Of a stretch of 55,522 nt of DNA, positions 1-55,522 are shown in pieces. Numbering within the stretch: position 1 is the first letter of the stretch; each line of letters opens with the position of its first letter. Source of the stretch: Anaerolineae bacterium (GTDB taxonomy: Bacteria > Chloroflexota > Anaerolineae > 4572-78 > J111); contig JAFGDY010000084.1 of the NCBI GenBank assembly GCA_016931895.1, positions 1 through 55,522 of the forward strand, read 5' to 3'. A program made the translations under genes and the position numbers. The notes under the pieces are model-generated. The model was given only the letters and a program-made list of their open reading frames with translations, did no database searches and was not told where the DNA came from.

Positions 1-111
1 GCTCCGAGACGGTCTTGAGACCTAATGACAATCGATCTGCCGTGTCCTGTCTTTTTATATTACCACGTTTTTCTCATACTAATGACACTTTTGGGCAAAT
101 GTCAACAGAAC

Positions 112-1242
112 CTAAAACCGGCAATAGTTACCGGCCACAATCACCAGGTCAAAAATATCCACCAGGCCATCACCGTTGATATCGGCCACGGAATCATTTG
201 AGCCGTAACGTGCAGCCACAAAGGACAAATCAAAAATGTCAATTCGGCCATCCCCGGTTACATCGCCACGAGGGGTAGGCGTGGGTATGACGGTTGGTGT
301 CGGTTTGGGGGTGGGGGTATAGGTCGGGGTGGCCGGAGGCTGGATGCCGGTGCATAACTGCTCGCTCCACACCCCCTCCCGAAAAGCCACCACGTACATG
401 GCCTTGGCTCCGCCGCCGCCATATTGAGGTCCCCCCAGAGTGATTGCGCCCGGATGGCTATTACAGGCATAGATAACAAAATAATCCAGATTATGGTCAC
501 TGACAAAGGCTTTGTTTTCAGTTTGCCGGAACAGGTCCATCCACCCAGGCGGCCGGCTTACCCGCCGGTCGAAATAGATGTAGACAAAAGCGGGTTCATT
601 CAACTCAAAGGTAAGGAAGGTTGAGGTAGAATTGTCCTTATCAGCGTTAGCCGTTTTTATACAGGGAAGATCATCATATTTATCCTTGGAAAAATTGGTG
701 AAAGTGTAATCTCGGTCCAGGTAATACTCATCTCCTATTTTGCACCAACTCAAGTAATAATTTTGGCCGGAGGCTACCCGGATATTTGAAACAAGATCGG
801 TTTCTTGCTGGGGATAGAGGCGCAGCGATGAATATTTTCCACCAAGCACATCTGCACCAAGATTGCCCTCATCTACCATAATCTCTTTGGTCCGGCCCTG
901 CCAATAGGGATGTTCATAGAGTTTGACGATGTACCAGCCCCGCAGTTGAACAGACGAGACATTATTATCGCCAAGAGGGGTTTGGCCCAAATCGGCAATG
1001 TCGGTAGTAGTATGGTAACAAACGCCCTTAAAATCTGGCTCCGCGTACAGGTAAACGCCGGGGGTATAATCGGGCGGGCAATCTGGACTGGACTGTAGAA
1101 GGTGGCGGGCAATTGCTTGCTCAGGAGGTATCGCCGCGGAAATCGGCTCAAGTTTCAAGAAAATGAGCAGCCAGACCATCACCCCAAAGGCAAACCCTGT
1201 AATTATGCTTTGTTTGGTAAAGAACTTACCCTTCGTACCCAT
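112..1242 (-). CDS. Exported crystallin-like protein with C-terminal dockerin-like domain
   Basis: 376 residues. An N-terminal hydrophobic segment (about residues 13-30) suggests a signal peptide or signal anchor, so the protein is probably exported. Residues about 62-145 resemble beta/gamma-crystallin or peptidase-inhibitor I36 folds, with the two-fold pattern of G-V-Y-L-Y...F-K-G-V-C-Y and Y-I-V-K-L-Y...W-Q-G-R. A Thr/Pro linker (about 300-325) leads to a dockerin type I-like end with two Ca-binding loops (D-V-T-G-D-G-R-I-D-I-F-D and D-I-N-G-D-G-L-V-D-I-F-D). Such domains dock to cohesins in cellulosomes, but in Chloroflexota-type genomes they often sit on surface proteins with no cohesin partner; none is seen here. 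The start overlaps the end of the MFS gene by 17 nt, so it is probably translated from the same mRNA as the kinase and transporter. The function of the middle part (146-300) is unknown. Confidence 0.75.
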   Translation of the reverse strand: MGTKGKFFTKQSIITGFAFGVMVWLLIFLKLEPISAAIPPEQAIARHLLQSSPDCPPDYTPGVYLYAEPDFKGVCYHTTTDIADLGQTPLGDNNVSSVQLRGWYIVKLYEHPYWQGRTKEIMVDEGNLGADVLGGKYSSLRLYPQQETDLVSNIRVASGQNYYLSWCKIGDEYYLDRDYTFTNFSKDKYDDLPCIKTANADKDNSTSTFLTFELNEPAFVYIYFDRRVSRPPGWMDLFRQTENKAFVSDHNLDYFVIYACNSHPGAITLGGPQYGGGGAKAMYVVAFREGVWSEQLCTGIQPPATPTYTPTPKPTPTVIPTPTPRGDVTGDGRIDIFDLSFVAARYGSNDSVADINGDGLVDIFDLVIVAGNYCRF

Positions 1243-2479
1243 ATCGCTTCTTTTTTCCCAACCTGACCGCCCACTGCCAAGCCACCCAGAACATCAAGGC
1301 GTACAAACCCGCGCTCAAAAGATAAATACCACTCAAGCCAAACAAGGGTATCAGGCCGTAAGCCAAGGGCGGGCCAATGGCGCTGGCTAGATCGCCGGTG
1401 GTAAACAACATCCCCAATCGCCGGCCATGTTGTTTTGCCTCAGATAGATCGCCCACCAGCGCTGTGGCCAAACCCTGATTGCTACCACTCGTAATGGCCG
1501 TTAAGGGGAGGCCGAGCAGTACGGTTAAGGGCAACCCTAAAGCCAGCAGGCCAAAGCCGGCCACACCGGGCGCTAAACCACCAACGGCTACGGGCCAACG
1601 ATTATGCAGACGGTCTGACAGTCTGCCCATCACCGGGGCAGCGGCCATCGCCATCAAGGTGGTCAAACCCAACCCAACTCCGGTCAGGGTAGCTACGCCA
1701 AACAAACGACCGGCAACGTAAATCGAATCGCCAAACTGCTCCAATAAGAATAAACCAAACGTTGACAGCAGAAACCCGGCCACCACCAGCCGACTCATTC
1801 CCAGGAGGGCAAAGGCCGAAGCCAACTGGCTCCGATTGACTGGTTTGACAATGTTAGCAGCAGGCGGCGAGACCTTGCTCCAATTAACGGAAACGGCTCG
1901 CCTGAAATGACGAGTTTCGGGCAAGAAAATAAGGGCAATCATCGCTCCTAAAAGAGTCAAACTCGCGCCCACCCCCATGGCGGTATGGTAGCCCAGCCAA
2001 TCAGTCAGCAAGCCGCCGATCATGGTGCCGCTTGATGAGCCAAGGAAAAAGGAAATCTGGTAAAGGCCAACCCAACGACCCCGGTTGTTTTCACCCGCCA
2101 GGTCAAGTACAATGACATTGCCCCCCACCCAGATCCCAGACCAGGCCAATCCCCACAGCAGCCGACCCGCCAGTAAGGGCCAAAATCCCTGGGTGAGCGC
2201 GTACAAGGCCGTTGAAACCGCACCGATGACCAAAGCTGCTATAAACAAATACCGGCGCGACCAGCGATCATAAGCCATCCCCGCCGGGCCATTGAACAGC
2301 AGCCGAATAAAACGATTGGCCGATAGCAAGATACCCACACTGGCCAATGATACCCCGGCTTCGGTTACGTGCGTAGGCAAAACAACATAGAGTGATGCAT
2401 CACCAATCAGGGATAAGCTCGTGCCTAACCCAACCGGGATGAGCACGCGCCAGGGCGAGATAACAGTTTCTTCTGGCAT
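1226..2479 (-). CDS. Major facilitator superfamily transporter
   Basis: 417 residues from the ATG at 2479. A longer frame reaches 2587, but its first 36 residues run antiparallel-free through the end of the kinase gene and look non-protein-like, and the ATG at 2479 lies 4 nt past the kinase stop. The protein is hydrophobic throughout, with about 12 membrane segments and the MFS loop 2-3 signature G-P-A-G-M-A-Y-D-R-W-S-R-R after helix 2, repeated in weaker form as G-R-L-S-D-R after helix 8. MFS proteins move small solutes by uniport, symport or antiport. The sequence is of the drug/sugar exporter type, but the substrate cannot be read from it. There is no good Shine-Dalgarno motif, which fits translational coupling to the kinase. 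Its position between a receptor-like kinase and an exported protein suggests that it acts on something sensed by the kinase; that is inference only. Confidence 0.85.
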   Translation of the reverse strand: MPEETVISPWRVLIPVGLGTSLSLIGDASLYVVLPTHVTEAGVSLASVGILLSANRFIRLLFNGPAGMAYDRWSRRYLFIAALVIGAVSTALYALTQGFWPLLAGRLLWGLAWSGIWVGGNVIVLDLAGENNRGRWVGLYQISFFLGSSSGTMIGGLLTDWLGYHTAMGVGASLTLLGAMIALIFLPETRHFRRAVSVNWSKVSPPAANIVKPVNRSQLASAFALLGMSRLVVAGFLLSTFGLFLLEQFGDSIYVAGRLFGVATLTGVGLGLTTLMAMAAAPVMGRLSDRLHNRWPVAVGGLAPGVAGFGLLALGLPLTVLLGLPLTAITSGSNQGLATALVGDLSEAKQHGRRLGMLFTTGDLASAIGPPLAYGLIPLFGLSGIYLLSAGLYALMFWVAWQWAVRLGKKKRYGYEG

Positions 2480-2483
2480 AAGC

Positions 2484-5400
2484 CTACGGCAACAACCGGT
2501 CGCCCTGGTCATCAAAGCGGATGACGCCGGTGACGCCTGGATAAGCTGGGATGTTTCGCACGGCCTCGGCCAGAATGTGGCGGCCAATAATCAGGTTGCC
2601 GGCTTCATCTTCCACCGAGACAACCTCGATGGCTTGAAGCAGGATGTTTGTGGCATCGTATGTGTAGGCCGCGAAAAAACCTGAGCCTATTTCGGCCAGG
2701 GATTGGCCATAGGCATCCTGGTAACTTTGGGCAAATTCCTGGTAGATCGGAGTGTCTACAACTTGTGCATTTTTCTCATCTCCATCCCGGTCATCCCGAA
2801 AGACCAGCCGGTTGAACACGTCAAAGCCCTGTTCGGTCAAATTTGGATTGGAGCAGGAAGGAGAAATCCAGACCAAATGAGCGTCTTCGTATACAGGCGC
2901 TCCTCCCATGCAAGAAGCCGAGCAAGTGTGACCAACCAGGCCCACAATATTGGCCTCAACGACAACGTCTTGGGCCGCTTTTTGCCCCAAATCAGGATCA
3001 CCACAGCCGCCATCAACGATGAGACCGGCTTTAATGGGAAATCCTTTGATAGCTGACTTTTCCTCAAGGGCCATCAGAAAAGCGTTTTTTTGGACTGCGC
3101 CAAGTTCGGATAGTTCGCCCGAAAGCGCCCCCACAAAAGCCAAGTTGATCGTCCCCCCTGGCGGAATGACAATATCCCCCCACGGGTCAGACGGGATAAG
3201 GGTTTCCTTTGATTCTTGAACAGGCGGGCGAACCACCGTTTGTTTGCCTGCCCAGCGTGGCCAGTAACTGGGTATCCAGGTCCAGGGATTCAATATTTCC
3301 AGCATCTCGCCTTCTATCAATTTTGGCTCGCCGCTGCCGTTAATATTTACCAGTACTATTCTGGGTTGAGCGTCACCGGCAAACCAGATGGCCAGTTGTT
3401 GGCCGTCAGGGTTCCAGGTTATCAGGAAAGGTTCAACGGGCCGGTCAAACGAATGAACCACTTTAGGCGCAGGTTGGTTGGGATCGAGTATGAGAATTTC
3501 GTAGGGGATTGTTTCATCGTCAGGGCTATTCAAGAAGGCAATCTGCCGGCTATCGGGCGACCAGGCTGGAATTGAAACACAAAATCTATCATCTCCGGGC
3601 AACAATTGTTTGGCCCCCGTACCATCTGGCCGGATGACCCACAGGGAGCAATCGCGCGCAAAAGCGATCAATTGATTATCAGGAGACCAATCAGGGAAAA
3701 CGTCGTTGGTGTTGCCGCTGGTAAGCTGTTTCAGGTTGGAACCATCAGCCTTGATCAGATAAAGTTTGTGATCATAAATATCGGTTGCCGGGTCTGTACC
3801 GGCATCAAAAACGATTTGCTCACCATCGGGCGACCAGGCAAACAGAATAATTGTCTCAAAAGTTAGATTTTGCGTTATTGGCGCAACCCGGTTGGTGACA
3901 GCGTTACGGAGGCAAAGTTGGGGCGGTTCCGAGTTTTCACAATGTTCAATGATTTTATCCGTAAGCGTGTCCGCAAAATCGGGCGTCGGCTCCAATGGCG
4001 TTGCTGATTCCGGCTCTATTTCAGGGACAGGTTTGGCCTGGCCCCACTGAGGATCCACGGCAGCCGTCCACCAATAAGGAAATTCATCAAGCAGTTCCGG
4101 TTGCCCCGAACCATCGGCGTTGACCAACCAGGCGCGGCACTTTTCATCAAGGTAGGTTACATGGGTATTATCGGGGCTGAAAGCCACATCGGGCATTAAA
4201 CATTCATCATTTTCATAAACGATCGTAGCAATAGACGTAAACGTATGACCCTCATCAGAGACAATCCAAACCTCACGCGTTGCCGGAAAAGTTGGCTCTC
4301 CACCTCCGCCCACCATCCCCGAAACTACAATTGACCGGCTATCGGGAGACCACTGCGGCTGTTCCACACATGCGCTTTGTTGTCCATCGCTGTTCCAAAT
4401 GATTTTCGGCTCAGAACCATCGGGATGCATGATGGCCAGGTCGCAGCCGCTATGGAAAGCCAACCACTCGCCATCCGGGCTCCAGGCCGGACCGATGTCG
4501 TTATTAATGGGGGGGAGTTTGGCCAGGTCTGTGCCATCGGCATTGACCAGGTAAAGCGCATGATCTTGCGACGGGTTCCCACCGAGTTCAATGGCCGAAA
4601 AGGCAATTTTTTTGCCATCAGGACTCCACGAAACCCCGCCTGTAATCTCAAAATCGGTCTCTGGCAAGATTTTCTGGTCGGGCTGTTCGCGGGGAGGGTC
4701 ATAGATACACAAGCCGGGACCGTGATCGTCCCAAACGCAGGGTTTCACTCGCCGGGTGCCTTCCGGCAATTCGACCACAGTTACAGAGGGCTGTGTTTCT
4801 TCCGCCTGGCCGGATGGAATCAAGCCAACTACAACGGCTACTGCTACTGCCAACAAACCTATCACCAGCACCCCGGCCAAACCAAACGCCCAAACCGGAA
4901 ACCGGCGGCGCGGCCTGGCAGCCTGACCCGGCACGGCGGTTCCGTGCAGTACGGTGGCGTCTTCAATATCCGGGGTGGTGACCGCTGCCGGAATTTCAGA
5001 AGCGATGGTCAGGCTGTCTTCGGCCGGTTGAGTTTGCTCAGGGGAAATTTTGGCTACCGCCCGGGCAAAGGCTGCCACCATATCGCCACAGGTGCGAAAG
5101 CGCAGGTTGGGGTCTTTGGTCAGGGCTTTGAGCACCACCCGCTCAATCTCTTCGGACAGTTCGGGGCGGACCTGGCGTGGCAGGGGCAGGGGGTCGTTCA
5201 GTTGCATGTGGATCAGGGCAATGGGCGTTTCAGCCTGAAAGGGGGGGCGGCCGGTGACCATCTCGTAGAGGATAATGCCTAACGAGTATTGGTCGGAGGC
5301 GGGCGTCAATTCGGTGTTGCCCCGGCATTGTTCGGGACTCATGTAAGCCGGAGTGCCCAGGATACCGCCGCCGGTCAGGTCGAGCGTGCTGGCCACCATT

Positions 5401-5861
5401 TTGGCAATGCCAAAGTCCATCAGAAAGGCATTGCCGGAAGAATCAAGCAGTACGTTGCTGGGCTTCACGTCGCGGTGCAGCACGCCATGGGCATGGGCGT
5501 AATCCAGGGCGGCGGCAATTTGACTCAATAGGCGGCTGGCTTCGGTCAGGGACAACGCCCCTTTCTTCATCCGGTCGGTGAGCGAACCGGCTTCCAGGTA
5601 ACGCATGACCATATAGGCGATGCCGTTGTCTTCGCCATAGGTGAAGAGGGGCAAAATATGAATGTGTTCCAATTTGGCAATGGCTTTGGCCTCGCGTTCA
5701 AAACGCTGGCGAAATTTGGGGTCCTGGGAGAAGTGTTCGGGCAGAATTTTAACGGCCACGTAACGGTCCGTATCGGGATCGTAGGCTTTGTAAACGGTAG
5801 CCATTCCACCGATGCCAATTTGTTCAATCAGGCGATAATTACCAAGATTCCGACCGATCAT
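2484..5861 (-). CDS. Receptor-like Ser/Thr protein kinase with TolB-type propeller and periplasmic-binding-protein domain
   Basis: 1125 residues. Residues 1-270 are a PknB-type kinase: glycine loop G-I-G-G-M-A-T-V, Lys38 in V-A-V-K, Asp131 in H-R-D-V-K-P-S-N, D149-F-G, and A-Y-M-S-P-E-Q in the activation segment, all intact. A single membrane helix lies at about 323-348 after an R-rich stop. The outer part contains at least eight PD40/TolB-type W-S-P-D-G-x-x-I-A-F motifs in two blocks (about 385-620 and 655-890), presumably beta-propellers. Residues about 900-1125 match the branched-chain amino-acid-binding protein fold (Peripla_BP_6), starting I-N-L-A-F-V-G-A-L-S-G. Likely role: membrane kinase that reads an extracellular ligand. 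The binding domain is only about 225 residues, against roughly 340-370 usual for the family, and the central part appears missing. Shine-Dalgarno AAGGAGG is 7 nt before the ATG. First gene of a three-gene unit. Confidence 0.9.
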   Translation of the reverse strand: MIGRNLGNYRLIEQIGIGGMATVYKAYDPDTDRYVAVKILPEHFSQDPKFRQRFEREAKAIAKLEHIHILPLFTYGEDNGIAYMVMRYLEAGSLTDRMKKGALSLTEASRLLSQIAAALDYAHAHGVLHRDVKPSNVLLDSSGNAFLMDFGIAKMVASTLDLTGGGILGTPAYMSPEQCRGNTELTPASDQYSLGIILYEMVTGRPPFQAETPIALIHMQLNDPLPLPRQVRPELSEEIERVVLKALTKDPNLRFRTCGDMVAAFARAVAKISPEQTQPAEDSLTIASEIPAAVTTPDIEDATVLHGTAVPGQAARPRRRFPVWAFGLAGVLVIGLLAVAVAVVVGLIPSGQAEETQPSVTVVELPEGTRRVKPCVWDDHGPGLCIYDPPREQPDQKILPETDFEITGGVSWSPDGKKIAFSAIELGGNPSQDHALYLVNADGTDLAKLPPINNDIGPAWSPDGEWLAFHSGCDLAIMHPDGSEPKIIWNSDGQQSACVEQPQWSPDSRSIVVSGMVGGGGEPTFPATREVWIVSDEGHTFTSIATIVYENDECLMPDVAFSPDNTHVTYLDEKCRAWLVNADGSGQPELLDEFPYWWTAAVDPQWGQAKPVPEIEPESATPLEPTPDFADTLTDKIIEHCENSEPPQLCLRNAVTNRVAPITQNLTFETIILFAWSPDGEQIVFDAGTDPATDIYDHKLYLIKADGSNLKQLTSGNTNDVFPDWSPDNQLIAFARDCSLWVIRPDGTGAKQLLPGDDRFCVSIPAWSPDSRQIAFLNSPDDETIPYEILILDPNQPAPKVVHSFDRPVEPFLITWNPDGQQLAIWFAGDAQPRIVLVNINGSGEPKLIEGEMLEILNPWTWIPSYWPRWAGKQTVVRPPVQESKETLIPSDPWGDIVIPPGGTINLAFVGALSGELSELGAVQKNAFLMALEEKSAIKGFPIKAGLIVDGGCGDPDLGQKAAQDVVVEANIVGLVGHTCSASCMGGAPVYEDAHLVWISPSCSNPNLTEQGFDVFNRLVFRDDRDGDEKNAQVVDTPIYQEFAQSYQDAYGQSLAEIGSGFFAAYTYDATNILLQAIEVVSVEDEAGNLIIGRHILAEAVRNIPAYPGVTGVIRFDDQGDRLLP

Positions 5862-5954
5862 TTTAGGCCCTCCTTCCGGGGAATGGCCAGGGTAAAGAGA
5901 TCGCGTTAGAAAGCTATCCTGAATGTAGCCAAGGGTTAGCGGCTTATAAAAACC

Positions 5955-5960
5955 ATTATA
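5955..5960 (-). promoter_or_regulatory. Probable -10 box for the kinase operon
   Basis: On the minus strand a perfect TATAAT lies about 94 nt upstream of the kinase ATG. The matching -35 region (TTTTAT at 16-17 nt spacing) is poor, so this is a suggestion from position and -10 match only. Confidence 0.35.
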
Positions 5961-6043
5961 ACACGACTCAACAGGTAATAAAAGGGGGAATCAACGGGGA
6001 TTTTGCCCGATACCGGACACGGTTACTGCGCCACCTGTTCAAC

Positions 6044-6934
6044 TTATTCAAGCAACGAATACTCCACAATTTGATTTAATTTAAAATCGTGCGCCTGGAG
6101 ATAGTGTTTGACCACTTCTTCCAATGCCCCCAGGGGCATGGTGCCGATGAGTTCGCTACCGGCAACGCTCACCCCATGCCGGGCCGCCTCCAAACGGATT
6201 GTCTCCAGAACTCGAGGGATAGGGGTTTGGGTATAATTGGTCAAATTCATGGAAACCTGCACCAGGCCCTGCTCTTTCACTGCCAGGCCCATGGCTTTAA
6301 CGTAACGATACCCGCCGCTGCTGTGGCGCACGGCCCGGGCAATTCGCCGGGCAATAGACACGTCGGTTGTGCGCAAATTCACGTTAAAGGCAATCAAGGG
6401 AAACCGCGCCCCGGTCACCGTGGCCCCACTTTTGGCATTGAACGTGGCCGGCCCTTCATCCGGCAGCCAGGCCGGGTCTTTAAATTTTTCCGGCAACCCC
6501 TCATACTGGCCCCGGCGAATATCGGCCAGATTCACACGCTCCGGTTGCGTGGCGGCGTCTTCATAATAATAAACCGGCACGCCTAACTCGCCCAAAAAGC
6601 GGCCAAATTGCCGGGCCAGGTTAACGGCTTCCTCTGTTTCCACCTCGCGCAACGGCACAAACGGCACCACGTCCACTGCGCCTAGACGGGGATGAGCGCC
6701 CTGCTGCCGGCTCATATCAATCAGGGTTAAGGCTCTGGCCGCCATAGCTTTGGTTGCGGCCAACACCGGTTCCGGCTCGCCCAGGTAAGTGAGTACCGAG
6801 CGATTGTGATCCGCATCAGAGGAATAATTTAAAATTTTGACTCCCTCGATGCGCCGCACTTCAGCCACCACTTGCTCAACAACCTCCCGGTTTCTGCCTT
6901 CGCTGATATTAGGGATGCACAGCAAAATCTTCAT
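6044..6934 (-). CDS. ftcD: Glutamate formimidoyltransferase (formiminotransferase)
   Basis: 296 residues, the usual size of the free-standing formiminotransferase rather than the fused FTCD enzyme with cyclodeaminase. The N-terminus has the family signature C-I-P-N-I-S-E-G-R-N, followed by D-A-D-H-N-R-S-V (histidine in the folate/formimino site), G-A-H-P-R-L-G-A-V-D-V-V-P-F-V-P, and Y-Y-Y-E-D-A-A. The C-terminal half contains the second N/C-subdomain with L-I-A-F-N-V-N-L. The enzyme moves the formimino group of N-formimino-L-glutamate to tetrahydrofolate in histidine breakdown, in the cytoplasm. No hut genes are next to it, so it may serve one-carbon metabolism on its own here. It is a single gene on its strand; a GAGGG-type ribosome site precedes the ATG. 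Confidence 0.92.
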   Translation of the reverse strand: MKILLCIPNISEGRNREVVEQVVAEVRRIEGVKILNYSSDADHNRSVLTYLGEPEPVLAATKAMAARALTLIDMSRQQGAHPRLGAVDVVPFVPLREVETEEAVNLARQFGRFLGELGVPVYYYEDAATQPERVNLADIRRGQYEGLPEKFKDPAWLPDEGPATFNAKSGATVTGARFPLIAFNVNLRTTDVSIARRIARAVRHSSGGYRYVKAMGLAVKEQGLVQVSMNLTNYTQTPIPRVLETIRLEAARHGVSVAGSELIGTMPLGALEEVVKHYLQAHDFKLNQIVEYSLLE

Positions 6935-7047
6935 TTTTCCCTCGCCAAATTAGCGTATCGTTTTGTTTTGGCCCAATTCTACCCGCCCGCATCTTAAATG
7001 GCAAAAGTGCCGCAGGGCCAAAGGTTGGTTTTTCTATTTTGGGGCGA

Positions 7048-7077
7048 TTGTCAGTAGAGAGATAGTTATGGTACAAT
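7048..7077 (+). promoter_or_regulatory. Sigma-70 type promoter for the nucleotide-sugar dehydrogenase
   Basis: TTGTCA (7048-7053), 18-nt spacer, TACAAT (7072-7077). The predicted start of transcription near 7084 leaves a leader of about 50 nt before the AGGAG ribosome site at 7121-7125 and the ATG at 7135. Confidence 0.6.
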
Positions 7078-7134
7078 GGGCAAATTGTCGCAACCGCGAT
7101 ATATTATCTTAATTTTGACCAGGAGACATTACAG

Positions 7135-8793
7135 ATGACCAGGGACAAAGAAGTAGCTTATTCGATCAGCCCGGCCGGGGAAAAGTTTGCCTTGCCGCAG
7201 GCCGATGAGTATGAGCAGGAATTTAATAAAATCAAAGAATTGGCCGAAAAAGCCCGGCAAGCCGGCCAGGAAGTGGTAGTGGTGATGGGCGTCGGTTTTG
7301 TGGGGGCGGTTATGGCGGCCATTATTGCCGACGCCAGGGATAAAGAGGGCCGCCCCAGCAAATTTGTGATTGGCTGCCAACGCCCCAGCACGCGCAGTTA
7401 CTGGAAAATCCCGCTCCTGAACCGGGGGCAATCGCCGGTGAAAGCGGAAGACCCGGAAGTTGACGCGCTGATTAACCGCTGTGTTAATGAGACAAAAACT
7501 CTAGTAGCCACGTATAATAGCGACTGCCTGAAGCTGGCCGACTGTGTGGTGGTTGACGTGCAATGCGATTATGTTAAACACGACCTGGGCGACATGCGCA
7601 CCGGCGAAACAGATATGGTGGCCCTGGAAGCCACCCTCAAAACCATTGGCGAGAAAATTCCGCCGCATTGTTTAACCCTCATCGAAACAACAGTGGCCCC
7701 CGGCACCACCGAATTTGTGGCCTGGCCCATCCTGAAGCGAGCCTTTGCCGCGCGCGGCCTTGAGGCTACGCCGGTGCTGGCGCACAGTTTTGAGCGGGTC
7801 ATGCCGGGCCGGGAGTATGTGGCCAGTATCCGCGACTTTTGGCGCGTCTGCGCCGGCTGCACGCCGGAAGCCCGCCAGCGCGTGGAAAAATTTCTGCGGG
7901 AAATCATCAATACAGACAAATATCCGCTGACCATTATGGACCGGCCAATTGAGTCGGAAACCACAAAAATTGTGGAGAATTCATATCGCGCCACTATTTT
8001 GGCTTTTCTCAATGAGTGGAGCATCTTTGCCGAACGTAACGGGGTGGACTTGATCAAGGTCATCGAAGCTATTCGCATGCGTCCCACCCACAGCAATATC
8101 ATTTTCCCCGGCCCCGGCATTGGCGGGTACTGCCTGCCCAAAGACGGCGGCCTGGGTTACTGGGCCTACCGGCACTTGTTGGGTTTTGAAGACGGCGATA
8201 GCGTTTTTAGACTCACCCCAATGGCCATTGACATTAACGATACGCGCGGCCTGCACGTGGCCGAGTTGACCCGCGACGCCCTGCGCAACATGGGCCGTTA
8301 CATTGCCGGCGCCGACGTGCTCTTATGCGGGGCCAGCTATCGCCAGCATGTGGGCGATACCCGCTATAGCGGCAGCGAGTTGGTGGTGCGCAAGCTGGCC
8401 GAGATGGGGGCGCAGATACGGGCACACGACCCCTACGTGGCGCACTGGTATGAACTGGAAAAACAAGAGGCTTACCCCGCGCCGGGACATTCGTGGAAAC
8501 GGTTTTTCCGCAATCAGGAAGACCTCAAAAACGTGGTGGTGCAAAAAGACCTGTCCACCGCTCTCAAGGGCGTGGAAGCGGTTGTTTTTGCCGTGCCGCA
8601 TCAACATTACCTTGATCTCAAGCCAGATGATGTGGTGGCCTGGACAGGCAAACCTTTGGCCGTGATTGATTGTTTTGGCATCCTGGATGACGACGCCATC
8701 CGGCGATATTTTGAGCTGGGGTGTGAGGTGAAGGGGTTGGGCCGCGGCCACATCCAACAGATCAAAGACGCAGTGCGTAAACTAAAAAGGTAG
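7135..8793 (+). CDS. Nucleotide-sugar (UDP-glucose/GDP-mannose family) dehydrogenase
   Basis: 552 residues, longer than the 430-450 typical of the family. The NAD-binding Rossmann motif is V-M-G-V-G-F-V-G at about 49-56, set about 45 residues further in than usual. The middle domain carries the conserved E-T-T-V-A-P-G-T-T stretch and the catalytic cysteine Cys333 in G-P-G-I-G-G-Y-C-L-P-K-D. The C-terminal UDP-binding domain begins near V-L-L-C-G-A-S-Y-R and includes D-T-R-Y-S-G-S-E-L and A-H-D-P-Y-V. The family oxidises the C6 alcohol of an NDP-sugar to the carboxylate in two NAD-dependent steps, feeding polysaccharide or glycan synthesis. The exact sugar cannot be told. It stands alone, with its own promoter; a weak AAAAGG-TAGT-CCTTTT hairpin overlaps the stop codon. 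Confidence 0.88.
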   Translation: MTRDKEVAYSISPAGEKFALPQADEYEQEFNKIKELAEKARQAGQEVVVVMGVGFVGAVMAAIIADARDKEGRPSKFVIGCQRPSTRSYWKIPLLNRGQSPVKAEDPEVDALINRCVNETKTLVATYNSDCLKLADCVVVDVQCDYVKHDLGDMRTGETDMVALEATLKTIGEKIPPHCLTLIETTVAPGTTEFVAWPILKRAFAARGLEATPVLAHSFERVMPGREYVASIRDFWRVCAGCTPEARQRVEKFLREIINTDKYPLTIMDRPIESETTKIVENSYRATILAFLNEWSIFAERNGVDLIKVIEAIRMRPTHSNIIFPGPGIGGYCLPKDGGLGYWAYRHLLGFEDGDSVFRLTPMAIDINDTRGLHVAELTRDALRNMGRYIAGADVLLCGASYRQHVGDTRYSGSELVVRKLAEMGAQIRAHDPYVAHWYELEKQEAYPAPGHSWKRFFRNQEDLKNVVVQKDLSTALKGVEAVVFAVPHQHYLDLKPDDVVAWTGKPLAVIDCFGILDDDAIRRYFELGCEVKGLGRGHIQQIKDAVRKLKR

Positions 8794-8852
8794 TCCTTTT
8801 AGCCCACATAGGGAGTAGTTTATAAAGCACCAAAAGTCAACTTTACTCTTTT

Positions 8853-8926
8853 GACGAATGACGGCCAATGACGCTTGACGACCAAAATTGATCAAAAACC
8901 GACAAATAAATCGGTCGTTCGTCGGG
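8853..8926. repeat. Degraded GACGA-type intergenic repeat
   Basis: The stretch has left-arm units of the form GACGAATGAC / TGACGCTTGACGACC and a right-arm unit GGTCGTTCGTC, so it can fold back on itself. The same units occur at 23279-23388 and, within a gene, at 40854-40886. This is read as a decayed copy of one dispersed repeat. Confidence 0.5.
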
Positions 8927-8964
8927 TAAAAAAGGCTCAATAGAATTGGGAAACACCCCCGCCA

Positions 8965-8993
8965 TAGACATTAAAAATCTGCCATGTTATAAT
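8965..8993 (+). promoter_or_regulatory. Sigma-70 type promoter of the RR-CheC-HK-Roco operon
   Basis: TAGACA (8965-8970), 17-nt spacer, perfect TATAAT (8988-8993). The predicted transcription start near 9000 is 38 nt before the response-regulator ATG. No other good promoter is visible up to 15199. Confidence 0.7.
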
Positions 8994-9037
8994 TAAACTA
9001 AACCGCGCAAACAAAACCAGCCAAAAAGGGAAAAAAT

Positions 9038-9415
9038 ATGGCCCTCATTTTAATTATAGACGACTCCTCCTATCAACGCCGGCTCGTGCGCAAATATATG
9101 GAAGCGCAAGGACATCAGACCATAGAAGCAGACAACGGACACGTGGGCCTGGAAATGGCTGCCAGCCACCGGCCTGACTGCATTCTGTTGGACCTCATCA
9201 TGCCCGAAACCAGCGGGTTTGAACTGCTGGAAAAACTTCAGCAACAAGGTTCAAAGATACCCGTTGTAGTTATCACCGCTGATGTGCAAACCAGCACCCA
9301 TAAACAATGTCTGGCCCTGGGCGCCCGCGCCATTATCAACAAGCCGGTTGACAGCGAACAACTGTATCAGACCATCAACCACATTCTTGGCTCGCCAGAG
9401 GAGGGGGAGGCATGA
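9038..9415 (+). CDS. Single-domain response regulator (CheY-like)
   Basis: 125 residues, a receiver domain with no output domain. The acidic pair D8-D9, the phospho-acceptor Asp52 in L-L-D-L-I-M-P-E, the switch Thr in V-V-V-I-T-A-D and Lys in I-N-K-P-V-D are all present. Such proteins pass the phosphoryl group on or bind a partner. The stop overlaps the CheC start by 4 nt (ATGA), so the two are translationally coupled, and it is plausibly the substrate of both the CheC phosphatase and the histidine kinase that follow. The family is certain; the partner protein is inferred from gene order. Confidence 0.93.
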   Translation: MALILIIDDSSYQRRLVRKYMEAQGHQTIEADNGHVGLEMAASHRPDCILLDLIMPETSGFELLEKLQQQGSKIPVVVITADVQTSTHKQCLALGARAIINKPVDSEQLYQTINHILGSPEEGEA

Positions 9416-10014
9416 AACTAACACCTGCCCAAATAGATACTCTCAAAGAATTGATCAATATTGGCGTTGGCCGGGCGGCGGGCATGTTAAACGATATGCT
9501 GCAATCCCGCGTGCAGTTGCAAGTGCCCTACGTAAAAATATTCTCCCCGCTCACCTTAAAAGAAGAAATGGGCCAACTGGGCAGCCAAAAGCTTTCCACC
9601 GTTCGCCTCAGCTTCAAAGGGCCGTTCTCCGGCATTGCTTCCCTGGTCTTCCCGCCGGATAGCGCCGGGAAATTGGTTGACGTTTTAACCGGCGAAGAGC
9701 CGGCCACGCCCGATCTCGACTCCATCAGAATAGGCACGCTCACCGAAGTAGGCAACATCATCCTCAACGGCGTCATGGGTTCCATTGGCAATGTTTTAGA
9801 ACGCCATATCAATTACTCTGTGCCCACCTACCTTGAGGATAATATTGAAAGATTGCTACTGGCCAACGGCCTCGACGCCAACACCACCATTCTCCTGGCC
9901 CATACTCGCTTCACCATCCAACAATTACAAATTGAAGGCGACATCATTCTGCTCTTTGAAGTTGGCTCGTTTGACGCGCTGCTGGCCGCCATTGACGCCA
10001 TCAACGTTAGCTAA
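9412..10014 (+). CDS. cheC: CheC-like CheY-P phosphatase
   Basis: 200 residues, normal CheC length. Both phosphatase helices carry the E-x-x-N active motif: E-L-I-N-I-G-V-G-R-A near residue 11 and E-V-G-N-I-I-L-N-G-V near residue 109, as in two-site CheC proteins. In chemotaxis CheC removes phosphate from CheY. No che genes, receptors or flagellar genes are in this window, so here it more likely tunes the adjacent response regulator in a non-chemotaxis pathway (inference). The ATG overlaps the end of the receiver gene by 4 nt, and the histidine kinase starts 12 nt after its stop. Confidence 0.9.
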   Translation: MKLTPAQIDTLKELINIGVGRAAGMLNDMLQSRVQLQVPYVKIFSPLTLKEEMGQLGSQKLSTVRLSFKGPFSGIASLVFPPDSAGKLVDVLTGEEPATPDLDSIRIGTLTEVGNIILNGVMGSIGNVLERHINYSVPTYLEDNIERLLLANGLDANTTILLAHTRFTIQQLQIEGDIILLFEVGSFDALLAAIDAINVS

Positions 10015-10026
10015 GGAAACATCACC

Positions 10027-11742
10027 TTGAACGAAATCGAGCTTGCCGAGCAACAATTCAATATCCTCGACCAGGTTCCGGTGGGGGTATTTGTGCTCCG
10101 CAAAGACTCTCTCGTTCTTTTTTGGAACCACTGCCTTGAAGATTGGACCGGCATTTCTCGCAGCCGGATAGTGGGCGCAAACATTGGCCGGCACTTTCCC
10201 CATCTGCAAGAACCCAAGTATGCCGGTCGTTTACAAAACATATTCGAAGGCGGCCCGCCCGCTATTTTTTCGGCCCAACTGCACAAATCCATCATCCCGG
10301 CTCATCTGCCAAACGGCCAGGCCCGCATTCAGCACACCACGGTTACGGCTGTCCGCAGTCCCACTAACCAAGACTTTTACGCCCTTTTTGTGGTGCAGGA
10401 TGTCACCGACCTGACCGGCCGGATTCAGGATTACCGCCTCATGCGCGATCAGGCCCTGGCCGAGATCAAAGAACGCCAACTGGCCGAAAAAGCGCTGCAA
10501 CACCGAATTGAGTTTGAAGACCTCATCACGACCCTCTCCACCCACTTCATCAACCTGCCCTCAGACCAAATTGACGAAGGCATTAATCATGCCCTGCAAA
10601 CCATTGGCGAATTTCTTAAGGTTGACCGGAGTTACATCTTGCTGTTTTCTGAAAACGCAACCAGCATGAGCATCAGCCACGAGTGGGACGCTCCTGGCCT
10701 TGAACCGCTCAGCCAAACCGTCAAAGAGTGTCCGGTTGATCATTTCCCCTGGTTTGCCCAAAAAATAAAGCAGTTTGATACCGTCCTTGTTTCAGCCATA
10801 GCCGACCTTCCCCCTGCCGCCACTGCTGAAAAAGAAATAAGCCGGGCTAAAAATATTGGAGCCTTGGTCAATCTGCCCCTGGTTTATCGCGATGTCCCGG
10901 TTGGCTCTTTGGCCTTTGCCTCTATCCAGGCTCAGAAAAAATGGGCCGAAGAAGATATTGCCCTGCTCAAAATTGTGGGCGAAATTTTTGTTAACGCCCT
11001 AGAACGCAAACGCGCTGAAGCCCGGTTACAAGCCTACGCCGCCGACCTGGAACGCAGCAACCACGAACTGCAAACCTTTGCCTACATCGCTTCACACGAT
11101 TTGCAGGAGCCGCTGCGCAAAATTCAGCTCTTCAGCAACCGCCTGCGCACCCGGCACGGCGACTTATTTAACGAGCAAGCGCGAGATTACCTGGAACGGC
11201 TGTTACACGCCGCCACCCGCATGCAAACCCTGATCCAAGACTTGCTGACCTATTCCCGGCTGACCACCCATGCCCAACCCTTTACCCTGGTTGATTTAAA
11301 CAAAATAGCCTCGGAAGTTCTATCAGACCTGGAAGGACGGATTGAAGAAGTAGGGGGCCAGGTAGCTATCGGCATGCTGCCCACCATCGAGGCCGACCCC
11401 ATGCAAATGGGCCAACTGCTCCAAAACCTGATCAGCAACGGCCTTAAATATCACCGCCCCACCGAACCGCCACTGGTCAAAGTCCGGGCCAATATTGAAG
11501 AGGGATTGTGCCGGCTGACGGTTGCCGACAATGGCATTGGTTTTGACGAAACACATTTAGAGCGCATCTTCCGCATTTTCGAGCGTCTGCACGGTCACAG
11601 CAAATACGAAGGCACCGGCATCGGCCTGGCCATTTGCCGCAAAATTGTTGACCGTCACGGCGGCGCAATCACCGCCACCAGCGCCCCAGGCCAGGGAGCT
11701 ACTTTCATCGTCACCTTACCCCTGGCTCAAAGCAAAACATAA
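10027..11742 (+). CDS. PAS-GAF sensor histidine kinase
   Basis: 571 residues from a TTG start, which is preceded by TAAGGA at good spacing; no ATG fits better. Order: PAS domain (about 13-130, V-P-V-G-V-F-V-L-R onward), short coiled linker, GAF domain (about 160-325), coiled linker, HisKA helix with phospho-acceptor His357 in A-S-H-D-L-Q-E-P-L-R-K, then a HATPase domain with N box N-L-I-S-N-G-L-K-Y, D-N-G-I-G-F-D and G-T-G-I-G-L-A-I. There is no membrane segment, so it is cytoplasmic and senses an internal signal. The HisKA sequence is like phytochrome-type and other PAS kinases. It probably phosphorylates the receiver two genes upstream. The Roco gene starts 13 nt after its stop. Confidence 0.92.
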   Translation: MNEIELAEQQFNILDQVPVGVFVLRKDSLVLFWNHCLEDWTGISRSRIVGANIGRHFPHLQEPKYAGRLQNIFEGGPPAIFSAQLHKSIIPAHLPNGQARIQHTTVTAVRSPTNQDFYALFVVQDVTDLTGRIQDYRLMRDQALAEIKERQLAEKALQHRIEFEDLITTLSTHFINLPSDQIDEGINHALQTIGEFLKVDRSYILLFSENATSMSISHEWDAPGLEPLSQTVKECPVDHFPWFAQKIKQFDTVLVSAIADLPPAATAEKEISRAKNIGALVNLPLVYRDVPVGSLAFASIQAQKKWAEEDIALLKIVGEIFVNALERKRAEARLQAYAADLERSNHELQTFAYIASHDLQEPLRKIQLFSNRLRTRHGDLFNEQARDYLERLLHAATRMQTLIQDLLTYSRLTTHAQPFTLVDLNKIASEVLSDLEGRIEEVGGQVAIGMLPTIEADPMQMGQLLQNLISNGLKYHRPTEPPLVKVRANIEEGLCRLTVADNGIGFDETHLERIFRIFERLHGHSKYEGTGIGLAICRKIVDRHGGAITATSAPGQGATFIVTLPLAQSKT

Positions 11743-11755
11743 CCCGGAGTTAAAA

Positions 11756-14700
11756 ATGTCCCCATCCAGCCCCGATAAAAACTTGGTGACTACGCTCGCC
11801 AATAAACTCAAAGTTGAACCCAAAGACGCCGAATATAACAAACAAGGCCGGCTCCGCAAACTTGACCTATCTGAATTGGGCCTGAACGAACTTCCCCCGG
11901 AGATCGGGCAACTCGCCTACCTGCAAGAATTGATCCTGAGCAAAAATAACTTGACCATGCTTCCGCCGGAGATCGGCCGGCTAAACAATCTGCGCCGGCT
12001 GGCCCTGGATAAAAATCAGCTAACCACCCTGCCTCCCGCGCTTGGCCGCCTGACCCGCTTAAAAATTCTCTCCCTGGCCGACAACCCCCTGCCCCAACTG
12101 CCTGCCGCGCTGTGGCAATTATCCAAATTGTGCAGCCTGACCCTGGACGACCTGCCGCTGGGCCAAATTCCGCCTGAACTTTTCCAATTGACCGACCTGC
12201 ACTACCTGCACCTCCGCAACAATCAACTCAGGTACTTACCGCCGGAGATCGGCCGGTTGAACCGGCTCCTGGGCCTCACCCTGGCCGACAACCAACTGGC
12301 CGAACTGCCTGCCGCGCTCTGCCAACTGGCCAATTTGGAGTATCTTCACCTGGGCAATAATGAACTGCGCCAACTCCCCACCGATTTTGGCCGGTTACAC
12401 AATTTGATGCGCCTTTACCTCTACAGCAATCAACTGACCCAACTCCCCCCTGATTTCTGCCAATTGGTCAACCTGCACATCCTGGAAAGCTCCAACAACC
12501 AACTGACCCAACTCCCTCCCAATTTTGGTCAATTGACCAAGCTCCAACTTCTTTCCTTTCACAACAACCGGCTGACCGAACTTCCCCCCGATTTCTGCCA
12601 ATTGACCGGCCTGAAAATCCTGGACCTGGCCTATAACCAACTCACCCACCTGCCGCCCAACTTGCCCCAATTAAAAAATCTGCACACCCTTTCCCTGGCC
12701 CACAATCAACTTTCAGAACTTCCCTCCGATTTTTGCGGCCTGCCCAACCTACAAATCCTCAGCGTCTCTAACAACCAACTGCAAGAACTGCCGCCAGATT
12801 TTGCCCGCCTTACTACCCTGCAAATCCTGCACCTGGCCGACAACCAACTCAACCGCCTGCCGCCAGATTTCCATCAGTTCAAGCGGCTCCAGCTTCTTTC
12901 TTTGGAACACAACCCCAACCTCCGCACCCCTCCCCCCGAAATTGCCGCCCAGGGCACGGGCGAAGTTTTAGACTATCTGCGCGACCTCCGGCACGGCAGC
13001 GTTACCCGTTACGAGGCCAAACTGCTGCTGGTTGGCGAAGGCCGGGCCGGTAAAACTTCGCTCCTGCGGGCATTGCAAGGCCAGCCCTTCGACAGCAACC
13101 TCAACAGCACACACGGCATTGATGTCCGCCCCTACGCCCTCCCTCACCCGCATCACCCTCACCAAACCCTTACCCTCAACACCTGGGATTTTGGCGGGCA
13201 GCATATCTACCAAACCACCCACCAATTTTTTCTCACCAAACGTTCCTTATACCTGATGGTCTGGAACGCCGGGGTTGGCGTGGAGCAGGCCGGCCTGGAT
13301 AAGTGGCTCAAAAACATTCAAGTGGTGGCCCCAGACTCGCCGGTGCTGTTGGTGGCCACCCACATTGACCAACGCCAACCTGATCTCAATTACCAGGCCC
13401 TCAAAGCCAGGTATCCCCAACTGGCCGGGCATTACGCCGTTAGCAATAAAACCGGCCAGGGTGTTGACACGCTCAAAACTGCTCTAGCCCAAACCGCGGC
13501 CCAACTCTCCCTAATGGAACAGCAGTGGCCCCAATCATGGGCGGCGGTTGAACAGGCGCTGCTCAACCGCCCCGAACACCACATTGACCTGGACAAATAC
13601 ATGGCCTGCTGCCGGCAGCCGGGCCTCAAGGCCGATATTGCCCGCGCCACCCTCAGCAGTTACCTGCACGATCTGGGTAAAATTCTCCACTTTCAAGACG
13701 ACGATTTATTGAGCAACCTGATTGTGCTCAAGCCCAACTGGATCACCAAAGCCATCAGCCGCGTGCTCACCGACGAGCCAACCCGGCAGGCGTTGGGCAT
13801 CCTCTCTCACGCCGACCTGTCCCGGCTGTGGGCGCAAGACGACAGCGGCGTTGCTTACGAACGCCACCTCTATCCCATCTTTTTACGCCTGATGGAACGA
13901 TTTGACCTGAGCTACCAGCTTGAAAGCGACGTTCCCGGCAAACCACGCACCCACAGCCTGATCCCTCTTTTGCTGCCTTACCAACCACCGGCCAACCTGC
14001 CGCCCTGGCCCGAAAAGCCGCTGGCCGGACAAACCCAGGTGGAAATGATTTACCGGCTGGATTTTGCGCCGCCGGGCATCATGAGCTGGTTTCTGGTGCG
14101 CACTCATCGCTACACCAGCGGCCAGCACTGGCGCGAGGGCGTGGTGCTGGCCTATAAGGGCCACCAGGCGCGGGTCGAACTGAATCCGGTGGCCCGCGAA
14201 CTCCGGCTGGTGGCCTGGGGACCGCAGCCCCAAAACTTTTTCACCATTCTCCGGGAAACCCTGGACCTGATCCTGGCCCGTTTTGAGGGCCTCAAAATTG
14301 AGCGCGAAGTGCCATGCATCTGTCACTGGCAGCAGGATACAGCCGAACCCTGCCCGCGTTTTTATCGTTACGCAGATTTGGTGCGGCGGATGGAGGCGGA
14401 AAAATACACGGTGGAATGTCCCGACAGTTTTGCGGATGTGTCGGTGCCCACCCTGCTCTACGGCATCCACGCCAGCACCGAGCCGCAAGTAGTGGCCGAC
14501 ATTCGAGACATGAAAAAGGGCCTGCAAGAGCTTTTGGATGGGCAAGAGACCATTTTGGAAAGGTTACAGCAGCAATCGGAGTTGATTGTGCGTAACTTCA
14601 CCCGCCAGTGGAATCTGGAAATGAAAAAATTTGAGGCGGAGTGTCCCAATACCTTCATCCTGATGCCCGGGGCCGATGGCCGCTTTGACCCCAAAAACTG

Positions 14701-15199
14701 GGTGAGCCAGGAATACCTGCTTTACCTGGTTTGCCAACACCCCTCTGCGCCCCACCTGGTGGGCCAGGGTTATCCCCTCCGCCAGGCCGAGCAGTGGTGG
14801 CTTACCCTTAGCCCCTGGCTGGGACACCTGCTCAAGTTTCTGCACTACGGCCTGCCGGTGGGCGACTTTTTTGGGCTGAAAGATATGCTTGGTTGGAGCG
14901 AGGAAGCCCTCAAAAAAATGGATCAGGGCATTAAAATGTTGGAGTTGATCAACAGCGCCCTCCCCCAATTAAGCGCCATTGATTCCCTGGAGCGCGTTAC
15001 GCCCGAACCTCGCCTGGGCGTGGAAATTGAAACCGTTGGCCCGGCCCTGCGCGCCCTGTACCACTTTCTCAAAGAGGCCGATCCGGCCCAGAAGTGGGGT
15101 GGCCTGCACAAAACCGTCACCCCGGACGGCAACATCCTTTGGCTTTGTCAGGAACACCGCCAGCCTTATTTAGTGGAACCGCTGGTTTTGGAAAGATAA
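11756..15199 (+). CDS. Roco family protein: LRR - Roc GTPase - COR
   Basis: 1147 residues from the ATG at 11756, preceded by CCGGAG. A longer frame starts at 11645 inside the kinase gene and is rejected. Residues about 45-390 hold 15 leucine-rich repeats of exactly 23 residues (pattern L-P-P-x-x-x-x-L-x-x-L-x-x-L-x-L-x-x-N-x-L). The Roc GTPase follows: P-loop G-E-G-R-A-G-K433-T-S, switch D-F-G-G-Q, base motif T-H-I-D (the T-H-x-D form typical of Roco rather than N-K-x-D), and S-N-K-T-G. A COR-like region with conserved W-I-T-K-A-I and L-I-P-L-L-L-P stretches follows, then a C-terminal tail of unknown fold (about 850-1147). Bacterial Roco proteins are GTPases that dimerise through COR; the human relative is LRRK2. 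The place at the end of a two-component operon suggests a signalling output or input. Confidence 0.92.
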   Translation: MSPSSPDKNLVTTLANKLKVEPKDAEYNKQGRLRKLDLSELGLNELPPEIGQLAYLQELILSKNNLTMLPPEIGRLNNLRRLALDKNQLTTLPPALGRLTRLKILSLADNPLPQLPAALWQLSKLCSLTLDDLPLGQIPPELFQLTDLHYLHLRNNQLRYLPPEIGRLNRLLGLTLADNQLAELPAALCQLANLEYLHLGNNELRQLPTDFGRLHNLMRLYLYSNQLTQLPPDFCQLVNLHILESSNNQLTQLPPNFGQLTKLQLLSFHNNRLTELPPDFCQLTGLKILDLAYNQLTHLPPNLPQLKNLHTLSLAHNQLSELPSDFCGLPNLQILSVSNNQLQELPPDFARLTTLQILHLADNQLNRLPPDFHQFKRLQLLSLEHNPNLRTPPPEIAAQGTGEVLDYLRDLRHGSVTRYEAKLLLVGEGRAGKTSLLRALQGQPFDSNLNSTHGIDVRPYALPHPHHPHQTLTLNTWDFGGQHIYQTTHQFFLTKRSLYLMVWNAGVGVEQAGLDKWLKNIQVVAPDSPVLLVATHIDQRQPDLNYQALKARYPQLAGHYAVSNKTGQGVDTLKTALAQTAAQLSLMEQQWPQSWAAVEQALLNRPEHHIDLDKYMACCRQPGLKADIARATLSSYLHDLGKILHFQDDDLLSNLIVLKPNWITKAISRVLTDEPTRQALGILSHADLSRLWAQDDSGVAYERHLYPIFLRLMERFDLSYQLESDVPGKPRTHSLIPLLLPYQPPANLPPWPEKPLAGQTQVEMIYRLDFAPPGIMSWFLVRTHRYTSGQHWREGVVLAYKGHQARVELNPVARELRLVAWGPQPQNFFTILRETLDLILARFEGLKIEREVPCICHWQQDTAEPCPRFYRYADLVRRMEAEKYTVECPDSFADVSVPTLLYGIHASTEPQVVADIRDMKKGLQELLDGQETILERLQQQSELIVRNFTRQWNLEMKKFEAECPNTFILMPGADGRFDPKNWVSQEYLLYLVCQHPSAPHLVGQGYPLRQAEQWWLTLSPWLGHLLKFLHYGLPVGDFFGLKDMLGWSEEALKKMDQGIKMLELINSALPQLSAIDSLERVTPEPRLGVEIETVGPALRALYHFLKEADPAQKWGGLHKTVTPDGNILWLCQEHRQPYLVEPLVLER

Positions 15200-15233
15200 A
15201 AAAATCCCCCCGGCTGGGGGCAGCAGCCGGGGG
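15198..15233 (-). terminator. Intrinsic terminator of the giant TPR gene
   Basis: A 10-bp stem of CCCCCGGCTG and CAGCCGGGGG with a 7-nt loop. On the minus strand it is followed by a run of T (plus-strand A run at 15198-15204), so it best serves the minus-strand gene ending at 15342. On the plus strand, where the Roco gene ends at 15199, the T tract is weak. Confidence 0.8.
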
Positions 15234-15341
15234 TTAATGAAATGAAAGGAGGAGGAAATAAATTATAATTATCATAGCACAAAGTTTTACTGTTGTATGT
15301 AACAGTTTGTTACGGTTTGTTACAAAATATTAATATCCCTC

Positions 15342-18300
15342 CTATTGATACCCAAACATTTTTCTGAAAGCCGGCTTATACCACAAGCCCTCAAAATCAA
15401 GGTTCTCGCGGGCCAATTGACGCTTAGACTCGTCCAGTTCAACGGCCTGGGTGAGCCAGGTAATGCAGGCGTCGTCCTGGCCAAGCAGGGCCAAAACGCA
15501 GGCTTTGTGGTACACGGCGTCGGCGTCGTCTGGGTCCAGGCGAATGGCCTGGTCAAAGTCTTTCATGGCCTGGGTGTAGTTTTGCCGGTTGTAGTAAGTC
15601 AGGCCGCGATTGAGATAGGCTGTGGCATCCTCGGGGTCAAGTTTGATCACTTTGTTAAAATCGTGCAGGGCGTGATCATACTGGCCCAGCTCGTAGTAGG
15701 CCAGGGCGCGGTTGGACAGGGTTTTAGGGTCGTCGGGGTCATAGGCCAGGGCGCGCTCGTAATCGGCCAGGGCCTGCTCGTAATCCCCCAGGGCTTCGTA
15801 GGCCAGGCCCCGGTAGTTATAGGCGCTGATTTCGGCGGGGGCCAGGCTGATGGCCCGGCTGTAATCTTTGATAGCCTGTTGTAGATTACCCAAATTGTTG
15901 TAAGCCAGGCCGCGATTTTTGAAGGTGGCCGGATTGTTGGCGTCAAGGCGCAGGGCCTGGTTGTAATCTTCAATGGCCCGCAGGTAGTCGCCCTGCTTAA
16001 AGTAGGCGTTGCCGCAGTTGTTGTAAATGGCCGGGTCTTCCGGGTTGAGGCGCACGGCCTGGTTAAAATCCTCGATGGCCGAGTTGGTGGCCCCCTGCTG
16101 CATGTAAATGATTCCCCGGTTATGATAATAAGCGGCATCCTTGGGATTAAGCAAAATGGCCTGGGTAAAATCTTGAATGGCCTGCTGGTATTCACGATTG
16201 TTGGCCCGCACGCTGCCCCGGTAGTTATAGGTGGCGGCGTTATCCGGCTCAAGTTCCAGGGCGTGGGTAAAATCGGCCCCGGCCTCTTGGTAGTGCTGCA
16301 AGGCCGCGTGGGCCAACCCGCGATTTTGCAGCATTTCCACGTTGCCCGGCTTGAGTTGGATGGCCTGGTTGTAATTTTCCAGGGCCTCGGCATAGTTACC
16401 TTGTTCGGTCAGGGCCAGGGCCAGGTTGTGAAACATTTCGGCTTCTTTGGGATTGAGCCGGATGGCCTGCCGGAAGTCGTCCACGGCCCGGTTGGTATCG
16501 TTTTGATAGGCGTAGGCCAGACCGCGCTGGTAGTAATAGTCGGCCTGGTCGGGGTTGAGCTGGATGGCCTGGGTGAAGTCGTTGATGGCCCGCTGATATT
16601 CGGCATGCTGGACAAAGGCCCGGCCCCGCTGGAAAAAGGTGTCCGCATTTTGCGGCCGCAGGCGAATAGCCTGATTAAAATCTCGGATGGCCTGGCCGGG
16701 ATCGCCCCGGTCCAGGTGAACGCAGCCCCGATTGTGCAGCGCGTCGGCCTGCTTGGGATTCAGGCGCAGAGCCTCGTCAAAATCCTCCAGGGCCAGGGGG
16801 AAGTTGTTTGATTTATAATGGGCAAAGCCGCGCTGATTGAGCGTGAAGGCATCGTCCGGGTGCAAGCGCAGAGCCTGGTTAAAATCGGCCACGGCCTTGG
16901 CGTAATCCTGCATCCGAATGTAAGCCAGGCCGCGATAGCGAAAGAGTCGGGCGTCGTCGGTATCCGACAACGTATCGGCCGGGGCCAACTCGGCGGAGAG
17001 AGCGATGGCCTGGTCATAATCGGCGATAGCCCTAACGTAATCGCCCCGGCGATTGTGCACCAGGCCACGATTGGCAAAGGCCAGCACCAACTGCGGCTCC
17101 AATTGCAAAGCCTCGTTGAAATCCTGCACGGCCAGGTCATACTCGCCCTGGCCGGAGTAAGCCCGCCCCCGCTCGTTGAGTAAATTGGCCCGGCCCACAT
17201 CCGATTCCAAGGCCAGCGCCTGGCTGAAATCATCAACAGCCCGCTGGTGCTCACCCCGGTGAGAAAAGGTTAAGCCACGATAATAGAGACTCCAAGCCTG
17301 GGTGGGGTCATCCGGTTTGAGCGAAAGGGCCTGGTTGAAATCTTGCATGGCCTGGGCGTAGTTGGTTTGCTCGTAATAGGCCCGCCCGCGTTGGTAAAAG
17401 GCGGCGGCGTGCAAAGGGTTGAGCCGCAGGGTCAAATTCAAAGACTCAATGGCCTCGGCGAGTTGGCCCAACCTGGCCAAAGCCAGGGCTTTGTGATAGA
17501 TGACGTCTGCATTTTGGGGAGAGAGCAACAGCGCCTGGTTGTAATCCTCAATGGCGTATTGATAGTTTTCCTGGGCGGCATAAGCCAGGCCACGCTGGTA
17601 GAAAATTTCGGGCGATCCGGGATTGACCAAGATAGCCTCATTAAAATCGGCAATGGCCTGCGCCAGGTCATCCTGCCGCACGTGGGCCAGGCCGCGCCGG
17701 TACAGGGCCTGCACGTTGCGCGGCTGCAATTTGAGGGCCTGGTTGAAATCGTCAATGGCCTGCAAAATATGGCCCTCGGCGGCGTGCAATATGCCGCGCT
17801 GGATAAAGATCTCGGCGTCAGGGGCCAATCCATCGGTTTTGTTCAGGGTCAGGCTGGCCGCCCGATCAAAATCAGCCAGGGCCTGTTTGGCCTGGCCCAA
17901 TTGGGCATACGCCTGGCCGCGATACTTGTAAAAGAAGGCTTGTCGGGCCGGGCTGGCCGGATCAGCCGGGGCCGCCACCTCCGATGGAGTTGCTTCAGCA
18001 GGCGAGTTCCCGGTTTCCTCCAACTGTCCACACTCAAGCCGGATGGCCTGGTCAAAATCCTTGATCGCCCGCTGATAGTTTTCTTGCGCGTAATGCGCCA
18101 GGCCGCGCCAGGCGTAAATCTCGGCCTGCCCCGGCCGAAGCCGGATGGCCTGATTGTAATCCTCGATGCCCCGGGCAAAGTTGCCCTGCCGGGCGTAGGC
18201 CAGACCCCGTTGAGCAAAGGCTTCCCCGTTTTTGGGGTCTAATTCAATGGCCCGGTCAAAATCGCCGATAGCCTGCTCCAGGGAGGCGTCCACCGCCGCG

Positions 18301-21300
18301 GGTTCAGTTTGGTCAAGCGTTGCCGGGCCGGCCACCATCTCTAACCCGTCGCCGACACCCAGTTGGCGGAGCCGGGCCAGGCCCCGCTGGGTATAGGCCG
18401 GCCCACTATCGGGCATCAACCGAATGGCCTGGCCGTAATCCTCAATGGCCTGCTCATAATTGCCCTGGGCGGCGTAAGCCCCGGCCCGGTTCAGGAACGT
18501 GGGGCCATTTTTGATGTCCAACTTAAGGGCCTGGCTGTAATCCTCAATGGCCTGGGCATGATGGCCCAGGCGGGCGTTGGTGAAACCGCGTTGGGCGTAA
18601 AATTCGGCGTTTTTGGGGATCAATTTAACGGCCTGATTAAAGTCGGCCAGGGCGCGGGCGTGGTCGCCCTGCTCGCTGTAAATCAGGCCCCGCCGGTAGA
18701 ACACCTCGCCGTCGTCGGGCTGCAATTGGATAACCCGGTTGTAATCCTCCACTGCCTGGAGAGGTTCGGCCTGGTGCGCGTAAGCCAGGCCGCGATGTTT
18801 GAACGCGCCCAGCAAACGGTGGTCCAGGTTTATGGCCCGGCTGAAATCCTCAATGGCGCGGGCGTAGTCGGCTTGTTTAAAATAGGTCAGTCCCCGCCGG
18901 TAGAAGAATTCGGCCTGCCGGTCGTCCAGTTTGATGGCCTGGTTGTAATCTTCAATGGCGCGGGCGTATTTTTGGGCCGGCTGGCGATGGCCGCCGGAGA
19001 AGTCCACAAAGGCGTTGGCCCGGTTAAAGTAAAATTCGGCCTGGCGAGGGTTGAGCCGGATGGCCTGGTTGTAATCTTCCACGGCCTTATCAAATTCCTG
19101 CAACTTGGCGTAAACCAGGGCGCGTTGATTAAAGGCATGGGCGTTGGCGGCATCCAGTTCAATGGCTTTATTGTAATCCTCCACCGCTTCCAGATATTCG
19201 TCGCTGGCCGCTTGCGACACGCCCCGATGATAAAAGAATTCGGCCCGGCTAGGGTCTAGGGTTATGGCCTGGTTGTAATCCTTAATGGCCTCCCGGTGTT
19301 TGGCCTGGCCCGCATAGGCCCGGCCGCGATAGAACAAGGTAGGCGGGGCGTCGGGCTGCAATTTGAGGGCCTGGTTGTAATCCTCTACCGCCCGCCCAAA
19401 GTCTTCCTGGCCGGCCCGCGCCCGGCCCCGGTAGGCGTAGGCATCGGCCTGTTTGGCGTCAAGGGCAATGACTTGGTTGAAGTCAATAATGGCCGGGGCG
19501 TACTCCTGCTGTTCCAGGTAGGCCAGGCCCCGGTGTTTGAGGGCGCTGATTTTGGTGGCCGGATCAGGGTTCAGGTTGACGGCCTGGTTCAGGTTTTCAA
19601 TGGCCTGGCGATGATCTTTTACGGGCAGGGCCAAATAGGCCAGGCCGCGCCGGTAAAAGGCCGGGGCGTTTTGCGGATTGAGAAAGATGGCCTGGCCAAA
19701 ATCCTCAATGGCGCGTTGGTAGCCGGCCTCCCGAGAACTGCCCGCCGGAACGTATTCAAGATACACGCAAGCGCGCCGGTAAAAGGCCAGGTCGTTTTCG
19801 GGGTCAAGTTTAATGGCCTGGTTAAAATCCTGGAGAGCCTGGTCAAAGTTACCTTGAGCGGTAAAGGCCTGGCCGCGTTGCAACAACGCTTCCACATCCC
19901 GATTCTGCCGTAAAGCCAGGGCGCGATTAAAATCTTCGATGGCGCTAGGGTAGTCGGCCTCGGCCAGGTAAACCCCGCCGCGATGTTTGTAAGCCGTCAC
20001 GTTTTGATCGTTAAGTTTGACGGCCTGGTTAAAATCGGCCAAAGCTTTTTTATTGTTTTGCAGACGCACATAGGCGTAACCGCGCTCGGTGTGAACGTCG
20101 CTCAAGGCCGACGGCTCCAGATAAAGTGGGGGTGTAGGAAAACCGGGCGGCAGCAAACCGGAGCGTTTATCGCCCTTAGCCTGGCCGGCCTCATGGGTCA
20201 GGTTAATGGCCTGGTCAAAATCCTCGACCGCGCGCGCAAACTCCTGCCGGCGATTGTAGGCCAGGCCACGCTGATAAAAGGCCACGGCATATTGGGGGTT
20301 AAGGTGGATGGCTTGGTTATAATCCCCGATGGCCCGGGTGTCGTCATCCTGGCGGCTGTAGGCCAGGCCCCGCTCATTGTAGAGAATATCGCGTTCGGTT
20401 TCGGGGACCAGTTCAAGGGCCTGGTTGTAATCCTCGATGGCGCGGGCATAATTTTGCAGGGGGGGCAGGGCGTAGGCCAGACCGCGCTGGTAAAAAGCCG
20501 TGGCGTAAAGTTTGGGTTTGTCGCTAAATTTCTGACCGGCCTCTAACACCCGGTCAAAATTACGAATAGCCCTGCCGGGATCGTTTTGCTGCATGTAGGC
20601 CAGCCCCAGGTTGAAGTAAGAGGCTTTGTCGGCGGGGTTGAGGCGAATGGCCTGATCAAAATCATCAATGGCCTGCTCAAACTTGTTTTGGCGGATGTAG
20701 GCCAGGCCGCGCTGGCGGTAGTTGGCCACCTCCTGGGGATTCAGTTCGATGGCCCGGTTAAAATCGGCAATGGCTTTGCTTAGTTCATCTTGGCGCAGAT
20801 AAACCAGGCCGCGCTGCTGGAAAGCGGCGGCATAGGCCGGACGCAACTTAAGGGCCTGGCTGAAATCGGCCAGGGCCTGATCCAGCTCATTTTGGTCGGC
20901 GCGCGCCAGGCCGCGATAAAAATAGGCCACGGCATCGTGGGCGTTCAGGTGGATGGCCTGGTTGTAGTCCTCAATGGCCCGCTCGTAGTTGGCCTGGCCG
21001 GCAAAAGCCAGGCCCCGGTCGCTGAAGGCGGCCCCGTTGTCGGGGTCAAGCCGGATGGCCTGGTTGTAATCATCTACGGCGTGCACGTAGTTGGCCAGGC
21101 GGGCGTGGGCCAGGCCGCGCCGGTGAAAGATGATGGAGCGGGGCACGGTCAAGGCCGGTCGTTCATCTTGAATGACCTGGCTGAAATCTTTGATCGCCTC
21201 ATCGCAACGGGCCAGGGCAAAGTGGGCCAGGCCGCGCTCGACGTACAGGGGAATATAATCGGCGGCCAGGGCCAGCCCTTGATTGTAAATCTCAATGGCC

Positions 21301-23117
21301 TTTTCCTGATCGTGCGCCGCCCGGTAGGTGTACCCCCACCAGTCATAGACAATGGCTTTTTGTTGGGTGGAAAGTTGTTTGCGCGCGGCCAGGCTGCTCA
21401 AGACCGGCTGCATCTGCTCCCACTGGCCAGACAACCACGCTTCGGCCAGGGATTTCAACGGAGTCAGCAGGGTGACGAGATCGGCGGAGGCAGGAGAAGC
21501 CGTTTCCGGCCCACTTTCTTTCCCGTTGCCCCCGATCACGGCCAGCAGATCAAACATAAATACCGGATTTTCATTCAACGCTTCGATAAAACTGGCCGGC
21601 AAAATTTGATGAATTTCGGCCACAGCTTCAGCATCATCTAATAGTCGCAGGGTCAGGGCCAAGCGTTCCAGCATCAGCGCCTCATAATCGGCCCGAGATT
21701 GGGGAGAGCTTGATTTTTGCAACTCCGGCCGCAACAAAGCGATCTCCCGATCAAGATATTCCAACAAATTGCGTTTGTCTGCCGCCAGGTCGGTAGCGGG
21801 GGTTTGCCGGAGCGCCTCGGCCAGAGTCCTGTCCAGCCCAAATTGGCCGGAGACAGCCCTGGCCCGGACCAGCGCCTGCTGGCCAATGAGCCACTTAAAG
21901 GCTGCCCGGCCATCCTTGCCGCCCACTAACGCCAGCAAACGCTGCTGGTCAAAAGAACCGGCCAGGGCCGCTTTTTCCAGCCAGCTTTTTTGGGGTGCGG
22001 TAAAAAGTTGGGCCAGATCGGGGCTTTGGCCCGCTTCAAGCGAAAGCCACGTGCCGCCCAGCACCCCCACATTCAACCACACCGGCAAGGAGGCCTGGGG
22101 CGCGGCAGAGGCCAGCATGGCCACCCCTTTATCGCCCTGGGCCTGGGTGAGGGTGGTATTCTTTTTGACAAAATCGGTCACTTCATCCGGCGTAAACGGC
22201 GCCAACGGCAGGGCCAGAATAAAGTCAGCCCATTGCCGCGACCAACGTTCGTCGGTGGTGAACAAATCATCTCGCCCGGCGATAACGATTCGCAGGTCAA
22301 ACGCTATCGCCTCGCGGGCGTGGCCCAAGAGGTAGGTCAAGAGCCACTCGCCTGCCACCGGATGGCCGCTTTCGTAGGCGTCAAACATCAGCACCACTTT
22401 GGCGGGCGGGGCCTTATCCGCCGGCCCGGCCGGTGTTTTTGCCTTTTTCCCCTCGCCCGGTTCATCTTCCGGCGCGTTCTTTTCCGCTCGGCCTGCTTTT
22501 TTGTCGGTTCTCTGCTCGCTCTGCCCGGCCACTTGGTTGAGGTCGGCCACCAGGGCTTGGGTCAACAGATCAACCGGATTTTCAAAGGCCAGGGCCAAAT
22601 CGGCCTCGTTCCAGCGCAACTCGGCAAATTGGCCGCCGTCGGTTTTGGGCGTGACCTGATCTTGAGAGAGACCCAGGGCCGAAAGGCCCAACAAAGTGGG
22701 CCGGTAGAAGTGACGCAGCACCTGTTTGGGATTAGCACTGCGGGTGAGGGCCTTTTTGAGCAGGGTTTGTCGCTTTTGGAGCAGTTGGTCAAATTGGGGG
22801 GTGGGAACAGGCTCCCCGGCCTGGTGCAAACCGGCGGCCAAGGCCTGCATGAGCCGGACGGCGTTATGGCCAAAACCGGCGCCGGCATCCAGGCGGCTAT
22901 AGATAGTTTCCGCCGGGCGGTACCATTCCAACTCGTCCAGCAGGCGAGTTTTGCCCACGCCGCCGGGACCGGAGATGGCCATGATCAGCCGCACTTCCGG
23001 GTGGTCTTTAGGGCGGTGATAATGCAGCCGGTAGAGGCCAATTTCTTTTTCTCGACCGGCAAAGAGAGTTTGGCCCGCCTCGGCTTGAGGCAGGGGTTTG
23101 CGTTGTGAAAATGGCAT
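15342..23117 (-). CDS. Giant ATPase with more than 50 TPR repeats
   Basis: 2591 residues. The N-terminal part is a STAND/AAA-like P-loop ATPase: F-A-G-R-E-K-E-I, Walker A G-P-G-G-V-G-K-T (50-57), Walker B V-V-L-M-F-D-A-Y-E (241-249), and a charged, Lys/Glu/Pro-rich insert at about 200-238. Residues about 250-580 are helical and unassigned. From about 585 to 2560 the protein is an almost unbroken series of 34-residue TPRs with the consensus A-I-x-D-F/Y-N-Q-A-I-x-L-N-P and R-G-L-A-Y, over 50 copies, some with spacers. It probably forms a superhelical scaffold switched by ATP. Partner and role are unknown; STAND-TPR proteins are found in signalling and in defence. AAGGAG lies 8 nt before the ATG. 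Upstream and downstream flanks both contain GTTTGTTAC-like motifs. Single-gene unit. Confidence 0.9.
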   Translation of the reverse strand: MPFSQRKPLPQAEAGQTLFAGREKEIGLYRLHYHRPKDHPEVRLIMAISGPGGVGKTRLLDELEWYRPAETIYSRLDAGAGFGHNAVRLMQALAAGLHQAGEPVPTPQFDQLLQKRQTLLKKALTRSANPKQVLRHFYRPTLLGLSALGLSQDQVTPKTDGGQFAELRWNEADLALAFENPVDLLTQALVADLNQVAGQSEQRTDKKAGRAEKNAPEDEPGEGKKAKTPAGPADKAPPAKVVLMFDAYESGHPVAGEWLLTYLLGHAREAIAFDLRIVIAGRDDLFTTDERWSRQWADFILALPLAPFTPDEVTDFVKKNTTLTQAQGDKGVAMLASAAPQASLPVWLNVGVLGGTWLSLEAGQSPDLAQLFTAPQKSWLEKAALAGSFDQQRLLALVGGKDGRAAFKWLIGQQALVRARAVSGQFGLDRTLAEALRQTPATDLAADKRNLLEYLDREIALLRPELQKSSSPQSRADYEALMLERLALTLRLLDDAEAVAEIHQILPASFIEALNENPVFMFDLLAVIGGNGKESGPETASPASADLVTLLTPLKSLAEAWLSGQWEQMQPVLSSLAARKQLSTQQKAIVYDWWGYTYRAAHDQEKAIEIYNQGLALAADYIPLYVERGLAHFALARCDEAIKDFSQVIQDERPALTVPRSIIFHRRGLAHARLANYVHAVDDYNQAIRLDPDNGAAFSDRGLAFAGQANYERAIEDYNQAIHLNAHDAVAYFYRGLARADQNELDQALADFSQALKLRPAYAAAFQQRGLVYLRQDELSKAIADFNRAIELNPQEVANYRQRGLAYIRQNKFEQAIDDFDQAIRLNPADKASYFNLGLAYMQQNDPGRAIRNFDRVLEAGQKFSDKPKLYATAFYQRGLAYALPPLQNYARAIEDYNQALELVPETERDILYNERGLAYSRQDDDTRAIGDYNQAIHLNPQYAVAFYQRGLAYNRRQEFARAVEDFDQAINLTHEAGQAKGDKRSGLLPPGFPTPPLYLEPSALSDVHTERGYAYVRLQNNKKALADFNQAVKLNDQNVTAYKHRGGVYLAEADYPSAIEDFNRALALRQNRDVEALLQRGQAFTAQGNFDQALQDFNQAIKLDPENDLAFYRRACVYLEYVPAGSSREAGYQRAIEDFGQAIFLNPQNAPAFYRRGLAYLALPVKDHRQAIENLNQAVNLNPDPATKISALKHRGLAYLEQQEYAPAIIDFNQVIALDAKQADAYAYRGRARAGQEDFGRAVEDYNQALKLQPDAPPTLFYRGRAYAGQAKHREAIKDYNQAITLDPSRAEFFYHRGVSQAASDEYLEAVEDYNKAIELDAANAHAFNQRALVYAKLQEFDKAVEDYNQAIRLNPRQAEFYFNRANAFVDFSGGHRQPAQKYARAIEDYNQAIKLDDRQAEFFYRRGLTYFKQADYARAIEDFSRAINLDHRLLGAFKHRGLAYAHQAEPLQAVEDYNRVIQLQPDDGEVFYRRGLIYSEQGDHARALADFNQAVKLIPKNAEFYAQRGFTNARLGHHAQAIEDYSQALKLDIKNGPTFLNRAGAYAAQGNYEQAIEDYGQAIRLMPDSGPAYTQRGLARLRQLGVGDGLEMVAGPATLDQTEPAAVDASLEQAIGDFDRAIELDPKNGEAFAQRGLAYARQGNFARGIEDYNQAIRLRPGQAEIYAWRGLAHYAQENYQRAIKDFDQAIRLECGQLEETGNSPAEATPSEVAAPADPASPARQAFFYKYRGQAYAQLGQAKQALADFDRAASLTLNKTDGLAPDAEIFIQRGILHAAEGHILQAIDDFNQALKLQPRNVQALYRRGLAHVRQDDLAQAIADFNEAILVNPGSPEIFYQRGLAYAAQENYQYAIEDYNQALLLSPQNADVIYHKALALARLGQLAEAIESLNLTLRLNPLHAAAFYQRGRAYYEQTNYAQAMQDFNQALSLKPDDPTQAWSLYYRGLTFSHRGEHQRAVDDFSQALALESDVGRANLLNERGRAYSGQGEYDLAVQDFNEALQLEPQLVLAFANRGLVHNRRGDYVRAIADYDQAIALSAELAPADTLSDTDDARLFRYRGLAYIRMQDYAKAVADFNQALRLHPDDAFTLNQRGFAHYKSNNFPLALEDFDEALRLNPKQADALHNRGCVHLDRGDPGQAIRDFNQAIRLRPQNADTFFQRGRAFVQHAEYQRAINDFTQAIQLNPDQADYYYQRGLAYAYQNDTNRAVDDFRQAIRLNPKEAEMFHNLALALTEQGNYAEALENYNQAIQLKPGNVEMLQNRGLAHAALQHYQEAGADFTHALELEPDNAATYNYRGSVRANNREYQQAIQDFTQAILLNPKDAAYYHNRGIIYMQQGATNSAIEDFNQAVRLNPEDPAIYNNCGNAYFKQGDYLRAIEDYNQALRLDANNPATFKNRGLAYNNLGNLQQAIKDYSRAISLAPAEISAYNYRGLAYEALGDYEQALADYERALAYDPDDPKTLSNRALAYYELGQYDHALHDFNKVIKLDPEDATAYLNRGLTYYNRQNYTQAMKDFDQAIRLDPDDADAVYHKACVLALLGQDDACITWLTQAVELDESKRQLARENLDFEGLWYKPAFRKMFGYQ
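15380..21370 (-). repeat. 102-bp imperfect tandem repeats encoding TPRs
   Basis: About 6 kb of near-regular 102-bp units, each one 34-residue TPR. Phrases such as GCCTGGTTGTAATCCTC and GCCAGGCCGCG recur at this spacing on the plus strand. The units differ enough to show old as well as recent copying. Read as coding repeats, not CRISPR or satellite DNA. Confidence 0.85.
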
Positions 23118-23242
23118 CAGCCCATCTCCTTCGGCAATAGCGACGGCCGGTCAGCGGCCGCCGTTTGTTACTTGCGTTCCCAATTACGCCAAACAAGTTT
23201 GTTACAAACCTATAGCTTAGCACAAAATGGCCGGGGGGACAA

Positions 23243-23271
23243 TTGTTTGAGGCGTAAATACATGCTACAAT
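23243..23271 (+). promoter_or_regulatory. Possible promoter for the pentapeptide-repeat operon
   Basis: TTGTTT (23243-23248), 17-nt spacer, TACAAT (23266-23271). If used, the inverted repeat at 23279-23388 would lie within the mRNA leader. Confidence 0.4.
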
Positions 23272-23278
23272 GTTCACC

Positions 23279-23388
23279 GAACGACCGCCGAACGACGAAC
23301 GACCGCCGACCAACGACAAGATTGACCGATAACCAACTTGGTCCTTTGTCGTTCGTCGTTGGTCAATCGTCAATCGTCGTTCGTCGTC
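23279..23388. repeat. GACGAACGACC-type inverted repeat element
   Basis: The left arm (23279-23320) is built from ACGACCGCCG, AACGACGAACGACC and GACCAACGAC units. The right arm (23343-23388) carries the reverse complements, GTCGTTCGTCGTTGGTC and CAATCGTCGTTCGTCGTC. The arms could pair into a long imperfect hairpin. Related units are at 8853-8926 and in frame inside the giant surface-protein gene. It fits a small non-autonomous dispersed element or an mRNA-leader hairpin. Confidence 0.6.
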
Positions 23389-23411
23389 AGTGGTTTAACC
23401 GAGAGAAACTT

Positions 23412-23693
23412 ATGCCCAAAATATTGACCCAAACCGATAAACAAAACCTGTTCAACATGGCCTACCAATACTGGCTGGCCCGCAATTGGGACGAGGCGAT
23501 GGCGGCGGAGGCGGCCGCAGAGGAAGTTTTGGAGGGGAACAGCGACGGGTACGCGGCCTGGCGAGACTTGATTGATTACCTGGAAGTTTTTTACCGGGAA
23601 AACGGGCGCGGCATGACCCAGGAAGAAGGCGAAAGCTGGTGGGCGGGCCAGGGACCGGCCGGCTCCGGCGTAGCCGGGTTAGGTGTCGAATGA
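23412..23693 (+). CDS. Small acidic helical protein of unknown function
   Basis: 93 residues from the ATG at 23412. The frame is open from 23172, but that extension is translated intergenic repeat (R-T-T-N-D-R-R-P-T-T), so it is rejected. The sequence is Trp-, Glu- and Ala-rich and probably all-helical (M-A-Y-Q-Y-W-L-A-R-N-W-D-E-A-M-A-A-E), with a Gly-rich tail. I do not recognise a family. The A-M-A-A-E-A-A-A-E segment resembles a single TPR helix pair. The stop overlaps the ATG of the pentapeptide gene (ATGA), so the two are translationally coupled and may work together. Confidence 0.65.
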   Translation: MPKILTQTDKQNLFNMAYQYWLARNWDEAMAAEAAAEEVLEGNSDGYAAWRDLIDYLEVFYRENGRGMTQEEGESWWAGQGPAGSGVAGLGVE

Positions 23694-24637
23694 AAATTGG
23701 AACGTACGAGATCAAACCGGAAGCCGATCTGCGGCGGGCCGGGCTGGAAAAGGCGCATCTGCGCGGCGTTAATTTGAGCCGGGCCAATCTGCAAGAGGCG
23801 CGGTTGAGCGGGGCCGACCTGAGCGGGGCTAATTTGAGCGAAGCGAATTTGAGCGAGGCCAGGTTTGACGGCGCCAACCTGAAAGAGAGCAATCTGGCCC
23901 AGGCCGGGCTGTATCGCGCCAACTTGCACTGGGCCGACCTACGAGAAGCCAATCTGAACGGGGCCAATTTGAGCGGGGCCAGGCTGGATAAGGCCGATTT
24001 GAAGGGGGCGGACCTGACCGGGGCCAACCTGAGCGGGGCCAGGCTGGATAACGCCGATTTACGAGGGGCTAACCTGGCCCGGGCCAATGTGCAGGGCGCG
24101 TACCTGCAAAACGCCGATCTGAGCGAAACCGACCTGCGGGAAATCAATCTGGAGCGGGCCAAACTGATCGGCGGCCAACTGTACCGGGCCAATTTGAGCA
24201 GAACCAACCTGGCGTGCGCCATGTTAAGTCAAGCCAATCTTACTGAGGCGCGTTTAAATGAAACCAATTTGGCCGGGGCTAACCTGGATACCGCCGAACT
24301 CAAGGGGGCCAGCTTGCAGCAGGCCAATTTGAGCGGGGCCAGCCTGAAAGGGGCTTCTCTGGGCCGGGCCAACTTGCGGCAAGCCGATTTGAGCGGGGCC
24401 AAACTGGGCCGGGCCGACCTGGAAGAGGCTAATCTGGAAAAAGCTAACCTGGCCGAAGCCAACTTGTCCAGGGCCAGGCTCAACGGGGCCAACCTCCGGG
24501 AGGCCGATTTGCAAAACGCCTATCTGGAAAGATGCGATTTGACCGGAACCAACCTGAACCGCGCCAGGTATAATCGCGCCACTACCTGGCCTGAAGGATT
24601 TGAACCCCCCGTCGAAGCGCATCGGGTTGAAAGCTAA
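23690..24637 (+). CDS. Pentapeptide-repeat protein
   Basis: 315 residues from the ATG at 23690, which shares bases with the stop of the previous gene. After a short start (M-K-I-G-T-Y-E-I-K-P-E) nearly the whole protein, residues about 15-300, is made of A-(N/D)-L-x-x pentapeptides, about 55 in number. The family folds as a right-handed square beta-helix. Some members mimic DNA and protect gyrase from inhibitors or quinolones; most have no known role. No membrane helix or signal peptide, so cytoplasmic. It lies head-to-head with the giant TPR ATPase; both are repeat scaffolds, but a functional link is only a guess. Confidence 0.9.
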   Translation: MKIGTYEIKPEADLRRAGLEKAHLRGVNLSRANLQEARLSGADLSGANLSEANLSEARFDGANLKESNLAQAGLYRANLHWADLREANLNGANLSGARLDKADLKGADLTGANLSGARLDNADLRGANLARANVQGAYLQNADLSETDLREINLERAKLIGGQLYRANLSRTNLACAMLSQANLTEARLNETNLAGANLDTAELKGASLQQANLSGASLKGASLGRANLRQADLSGAKLGRADLEEANLEKANLAEANLSRARLNGANLREADLQNAYLERCDLTGTNLNRARYNRATTWPEGFEPPVEAHRVES

Positions 24638-24754
24638 ATGAGTTTTTGAAATCATAAAATCAAAAATATGAACCCTAAATAACGGAAAATAACTTTTGTC
24701 AACCACAATATGTAGGGGTGTTTTGCCCGCCCGGGTTTGGAGGTAAGGCCAATA

Positions 24755-25936
24755 ATGAACAACAACCGCTGGGCCTCGCAGCGCGCCCAAAATATGCCGG
24801 TCAGCATGTTCAACACCATGGACGCGGCCAAAGTGGCCGCCCAACGTAAGGGGTTGGAAATCATTGACCTCTCCGTTGGCTCAAGCGACCTGCCTGCTCC
24901 CCCGGCCGCAATGGAAGCCTTGCGAGAAGCCACGCGCCACGCCGAAACGCACGGTTACTGTTTGCACTCCGGCACGCAGGCACTGCGGCAGGCCGCGGCG
25001 GGCTGGTTTGAGGAACGATACGGCGGCAATCTGGACCCCGACCACAACGTCCTGGTGCTGGTTGGTTCGCAAGAAGGTTTTGCCCACCTGCTGCTGGCCC
25101 TTACCGACCCCGGCGATATGATCCTGGCTCCCGACCCCGGCTATCCCTCTTATTTTGGCGCGATCGCTCTGGCCGGACTGGAATTGGCCAGCCTGCCGCT
25201 GTTAGAGGAAAACGGCTTTCTGCCCGACCTCAACGCCGTTCCTTCAGAGGTCGCCCGGCAGGCGCGGGTAATGGCCCTGGCTTATCCCAACAATCCAACG
25301 GCGGCGGTGGCTTCGGCCGGGTTTTTCCGGGAAGTGATTGACTTTTGCCGGGACAACGATATTTTTTTGATCCACGATTTTCCTTACGTGGATATGGTTT
25401 ACGGGGATTACGAAGCGCCGTCGGTGCTGGCGCAGCCGGGCGGAATAGATATTGCGGTGGAGCTTTATTCGTGCAGCAAAAGTTATCACATGGGCGGCTT
25501 TAGAATTGGTTGGGCCGCCGGGAACCCGGCGGCCATCGCAGCCCTGGCCCAAGTGAAAAGCGCCATTGATTTCAACCAATATCCCGGCATTCAACAAGCC
25601 GCGATTGCGGCCATCAATCAGCCTCGCGCCGAAACTCGCCGGGCGGCCCGGATTTTTGAAACGCGGCGGAATATGCTGGTCAAGGCGCTCAATAACGCGG
25701 GCTGGCAAACGCCCCTACCCCAAGCCAGCATGTATGTGTGGACTCGCCTGCCCGCCGGTTTAACCAACTCTTTTGACTTTACGGTCAACCTGGCCGGAGA
25801 AACCGGGGTCTGCCTGGCTCCGGGCCGGGGTTTTGGAGAACGCGGCGAGGGTTTTGTGCGTTTTGCCCTGGTACGCGAGCCGGAGGCGCTGGAACGGGCG
25901 GTAAAGCGAATCCGAAACTTCTTGGGGGGATTCTAA
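24755..25936 (+). CDS. PLP-dependent aminotransferase, class I/II (LL-diaminopimelate aminotransferase-like)
   Basis: 393 residues from the ATG at 24755, with GGAGGT 10-15 nt upstream; a TTG 18 nt earlier has no ribosome site. Fold type I features: L-S-V-G-S-S-D-L near the N-terminus, substrate/cofactor stretch G-S-Q-E-G-F, L-A-P-D-P-G-Y-P-S-Y, N-N-P-T-A-A-V, D-F-P-Y-V-D-M-V-Y, and the Schiff-base Lys242 in S-C-S-K-S-Y-H-M-G-G-F-R-I-G. R-F-A-L-V near the end holds the carboxylate-binding Arg. The pattern is closest to the LL-diaminopimelate/aspartate aminotransferase group (lysine and cell-wall precursor synthesis by the short route), but the substrate cannot be fixed by sight. Last gene before a bidirectional terminator. 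Confidence 0.88.
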   Translation: MNNNRWASQRAQNMPVSMFNTMDAAKVAAQRKGLEIIDLSVGSSDLPAPPAAMEALREATRHAETHGYCLHSGTQALRQAAAGWFEERYGGNLDPDHNVLVLVGSQEGFAHLLLALTDPGDMILAPDPGYPSYFGAIALAGLELASLPLLEENGFLPDLNAVPSEVARQARVMALAYPNNPTAAVASAGFFREVIDFCRDNDIFLIHDFPYVDMVYGDYEAPSVLAQPGGIDIAVELYSCSKSYHMGGFRIGWAAGNPAAIAALAQVKSAIDFNQYPGIQQAAIAAINQPRAETRRAARIFETRRNMLVKALNNAGWQTPLPQASMYVWTRLPAGLTNSFDFTVNLAGETGVCLAPGRGFGERGEGFVRFALVREPEALERAVKRIRNFLGGF

Positions 25937-25968
25937 CCAATACTGACAAAATAGGACAGAAATGAGAT

Positions 25969-25998
25969 AAAAAGAGCCACCGGAAGAGTGGCTCTTTT
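25969..25998. terminator. Bidirectional intrinsic terminator
   Basis: Stem AAAGAGCCAC / GTGGCTCTTT (10 bp) with a 7-nt loop, flanked by A run on one side and T run on the other. It lies between two converging genes, the aminotransferase (ends 25936) and the giant surface protein (ends 26022), and can serve both. Confidence 0.92.
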
Positions 25999-26021
25999 TT
26001 GTTGAGGCTTATTGACATTAT

Positions 26022-29000
26022 CTAACGTTGTTTGTTTGGCCAGAGTGATGATACGGCCACTCCTGCGCCTAACAACACCAGCAAGAGCAGGGTTAGACCC
26101 ACCGGACTTGCGCCCGGTGCGCCTTCTCTTGCGCCCGTTTCCGGCAGGAAGAGAACCGGAATGGTAGGCGTAGGCGCCGGCGGCGGGGCCGGCGCAGGGG
26201 GCGGCGCAAGGGGCGGGGTATCGTCGTCATCGTCGTCGTCATCATCATCATCACCTCCATCGGGTGGCGGCGCAGGTATCTCCACGGGCGGGCTGTCATC
26301 GGTGCGCGGCGCGCCTTCAGCAAACGAAAGTTCAGCCGAGTTGTTAATAACCTGGGGCGGTGGACTGGCCAGATTATTGACCCGCGTTCTAATAGTCAAG
26401 AAGACCTGCTCGCCCGGAGCCAATACCGGAATGGTTATGACAATGGTATTGGACACAGCCGTAGGGATAGCCGGATTCCCGGTTGAAATATTCTCGGCAA
26501 TAACCGTAACACTGCTAATAACGTTATTGGGCGACCATATTGTGTAGTCGAGCAGGTCAACGGTTAAAGGTAAGGGATCGCGCACAATAAGGTTGGTGGC
26601 GTTGGCGTTAGAGTGTGGCGGGGCCGGGTTTTCAATGGTGACAAAGAACCGCACAATCTCTCCGGGTTGGGCCTGGGTGGGATCAACGGTTTTGGCAATG
26701 GCCGGGTCAACAATTCTGGTGACCGGCTGGGTGACCGTATCGGTTTGAGTTGGCGTTTCATTGCTGCCAATAATGGCCCGGTTGACCAGGTGAATAAGCA
26801 CTGTTTCCAGCGGTACAATGGGATAGAGTGCCGCAGCCGGGAGGGTGTCTGTTGAGATAGGCGTAATGGTAATGGTGGGGCTGGGGGTGATTTCCGGGGT
26901 GATGGTGATTTCCGGCGTTGGTTGCAGAGTGGCGGTGGGAGTGGCGGTGAGGATGGGCGTGGGGGTGATCTCCGGGGTGATGGTGATGGTCATTTCAGGG
27001 GTGGCGGTGGGGGCAGGCGTAGGCGTAACGATGGCGGTGGGGGTAGGGGTGGGGCTTGGGGCAGTTGGCGTGATCACGGCCGTGGCGCTTGGTTCAAGCG
27101 TAGCTGTTGCCGTTGGCGTTATTGTTGCTGTGGCCGCAGGCGTGCTGGCCGGCTCGGTTACCGCAGTAGGCGAAACTGTGGCCGTTGGTTCAAGCGTGGC
27201 CGTTGGTTCAAGCGTAGCCGTTGGCTCCAGTGTGGGTTCCGGGGTGGGCGCGAGGGTGGCGATTGGTTCAGGCCCAGGCGTATCGGCAGGCGCGAGTTCA
27301 GGCGTGGGCGTATCGGTTGGGGTAATTTGAGGTTGCTGCCTTAAAACGGCGGGTTGGGCCAGGCTGCCGGAGCCGCCGACCGCGCCGGCCAGAACTACTT
27401 GCGGCAATAGCGCTGCCTCGCCGGTAGCTGTTGGTTCGGCAGTAGATTCAATTACCGGTCCCGGTTCAGGGGTCGAGGTTTCGATGGGCGGCGCGGGGGT
27501 GGGAGTTGGCTCGACGGTCGGGGTTTCGGTAGGTGACGCCGGAGTGGGAGTTGGCTCGACGGTTGGCGTTTCGGTCGCCAGAGGGGTCGGCGTTTCGGTT
27601 GCGCTCGGCGCAAGCGTGGGGGTGGCAGTTTCGGTTGGTAATGGTGTGGCTGTTGCTTCCAGGGTTGGCACAGGCGTCGGCGATGGCTCGCTGGTCGGCG
27701 TTGGCTCGACGGTTGGCCCAAGTGTTGGCGTTGGCTCGATAGTTGCAGCAGGCGTGGTTTGGGTGGTAGGTGTTGGGATAGGGGTGGCGGTTACGGTGAG
27801 TGTTGGCGAAGCAGTGATGACGGGTGTGGGGGTTGGCCCAAGTGTTGGCGTGGCCGTAACGGTTATTTCCGAGGTGGCGGTAATTTCGGGCGTGGGGGTC
27901 GCCGGCAAGGTGATCACCGGGGTAGCGGTAATGGTCGGTGTTGGCGTAGGGGTAGGTGTGACCACGCCCGTGAGCGTGTTGGTATAACCAATGATGGGCA
28001 GGCCGGTGGTATCGCCCGAGAGCACAATCCAACCTTCCGGCGCGTGCATTACGGTCAAACCGGAGGCGGTATCGCTGAGGGTCATATTAACGGTAATGTT
28101 AAACTGGACGCACAGCGTCGTTCCGCCAGGGGCCAGGTCGCCTACCGGCCAGCGCAGGCCGGTTACGGTCACCGGCTCAGTACCGGACCAGGTGGCGCCA
28201 TTGTAAAACTCAACGCTGCCGGTGTTAGTGGTCGCGCTGCCCGGTACGTAGGTGGTGTTAAAGGGGATGAAGTCGGTGATGACCACGTTGGTGGCCAGCA
28301 GCGTGCCGCTGTTGGAGTAACACAGGGTGTAGGTCAATCTATCGCCGGGATTGATCTGGGCGGCCGGTTGCAGGCTTTTGGCAAAGTTGATCTGCGGCGA
28401 AAGAATGGTCACGGTGGCCGTATCGGTGTCGGTGACGGTGGTGGTGTTGGTATCAACCCCGGTTATCCGAACCAGGTTAGGCGTTGACCCTCCACCCGCC
28501 ACGTACCGCGCCGTGAAGGTAACCACAATGGCGCCCGTCATGCCGGGCGTAAAGTCGCCCAGGGCGGCAGTCAGGTCGTTCCAGGTGAGCGTGCCCGCCG
28601 GGGCGGTGGAATCCGGCGGAACAGTGGCGCTGTTATATTGTAAGTGGGCGGCGTTATAGGTGTCAACCAGGGGCATGGTCAACAGGGTGGTATCGCCGGT
28701 ATTTTGGACGGTCAAACCGTATACCACCTGCCCGCCCTGGGTAATGGGCGAGGCGCTCAACAAGGTTTTGGTAACCACTACCGCCGGATGCGTTTCCAAG
28801 GTGGTGGTGACGCTGTCGGTTTCGGTGACCACGTTGGTGCCGTCGTCGCCATCCACCACAACGGTATTGGTGTAAGAGCCGCCCACTTCGGTGGCGGCGG
28901 TGATTTGGAAGGTGACGGTCAAATAACCGCCGGGCGCAACCGGCCCCAAGTTATGCCAAATCAGGGTGACGGGCGGCGGCTGGATGGCCGGATTCTGGGG

Positions 29001-32000
29001 CGAGGGCATGCCGCTGACCTGGCCGCTGTTGTTAACGTAGGTGAATACGGCGGGCAAGGTATCGGTAACGGTGACGGTGATAGCGGTGCCGCCCGGATTG
29101 TAAACCTGGATGGTGTAAGTAGTCACCTGGTTGGGCGAAATAACTTTATGGGCAATGCTTTTGTTCACATCAATGAGCGTGACCAGCACCGTGCTGTTGT
29201 CGCCGTCGTCGGGGTCGGTATCAGAGGGCACGTGGTCGGTGTTATCGGTAGGAATGGGATTGCCTTCTTCATCCCGGCCGTCAACGGCGCGGGCCACGTT
29301 GGTGTAAACCCCGCGGGGGGTGGTATCGCTCACCAGGGTTTGGAACGTTAAGATAAAGGCCGCACCGCCGGGCAGGGTTTGGTACAGCGGCCAGAAAAGA
29401 TTGAGACCGCTGGCCGTGGGGTTGGTGATGGGGCCGGCGCCGTTGAGAAAACTGGTGTTGGGGATGTAGCTAAAGTAAACGGCCGGCAGCGTATCGCTAA
29501 CGTTAACCCCGTAGGCCGGGCCGCTGCCTACATTGCGCACGGTAAAGCTCCAGGTAATAATGTCTCCCGGCGCAACCGGGCTGGGATAAACGGTTTTATT
29601 GGTGACCAGGGCCGGCACTTCAACCGTGATGGCGTCGGTATCGGTGACGGTATGCGGCCCGCCGGCGTCTGTCCAGGTAGCCCGGGCATTGTTGGGATAG
29701 GGCCGGGTATCCGTAACGGTGGGCCGGTTAGCCACTGTAGCCGTAAAGGTGATGATGAGCGGTTGCGGATTGGCCGCCGGGTTGGTGACCGAACCAAAAT
29801 TCCAGGTGACAACAACCGGCGCGGCGCCGTTGTTGGGGACGGAAACGGTTTGGACGGGGGGCGGAGCCGGCCCGCTAAAAACGGCGTCGAGGTTATAGAT
29901 CAAACCCGCGTTCAGGGTGTCGGTGACAATCAAGTTGTGGATGGTGCCCGCCGGCAGGTCAAGCTGAACGGTGTAAGGCACGGTGCCGCTGATGGTGCGG
30001 GTTTTATCCGTATCGGCGACTCGTTTGGTGAGCGTAACCGTGCCGCCGGTGGTCACGGTTTCGGTGGTAGCATCGCCGTAATCGTCTAGCGGGCCGCCCG
30101 GGCCGTCATCGCCGTTGCGCTCGTCGGGATTGTCGCCGGGGATGCCGGTCCAGGTGGTGGCGGCTATGTTGGTTAAAATTTGGCCCGGCTGGAGAGTGTC
30201 GGACATGCGGGCGGTATAGGTGATGACCACCGTGGTGCCCCGCGGGATCACGTTAAAGCCCCATTGTAACGTTTGCCCGGTCTGGTTGAACGAGCTGGCC
30301 AACGGGCTGGAGTTCTGCCCCAAAATGTCCAGGCCCAGAGGAATAACGTCGGTAATCACCACGTCGTAAGCATCGGCGGTGCTGGCGGCGGTGTGCGATA
30401 CTTGCAGGGTGTAAAGCAAAATATCACCAGGCACGCCGGTATTGGGCGCGGCCACCTTGGCAATGTTCAAATCCGGCTCCACAATAACCACCGTCACCGG
30501 CGGGGTGGTGGTGATGCTGCCGGTGTCGCGGTGAATCATAGTGGCGGTGTTGGTGAAGATAAGGCCATCTTGGTTGGTGATAACGTTGGCCACAACGCCG
30601 GTAATGATGATTTGATATTGATCGGCGGCCGTGATCACGGGCCAGGTTGCCCGCACTTGATTGCCGATGACGGTCACGCTGCCGCCAGAAGCGACCGGCT
30701 CTATTCTGGCCGTCACTTTGATCAGGTTGAGCGGCACGTTGTCGGTGACCACCACGGTGGAGAGGGCGTCGGCAACGGACGGTTGAGGAACCGTAATCAC
30801 GTAGGTTACGGTTTGGCCGATGGCGGCCGAGAGCGGCAGCCGGGTTTTGCTGATGCCGGCGTTGATGGTTTTGTAGAAGCCAAAGTCAAAGGTGTAGTTA
30901 TTGACCAGCGTGATGGGGGCGGTGGCGGTAACGGTGCCGCCCGCGCCCAACGCGCCGTTGACCACGCCGTTGCTGTCGAGGCCGTTATCTCCCCCCACAA
31001 AGGGCGGGGTGGGTGTAAAGTCGCGCAGCGGGCCGCCGGGGGTAAAATTGTCGGCGGTGAGGGTGATGGTGTAAAGCTGGCCGGCCGGAACGGTAAAGGT
31101 GTACAGTCCGCCGGCGTTGGTGGTGGTGGTAAAGATGCGCCCGTCGGGATAAGTCACTGTAACCGTGACCCCGGCAAAGGGGATGTCGGTGCCGTCCTGG
31201 AGGCCGTCGCGGTTGACATCGTGCCACACGTAGTTGCCCAATTCCACCAACGGCACCAGGCCAAAGTCAACGGTGGGGATGTAGGTTGAGCCATTGGAGT
31301 TACTAACAGTATTGTTACCCTGGGCGCCGCTAGCGCCGGGAACCAGGGTGACCGGATTGCTGCGAATGGCGTTGGCGGCGGTGAAGATGACGCCGTTGTC
31401 GTCGTGGTCCACGTTGTTGTTGGGATTAAAGGAGGAGGGGATGTTGGTGCTGCTGGTATAACCGGCGGGCGGCAAAATTTCAACCGAGTAGGTGCCGGAG
31501 ACAAGCCCGGTAAAGGTGTAACGGCCCGTAGCGTCGGTGGTGGTGCTGGCAATGAGCGTGCCGGTAACGTTATACAACCGCACAGGCACATTTGGCGCGG
31601 GCAGTTCGCCGGTATCGGTGACGCCGTTGTTGTTGGTGTCAAACCACACGTAATCGCCCAGTGATAGTTGGTAGAAGCCAAAGTCAATGGTCAGGTTTGA
31701 ATTGGGGTCGGTGTCGCCGTCATCAACCGGCTCGCCGTTGACGGTGAGCGAAACCGGCGTGCTGGCCACAAAACCGCCCGAACCGAGCGTGCCGGAAACC
31801 ACGCCGTGGTCGCGGTCGTTCAGGTCGCTGTTGCCGCCCACAAAGCCGTCGCTGTTTTGGTAGTTGGCCAGCGGCCCCGCGCCGATAAAGTTGGTGCTGG
31901 TAACCACCACCAGGTAGGTTTCGGTGGGGTAGCGGGTGGGCAGCAAATTGGGAAACAGGTAATAGCCGCCGCCGCTGGTGGTAGTGGTGGAGATGAAGCG

Positions 32001-35000
32001 GTCAATACCGGGGGTAAAAACACCGTCGCCGTTGCTGTCCTGGTACAGTTCCACGGCCACGCCGGGCACGCCCACTTCGCCGGTGTCGGTGACGCCGTTG
32101 TTGTTGGTGTCAAACCACACGTAATCGCCCAATGAGACATGATGCACCAGGCCAAAGTCAACGGTGGGGTTGTGGGTGGAGCCGTTGGCGTTGTTGACGG
32201 CATTGTTGCCCTGGTCGCCGGCATAACCGGGGGTCAAGGTGACCGGCCCGCTACGGACCACGTTGGTGGCGACAAAAGTAACGCCGTTATCGTCGTGGTC
32301 TATGTTGTTGTTGGGGTTAAAGGAGGAGGGGATATCGGTGCTGCTGGTGTAACCGGTGGGCATTACAATTTCCACGTAGTAAGTGCCGGAAAGCAGGTTG
32401 GTGAAAGTATAGTAGCCGTTGAGGTCGGTAGTGGTGGTGGCAATGAGGGTGCCGGTAACGTTATACAACTGCACGGGGATGTTTGGCGCGGGCAGTTCGC
32501 CGGTATCGGTGACGCCGTTGTTATTGTTGTCAAACCACACGTAGTTGCCCAGAGAAAGTTGGTAGAAGCCAAAGTCAATGGTCAGGTTTGAATTGGGGTC
32601 GGTGTCGCCGTCATCAACCGGCTCGCCGCGCACGGTCAGCGATACGGCGGTGCTGGCCACAAAACCGCCCGAACCGAGCGTGCCGGAAACCACGCCGTGG
32701 TCATGGTCGTTCAGGTCGCTGTTGCCACCCACAAAGCCGTCGCTGTTTTGGTAGTTGGCCAGCGGCCCCGCGCCGATAAAGTTGGTGCTGGTAACCACCA
32801 CCAGGTAAGTTTGGGTGGGGGAGAAACTGGGCAGCAGGTTGGTAAAGGTGTAGTGGCCGCCGGCGTTGGTAACGGTGGTGGAAATAAGGCGGTCAACGCC
32901 GGGCGTAAAGTCGCCGCTGCCGTCGCTGTCGTAATACAGCTCCATAGCCACGCCGGGAACGCCCACCTCGCCGGTATCGGTGACGCCGTTGTTGTTGGTG
33001 TCAAACCATACGTAGTTGCCCAGGGACACCAGTTCCACCAGGCCAAAGTCAAAACTATAATTATTGTCGGTAATGACGGGCGTGGTAATGACCAGCCCGC
33101 CGTCGAGCGGCACGCCGTCGGAATCAAGTTCATCATTGCCGCCCCGGTTGATGAGAGTGTTGGTATAGTTTTGCAGCGGGCCGCCGGGGGCAAAATTTTC
33201 GGGCACCAGGGTAATGGTGTAAGGCTGGCTAACGGGTACGGTAAAGGTGTAGTAGCCGGTAGGCGTGGTGGTGGTGGTAAAGGTCCGCCCGTCGGGGCAG
33301 GTGAGGGTAATGGTGACGCCGCTGCGGCCGTTGCCGGCTCCATCGTTTTGCACCCCGTCCAGATTTTCGTCAAGCCACACGTAGTTGCCAATTTCTACCA
33401 ATTTGACAAAACCAAAGTCCAGAGTCAGGTCTTCGGTGAAGGCGGGGGTGAGGGTGGTGGTAGTGGCGTACCCCAGGCCCAGGAAGGTATCGGTGATGCG
33501 GGCGTTGGAATCGCTGATGGTGTTGGTGGGGCTAACGTAGGGCAAGGTTTGGGTGAAGGGCGCCAGCGGCCCGGTGGTATAGCTGGCGCTGGAAATACGC
33601 ACGGTGTAGGTGACGTTCAAGGGCAGGTATTCAAAAATATAATAACCGTCGGTGAGGCCGTTGTTGGCGGTGGTGGTGGCGCTGATGAGTTGGCCGGTGG
33701 CGCTGTTGAACAACTCCAGCACCACGCCGTTGATGCCGTACTCGCCGGGATGGGTGTCCTGGATGCCGTCGTAGTCAAGATCGTACCATACATAATCGCC
33801 CAGCCGGCCCATCGGCCAGTCAAAGCGGTGGGTGTCGGTGTCGGTGTAGGGGCGCACGCCGGGGATGGTTTGGGTAAGCGAGGTGGTGGTAATGCCCACG
33901 GTGTTGGTAAACAAATTGCTGTTGTAGATGGCCTCGGATAAACGGGCGGTGTAGGTGAATTGCAGGGTGTTATCGGGCGGCGGCGGCGCATCAAGAAAAT
34001 CCAGGGTCCAGGTAATGGCCCGGCCGCCGGGCTGCAGCACGCCGCCGCCGGAGATGTTGGTAACGCTGATGCCGGCGGGCAGGTAGTCGGTGATAGCCAG
34101 GCTGTAGGCCGGACCGGCACCGCTGTTGACAACGGTGATGGTATAAAGCGCGGTCTGCGGGTTGCTCAAGAGAGAGGCGGTTTTGCTGATGCTGATACGC
34201 GGCTCGTAGACGTTGGTGGTGACCACGTTGGTTTGGGTGATCTGTCCGGCGGTGGCGTGGGTCATGACCGCGCTGTTGGTGATGGCGTCGCCATCATTGG
34301 CGTCGTTGGCGGGGTTGGGCCATTCGTGCGAGATGCGGGTGGTGACGGTAATGATCACCTGAGTGTAACTGGGGATGCGCGAAACATCAAGCCGGAGATT
34401 GTTGGTTAAACCGTTGACATTGGTAATGACGACCCCCGGCGCGGCCGAGGCGCTAACGTCCAACACCCGCAGCCGGGCGTCAATGGTGTCGGTTAGAATA
34501 ACGTTGTACAGGTTGGCGCTGATGGGCCGGCTGGGGGCAATGATGGTGTAGGTGACCAGCGTGCCCAGCGTGGCCGTAGGCGGAGGGTCAAAGGTGACCG
34601 CCTTGAGCGGCCGGGCGTCTACGGTGCGGATGGCGGTTGAATGAGAGCCGCCGCTGTAATCCCGGGAGATGGTGGGAATAGGATTGCTGTTGCCGGGCCA
34701 GTTATCGTAGGCCAGGCCGGCCTGATTGGCTAAAATGGTGTTGGCGGTGATGCCGGGCGAGACGCGCAGCACCACGGTTAAGGTGATGGCCCGGTGATTG
34801 ACCGCGCTGATAGTTGAGGTCAGTTGATTGACGCCCCAGAGCAATACGCCCGTAGCGCCGGGAATGGGCGCCGGTGGAGCGGTGACGGCTGAGGCCGGGT
34901 CGTCGCTTTGCAAGGTGTAGGTCATCAGGCTTGTTCCGGCCGGAATGGCGTCGGTGATCACCAGATCGTAACCGGGTAGGGCGGCCTGGCTGGAGATGGT

Positions 35001-38000
35001 CAAAGTGTAAGTGACCAGGTCGTTGGCCGCCACGTAGCAGCCAGTTTGGCCAAAGCGGGTGACCAGCACATCGTCAATATCTACAAAGCTATTGTTGCTG
35101 GCATCAAACAATATTTCTCCGCTGCTGTAGGCAGTGTTTATTACATTGATTTGTTGGATCCCATCTACATAAACTTCAATCTGCGAGCCTTCGGCGCGTA
35201 TCTCAAAGTGATGCCAGCTACCCAGGCTAATTGTGCTAATGCCATTGCCGATGGTTGTGCCGTCTCGTCTGAGTTGGATATTGCCGTTTGGCAGCCAGCG
35301 TAATATGTAACGATTTGTCCCGTTCCTGCGGAAACGGATATCAAAATCGGCGCTGTCGGTGATGGCTTTGCGGCCCATATAGCTCATACTGAAATCGGAT
35401 ATATTGTTCAGCGCCGCATTGGTGCTGTTGCCATCGCCTGAGAAACGGAGCAAGCCAGTTGGGGTTACATTGATGTCTGGGTCCGTGGTGGTCCAGTTTT
35501 CTCCGGTACCGTTGTTGAAGTTGGCCTGGTCAATTGTCGCCCGGCAACCGTCAGGCGTTACATAAGACTTGCCAATGTGTAATATCGGCTCCACAATATC
35601 CACATCGGCGGTGTCGCTGTAAACGTAGGGCTGGCCGTCGTCAACGTAGGTCATGGTGATGCGGTTGCTCAAACGGACGCCATTTTGGTTGCTGTTTATA
35701 TTTTTAATTACGCCCGTAATCACGCCATCAATCTGCACCGTGCCGGAGAGATCGCCCAAAAACCACACGACCGGCCCACTGGGATAAGCTCCGCCGGAAA
35801 TAATGGGTGTGGTGGTGATGATGGTGTCGGGGCCACCCTGGTTGCCGTCGCCGTCGTAGGTGGCCTGTAAAAACGAGGCCACGTAACCCAGGCCGGTTGG
35901 CAGGGCGTCGGTGATGACCAAACTTTCGTAAACCGTATCCACATCGGGCAGGAAGGTGGTAAAGGTAAAAACAACCAGGCTGCCGATAGTGCCCGTTTGG
36001 AGAGCCGGGTTTTTGATGAATTCTTGCAGTAGGGTGGTGTAGGCGGTATCTGTAAGGGACGCGGTTTCGCAGCCAACGGCGCAAACCGCGGTGGCGGTGA
36101 CCACGTTGCGATTCAGGCCCGACGCCAGCAAAATGGCGCTGACGGTGGCCGTCCACACGCCGCCGGGAGCGATGTCGGCGGGCGTCCAAGTGATAACCGA
36201 ACCCGACCCAAACGGCCCGGCGCCGCTTGAGCCGGCGCTGGCGGTAACGGAGATATAATTGCTGCCGACAACATCGGTCACAATCACGTTTTCGGCAATG
36301 CCGTCGCCGGTGTTGGTCAGGCGGATGGTCCAGGTGACCGGATCGTCCACGTCAACGGTTTGGGTATCGGGCAATTTGTTCAAGGCAAACGCCGGGGTGC
36401 GAACCTGGAGATTGACGGTGTGGGTGGTGGTGAAAGGCCCCCTGTCGGTGCACAGGGCATGGTTATCAAAGCTCATAGTAGCCGTGACCGGCTGGCCGTT
36501 GTCTACCGGGCACGCGCCGCTGATGGCACTGTTTTTAACCCGCAACACCAGAATAAATTCGTAGGGATTCTGGCCGTCGTGGCCCGGAATTTCATCCCAC
36601 TTAAAGACTGGGGCGCTGCCAGTGCCGGTAATGATCTGGGTGAGGGTCAACCCGGAACTGACCGTGTGGCTGTACACATAGCCGGCGGGCAGGGTGACGG
36701 TGAGGGTGTTGGAATAAGCCCTGGCCCCCAGGTTTCTGATTCTAATGGGAATATCTCCCTCGCACGTTTGCAGCGGGCCTGGCAGAAGCGTGACGGCCAG
36801 GTTGGGGCCGGGGTCCAGCCGGGCGGTATCCTGGGGCACCACGGTGCTGGTGCAGCCGTCGGCGTCGCAGCCAAAGCGGAGGCTGGCGGTGTTGGTGGTA
36901 ACGTTGGCGCAAACAATGCTACCGGTGACGGTGCCGGTGATATAGAAAACCAGGGGCGCGTCGGGCGGTTCAATGTCGCCAATGTCCCAGGTGATGGTGC
37001 GGCTGGCGGTGGTGATATGGGGGGTGTAAGAAATAGTGGCCGTGGCCGTTATAAATTCAAAGTTGTCGGGCCAGATATCCGAAAGAACCACATTATGGGC
37101 CACGTAGGAGTTGAGCGTTTCGCGGTTGTCAACCTGTATCCGCCAAATCACCGTATCGCCGGGCGCAGCGTAGACTATTTCGCCAAATTGTCCGCCCGGC
37201 GCCCGACCCTGTTTGCTGACAGTCATGTCCGGTTTCAGGGTGCGTAGCGTCAGCGCGTTTTCAGTATAACCCAGGTAGTTGTTGCAGGGGCCAACGGCGC
37301 TGGCCTGGGCAAAAGATTGCGGGGCGTTGGGCGGGTCGCACGAGGTGCGGACAGGAACGGTGATGCGCGCCAGGTAGAGCGCCGGCAGTTCGTTGAACCA
37401 GGTCATTACCCCGGTAGGCGCAGAGATGGCTTTCCAGATGAGCAGCCTGGTAATTGTGCCGGTGCCGGTGATGGTTTGTATCTCCGGGGTAAAGGCCGTG
37501 GTGGTGGCAATGGCCACGTTATCGGCATTGATAATGGTCACGGTAATCGGCGCGCCCGTTACCGGCACCAGGTTGAGCAACGTTTCGGTGATATTAAGCT
37601 GGTAAAGGCTAACATCGGGCGAGGCGTTTTTGGTGGTAAAAATCACGTTGCCGTCATCGCACATGGGCAGGTCGGCGGTTTCGCCGTTGTTGGTCAGCAG
37701 GTAGGGGTCGGGCGTGTTAAAATCAATGGCGCGTTGGAGTTGGGCGCAGGTTGAGCCAAAACAGCCCAGGTGGGCCGTAATGGTTACGGCCAGGGGGGTA
37801 CACAGGAACACCCGGGCCGTGACTGTAACTTCACGCTGTTCATTGGGGGCCAGTTGCGAGATGGTGAAAACAGGCGTGTCGGGCGGGCCGGAAATGGGCA
37901 GCGTGGGCGCAATGATGTTGCCGGTGCCGCTATTGGTGGTATAGGTAAAAATTGACAGGCCGTTAACGGTATTGGTGACAACCACATTGGTAGCAGTCAA

Positions 38001-41000
38001 GTTTCCGTTGTTGGTGACAAAAAATTTCCAGATCACTTCTTTGTTGCGCACGGTGTAGCGAATAGGTGTGGCAAAAAGGATGACGTTGGGCGTACGGTAG
38101 GTGTGAGCCAGGTGAGCCGTATGAGCATAAGTGTTGGCGCAGCGGCTGTTGAAGGTAACGCCGCCGTCCCAGTCGGCCTCGTTGGTGCAGTTGATGTCCA
38201 GATCAAAGGTGATCTCCCCGCCGTTAATGTCTTGGGTGGCCGGGAAGGTAAAGGTGATAACGCCTCGCCCGCCGGGCAGGGCGGTATTGGTGACCACGGT
38301 CACTTGCGCCATGGACGGCAACCCGCCGCCGGTGGCAAAATTGCGAGCCGAAGCGATCTCGCCCGCCGATGAGGTAAAAGTCACTACCACGTGGTCGGCC
38401 AAGCGGCCGGGGCTGTTATCGGTAAGGCGGATCACGGCCCGGTTGGTTTCGCACTTGTCCAACTGCGCGGGTGAGAGGCTGATGGACAAATCGCCCCGTT
38501 CAATGGTCAGGTAAAGGGCCTGGTTAAAGGTCTGGTCACCGGCGCAGGCCTGGTTGTCGCTGACCCCGGGCAGGAACAGCCGCGACCAATCGTAAAAGGT
38601 TTGGCTCGACGCGCCGTTCAAGGCCCCATCGGTCACATAAAGGGTGTAGGTGATGTGCAAGGTGATGGTTTGGGTGGGTGCATTGGCGGCTTGCAAAGCG
38701 GTCAGGTCAAGCACCAGTTCCCCGTTGGGGCCGGTGGTGGGGGTAATGTAAGCGGTGTAATCCCCCCCGTTCACGGTCACCGACAGCGTATTTGAATAGA
38801 CCAAGGGCGTTGCACCGGGAGGCAGGGCGCCGCCGCCGCTGCCGCCCAGGGCGTCGGTAAATACTGCGCCGGCCCAGGTGATGATGGTGCTACCTGTCAC
38901 CTGGTAGGTGTTGACAATCAAAAAGCCGTTGTTGGCGCAGGTTTCGGCGTTGGAGTTTGCGCTGCGGCTGCCGCTGACGCCTTCTTCATTTTCAATGGCC
39001 GTATTCACTTGAGCGGTGACCGTAATATCGTTACAGCCGGGACAGGTGACGCCGGCCAGGGCGGTCACGCGATTGTTGACAATCTCCGACGCGCCGCACA
39101 GGCCGCCGGTGGTGGTCACGGCCCGGCTGGTGTAAACCAGGGTTACGGAAAAGGCAGCCGCGGTGGGGTCAAACAACAGGCTGACGGTTTGGCCGCCGGT
39201 GGCCGACAGGCCGTTCACGTTGCCGCCGCTCTGGTTGGCCACGGTTGGTCCGCCGATGATGGGAAATTGCGAGGGCACAATGTCGGTGAGAACAATGTTG
39301 CCGGTAATGGCCTCCCGGCTGCCGGGCGGCACCGAGTTGGGGTTGCTGCCCCATAAGGTAACCTGGTAAGTGAACACCTCGCCGCTGCTGACAATGGGCG
39401 GGCCGCTTTTAGACACGTTCAGGGTGGGTATCTGCCCCTGGCCAAACTGGTAACTAAGGCCGGCCGGCGCGCCGGTAAAGGGATTGCTGTCGCAAATATC
39501 CTGGTAGAGGGGGGTAAAACTGATCTGGCCGCTGCCCGCTCCGCACACCGCGGCCCGGGGCCGCACTTCAAAGGTCAACGTAACGCCGGTAGTGGGACCG
39601 GGCAGGGTGCCGGTGGGGCTGCCGCCGTTAAACGTAAACAGGCCGCTGCCCGGGTCATAGAGCCAGGGCGCGCCCACCGAACCGGGCACAACCTCCAAAA
39701 AGCCGGTGTTCAGGCCGGAGGCCAGCCGCAGGTTGCCGGCCGGTCCGCCGGAATTGGCAACGGTAATGGTGACCGTGGGCGTAACCACGCTGCAATAGGG
39801 AAAGTTAAGCTGGGGCGGCGCTTGAATGCTTACATTGGGTATTTGGGGCGTAAACAAAATACTGGCCGTTGATTTGACCGGATTGGTGATGTAGGCGTCC
39901 CCTTCCAGGTTGCCGCACTCCCACCAGGCCCCCCCCACGTTGGTAAAGTTGCAGGCTTGCACCGTGCCTACCACCGTATAAACCATGGTCTGGTTCACGT
40001 TTAAAACGGGAATAGTGGCGCTAAAGGGCAAATTGCCGGTGGGCGGGATCAGGTGTTCGCCGCCTTCGTCGGTGATCACGGCGTTATACACTTTGCCCAG
40101 GCCCGTGTTTTGCACAATCAAATTCCAGGTGATGGGCTGGCCAAAATCGGGCGTGCCCAGGTTTTGCAGGGCCGGTTCTTTGCGGATAACCAGGTTGCCC
40201 CGGCCGGTGGTCACGTTCAGGCCGCCGGTATTGAGTTCAATAGGCCCCGCCGGGGGCGGGTCGGCGTTGTAGCGCGCGCCCACCCGTAGTTGCTGGCCCG
40301 ACTGCGCGCCGCAGGTGGCCCGTAATTTAAAATTGAGGGTGATCACCTGGCCGGAGGCCAGGTCCAGGGTGATGCCGGGCGTCCACACAATTGAACCGGG
40401 GGCGGTGGTAATTGAAGTAAATGTTAAAAAAGTTGTGCCGGAAATTAATTGATCGCCGCCGTCGTGGATGAAAAAGGTTTGATGGGTAGCAGTCAGATAA
40501 ACGCCGTAGGCCGTTTGGGTTGAATCGTTGCGGATAACGGCGGTGTAGACCTCGCCCTGCCCGGCGGGGTTGCCGATGCTGGCTACGTCCGGGCCAATAA
40601 CATACACCGAAAGCGAAGAGGCCGGAATAGCCCGCTGCAAAGGACGCGCCGGGGGCGAGAGGGGCGGGCTGGCCGGGGGATTATTTCTGCCGATAAACCA
40701 AGCGGGTAAAACAGCCGATTCCCGCATGCCCGTCGCCGGAGACAGTTCTGAATTTTGGCCGGCAGCATTGAACCAAGCCGGCAAAACCGCGGCGAGGGGC
40801 CGACGATTTATCGTTGCCGGCTCAAGGTCAAACCACCCTGGTAAAATATCGGCGGTCGTTGGTCGTTGGTCGTCGGTCGTTCTATCAACAAACCCACCCG
40901 GCAAAATATCAGCGGGTTTGGCTGAGGATGGGACCGGGGCCGGTAAATGGGCCAGGGCCGCCGGTTTAGCCAGAGACAACCCGGCGGCGGCGGCAAAATC

Positions 41001-41240
41001 CACGCCCGGTGTGGCGGAGGGATCAAACCAGGGCGGAATGATGGTCGCAGCAGTGGCGGCAGCAGGCGTCAAGGATTTTTGCCTGAAAATAAATTCCGGC
41101 TGCGGAGGGGCGTGCACATTTTTAGCCGGGGTGAGCAGTTCTTCCCTGGCAAGCGCGGGCGCGGCCTGGGGCGGCCATAAATTAACAATGAGGGCAAATA
41201 AACTGATAAATGAGCCTAATTTTTGTTTGAATGATGGCAT
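26022..41240 (-). CDS. Giant LPETG-anchored surface protein with DUF11 and SdrD-B repeats
   Basis: 5072 residues, one unbroken frame. Residues 1-31 are a signal peptide (hydrophobic F-I-S-L-F-A-L-I-V-N-L, cleavage after A-P-A-L-A). Next comes a proline-rich region with five I-L-P-x-W-F motifs (67-182). The body (about 205-2470) is mostly DUF11-type beta domains (T-V-T-V-T-N-T-G, V-V-I-T-D), with one LamG-like domain inserted at about 1893-2067. Residues about 2474-3467 are SdrD/B-type domains (G-D-Y-V-W-F-D-T-N-N-N-G), including a recent 297-residue duplication. More DUF11 domains follow, then a Thr/Pro-rich stalk (about 4426-4797), one more DUF11 domain, eleven Asp in a row (4997-5007), a proline run, L-P-E-T-G (5032-5036), a membrane helix and a K-Q-R tail. 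This is the standard sortase substrate layout, so it is probably linked to the cell surface as an adhesin or matrix fibre. No sortase gene is in the window. Confidence 0.93.
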   Translation of the reverse strand: MPSFKQKLGSFISLFALIVNLWPPQAAPALAREELLTPAKNVHAPPQPEFIFRQKSLTPAAATAATIIPPWFDPSATPGVDFAAAAGLSLAKPAALAHLPAPVPSSAKPADILPGGFVDRTTDDQRPTTADILPGWFDLEPATINRRPLAAVLPAWFNAAGQNSELSPATGMRESAVLPAWFIGRNNPPASPPLSPPARPLQRAIPASSLSVYVIGPDVASIGNPAGQGEVYTAVIRNDSTQTAYGVYLTATHQTFFIHDGGDQLISGTTFLTFTSITTAPGSIVWTPGITLDLASGQVITLNFKLRATCGAQSGQQLRVGARYNADPPPAGPIELNTGGLNVTTGRGNLVIRKEPALQNLGTPDFGQPITWNLIVQNTGLGKVYNAVITDEGGEHLIPPTGNLPFSATIPVLNVNQTMVYTVVGTVQACNFTNVGGAWWECGNLEGDAYITNPVKSTASILFTPQIPNVSIQAPPQLNFPYCSVVTPTVTITVANSGGPAGNLRLASGLNTGFLEVVPGSVGAPWLYDPGSGLFTFNGGSPTGTLPGPTTGVTLTFEVRPRAAVCGAGSGQISFTPLYQDICDSNPFTGAPAGLSYQFGQGQIPTLNVSKSGPPIVSSGEVFTYQVTLWGSNPNSVPPGSREAITGNIVLTDIVPSQFPIIGGPTVANQSGGNVNGLSATGGQTVSLLFDPTAAAFSVTLVYTSRAVTTTGGLCGASEIVNNRVTALAGVTCPGCNDITVTAQVNTAIENEEGVSGSRSANSNAETCANNGFLIVNTYQVTGSTIITWAGAVFTDALGGSGGGALPPGATPLVYSNTLSVTVNGGDYTAYITPTTGPNGELVLDLTALQAANAPTQTITLHITYTLYVTDGALNGASSQTFYDWSRLFLPGVSDNQACAGDQTFNQALYLTIERGDLSISLSPAQLDKCETNRAVIRLTDNSPGRLADHVVVTFTSSAGEIASARNFATGGGLPSMAQVTVVTNTALPGGRGVITFTFPATQDINGGEITFDLDINCTNEADWDGGVTFNSRCANTYAHTAHLAHTYRTPNVILFATPIRYTVRNKEVIWKFFVTNNGNLTATNVVVTNTVNGLSIFTYTTNSGTGNIIAPTLPISGPPDTPVFTISQLAPNEQREVTVTARVFLCTPLAVTITAHLGCFGSTCAQLQRAIDFNTPDPYLLTNNGETADLPMCDDGNVIFTTKNASPDVSLYQLNITETLLNLVPVTGAPITVTIINADNVAIATTTAFTPEIQTITGTGTITRLLIWKAISAPTGVMTWFNELPALYLARITVPVRTSCDPPNAPQSFAQASAVGPCNNYLGYTENALTLRTLKPDMTVSKQGRAPGGQFGEIVYAAPGDTVIWRIQVDNRETLNSYVAHNVVLSDIWPDNFEFITATATISYTPHITTASRTITWDIGDIEPPDAPLVFYITGTVTGSIVCANVTTNTASLRFGCDADGCTSTVVPQDTARLDPGPNLAVTLLPGPLQTCEGDIPIRIRNLGARAYSNTLTVTLPAGYVYSHTVSSGLTLTQIITGTGSAPVFKWDEIPGHDGQNPYEFILVLRVKNSAISGACPVDNGQPVTATMSFDNHALCTDRGPFTTTHTVNLQVRTPAFALNKLPDTQTVDVDDPVTWTIRLTNTGDGIAENVIVTDVVGSNYISVTASAGSSGAGPFGSGSVITWTPADIAPGGVWTATVSAILLASGLNRNVVTATAVCAVGCETASLTDTAYTTLLQEFIKNPALQTGTIGSLVVFTFTTFLPDVDTVYESLVITDALPTGLGYVASFLQATYDGDGNQGGPDTIITTTPIISGGAYPSGPVVWFLGDLSGTVQIDGVITGVIKNINSNQNGVRLSNRITMTYVDDGQPYVYSDTADVDIVEPILHIGKSYVTPDGCRATIDQANFNNGTGENWTTTDPDINVTPTGLLRFSGDGNSTNAALNNISDFSMSYMGRKAITDSADFDIRFRRNGTNRYILRWLPNGNIQLRRDGTTIGNGISTISLGSWHHFEIRAEGSQIEVYVDGIQQINVINTAYSSGEILFDASNNSFVDIDDVLVTRFGQTGCYVAANDLVTYTLTISSQAALPGYDLVITDAIPAGTSLMTYTLQSDDPASAVTAPPAPIPGATGVLLWGVNQLTSTISAVNHRAITLTVVLRVSPGITANTILANQAGLAYDNWPGNSNPIPTISRDYSGGSHSTAIRTVDARPLKAVTFDPPPTATLGTLVTYTIIAPSRPISANLYNVILTDTIDARLRVLDVSASAAPGVVITNVNGLTNNLRLDVSRIPSYTQVIITVTTRISHEWPNPANDANDGDAITNSAVMTHATAGQITQTNVVTTNVYEPRISISKTASLLSNPQTALYTITVVNSGAGPAYSLAITDYLPAGISVTNISGGGVLQPGGRAITWTLDFLDAPPPPDNTLQFTYTARLSEAIYNSNLFTNTVGITTTSLTQTIPGVRPYTDTDTHRFDWPMGRLGDYVWYDLDYDGIQDTHPGEYGINGVVLELFNSATGQLISATTTANNGLTDGYYIFEYLPLNVTYTVRISSASYTTGPLAPFTQTLPYVSPTNTISDSNARITDTFLGLGYATTTTLTPAFTEDLTLDFGFVKLVEIGNYVWLDENLDGVQNDGAGNGRSGVTITLTCPDGRTFTTTTTPTGYYTFTVPVSQPYTITLVPENFAPGGPLQNYTNTLINRGGNDELDSDGVPLDGGLVITTPVITDNNYSFDFGLVELVSLGNYVWFDTNNNGVTDTGEVGVPGVAMELYYDSDGSGDFTPGVDRLISTTVTNAGGHYTFTNLLPSFSPTQTYLVVVTSTNFIGAGPLANYQNSDGFVGGNSDLNDHDHGVVSGTLGSGGFVASTAVSLTVRGEPVDDGDTDPNSNLTIDFGFYQLSLGNYVWFDNNNNGVTDTGELPAPNIPVQLYNVTGTLIATTTTDLNGYYTFTNLLSGTYYVEIVMPTGYTSSTDIPSSFNPNNNIDHDDNGVTFVATNVVRSGPVTLTPGYAGDQGNNAVNNANGSTHNPTVDFGLVHHVSLGDYVWFDTNNNGVTDTGEVGVPGVAVELYQDSNGDGVFTPGIDRFISTTTTSGGGYYLFPNLLPTRYPTETYLVVVTSTNFIGAGPLANYQNSDGFVGGNSDLNDRDHGVVSGTLGSGGFVASTPVSLTVNGEPVDDGDTDPNSNLTIDFGFYQLSLGDYVWFDTNNNGVTDTGELPAPNVPVRLYNVTGTLIASTTTDATGRYTFTGLVSGTYSVEILPPAGYTSSTNIPSSFNPNNNVDHDDNGVIFTAANAIRSNPVTLVPGASGAQGNNTVSNSNGSTYIPTVDFGLVPLVELGNYVWHDVNRDGLQDGTDIPFAGVTVTVTYPDGRIFTTTTNAGGLYTFTVPAGQLYTITLTADNFTPGGPLRDFTPTPPFVGGDNGLDSNGVVNGALGAGGTVTATAPITLVNNYTFDFGFYKTINAGISKTRLPLSAAIGQTVTYVITVPQPSVADALSTVVVTDNVPLNLIKVTARIEPVASGGSVTVIGNQVRATWPVITAADQYQIIITGVVANVITNQDGLIFTNTATMIHRDTGSITTTPPVTVVIVEPDLNIAKVAAPNTGVPGDILLYTLQVSHTAASTADAYDVVITDVIPLGLDILGQNSSPLASSFNQTGQTLQWGFNVIPRGTTVVITYTARMSDTLQPGQILTNIAATTWTGIPGDNPDERNGDDGPGGPLDDYGDATTETVTTGGTVTLTKRVADTDKTRTISGTVPYTVQLDLPAGTIHNLIVTDTLNAGLIYNLDAVFSGPAPPPVQTVSVPNNGAAPVVVTWNFGSVTNPAANPQPLIITFTATVANRPTVTDTRPYPNNARATWTDAGGPHTVTDTDAITVEVPALVTNKTVYPSPVAPGDIITWSFTVRNVGSGPAYGVNVSDTLPAVYFSYIPNTSFLNGAGPITNPTASGLNLFWPLYQTLPGGAAFILTFQTLVSDTTPRGVYTNVARAVDGRDEEGNPIPTDNTDHVPSDTDPDDGDNSTVLVTLIDVNKSIAHKVISPNQVTTYTIQVYNPGGTAITVTVTDTLPAVFTYVNNSGQVSGMPSPQNPAIQPPPVTLIWHNLGPVAPGGYLTVTFQITAATEVGGSYTNTVVVDGDDGTNVVTETDSVTTTLETHPAVVVTKTLLSASPITQGGQVVYGLTVQNTGDTTLLTMPLVDTYNAAHLQYNSATVPPDSTAPAGTLTWNDLTAALGDFTPGMTGAIVVTFTARYVAGGGSTPNLVRITGVDTNTTTVTDTDTATVTILSPQINFAKSLQPAAQINPGDRLTYTLCYSNSGTLLATNVVITDFIPFNTTYVPGSATTNTGSVEFYNGATWSGTEPVTVTGLRWPVGDLAPGGTTLCVQFNITVNMTLSDTASGLTVMHAPEGWIVLSGDTTGLPIIGYTNTLTGVVTPTPTPTPTITATPVITLPATPTPEITATSEITVTATPTLGPTPTPVITASPTLTVTATPIPTPTTQTTPAATIEPTPTLGPTVEPTPTSEPSPTPVPTLEATATPLPTETATPTLAPSATETPTPLATETPTVEPTPTPASPTETPTVEPTPTPAPPIETSTPEPGPVIESTAEPTATGEAALLPQVVLAGAVGGSGSLAQPAVLRQQPQITPTDTPTPELAPADTPGPEPIATLAPTPEPTLEPTATLEPTATLEPTATVSPTAVTEPASTPAATATITPTATATLEPSATAVITPTAPSPTPTPTAIVTPTPAPTATPEMTITITPEITPTPILTATPTATLQPTPEITITPEITPSPTITITPISTDTLPAAALYPIVPLETVLIHLVNRAIIGSNETPTQTDTVTQPVTRIVDPAIAKTVDPTQAQPGEIVRFFVTIENPAPPHSNANATNLIVRDPLPLTVDLLDYTIWSPNNVISSVTVIAENISTGNPAIPTAVSNTIVITIPVLAPGEQVFLTIRTRVNNLASPPPQVINNSAELSFAEGAPRTDDSPPVEIPAPPPDGGDDDDDDDDDDDTPPLAPPPAPAPPPAPTPTIPVLFLPETGAREGAPGASPVGLTLLLLVLLGAGVAVSSLWPNKQR
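26133..26147 (-). other. Sortase recognition signal LPETG
   Basis: Encodes L-P-E-T-G at residues 5032-5036, 36 residues from the end, followed by a hydrophobic segment (L-T-L-L-L-L-V-L-L-G-A-G-V-A-V) and a basic end. This three-part signal is the one cut by class A-type sortases between Thr and Gly. Confidence 0.85.
26220..26252 (-). repeat. Eleven-codon aspartate run
   Basis: GAT/GAC codons only, giving D x 11 (residues 4997-5007) just ahead of a proline/alanine linker and the LPETG signal. Mixed codons mean it is not a simple trinucleotide slip, so the acidic run may be selected, for example to bind calcium or keep the linker extended. Confidence 0.8.
26850..27965 (-). repeat. Thr/Pro-rich stalk-coding low-complexity region
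   Basis: About 370 residues of T-P-T-P, T-A-T-P, P-T-P-E and L-E-P-T-A units, with GGCGTGGGGGT-like DNA repeats on the plus strand. Such stalks span the cell wall and are often glycosylated. One DUF11 domain separates it from the LPETG signal, so the stalk is not immediately next to the anchor as is usual. Confidence 0.85.
31254..32144 (-). repeat. 891-bp tandem repeat unit, copy 1
   Basis: Begins with CACCAGGCCAAAGTCAACGG; the same phrase recurs at 32145, and CACCAGGCCAAAGTCAA at 33036, in each case exactly 891 bp on. The unit encodes 297 residues with two SdrD-B-type domains (G-D-Y-V-W-F-D-T-N-N-N-G). Long identical stretches with copy 2 point to recent duplication. Confidence 0.85.
32145..33035 (-). 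repeat. 891-bp tandem repeat unit, copy 2
   Basis: Second copy, in register with copy 1 and in frame. Near-identical DNA includes the runs around 31660-31860 and 32560-32760. Differences are mostly synonymous or cluster in a few places, for example the G-N-Y / G-D-Y change at the domain start. Confidence 0.85.
35050..35560 (-). other. Low-G+C island encoding a LamG-like domain in the giant gene
   Basis: Residues about 1893-2067 break the DUF11 series. They read as a concanavalin-A-like jelly-roll, with G-S-W-H-H-F-E-I-R-A-E-G, I-E-V-Y-V-D-G-I-Q-Q-I and F-V-D-I-D-D-V-L-V. The DNA is clearly richer in A+T than on either side. Such domains commonly bind sugars or host and matrix proteins. The composition suggests that the domain was acquired and inserted later. 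Confidence 0.7.
40695..41042 (-). repeat. Five I-L-P-x-W-F motifs at the mature N-terminus
   Basis: The motifs I-I-P-P-W-F, I-L-P-G-G-F, I-L-P-G-W-F, V-L-P-A-W-F and V-L-P-A-W-F start at residues 67, 112, 132, 152 and 177. Spacing is irregular in a flexible Pro/Ala-rich region, suggesting short linear binding motifs rather than a folded repeat. Confidence 0.7.
40854..40886 (-). repeat. In-frame copy of the GACGACCAACGACC repeat
   Basis: Encodes D-R-T-T-D-D-Q-R-P-T-T (residues 119-129), which is foreign to its setting. On the plus strand it reads as GGTCGTTGGTCGTTGGTCG, matching the right arm of the intergenic element at 23343-23388. It lies between two I-L-P-G-x-F motifs and keeps the frame open. 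Confidence 0.7.
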
Positions 41241-41300
41241 TGGTTCATCATCTTTCTTTCCTCCTCCAACACCATATAAAAATATAGATATGCCGCCTTC

Positions 41301-43046
41301 TTAAGGTACGTTTTCCAGAATAGTCTGGCTGCCGGGCCGGTCGTTTATATTTTGACCAATATAAGACCAGACCAGTTGCCCCGATTTATCAATAATGAAA
41401 ACAGCCGGTGTGGCTACCCCATCGCCCAGTAGATTAAAAACTCCGTAGGCCTCGGCCACATGGTGGTTCGGGTCGGCCAAGATAGGAAAGGAAACCCCCG
41501 CGATCTGGGCCATAAGTTGCGCCTGGGCCATATCTTGCACCGCCAGGGCCAGCACTTCGGCCTGGCGGTCTACAAATTGTTGGTAATGAGTTTGCAAATC
41601 CACGATTTGCTGGCGACAGGGGCCTCAGGTTTGCCCCCGGTAAAAAACCAGGACCACCGTGCGTTTATCTCGATAATCTTGCAAAGAAACAGCTTCACCG
41701 CTGCCGGCAGTGAGGCTAAAATCCGGGGCCAGGGCGGCGGCAACAGGCGGAGTTTCGGTTGGAGGGTGAGGGTCATTTCCGCTGCGGGCCTCATCCGCCG
41801 GTATTGCCTGCGCCGCCTCGTCCGTTTCGGTTGATACCTCATCCGTCTCGATTGACGTAGGTTCGTCATTTTCGTCTGGCGTGGTCTGGCTGGCGGCCTG
41901 GGCCTGCTGCTCTGCTTGTTCTAACAAGGGGGTCAGGTAGGTATCAATAACGGCTTCATCCAGCGGGCCAACGTGTCGGGCGGCAACAAGGCCGTTGGCG
42001 TCAATGAACAAGGTGGTGGGGATGCCGCGCACCTCGTAAGTAAGGTCGCTCACGGCGCCGTCCGGGTCAAGGGCCACCGGAAAATTTAACTCCAGTTCTT
42101 CTACAAAAACCGCCACCGCCGCCGGGTCTTCTTTAACGTCAACGGCGATCAAGCCAATTTTATCCCCGTATTTAGCGTAAGCGGCTTGCAGGGCCGGTAA
42201 TTCCCGTTTGCAGGGGGGGCACCAACTGGCCCAAAAATTGAGAATGGCCGGTTGGCCTCTAAAATCGCTCAAGGCGAGTGGCTCACCGTTAAGCTGCGGC
42301 AGAGTAAAATCGGGCGCAACCTTGTTTGCATAAGGCCCGGTTGGTATTTCCGATGGAGAGACCAATGCCGGAGATTCATCGGCAGCGGATTCGTTTGGGG
42401 TCACTGCTTCAGGTGGCAAATCTGAGGAGGTTGAAGTCACCAGGGAATGATACAGCCCAATTTCAGCTTCGCTTCGGGTTTGGGCCAGCCAGGCGTTCAA
42501 ATCCCCTTCCTGGCCGGCCAGTTGGTTCAAGGCTGCCTCAACCTGAATCAAACGCCCCACTCGCTCAACCAAATCGGCCCGGTTCAATCCGGCTTGTTCC
42601 AGAACCAATACCATCTCCTGGTCCGTTACTTGCCAATTTTGGGTTAAAAGTTGAATTCTGGCTTCAATATCTTCTTTAGAAGCGGGGGAGGGCGAGCCGG
42701 CTTCAAGAACAATGATTTCATTGATCAGGCGATCCAGGGTTTCTTCGTTGGTGGCCAGGGGTTGTTGGGCCAGTCGGTTCATGACCGCGTCAAGGCGGGT
42801 TGCTTTTTGCCAGGCGGCCCGGGTGATGATCTGCCCGTTGACGGTGGCTACAACCTCATCATTGTTTAACGCCGGTTCGGCGGTTTTTTCAAGGGGGATA
42901 GGTTCAGGCGTTAGCTCATTGGCGCCGGCCACGCTTGTTTCCGGTTTGGCCAACTGGCCCATCACCAATAAGCTGCCTACAACAGCGGCTATGGCCAGTC
43001 CTAAAATGATAAGAATTGAGAAGATAGATCCATGGGGTTTGGGCAT
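41301..43046 (-). CDS. Probable selenoprotein: TlpA-type thioredoxin fused to a UxxC peroxiredoxin-like domain
   Basis: 581 residues if the in-frame UGA at 41625-41627 is read as selenocysteine 474. The N-terminus has a membrane anchor (about 10-30). Residues about 60-170 resemble a SurA/PrsA-type N-terminal helical domain (T-V-N-G-Q-I-I-T-R-A-A-W). Residues about 235-385 are a TlpA/ResA thioredoxin with W-C276-P-P-C279. After an acidic linker, residues about 445-581 are an AhpC/TSA-like domain: V-V-L-V-F-Y-R-G-Q-T-U-G-P-C-R-Q-Q, then A-E-V-L-A-L-A-V and P-A-V-F-I-I-D-K-S-G. The UGA falls exactly on the first redox residue, and homology runs straight across it in the same frame. A SECIS-like hairpin follows. 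Probable role: thiol-disulfide exchange or peroxide reduction outside the membrane. A plain Cys-to-stop error is the alternative. It ends 60 nt before the giant surface-protein gene, with no terminator between. Confidence 0.82.
41594..41610 (-). promoter_or_regulatory. Candidate bacterial SECIS hairpin
   Basis: On the minus strand GCAAATC-GTG-GATTTGC, a perfect 7-bp stem with a 3-nt loop beginning with G. The loop starts 22 nt after the UGA (41625-41627). Bacterial SECIS elements are hairpins just downstream of the UGA, inside the coding region, with a small loop bearing a G at its 5' side that SelB binds. Position, stem and loop all fit. Confidence 0.75.
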
Positions 43047-43082
43047 GGTCCTGATCCAGAAAAATTGGCTTAAAACTCTTAT

Positions 43083-43457
43083 TCAATGTTTTTGATGTGG
43101 CTGGTGCTGGTCTAACAACGCCTGGCGCACTTCGGTGGCGGTGGTGCGGCTAATGCCCAACTCGCGGGCCAACTGGGCGGTTGGTTTTCCCTGGTACGCG
43201 TCCCGGATAAACAAGACGGTTTGTTCGGGTCGAAAGCAGCGCCCGGCAAAAACGGTGCCGCTGTACACATTGTAAATGCCTTTGCAGACCTGACAGCGAT
43301 ACACATCCAGTTTGCTGCGTTTGGTTTGGCGAAACCGCTGGGCGCGGGATACGTCGGCCCGGCAGTGCGGGCATTTTAAACCATGGGGGTGAAAGTATTG
43401 CTGGAGCCAGGCCAGGCAAGCCTCCCGATCCATCAATTCGGCAATGGGAAAGTCCAT
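43083..43457 (-). CDS. IS1595-type transposase N-terminal fragment (zinc ribbon + HTH)
   Basis: 124 residues. A zinc ribbon (C-P-H-C and Y-R-C-Q-V-C-K-G) is followed by Y-S-G-T-V-F, typical of the start of IS1595 transposases, and by a helix-turn-helix (L-A-R-E-L-G-I-S-R-T-T-A-T-E-V-R). The family continues with a DDE-type catalytic domain of about 200 residues; here the frame ends and the next gene starts 37 nt on, so it cannot transpose by itself. It is either a remnant or a domesticated DNA-binding protein. A 16-bp tandem direct repeat lies just upstream. It sits immediately upstream of the selenoprotein gene and may be co-transcribed with it. Confidence 0.7.
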   Translation of the reverse strand: MDFPIAELMDREACLAWLQQYFHPHGLKCPHCRADVSRAQRFRQTKRSKLDVYRCQVCKGIYNVYSGTVFAGRCFRPEQTVLFIRDAYQGKPTAQLARELGISRTTATEVRQALLDQHQPHQKH

Positions 43458-43470
43458 GACGTTAACTTAT

Positions 43471-43502
43471 ATCACTTATCCTGAACATCACTTATTCTGA
43501 AC
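43471..43502. repeat. Two direct 16-bp repeats upstream of the transposase fragment
   Basis: ATCACTTATCCTGAAC followed at once by ATCACTTATTCTGAAC (one mismatch), 13 nt ahead of the ORF start. It could be an operator for the HTH protein or what is left of an IS end. Confidence 0.65.
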
Positions 43503-43588
43503 AGTCTCCCGAAGAATTCTACCATATCCTGGGGAAAAAGAGTACCTCAAAAATTGGGGGTTTTATGTAAAAATATCTGGTGTAAGCT

Positions 43589-44128
43589 TTAACCCGACAA
43601 TCGAGATTTGCGGGCGGCTGTGTTTGGGTCGTCGTTGGGGAAATCGGCGGGGGTGACTTTCTCTTCAGCGGCGTCGGCCGCAGTCGGGGCGTCGGTTTCT
43701 GTTTCGCTGCCGCCCTGGGCCATTGTTTTGGCGGCTTCTTCCTCCATTGCCCCGGCTAGATCATATTGCTTTTCTACGGCTTCTTTGGCCAGAGCTAATT
43801 TCTCTTCCAGGGCTTGCAGCTTTTGTTCCAAATCAATGGCCTGGATGGATTCCTGTTCCAACTCGCGTTCCAGTTCGGTTGCCCGGCGTTGGTGGGCGCG
43901 TTGTTCGGCCCGGTCGCCCAGTTGGGCCGCTTCTTCGGCCTGGGCGTGTTCCATTTTAATGCGTTTGGCCAGGAGACGTTCCTGGGTTTCAACCGCAGCC
44001 AGGGCCTCGCGGATTTCAGCCAGAAGCCTTTCTTCGTGCTTGTCCAGCGCGCTGCGCCGCCGGCGGCCCGGCAACCCGGCGCGAGCCGTAGCGTTCATTA
44101 AGGTTTCTATTTTTTTGAGGAGATCCAT
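43589..44128 (-). CDS. Coiled-coil protein, possibly PspA/IM30-related
   Basis: 179 residues. From about 30 to 130 it is a continuous coiled coil rich in Glu, Ala, Arg and Gln, with heptads such as L-E-R-E-L-E-Q-E and L-E-Q-K-L-Q-A-L-E-E-K-L. The start M-D-L-L-K-K-I-E-T-L-M-N-A-T resembles the amphipathic first helix of PspA/IM30, which binds membrane, but the protein is shorter than the roughly 220 residues of that family and lacks a clear match elsewhere. The tail is acidic and disordered. Soluble, no signal peptide. The PspA link is tentative. It lies alone between the transposase fragment and the CPBP-subtilisin gene. Confidence 0.6.
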   Translation of the reverse strand: MDLLKKIETLMNATARAGLPGRRRRSALDKHEERLLAEIREALAAVETQERLLAKRIKMEHAQAEEAAQLGDRAEQRAHQRRATELERELEQESIQAIDLEQKLQALEEKLALAKEAVEKQYDLAGAMEEEAAKTMAQGGSETETDAPTAADAAEEKVTPADFPNDDPNTAARKSRLSG

Positions 44129-44204
44129 TTTTTTAACCTGTTTGTGATACTCTCATTTTACCATGAAGCGGCAGAGAGGTGAAACGGAGTTAAAATCCAT
44201 TTTT

Positions 44205-46730
44205 TCACCGGTTGTTCAGAACCATTTTAACTGCGGCCAGGGCGTCAATCTCGCCCCAACCATAAACGTTGTTAGGCACGCCCACTGCCTGGCCGCAAGC
44301 GCAGATGTGGGGATTTTCCAACGCCTCAATTTGTTCCATCAATGAAGGGGTGGCTGAAGGCTGCGCCTGAATATCACAGGCGGTGTTGACCGCCACCGGC
44401 CTGGCCGATTGGCGAATAATCTCTTCAGTTCTATCAATATGACCGATCAGGTCGGGGTTGGCCGACCAGAGCAGGGCGACCAGCCCGGCCACGTGCGGAC
44501 TGGCCATGCTGGTGCCGTCTGCCAGGCCGTACCAGCCGCCGGGGATACTGGAGCGTATCTCGGCGCCAGGAGCAGCAATATCGGGTTTAAGCAGCGGGGT
44601 TCCGTTAGGCACGGGGCCGCGACTGCTGAACCCAACAATGTCTCCCCACCGATCCGTGGCCCCCACAGAAAAAACAGCATCGTAACGGGCCGGTGGCTCG
44701 TTAGCCGTTTGGCAGGCCGGCCCTTCATTGCCCGCGCTCACCACCATCATCATCCCGGCGGCGCGCAGGGCGTCGAGAGCCGGTTGCAGCACCTCGTCAT
44801 CACAGCCCTCAAAATCGGGGCAGCCCCAGGAGTTGTTGACCAGGTGCGGGGCCAGGGACACGTCGCCGCCGGCAAAGGGATCGCCGCCCACCGGGTAGGG
44901 GGCCAGGAAAAACTCCATACAGTCAGTATAGCTGGCCGGGTTGCCGATGCCGCGCCGCATATTTCGGCAGCCAATCCAGCGCGCGCCGGGGGCCATGCCA
45001 ATCCGGTTGCCCTGGCCGTCGTTGCCCAAAACAATGCCCATTGTGTGAGTGCCGTGGCTATCGTCGTCAAAGGGTATGTCGCTATCTCCCCAGGCGTCGT
45101 GCCAGTTGTAATTATGGTTGACCTCCGCCCCATTAACACCGCGATAGGCGCGGCGCAGGGCTGGATGTTGCCAATCGTAGCCGGTATCCTGCCCGCCAAC
45201 AATGATACCCTGGCCGTTATAGCCCATTTCCCAAACCCGGTCGGCCTGGACCTGGTTTATATTCCATTCAACGCCTTGCTCTGCATCTTGGGGACTGGCG
45301 GCATAGCCAAGCGTGGCCGCCGGCTGCGGATAGGGGCGCACATTGGGATTGAGCATCACCCGGGCCACGCCGGGCAAATCGGCAAATTGATCCATCTGGC
45401 GATGATGGCCTTTGACTTCGATCATGTTGATCAGGTAAAAGGGGCGATACTCCAGCCCGGCGGCGGCCAGGGCGTCGCGCGCAGGGGTTTGAGTTTTTTG
45501 GGCCGTTTCCAGAAGTTGATCGCGCACAAACGCCCGGCGGGCCAGGGGGTCATCAAATTTTTCCGCGCCGTTCAGGTCGGCTTGCTCAACCATGATGATC
45601 AGGAAACCGTCATTGTGGAAACCGGGATAACCACGCAAGCGCCACAGCCCCAACCACAGCGCCCATACTACAACGGTTATGGCCAAGGCGATAATGGCGG
45701 TGGTCAACTTGGACCAGCGCCAACGAGCGGCCAACCATTGGCGGCCGCCCCACAACAGCAGAGCCAGAATGCCTGCGCCCGCCACCATCCAGAGATGGGC
45801 CGCGGTTTGCCAGGGTTGGGTGATGAGGGGCAGTTCAACCCGCGGGTCTGTAAAAAGCAGGGGCGCGGCCCGGTAAGCCCAGGCCAGCAGTATCCCGGCC
45901 CAAATACTGCCGGTTAAGGCACGCAGTTCAATCATCATCAGGGCAAAGGGGATGCCGCTGAGGAGCAACACCAGTTTGCCCCAATCGCTGTGGGGCACCA
46001 GCAAGCTGGGGGTAAAGGCCACATAAATCAGCAGAGCAGCCAGGGCGGCCAGACCTTTGCGGTGCTGGAAATTGAAGGTGAGCATGCCCAGGACGGCGCC
46101 CCGAAAAAAGATTTCATCTGGCAAAGCGGCGGCCAGAGCCTGAATCAAAATAAGCCCGGCTACCCAACTATCGCCCAGGGCGCCGGTGAGGGGCCAGCCG
46201 ATGGTGACCAGGGCAATCAAGGCCAGCGCCGCAAACAAACCGGCCGGCGGGGGCCGGTCAAGGCCAAAGGCGTGCAACAACATCCGCGGAGAGGAGGGAA
46301 CGCCGGCCCGGAGCAGGCCAATGCCGCCGAGCGCCAGGGCAACCAGGGTTAAACCAAACAAACGCAGCGGGGCCGCCGAAAACAAGGGCAATACATAAGG
46401 CGACTCGTTGGGAGCGCCGGCGGCCCGGAAAAAAGCGTCAACTGTGCTGTAGAGGGCGGTCAACAAGAGGGCCAGGGCAAAAGGCCGCAAGCCGGACCAG
46501 CCCCGCTTATACGCCATTCCGGCCAATCCCCCCCCGGCCAGTAAAAGCAGGCCGCCCAAAAGGGTAACGGCCAGCCCATTAGTCAACAGCGGCGGCCAGG
46601 CGTCGGGCAGAAAAGTGGTCAATATCCCCACCAGGATGGGGGCGCAAATCAACCAGCCCAAAAGCAGAAAAAAAAGGGAAAGTTGCCCCATTGAAGGCGG
46701 GCGCAATTGAGGATTGGGGAAGTTTTGCAT
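44205..46730 (-). CDS. CPBP-type membrane domain fused to a subtilisin-family protease
   Basis: 841 residues. Residues 1-330 contain about eight membrane helices and match the CPBP (CAAX protease/bacteriocin-processing) family, with P-D205-E-I-F-F-R210-G as motif 1 (D-E-x-x-x-R in place of the usual E-E-x-x-x-R). The third-motif helix G-S-I-W-A-G-I-L-L-A-W has Trp where a catalytic His is expected, so the membrane domain may be inactive as a protease. Another membrane helix at about 345-365 leads to a pro-region and an S8 subtilisin domain with an intact triad: D515 (Q-D-T-G-Y-D), H559 (S-H-G-T-H) and S741 (G-T-S-M-A-S-P-H), plus the oxyanion N-N-S-W-G. The subtilisin part is predicted to face outside. 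Possible job: processing surface proteins at the membrane. Weak ribosome site. Confidence 0.88.
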   Translation of the reverse strand: MQNFPNPQLRPPSMGQLSLFFLLLGWLICAPILVGILTTFLPDAWPPLLTNGLAVTLLGGLLLLAGGGLAGMAYKRGWSGLRPFALALLLTALYSTVDAFFRAAGAPNESPYVLPLFSAAPLRLFGLTLVALALGGIGLLRAGVPSSPRMLLHAFGLDRPPPAGLFAALALIALVTIGWPLTGALGDSWVAGLILIQALAAALPDEIFFRGAVLGMLTFNFQHRKGLAALAALLIYVAFTPSLLVPHSDWGKLVLLLSGIPFALMMIELRALTGSIWAGILLAWAYRAAPLLFTDPRVELPLITQPWQTAAHLWMVAGAGILALLLWGGRQWLAARWRWSKLTTAIIALAITVVVWALWLGLWRLRGYPGFHNDGFLIIMVEQADLNGAEKFDDPLARRAFVRDQLLETAQKTQTPARDALAAAGLEYRPFYLINMIEVKGHHRQMDQFADLPGVARVMLNPNVRPYPQPAATLGYAASPQDAEQGVEWNINQVQADRVWEMGYNGQGIIVGGQDTGYDWQHPALRRAYRGVNGAEVNHNYNWHDAWGDSDIPFDDDSHGTHTMGIVLGNDGQGNRIGMAPGARWIGCRNMRRGIGNPASYTDCMEFFLAPYPVGGDPFAGGDVSLAPHLVNNSWGCPDFEGCDDEVLQPALDALRAAGMMMVVSAGNEGPACQTANEPPARYDAVFSVGATDRWGDIVGFSSRGPVPNGTPLLKPDIAAPGAEIRSSIPGGWYGLADGTSMASPHVAGLVALLWSANPDLIGHIDRTEEIIRQSARPVAVNTACDIQAQPSATPSLMEQIEALENPHICACGQAVGVPNNVYGWGEIDALAAVKMVLNNR

Positions 46731-46768
46731 GTTTAAAGCAAATCCTGGGCAGTTTGTTGCTTCATTGT

Positions 46769-46996
46769 TTACAACAGTTGCCGGAACTCTTCTATTTCTA
46801 ATCTCGCCTGTTTTAAGATATGGGCCAATGTAGACCTTTTAACCGGACGATGGGCCGGCACAGTAATTTTGAGCACCTCGTCGCCAATGCGTTTTTGTAA
46901 ACGAATATGGCTACCGCGTTGGCGTACAACAACCCAACCATCCCTCTGTAAAGCTTTGATGATTTGGGTGAATGATAAGCTGGGCGTCTTACTCAT
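46769..46996 (-). CDS. hicA: HicA family mRNA interferase toxin
   Basis: 75 residues, typical length. The dsRBD-like fold is shown by I-I-K-A-L-Q-R-D-G-W-V-V-V-R-Q-R-G-S-H-I-R-L-Q, with the catalytic His in G-S-H, and by P-V-K-R-S-T-L-A-H-I-L-K-Q-A at the end. HicA cleaves mRNA and is held inactive by HicB. It overlaps hicB by 4 nt (ATGA), with the antitoxin gene first, the order common to many but not all hic loci. A plausible role is growth control or phage defence. Confidence 0.9.
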   Translation of the reverse strand: MSKTPSLSFTQIIKALQRDGWVVVRQRGSHIRLQKRIGDEVLKITVPAHRPVKRSTLAHILKQARLEIEEFRQLL

Positions 46997-47196
46997 AACT
47001 CAATTTCTTGTATCAAAACTTTTTCATCTAATACCCAGTCATCTTCAACCGGCTCAAGGTAAAGCTCAATTGCCTCCTGAATATTGTTTAGGGCTTCCTG
47101 TTCGCTTTCTCCTTCACTAATACAGCCGGGAAGTGAGGGAACGTAAGCAGTAAAACCACCTTCTTCGCTTGGTTCCAAAACTATTTTAAAACGCAT
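46993..47196 (-). CDS. hicB: HicB family antitoxin
   Basis: 67 residues: the partial RNase H-like HicB domain only (F-T-A-Y-V-P-S-L-P-G-C-I-S-E-G-E-S-E-Q-E-A), with no C-terminal HTH or RHH DNA-binding domain. The short form neutralises HicA but cannot by itself repress the operon, so control must be different here. AGGAGC precedes the ATG. It lies 18 nt after the protease gene and is the first gene of the toxin-antitoxin pair. Confidence 0.9.
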   Translation of the reverse strand: MRFKIVLEPSEEGGFTAYVPSLPGCISEGESEQEALNNIQEAIELYLEPVEDDWVLDEKVLIQEIEL

Positions 47197-47214
47197 CCAT
47201 CTGCTCCTATGGGG

Positions 47215-48228
47215 TTACAATACAATCTCTACATTCAGTAAGCTCAACACAGTTTGAATGGGATTGATCAGCGTGGCCACATTAGAACCGGCAAAGAGCA
47301 AGCCAACCATGTACCCTTGTTCATCTAAAACTGCCGATCCGGAATCGCCGCCGGCGCTCATGCCGTTGGCCATCAGTTGGTCGGTAAAAGTAGCAATGCG
47401 CCCGTTATACTCAACCGACGTGGTGACTTCAATTTGCACAATTTGCCCGCGCGTGTGGTCGGTGGTGCGGCCTGTTTTTTGCACGTTTGTGCCCAGGGTA
47501 GCTTGATGCACGCCTTTGGGACGGCCGATTTTAAGAATTTCCGGGTTAAATTGGTTGGGGTTCAGGGGGCGAGCCAGGGCAACGTCTATCAGGTTTTGGC
47601 CGGGGGAAGCGCGGTAGGCCGTCATCCGGTGTTGAGAGCCTAAGGCCTGGGCAATGGCATTGAGCGCCTTTTCCAGACCGGTCGCCACATTACAATCTGA
47701 GCTGGTGCCGCCAAAATCAATGGGAATATATTCGGCCAGGGTGGCCACCTGGTCGGCCAGCGTGCCGCCGTCGTAGCGGGCCGGTTGAATGATAGCATCG
47801 CCGGGCCGGGCCTGGTTGACATTGGCCAACACGTGATTGTTGCTGAGGATGAAAATCTCGCTGCCACGCCGCACCAGGCAACCCAAAGTGCCGGCCGTCA
47901 CTTCAACATGACCAATAGACACGCCGGCGGGAATCGTTGGCCGCCAGCGGTCCTTGGTTCCCTGAGCGTAACCTTGCCCGGCCAAAAAACGGCCTGTTTC
48001 GACTACATCGGTTCTGACCCCGTCCAAATCACGGGGCACGGTGTCACTCTCGGCCAACTGAGCTTTGGGCACTTTTTGGGCCACATTGACCACCACCGCT
48101 AATTCATCGGTCAAGACCCCTTCTGATTCTTTGTAGCCCACCCCTACCCCCACCACATTACGACGGCTGAACAGATGGTTGAGATTCTGGCGTTTGATTG
48201 AGATAGCCTGGTCTAGTTCTATGTGCAT
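47215..48228 (-). CDS. Trypsin-like (Nal1-like) serine protease
   Basis: 337 residues. Residues about 15-85 form an N-terminal domain (N-V-V-G-V-G-V-G-Y-K, L-A-V-V-V-N-V, V-P-x-x-L-D-G-V). The chymotrypsin-fold catalytic part follows with His132 (S-N-N-H-V-L-A), Asp215 (L-I-D-V-A-L-A-R-P) and Ser296 (G-G-D-S-G-S-A-V). The family resembles the plant NAL1 and bacterial S1-like proteases. No signal peptide or membrane segment, so probably cytoplasmic, or exported by an unseen route. GGGAGG precedes the ATG. The next gene upstream (48279-48542) is a free-standing copy of the N-terminal domain, so the two may form a protease-regulator pair. Confidence 0.85.
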   Translation of the reverse strand: MHIELDQAISIKRQNLNHLFSRRNVVGVGVGYKESEGVLTDELAVVVNVAQKVPKAQLAESDTVPRDLDGVRTDVVETGRFLAGQGYAQGTKDRWRPTIPAGVSIGHVEVTAGTLGCLVRRGSEIFILSNNHVLANVNQARPGDAIIQPARYDGGTLADQVATLAEYIPIDFGGTSSDCNVATGLEKALNAIAQALGSQHRMTAYRASPGQNLIDVALARPLNPNQFNPEILKIGRPKGVHQATLGTNVQKTGRTTDHTRGQIVQIEVTTSVEYNGRIATFTDQLMANGMSAGGDSGSAVLDEQGYMVGLLFAGSNVATLINPIQTVLSLLNVEIVL

Positions 48229-48278
48229 GGTTGCCTCCCGATTATGGTTTAAATGCCAAGATTCACTTGCATACCTGC

Positions 48279-48542
48279 TTACAAAGCGCTGATTTTACCT
48301 ACTTCTTGCACGTCAACAGGCACGCCCTCTAATTCTGCAGGAACGATGTCTTGCTGGCTTAAAGCGGCCAGAGGCTTTTTTTGGATTACATTGACTATCA
48401 CCGCGACTTCAGCCGTAGGTTGGTTATTTTTGCGCTTAAAGCCAACGCCCACGCCGGTTACATTGGCCAGTTTTAGCAATTGTTTTTCGTAATGAGCCTT
48501 TATTTTTGACGCTCTTTCAATAGCCTGATCCTGTTCCATCAT
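48279..48542 (-). CDS. Free-standing N-terminal (propeptide-like) domain of the adjacent protease
   Basis: 87 residues (an alternative ATG at the second codon). The sequence V-T-G-V-G-V-G-F-K, V-A-V-I-V-N-V, V-P-A-E-L-E-G-V-P-V-D-V lines up with residues about 24-88 of the protease at 47215-48228, at the same spacing, and then it stops. It is therefore a paralogue of the protease's N-terminal domain. A shared N-terminal domain often acts as a chaperone or inhibitor for the catalytic part, which would make this a separate inhibitor or oligomer partner; that is inference. GGGAGA precedes the start. First gene of the minus-strand block, 50 nt upstream of the protease gene. Confidence 0.75.
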   Translation of the reverse strand: MMEQDQAIERASKIKAHYEKQLLKLANVTGVGVGFKRKNNQPTAEVAVIVNVIQKKPLAALSQQDIVPAELEGVPVDVQEVGKISAL

Positions 48543-48660
48543 CCATCTCCCTTAAAGCGGAAGCATTTTTCGGCCAGATTTTCCCACTTTGGCTTAATTA
48601 TACTCGATAATCAGCTCTAATGAAACTGGTGGGGTCTATCCTGGGGTATAACCGGTTGGA

Positions 48661-48687
48661 TTAGCACTCTTAGTTATTGAGTGCTAA
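48661..48687 (+). promoter_or_regulatory. CIRCE operator (perfect) of groESL
   Basis: TTAGCACTC-N9-GAGTGCTAA, exact consensus, 17 nt upstream of the -35 box. HrcA binds this element and represses chaperonin genes; heat or misfolded protein relieves it. Confidence 0.95.
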
Positions 48688-48703
48688 AAATCTATACTCA
48701 AAT

Positions 48704-48732
48704 TTGCCAAAATATTTGAATTAAGGTATGAT
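48704..48732 (+). promoter_or_regulatory. Sigma-70 promoter of groESL
   Basis: TTGCCA (48704-48709), 17-nt spacer, TATGAT (48727-48732). The start of transcription is predicted near 48739, between two HrcA sites. Confidence 0.85.
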
Positions 48733-48745
48733 GTCGTCTTGTTGG

Positions 48746-48772
48746 CTGGCACTCTGGCCGGTCAAGTGCTAA
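48746..48772 (+). promoter_or_regulatory. Second, degenerate CIRCE operator
   Basis: CTGGCACTC-N9-AAGTGCTAA: same half-site spacing as CIRCE with three mismatches in all. It lies just past the predicted start of transcription, in the position best suited to block RNA polymerase. Confidence 0.8.
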
Positions 48773-48816
48773 ATTCTGCTAATTCAAAATCCAAATTATT
48801 AAGGAGGCTTTTTAGA

Positions 48817-49104
48817 ATGAATCTCAAGCCCTTAGGCGACAGATTAATTGTTGACCCCATCGAGCAACAGGAAATGACGGCCAGCGGCATTGTGCTGCCA
48901 GAAACGGCCAAAGAAAAGCCCATGCAAGGCAAGGTTGTGGCGGCCGGGCCTGGCGCTCGTAAAGAGGATGGGTCTCGGGTAGCAATGGATGTCAGCAAAG
49001 GCGATACCGTGCTTTATGCCAAGTATGCTGGCACCGAAGTGAAGATTGATGATAAGAAGTACCTGATTCTAAAAGAATCTGACGTTTTGGCGATTGTGGA
49101 GTAA
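48817..49104 (+). CDS. groES: Co-chaperonin GroES
   Basis: 95 residues, standard length. Start at the ATG of [12 protein letters not shown], with AAGGAGG at 48801-48807; a longer frame from 48739 would run through the operator. The mobile loop region (about 17-34, with S-G-I-V-L-P) and the roof hairpin are present. It caps GroEL to form the folding chamber in the cytoplasm. Control is by HrcA through the two CIRCE sites. GroEL follows after 25 nt. Confidence 0.97.
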
Positions 49105-49108
49105 ATAA

Positions 49109-50767
<1,659 letters not shown>

Positions 50768-50804
50768 TTTTACCCCGACACCCGGTTGAAGGATTTGCGC
50801 GATA

Positions 50805-50839
50805 AAAAAGCCCCCTTTATTTTGAGAAGGGGGCTTTTT
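50805..50839 (+). terminator. Intrinsic terminator after groEL
   Basis: AAAAAGCCCCCTT / AAGGGGGCTTTTT, a 13-bp stem with a 9-nt loop and T run. Being symmetrical it can also end transcription of the converging radical SAM gene (ends 50861). Confidence 0.93.
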
Positions 50840-50860
50840 ATATGTTGCGGTTTGGAGTAG

Positions 50861-52216
50861 CTATGAAGAAAATGCGTGTCGCCAGGCAAAGGTGCGGCGG
50901 TAGCCATAGTCCGTGCTGAAGCTGCCAAAAACCTTGGCCGGTATCCGGCGCAAGGGATGGCGCGTGAGCGCCCGCAGACCCCGTTGGGCAATCCGCACGG
51001 GAGAGTAAATGGCCCGGCAGAGACGGTCATACTCTCGCTCAAATTCCGCCACGGTCATTAGTTGGGGATAGTAGGTTACATGCGCCGTGTCGTAATAGCG
51101 CCAGGTTTTACCCGGAATCAAGCGGTTTTCCGCTACCAGTTGGGCGCGGAAAGGGGTGCCGGGATAGGGGGTTAAAATGGTGGCGCTCATGCTGTCCAGG
51201 CCGGATTGTTTGGTAAACTCCCAGGTATCCCACATTACCTGGGGAGTGTCGGCGTCGAAGCCAAACACAAAAAGGCCCACCACGCCCAGGCCGTGCGCGT
51301 GAATGGTGTTGATAGCTTCCTGGTATTGTTTGACCAAACCTTTGCTTTTGCCGCCTAACTCGCGCCGATTGTCTGGATTGATGGACTCAAAGCCGATAAA
51401 AAATTTGTCCAGGTGCGCCCGGCGGGCCAGTTTGAGCAGTTCGGGGTATTTGGCCACCATCATTTCAGCCTGGGTGGTCCAGCCGCGCAGGGGCAGCTTT
51501 TCCAGGGCCAGGAATAATTTTTCGGTATATTCCGGGTCAATGGCAAAGGCCAGGCCAAAGTTGTCGTCGGTTAAAAAAAAGCGGTCAATTTTGCGCCGTT
51601 CAATCTCTTCCACAATTTCTTCAACCGGGCGAAAGCGCATTTTCTGACCGCTCACGCGAATAGCCGTGCAAAAGGAACAGTTGCGCGGACAGCCCCGGGT
51701 AATTTCCATCAGGGGGGTCCAGTAGTTGCGGTTTTCATCTACCTGGGCAATCACCCGGTCCGTCAAAGGGGCCACGCCAGTGAGATCGGCCCAGTCCGTA
51801 TCATTGTAGTGGGGTTTCAGCGAGTCGTTTTGGAAATCTTTGATGATTTGCGGCCAGGTGCGGTAAGCCTCGCCAGTCACCACCACGTCGGCCCAGCGAG
51901 CCACATCTTCCGGCATTAAGGTGGCGTGCGCTCCCCCTACCACCACGGTTTGCACCCCGGCTACATGGGCAAGGTGCGCATAACGCTCGGCGGTTTCAAC
52001 CGCCAAGGTTTTTGAGGTAATGCCCACCAGGTCGTGCCGGCCTAACGTGCGGATTTTGTCATCCAGGTAGGCCAAATTTTCATCCCAAATTTCCACGTCA
52101 AGCTCATCCGGCACCAGCGAGGCCAGCCGCATCAGCGTGTAAGAGGCAGCCGGAGCTTTGCCAAAGATACGGCCCTCACGACCGGGATGGATCAAAACGA
52201 TTTTTCGGATTTCCAA
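50861..52216 (-). CDS. Radical SAM protein with B12-binding-type N-terminal domain
   Basis: 451 residues from a TTG start with AAGGAGG just upstream. Residues about 1-140 have the cobalamin-binding (Rossmann) fold pattern (V-V-V-G-G-A-H-A-T-L-M-P-E-D), but no D-x-H-x-x-G motif, so the cobalt is probably not His-ligated or cobalamin may not be bound. The radical SAM core has C176-P-R-N-C180-S-F-C183 for the 4Fe-4S cluster, then F-F-L-T-D-D-N-F-G and F-I-G-F-E-S-I-N. These class B-like proteins carry out methylations, cyclisations and ring rearrangements on lipids, cofactors or natural products. The substrate is unknown. Single-gene unit, converging on groESL. Confidence 0.88.
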   Translation of the reverse strand: MEIRKIVLIHPGREGRIFGKAPAASYTLMRLASLVPDELDVEIWDENLAYLDDKIRTLGRHDLVGITSKTLAVETAERYAHLAHVAGVQTVVVGGAHATLMPEDVARWADVVVTGEAYRTWPQIIKDFQNDSLKPHYNDTDWADLTGVAPLTDRVIAQVDENRNYWTPLMEITRGCPRNCSFCTAIRVSGQKMRFRPVEEIVEEIERRKIDRFFLTDDNFGLAFAIDPEYTEKLFLALEKLPLRGWTTQAEMMVAKYPELLKLARRAHLDKFFIGFESINPDNRRELGGKSKGLVKQYQEAINTIHAHGLGVVGLFVFGFDADTPQVMWDTWEFTKQSGLDSMSATILTPYPGTPFRAQLVAENRLIPGKTWRYYDTAHVTYYPQLMTVAEFEREYDRLCRAIYSPVRIAQRGLRALTRHPLRRIPAKVFGSFSTDYGYRRTFAWRHAFSS

Positions 52217-52383
52217 ATGTATCCTCCTTATGCCTTTTAGGTGTCATCACCTCACCGGCTTGCTTTTTTGAACAAGACTGAGTCTAGCACAGGATAAAGT
52301 TAGGGGCAATTTTTATAGTCAGAGTTATAATAAATAACAAGGTCTATCTGCACCCGATTTCAGTTTTTGAAAATCCTAGCAGT

Positions 52384-52411
52384 TTGACGGTGTCTCCACT
52401 TGTGTTAAAAT
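52384..52411 (+). promoter_or_regulatory. Sigma-70 type promoter for the URO-D-family gene
   Basis: TTGACG (52384-52389), 16-nt spacer, TAAAAT (52406-52411), with TG upstream of the -10. Predicted start near 52418; AGGAG lies before the ATG at 52450. Confidence 0.6.
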
Positions 52412-52449
52412 CCTGGCTAAAATCTGCCAAAGAGTTAGGAGAACAATAA

Positions 52450-53640
52450 ATGAATGATCGCCAACGTTTTAGAGCCACCATGCATTACCAACCTCGTGAT
52501 CGCTCGCCGCTGGTGGATTTTAATTTTTGGGATGAGACCCTGCCCGCCTGGCATAAGCAGGGCCTGCCCCAACATGTTAACCGGGCCAACAGCGCCGACT
52601 TTTTTGGCATGGATTACAGCCTGGGCAGCGGCGCAGCCAATCCAATGGAGGTGGAGGTTAAGGTGATGCTCTGGCCTCCGTTTGAGGAAATAGTGCTTGA
52701 AGACCGGGGCGAGCGCGAGATTGTGCAACAAGAGGACGGCGTGCGAGTGCTGCGCAACAAAGTGGCCGCCTCGATCCCCATGCACGTGGGCCACTTACTG
52801 GTTGACCGGGATAGTTGGCGCCGACATTACCAACCCCGGCTCGACCCCACCATACCCGGTCGCTATCCTGACAATTGGGCCAAACCGGTTAAAATTTGGG
52901 CCGACCCGCAACGGGATCATCCGGTGTTTCTGCACGGGGGCAGTCTTTACGGCCGCTTGCGCGACTGGATGGGCGTGGAAAAACTTTCCCTGGTGGTGTA
53001 CGATGACCCGGCCTGGTTTGAGGAGATGGTAATCACCGTGGCCGACTGTATTATTGCCGTTTTAAGCCGCGTGCTGGAAACCGGCGGATGCTTTGAGGCC
53101 TGCGGGATGTGGGAGGATATGTGCTACAATGCCGGGCCGCTGTTGAGTCCGCAGCATTTCAAACAATATTTGGGGCCGCACTACCGCCGCATTGCCGACT
53201 TGTTACACCGGCACGGCGTGGACGTGATTTGGGTAGATTGTGACGGCAAAATTGATAAATTGATTCCCCTATGGTTGGAAGCAGGGATTAACTGCATGTT
53301 TCCGGTGGAGGTTGGCACCTGGGGCGCCGATCCTCTCAAATTCCGCCGGGAGTATGGCCGGGATTTATTAATGATGGGTGGGATGGACAAGAACATTCTG
53401 GCTCGCTCTAAACAAGAGATTGAACAGGAAGTCCATCGCCTGGCCCCGCTGGTGGAAGAAGGCGGCTTTATTGGTTTTTGCGACCACCGCGTGCCGCCGA
53501 CGGTGCCGCTGGATCACTATTTATTTTATTTGGAAATGGCGCGCAAAGTGTGGGGGCACAATATTGACCTCAAGCCGATGAGATTCGCCCTCACCTCCTG
53601 TTTAGATAGAGAGAAAAGTGACTGTCACCTGATAAATTAA
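52450..53640 (+). CDS. Uroporphyrinogen decarboxylase (URO-D) family protein
   Basis: 396 residues, URO-D fold (TIM barrel) length. Recognisable parts: R-F-R-A-T-M-H-Y at the start, the strand V-D-V-I-W-V-D-C-D-G-K-I, F-P-V-E-V-G-T-W-G-A-D-P, L-L-M-M-G-G-M-D-K-N and G-G-F-I-G-F-C-D-H-R-V-P-P. The family covers heme-pathway UroD and zinc-dependent corrinoid methyltransferases (MtaA/MtbA/CmuA types). This one lacks the N-terminal R-Q-A-G-R motif of true UroD, so it is more like the methyltransferase-type or uncharacterised members. The substrate is not known. A B12-type radical SAM gene lies divergently upstream. AGGAG ribosome site. Confidence 0.8.
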   Translation: MNDRQRFRATMHYQPRDRSPLVDFNFWDETLPAWHKQGLPQHVNRANSADFFGMDYSLGSGAANPMEVEVKVMLWPPFEEIVLEDRGEREIVQQEDGVRVLRNKVAASIPMHVGHLLVDRDSWRRHYQPRLDPTIPGRYPDNWAKPVKIWADPQRDHPVFLHGGSLYGRLRDWMGVEKLSLVVYDDPAWFEEMVITVADCIIAVLSRVLETGGCFEACGMWEDMCYNAGPLLSPQHFKQYLGPHYRRIADLLHRHGVDVIWVDCDGKIDKLIPLWLEAGINCMFPVEVGTWGADPLKFRREYGRDLLMMGGMDKNILARSKQEIEQEVHRLAPLVEEGGFIGFCDHRVPPTVPLDHYLFYLEMARKVWGHNIDLKPMRFALTSCLDREKSDCHLIN

Positions 53641-53699
53641 GAATTACCCTGTCACACAACTTACCATGAAGCGCATAATGTTTGTAGAGTCCGCCAACC

Positions 53700-54491
53700 A
53701 TGCGTTTATTCTGGGAAATCAGCAAACTCTCGTTACAGCGGCATCTCACCTACCGGGCCGCTACCATCGCCGGGCTGCTGACCAATATTTTCTTTGGCCT
53801 CTTGCGGGCGTCGGTGTTGGTGGCGCTGTACGGCATGCGCCCAGAAGTAGCCGACATCTCGGTGCAGGGGGCGATCACTTACACAGGCCTGACCCAGGCG
53901 ATCATTGCCTACCTGAGCATTTTTGGCTGGTACGAGATTATGAATTCGGTGTATAGCGGCGAGGTAGGCGCAGACCTGTTAAAACCACTGAGCTACTTCA
54001 ACTTTTGGCTGGCCCAAGACATGGGCCGGGCCGCAGTTAGCCTGGTATTGCGCGGCCTGAGCATTATGGTTATCTACGCCCTGCTTTTTGAGATCACTTT
54101 GCCGACCACTGCCGGGCAGTGGTCGGCTTTTGCCGTGGCCCTGGTTTTGGGTTTGCTGGTCAGCTTTGCCTGGCGTTTTCTGGTCAACCTGGCCGCGTTT
54201 TGGACCCCCAACGCGCTGGGCCTGGGGCGGTTTGCCTTTGGCCTTACCTGGGTGATGTCGGGCTTTTTTATGCCCCTCCGCTTCTTTCCCGATTGGTTTG
54301 TCACCTTGTGCCGGCTCACCCCCTTTCCGGCCATGGTCAACACCATTGTTGAGATTTACCTGGGCGTGCTCACCGGCCGGGCTGTTTTGTGGGCGCTGCT
54401 TGGACAGGTGATTTGGCTGGTCATCCTGACGGGACTGGGCCAGTTAGTTTTGCGGGCCGGTGTGCGCCGTTTGGTCATTCAGGGGGGATAA
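53700..54491 (+). CDS. ABC-2 type transporter permease, first subunit
   Basis: 263 residues with six predicted membrane helices. It resembles the ABC-2 (DUF990-like) permeases, with G-A-I-T-Y-T-G-L-T-Q-A near the second helix, Y-S-G-E-V-G-A-D-L-L-K-P-L in the coupling loop, and G-F-F-M-P-L-R-F-F-P-D-W-F. It probably pairs with the next gene as a heterodimeric export permease; the substrate is unknown. Its stop is one nucleotide before the start of the partner. No ATPase subunit is found in the window. Confidence 0.85.
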   Translation: MRLFWEISKLSLQRHLTYRAATIAGLLTNIFFGLLRASVLVALYGMRPEVADISVQGAITYTGLTQAIIAYLSIFGWYEIMNSVYSGEVGADLLKPLSYFNFWLAQDMGRAAVSLVLRGLSIMVIYALLFEITLPTTAGQWSAFAVALVLGLLVSFAWRFLVNLAAFWTPNALGLGRFAFGLTWVMSGFFMPLRFFPDWFVTLCRLTPFPAMVNTIVEIYLGVLTGRAVLWALLGQVIWLVILTGLGQLVLRAGVRRLVIQGG

Positions 54492-54492
54492 C

Positions 54493-55302
54493 GTGTGGTT
54501 TTGGCTTAATACCTATTGGCGCCTCATCGCCATTCAGATCAAGGCCCAACTGCAATACCGGGTGGCCTTTTTTGCAGAAATTATAGCCACAGCCATTATT
54601 TTAGCGACCTTTTTTGTGGCCGTGGTGCTTGTTTTTCAACGCTTTGGCCACATTGCCGGCTGGACCTTGGGCGAGGTTGCCTTTTTGTATGGGCTGGTGG
54701 AAGCGGCCTTTGGGACGATGGACATGATTTTCAGCGGTTTTGACCCCGGTTACTTTGGACAACAAGTGCGGCGCGGCGCGTTTGACCAACTGCTGTTACG
54801 CCCCCTGAACATCACTCTGCAAGTTTTAGGTTCCGAGTTCGTTATCCGGCGCTTGGGGCGCATCAGCCAGGGGATAGTGATTTTTGGCCTGGCCTTGACC
54901 CTGCTGGACATTCAGTGGACGGTGGTTAAACTCATCTATCTGCCCCTGGTGTGGGCCAGCCTGGTCTGCTTTTTTGGCGGACTCTTTATCATTGGCGCAA
55001 CCATAACCTTTTGGACCGTTGAGTCCATTGAAGTGGTCAATATTTTTACCTACGGCGGCAGCGAGATGATGGCATACCCCATGCACATTTACCCCAACGG
55101 CCTGCGCCGGTTTTTTACTTACCTCATCCCGGCCGCCTTTCTCAATTATTATCCGGCCCTTTATTTTTTAGATAAACCCGACCCGTTCAACCTGCCGCCC
55201 ATCGCCTCTTTCCTGGCCCCCGCAGCCGGATTGGGCACCCTGATGGCGGCGTTACTCTTTTGGCGATACGGCATCAAACATTATCAAAGCACGGGGACGT
55301 AG
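54493..55302 (+). CDS. ABC-2 type transporter permease, second subunit
   Basis: 269 residues from the GTG at 54493, which follows AGGGGGG by 5 nt; an upstream frame start at 54460 lies inside the previous gene. About six membrane helices, with the family features R-R-G-A-F-D-Q-L-L-L-R-P-L, E-V-V-N-I-F-T-Y-G-G-S-E-M and Y-P-M-H-I-Y-P-N-G-L-R. It is a paralogue of the preceding permease, of the same DUF990-like group. In this group the ATPase gene is usually adjacent; here the two permeases are followed by a repeat and the window end, and upstream by the URO-D-like gene, so the ATPase may lie beyond the end or elsewhere. Confidence 0.87.
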   Translation: MWFWLNTYWRLIAIQIKAQLQYRVAFFAEIIATAIILATFFVAVVLVFQRFGHIAGWTLGEVAFLYGLVEAAFGTMDMIFSGFDPGYFGQQVRRGAFDQLLLRPLNITLQVLGSEFVIRRLGRISQGIVIFGLALTLLDIQWTVVKLIYLPLVWASLVCFFGGLFIIGATITFWTVESIEVVNIFTYGGSEMMAYPMHIYPNGLRRFFTYLIPAAFLNYYPALYFLDKPDPFNLPPIASFLAPAAGLGTLMAALLFWRYGIKHYQSTGT

Positions 55303-55394
55303 AGATTAGAAATTAGAGATTCTTGGTTTCTCATTTTTCACTTCTATACTAAAAACAGAATGAGACCGATACTTTTGTGGAGCGACAAGCTAAC

Positions 55395-55483
55395 GTCATT
55401 TCGAGGCCGTAGGCCGAGAAATCCCCTTCTACAGATACGGTTTTGAGGAGATTTCTCCTGTAAGCGTAGCGGCGTCGAATGAC
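55395..55483. repeat. Palindromic dispersed repeat (GTCATTTCGA...TCGAATGAC)
   Basis: Outer arms GTCATTTCGA (55395-55404) and TCGAATGAC (55475-55483), inner arms GAGAAATC (55416-55423) and GATTTCTC (55450-55457), plus a small GGCCGTAGGCC hairpin. It can fold as a long stem or cruciform. The sequence type (T-T-C-G-A-G-G ... GAGATTTCTC) is common as scattered intergenic repeats in bacterial genomes. Nothing else is seen in the 220 nt after the last gene. Confidence 0.7.
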
Positions 55484-55522
55484 ATATCCACCATTGTTAC
55501 TGAAAGTAACGGTTTCAAACTA

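Follow-up and report, generated by a model that had tools for sequence, protein, structure and literature searches.

Peroxiredoxin-like selenoproteins with a UxxC redox motif (PF00578) constitute a known group (PMC1088965, PMC2398784, PMC13188914), and the protein described here resembles them in its AhpC/TSA-type domain, in carrying UxxC in place of TxxC, and in the exchange of selenocysteine (Sec) and cysteine among members. It differs in that this domain forms the C-terminal part of an anchored SurA-ResA-peroxiredoxin protein, a combination not among the fusions reported in PMC2398784, namely those with PP2C, with secretin-N and with unknown domains, and the SelD fusions. With ResA, TlpA, and CcmG it has in common a membrane-anchored thioredoxin fold and the WCPPC motif, whereas here a SurA core precedes that fold, a Sec-containing peroxiredoxin-like domain follows it, and the gene partner encodes a giant surface protein. 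The SurA and PrsA foldases share its SurA core fold, to which the N region and C-terminal helix both contribute, but redox domains here replace the PPIase; the isolated SurA core acts as a chaperone, and few homologues, about 0.5%, consist of the core only (PMC11401910). The MdbA-type oxidoreductases of actinobacteria, associated with sortase-assembled pilins, are likewise envelope thiol oxidoreductases, on which disulfide-containing surface polymers depend, although they are separate enzymes of another thioredoxin-fold type, and the abstracts of PMC9974433 and PMC5478893 mention no Sec and no fusion to SurA. As for giant surface proteins, Litorilinea aerophila has yielded isolated hooks, whose hook-forming protein, GhlA (6596 aa), was identified by mass spectrometry (PMC13319060); that paper also cites GhpA as the grappling-hook protein of Aureispira. 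A term search of PMC13319060 found no mention of chaperone, thioredoxin, disulfide, or SurA.

The window, i.e., the whole stretch of DNA analysed (55,522 nucleotides, contig JAFGDY010000084.1 of the Anaerolineae assembly GCA_016931895.1), contains the following features.

41301..43046, minus strand: complete selenoprotein gene, 581 aa with read-through, stop TAA (dN/dS, orthologues)
42957..43028, minus strand: predicted N-terminal membrane anchor, residues 7-30 (AF2 helix 7-30, hydropathy)
42438..42866, minus strand: predicted SurA core chaperone domain without PPIase, residues 61-203 (Pfam, PDB profile, model)
41892..42326, minus strand: predicted ResA/TlpA-like thioredoxin-fold domain, residues 241-385 (NCBIfam, Foldseek)
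41304..41738, minus strand: predicted peroxiredoxin-like domain with U474-G-P-C477, residues 437-581 (Pfam AhpC-TSA, PDB profile)
41625..41627, minus strand: predicted Sec codon UGA; relatives have UGA or TGC/TGT at the same column
41594..41610, minus strand: putative SECIS hairpin, 7-bp stem, loop GUG, gap of 21 nt between UGA and loop (folding, covariation)
26022..41240, minus strand: giant secreted DUF11 protein of 5072 aa, of the hook-like giant family; predicted client

Translated with TGA as Sec, 41301-43046 (minus strand) yields a single 581-aa protein whose sole internal TGA is residue 474, within the motif VFYRGQT-U-GPCR. A sequence-only reading of the window had already noticed that the frames 41625-43046 and 41301-41603 share a reading frame and are separated solely by UGA, and that read-through gives V-F-Y-R-G-Q-T-U-G-P-C with Sec at the first redox position; all of this is borne out, the UGA falling at the first position of the UxxC motif. 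It had also foreseen that a standard pipeline would return a truncated protein plus a small GTG-started orphan, and mechanical ORF calling does cut this selenoprotein gene in two, giving a product of 473 aa (41625-43046) and an ORF of 100 aa with a GTG start (41301-41603). The only Cys or Sec residues of the whole protein are 276, 279, 474, and 477, i.e., two redox pairs.

The N-terminal chaperone-like portion, overlooked by the earlier TlpA-plus-UxxC picture that had captured both redox domains, was recognised through Pfam SurA_N_3 (best E 3.3e-10 among the orthologues) and SurA_N, which matched most orthologues. The best match of its profile against the PDB was E. coli SurA (2pv3, E 2.3e-5), in an alignment that includes the N region as well as the C-terminal helix, and its model (pLDDT 92.8) could be overlaid on SurA 24..428 with Z 12.1 and 2.9 A over 137 residues, the PPIase domains being skipped. 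No parvulin PPIase domain was found in 25 members, so that the domain is better termed SurA-core-like than a SurA. The middle domain, with its CPPC at Cys276/Cys279 (42210-42221), scored 179.7 bits against the NCBIfam ResA model NF002854 (cut-off 170), and Foldseek placed it on ResA 2h1b with TMt 0.93. The C-terminal domain, whose redox site reads UxxC, exceeded the Pfam AhpC-TSA cut-off; its closest solved relative is M. tuberculosis AhpE (E 5e-17, TMt 0.86), in the alignment with which U474 lies on the peroxiredoxin Thr and C477 on the peroxidatic Cys. It scored below the cut-offs of both the SelL-related NF040769 (72 bits against 120) and the TUGYCR redoxin NF053656 (24 bits against 100). 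All structure models were built with Cys substituted for Sec. Taken from these profiles and models, the domain composition and the envelope location of the protein are predicted with high confidence.

The architecture varies among relatives. Most Cys orthologues have a lipobox where the Sec form has its membrane anchor (hydropathy and lipobox scan), and the ResA domain is absent in some relatives (G014, G022). A sister clade of SurA-Sec proteins (L026, L072, L075, L076, L078, L080, and relatives) bears a CGUGPD motif, which has a Cys at -2 and no longer the resolving Cys at +3, with the UGA and SECIS retained. The literature searched, which covered few subscription journals, yielded no match for SurA-selenoprotein fusions or Chloroflexota selenoproteomes, nor for the three-part architecture and its link to hook-like giants. 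What is new is the protein architecture and the gene context; the Sec domain is not, and the earlier announcement of a new selenoprotein therefore holds for the architecture only, because that domain belongs to the known peroxiredoxin-like UxxC group.

The earlier reading had recognised the selenoprotein and passed over its conserved partner, the giant gene that begins 60 nt downstream on the same strand. The encoded protein contains 33 Cys, 30 of them within the first 2068 residues and about 28 near-invariant, and terminates in LPETG, a hydrophobic stretch, and a basic tail. Of the 22 loci whose downstream DNA allowed a test, 19 have a homologous giant as the next gene, the exceptions being G021, G120, and G018; in a further genome (G003), a giant follows a contig-end fragment of a selenoprotein-type gene. 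The aligned N-terminal part of the giants shows conservation of Cys in 94% of 449 cells, as against 72% for Trp and less than 50% for every other residue, a disparity that marks structural disulfides. Nine other giants had upstream DNA, and six of these are preceded by a SurA-thioredoxin fusion lacking the peroxiredoxin domain. When the Cys-rich N region of the giants was searched across the class, it was found in 22 genomes; it co-occurs with the SurA core in 17 of 22 versus 47 of 374 genomes (Fisher p 7e-11), counts which are rough since kinship was ignored and several giants known from their neighbourhoods were missed by the search. No convincing promoter or terminator could be called between the selenoprotein gene and the giant gene, and no upstream genes are common to the loci except for two genes in both G004 and G009. 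Clusters of antisense ORFs near the loci are explained by the giant gene, whose complementary strand they represent.

The window giant is, judged by its sequence, a member of the hook-like giant family. The giant of genome G187 is 6596 aa long, the exact length of GhlA, and its N-terminal hydrophobic stretch fits too; we infer the species identity of G187, and its giant is almost certainly GhlA. Residues 75-1903 of this protein align with the window giant at 31% identity over 1944 columns (E 4e-170) with the cysteines in register. On that identification, GhlA is homologous to the window giant across the N-terminal Cys-rich region, with matching cysteines, but has 6596 rather than 5072 residues, and the LPETG end is the window giant's. 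In G187, a SurA-thioredoxin gene without the Sec domain lies 39 nt upstream of the giant. The G187 giant (L190) carries 88 cysteines, most of them in close pairs that recur over the full length of the filament, unlike the window giant, in which they are almost confined to the first 2100 residues. The tail of the window giant resembles a sortase signal, and the Litorilinea-like giant has no such tail.

Being encoded directly before a disulfide-rich giant, the selenoprotein is probably the giant's own folding helper. The explanation that we consider the best, and on the whole probable with its Sec decoding and domain make-up included, is that of a co-encoded chaperone-redox foldase for the hook-like giant. 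SelB and tRNA-Sec would decode the UGA at 41627-41625 under the guidance of the hairpin starting 15 nt later, and the product would sit membrane-anchored and extracytoplasmic, with a SurA core, a ResA-like CPPC domain, and a peroxiredoxin-like UxxC domain. The SurA core would hold the unfolded giant as it emerges from the membrane, the two redox domains would make, shuffle, or repair its disulfides, and the peroxiredoxin-like Sec domain would act as a fast redox partner. That the giant is the client, a relation which we infer, is likewise rather more probable than its converse, in spite of several observations against the link: giants occur without an adjoining fusion (the second copy in G021, G051, and G111), the loci G021, G120, and G018 lack a giant, and in the UGPD clade no giant lies beside the SurA-Sec gene where tested. 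The conserved gene order may also partly reflect common descent, and, ResA/TlpA relatives being mostly reductants, a disulfide-forming role is not implied by the fold. Extended to Anaerolineae and related Chloroflexota, the proposal becomes a dedicated system of two genes: a SurA-core/thioredoxin fusion, with a Sec-containing peroxiredoxin-like extension in some lineages, would fold a giant filament protein of the grappling-hook type and form its disulfide bonds; to this we give about an even chance. If true, selenium takes part in building a cell-surface appendage, and the pair offers a testable, selenium-linked candidate for the post-export folding of very large Cys-rich surface filaments such as grappling hooks. 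The hooks already obtained from Litorilinea aerophila (PMC13319060) make the idea directly testable in its Cys-only version.

The selenoprotein might instead be an envelope enzyme of general antioxidant or repair function, acting as thiol-peroxidase and disulfide reductase, which the giant adjoins through inherited gene order only. Its closest folds, ResA (a reductant) and AhpE (a peroxidase), agree with such an enzyme, as does the presence of the pneumococcal surface reductant Etrx2 (2yp6) among the structure matches. The single-domain peroxiredoxin-like Sec genes, moreover, have unrelated neighbours and no adjoining giant. This reading is nevertheless unlikely, given that the pairing with the giant lasts across several families even though the giants are only about 30-45% identical, that SurA-thioredoxin forms without the peroxiredoxin domain precede giants too, and that a SurA core suggests a protein as client.

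In a more specific version of the foldase explanation, oxidative folding would be driven by peroxide: the peroxiredoxin-like Sec domain would reduce peroxide and hand oxidising equivalents to the CPPC domain, which in turn would oxidise the giant. An analogy exists in the endoplasmic reticulum, where peroxiredoxin 4 and PDI cooperate. Such a relay would suit a protein whose sole Cys and Sec residues are the two redox pairs, which has Cys at the peroxidatic position and Sec where peroxiredoxins have Thr, and whose predicted client contains many conserved cysteines, most of them paired. We nonetheless hold it doubtful: the UxxC motif is closer to thioredoxin than to the peroxidatic TxxC, and the UGPD clade has no equivalent of C477. 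The evidence for the decoding of the UGA as Sec is as follows.

The assembly (6.06 Mb, 97% complete) encodes selA (584 bits), selB (331 bits), tRNA-Sec (67 bits), and selD (357 bits), so that every component proposed for checking by the sequence-only reading is present; selD (C62) itself carries a TGA. A C-terminal-domain search of 60 relatives recovered ten orthologues, in each of which the only stop is a TGA at this column, and both UGA and hairpin persist in ten or more further Anaerolineae genomes. In nine genomes of family f6, a protein of the same three-domain architecture has Cys (TGC/TGT) at the Sec column; the expectation of UGA or Cys there thus holds in relatives and in the wider class set. 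Misreading of a TGT or TGC codon, the sequencing error that the earlier reading had allowed for, is refuted since the same UGA occurs in independent genomes. The Cys forms did not arise through loss of the Sec machinery, as the f6 Cys genomes retain selB and tRNA-Sec, and the tree (quick method) indicates at least two separate Sec/Cys swaps within the Anaerolineae group. tRNA-Sec was found in 21 of the 22 genomes tested; SelB is represented by fragments in G006 and G008 and by no hit over the cut-off in G018, these being draft or incomplete genomes. Downstream of the UGA, dN/dS is well below 1 in the orthologue pairs tested, showing that purifying selection continues in frame.

The hairpin GCAAATC-GTG-GATTTGC is present exactly as first described, with its stem strands at 41610-41604 and 41600-41594 and its loop at 41603-41601; the distance needs correction, in that the stem starts 15 nt after the UGA (a 14-nt spacer) and the loop lies 21 nt away rather than 22. 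Folding of the RNA after the UGA, proposed as a check, produced the hairpin in windows of 38 and 53 nt, whereas the minimum-energy fold of 63 nt lacked it (z -0.3); single-sequence folding energy is hence weak evidence, and covariation was used instead. Among 11 orthologues, 77 of 77 hairpin pairs are formed and four of the seven pairs have changed on both sides, a score reached by none of 500 shuffles and not approached by slides; the chance of seven Watson-Crick pairs at this place is 0.3-4% per sequence, given the amino acids and codon usage. The published bSECIS limits (PMC13188914) specify a loop of 3-9 nt with G in the first two positions, a stem of 4-16 bp, a UGA-loop spacing of 16-37 nt, and an MFE of -7.5 kcal/mol or lower, and the hairpin lies within them (GUG loop, 7 bp, 21 nt, -10.2 kcal/mol in 38 nt). 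In the Cys orthologues that share the three-domain make-up, 3-5 of the seven stem pairs form, as against 6-7 in the Sec forms.

It is hardly credible, in the face of a UGA conserved in independent genomes, selection in frame beyond it, a covarying SECIS, replacement by Cys in relatives, and Sec machinery in the genome, that the UGA is a true stop followed by a relic or separate gene of 100 aa, as the splitting of mechanical ORF calls at this codon would have it. On comparative sequence grounds, decoding of the UGA at 41627-41625 as Sec is a virtually certain prediction. The covarying SECIS, the Sec/Cys exchange, and the loss of the SECIS in Cys forms give this three-part selenoprotein architecture, a chaperone with two redox domains, unusually clear backing.

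Related frames were encountered alongside. The single-domain UPFCR/UPYCR relatives (L027, L029-L032, L034, L035, L040, L043) have another SECIS, with a 6-bp stem and the loop AGUU 25 nt after the UGA. Two more peroxiredoxin-like frames in the window's genome contain one internal TGA each (G000 C209:8825-9244 and C135:2439-2855), and there seem to be several selenoproteins in this genome. In G001, of the same genus, an in-frame UGA occurs in a TPVU peroxiredoxin fused to a C-terminal glutaredoxin-like domain (CTPWCPAC) at L036 1504-2265, apparently a further selenoprotein fusion.
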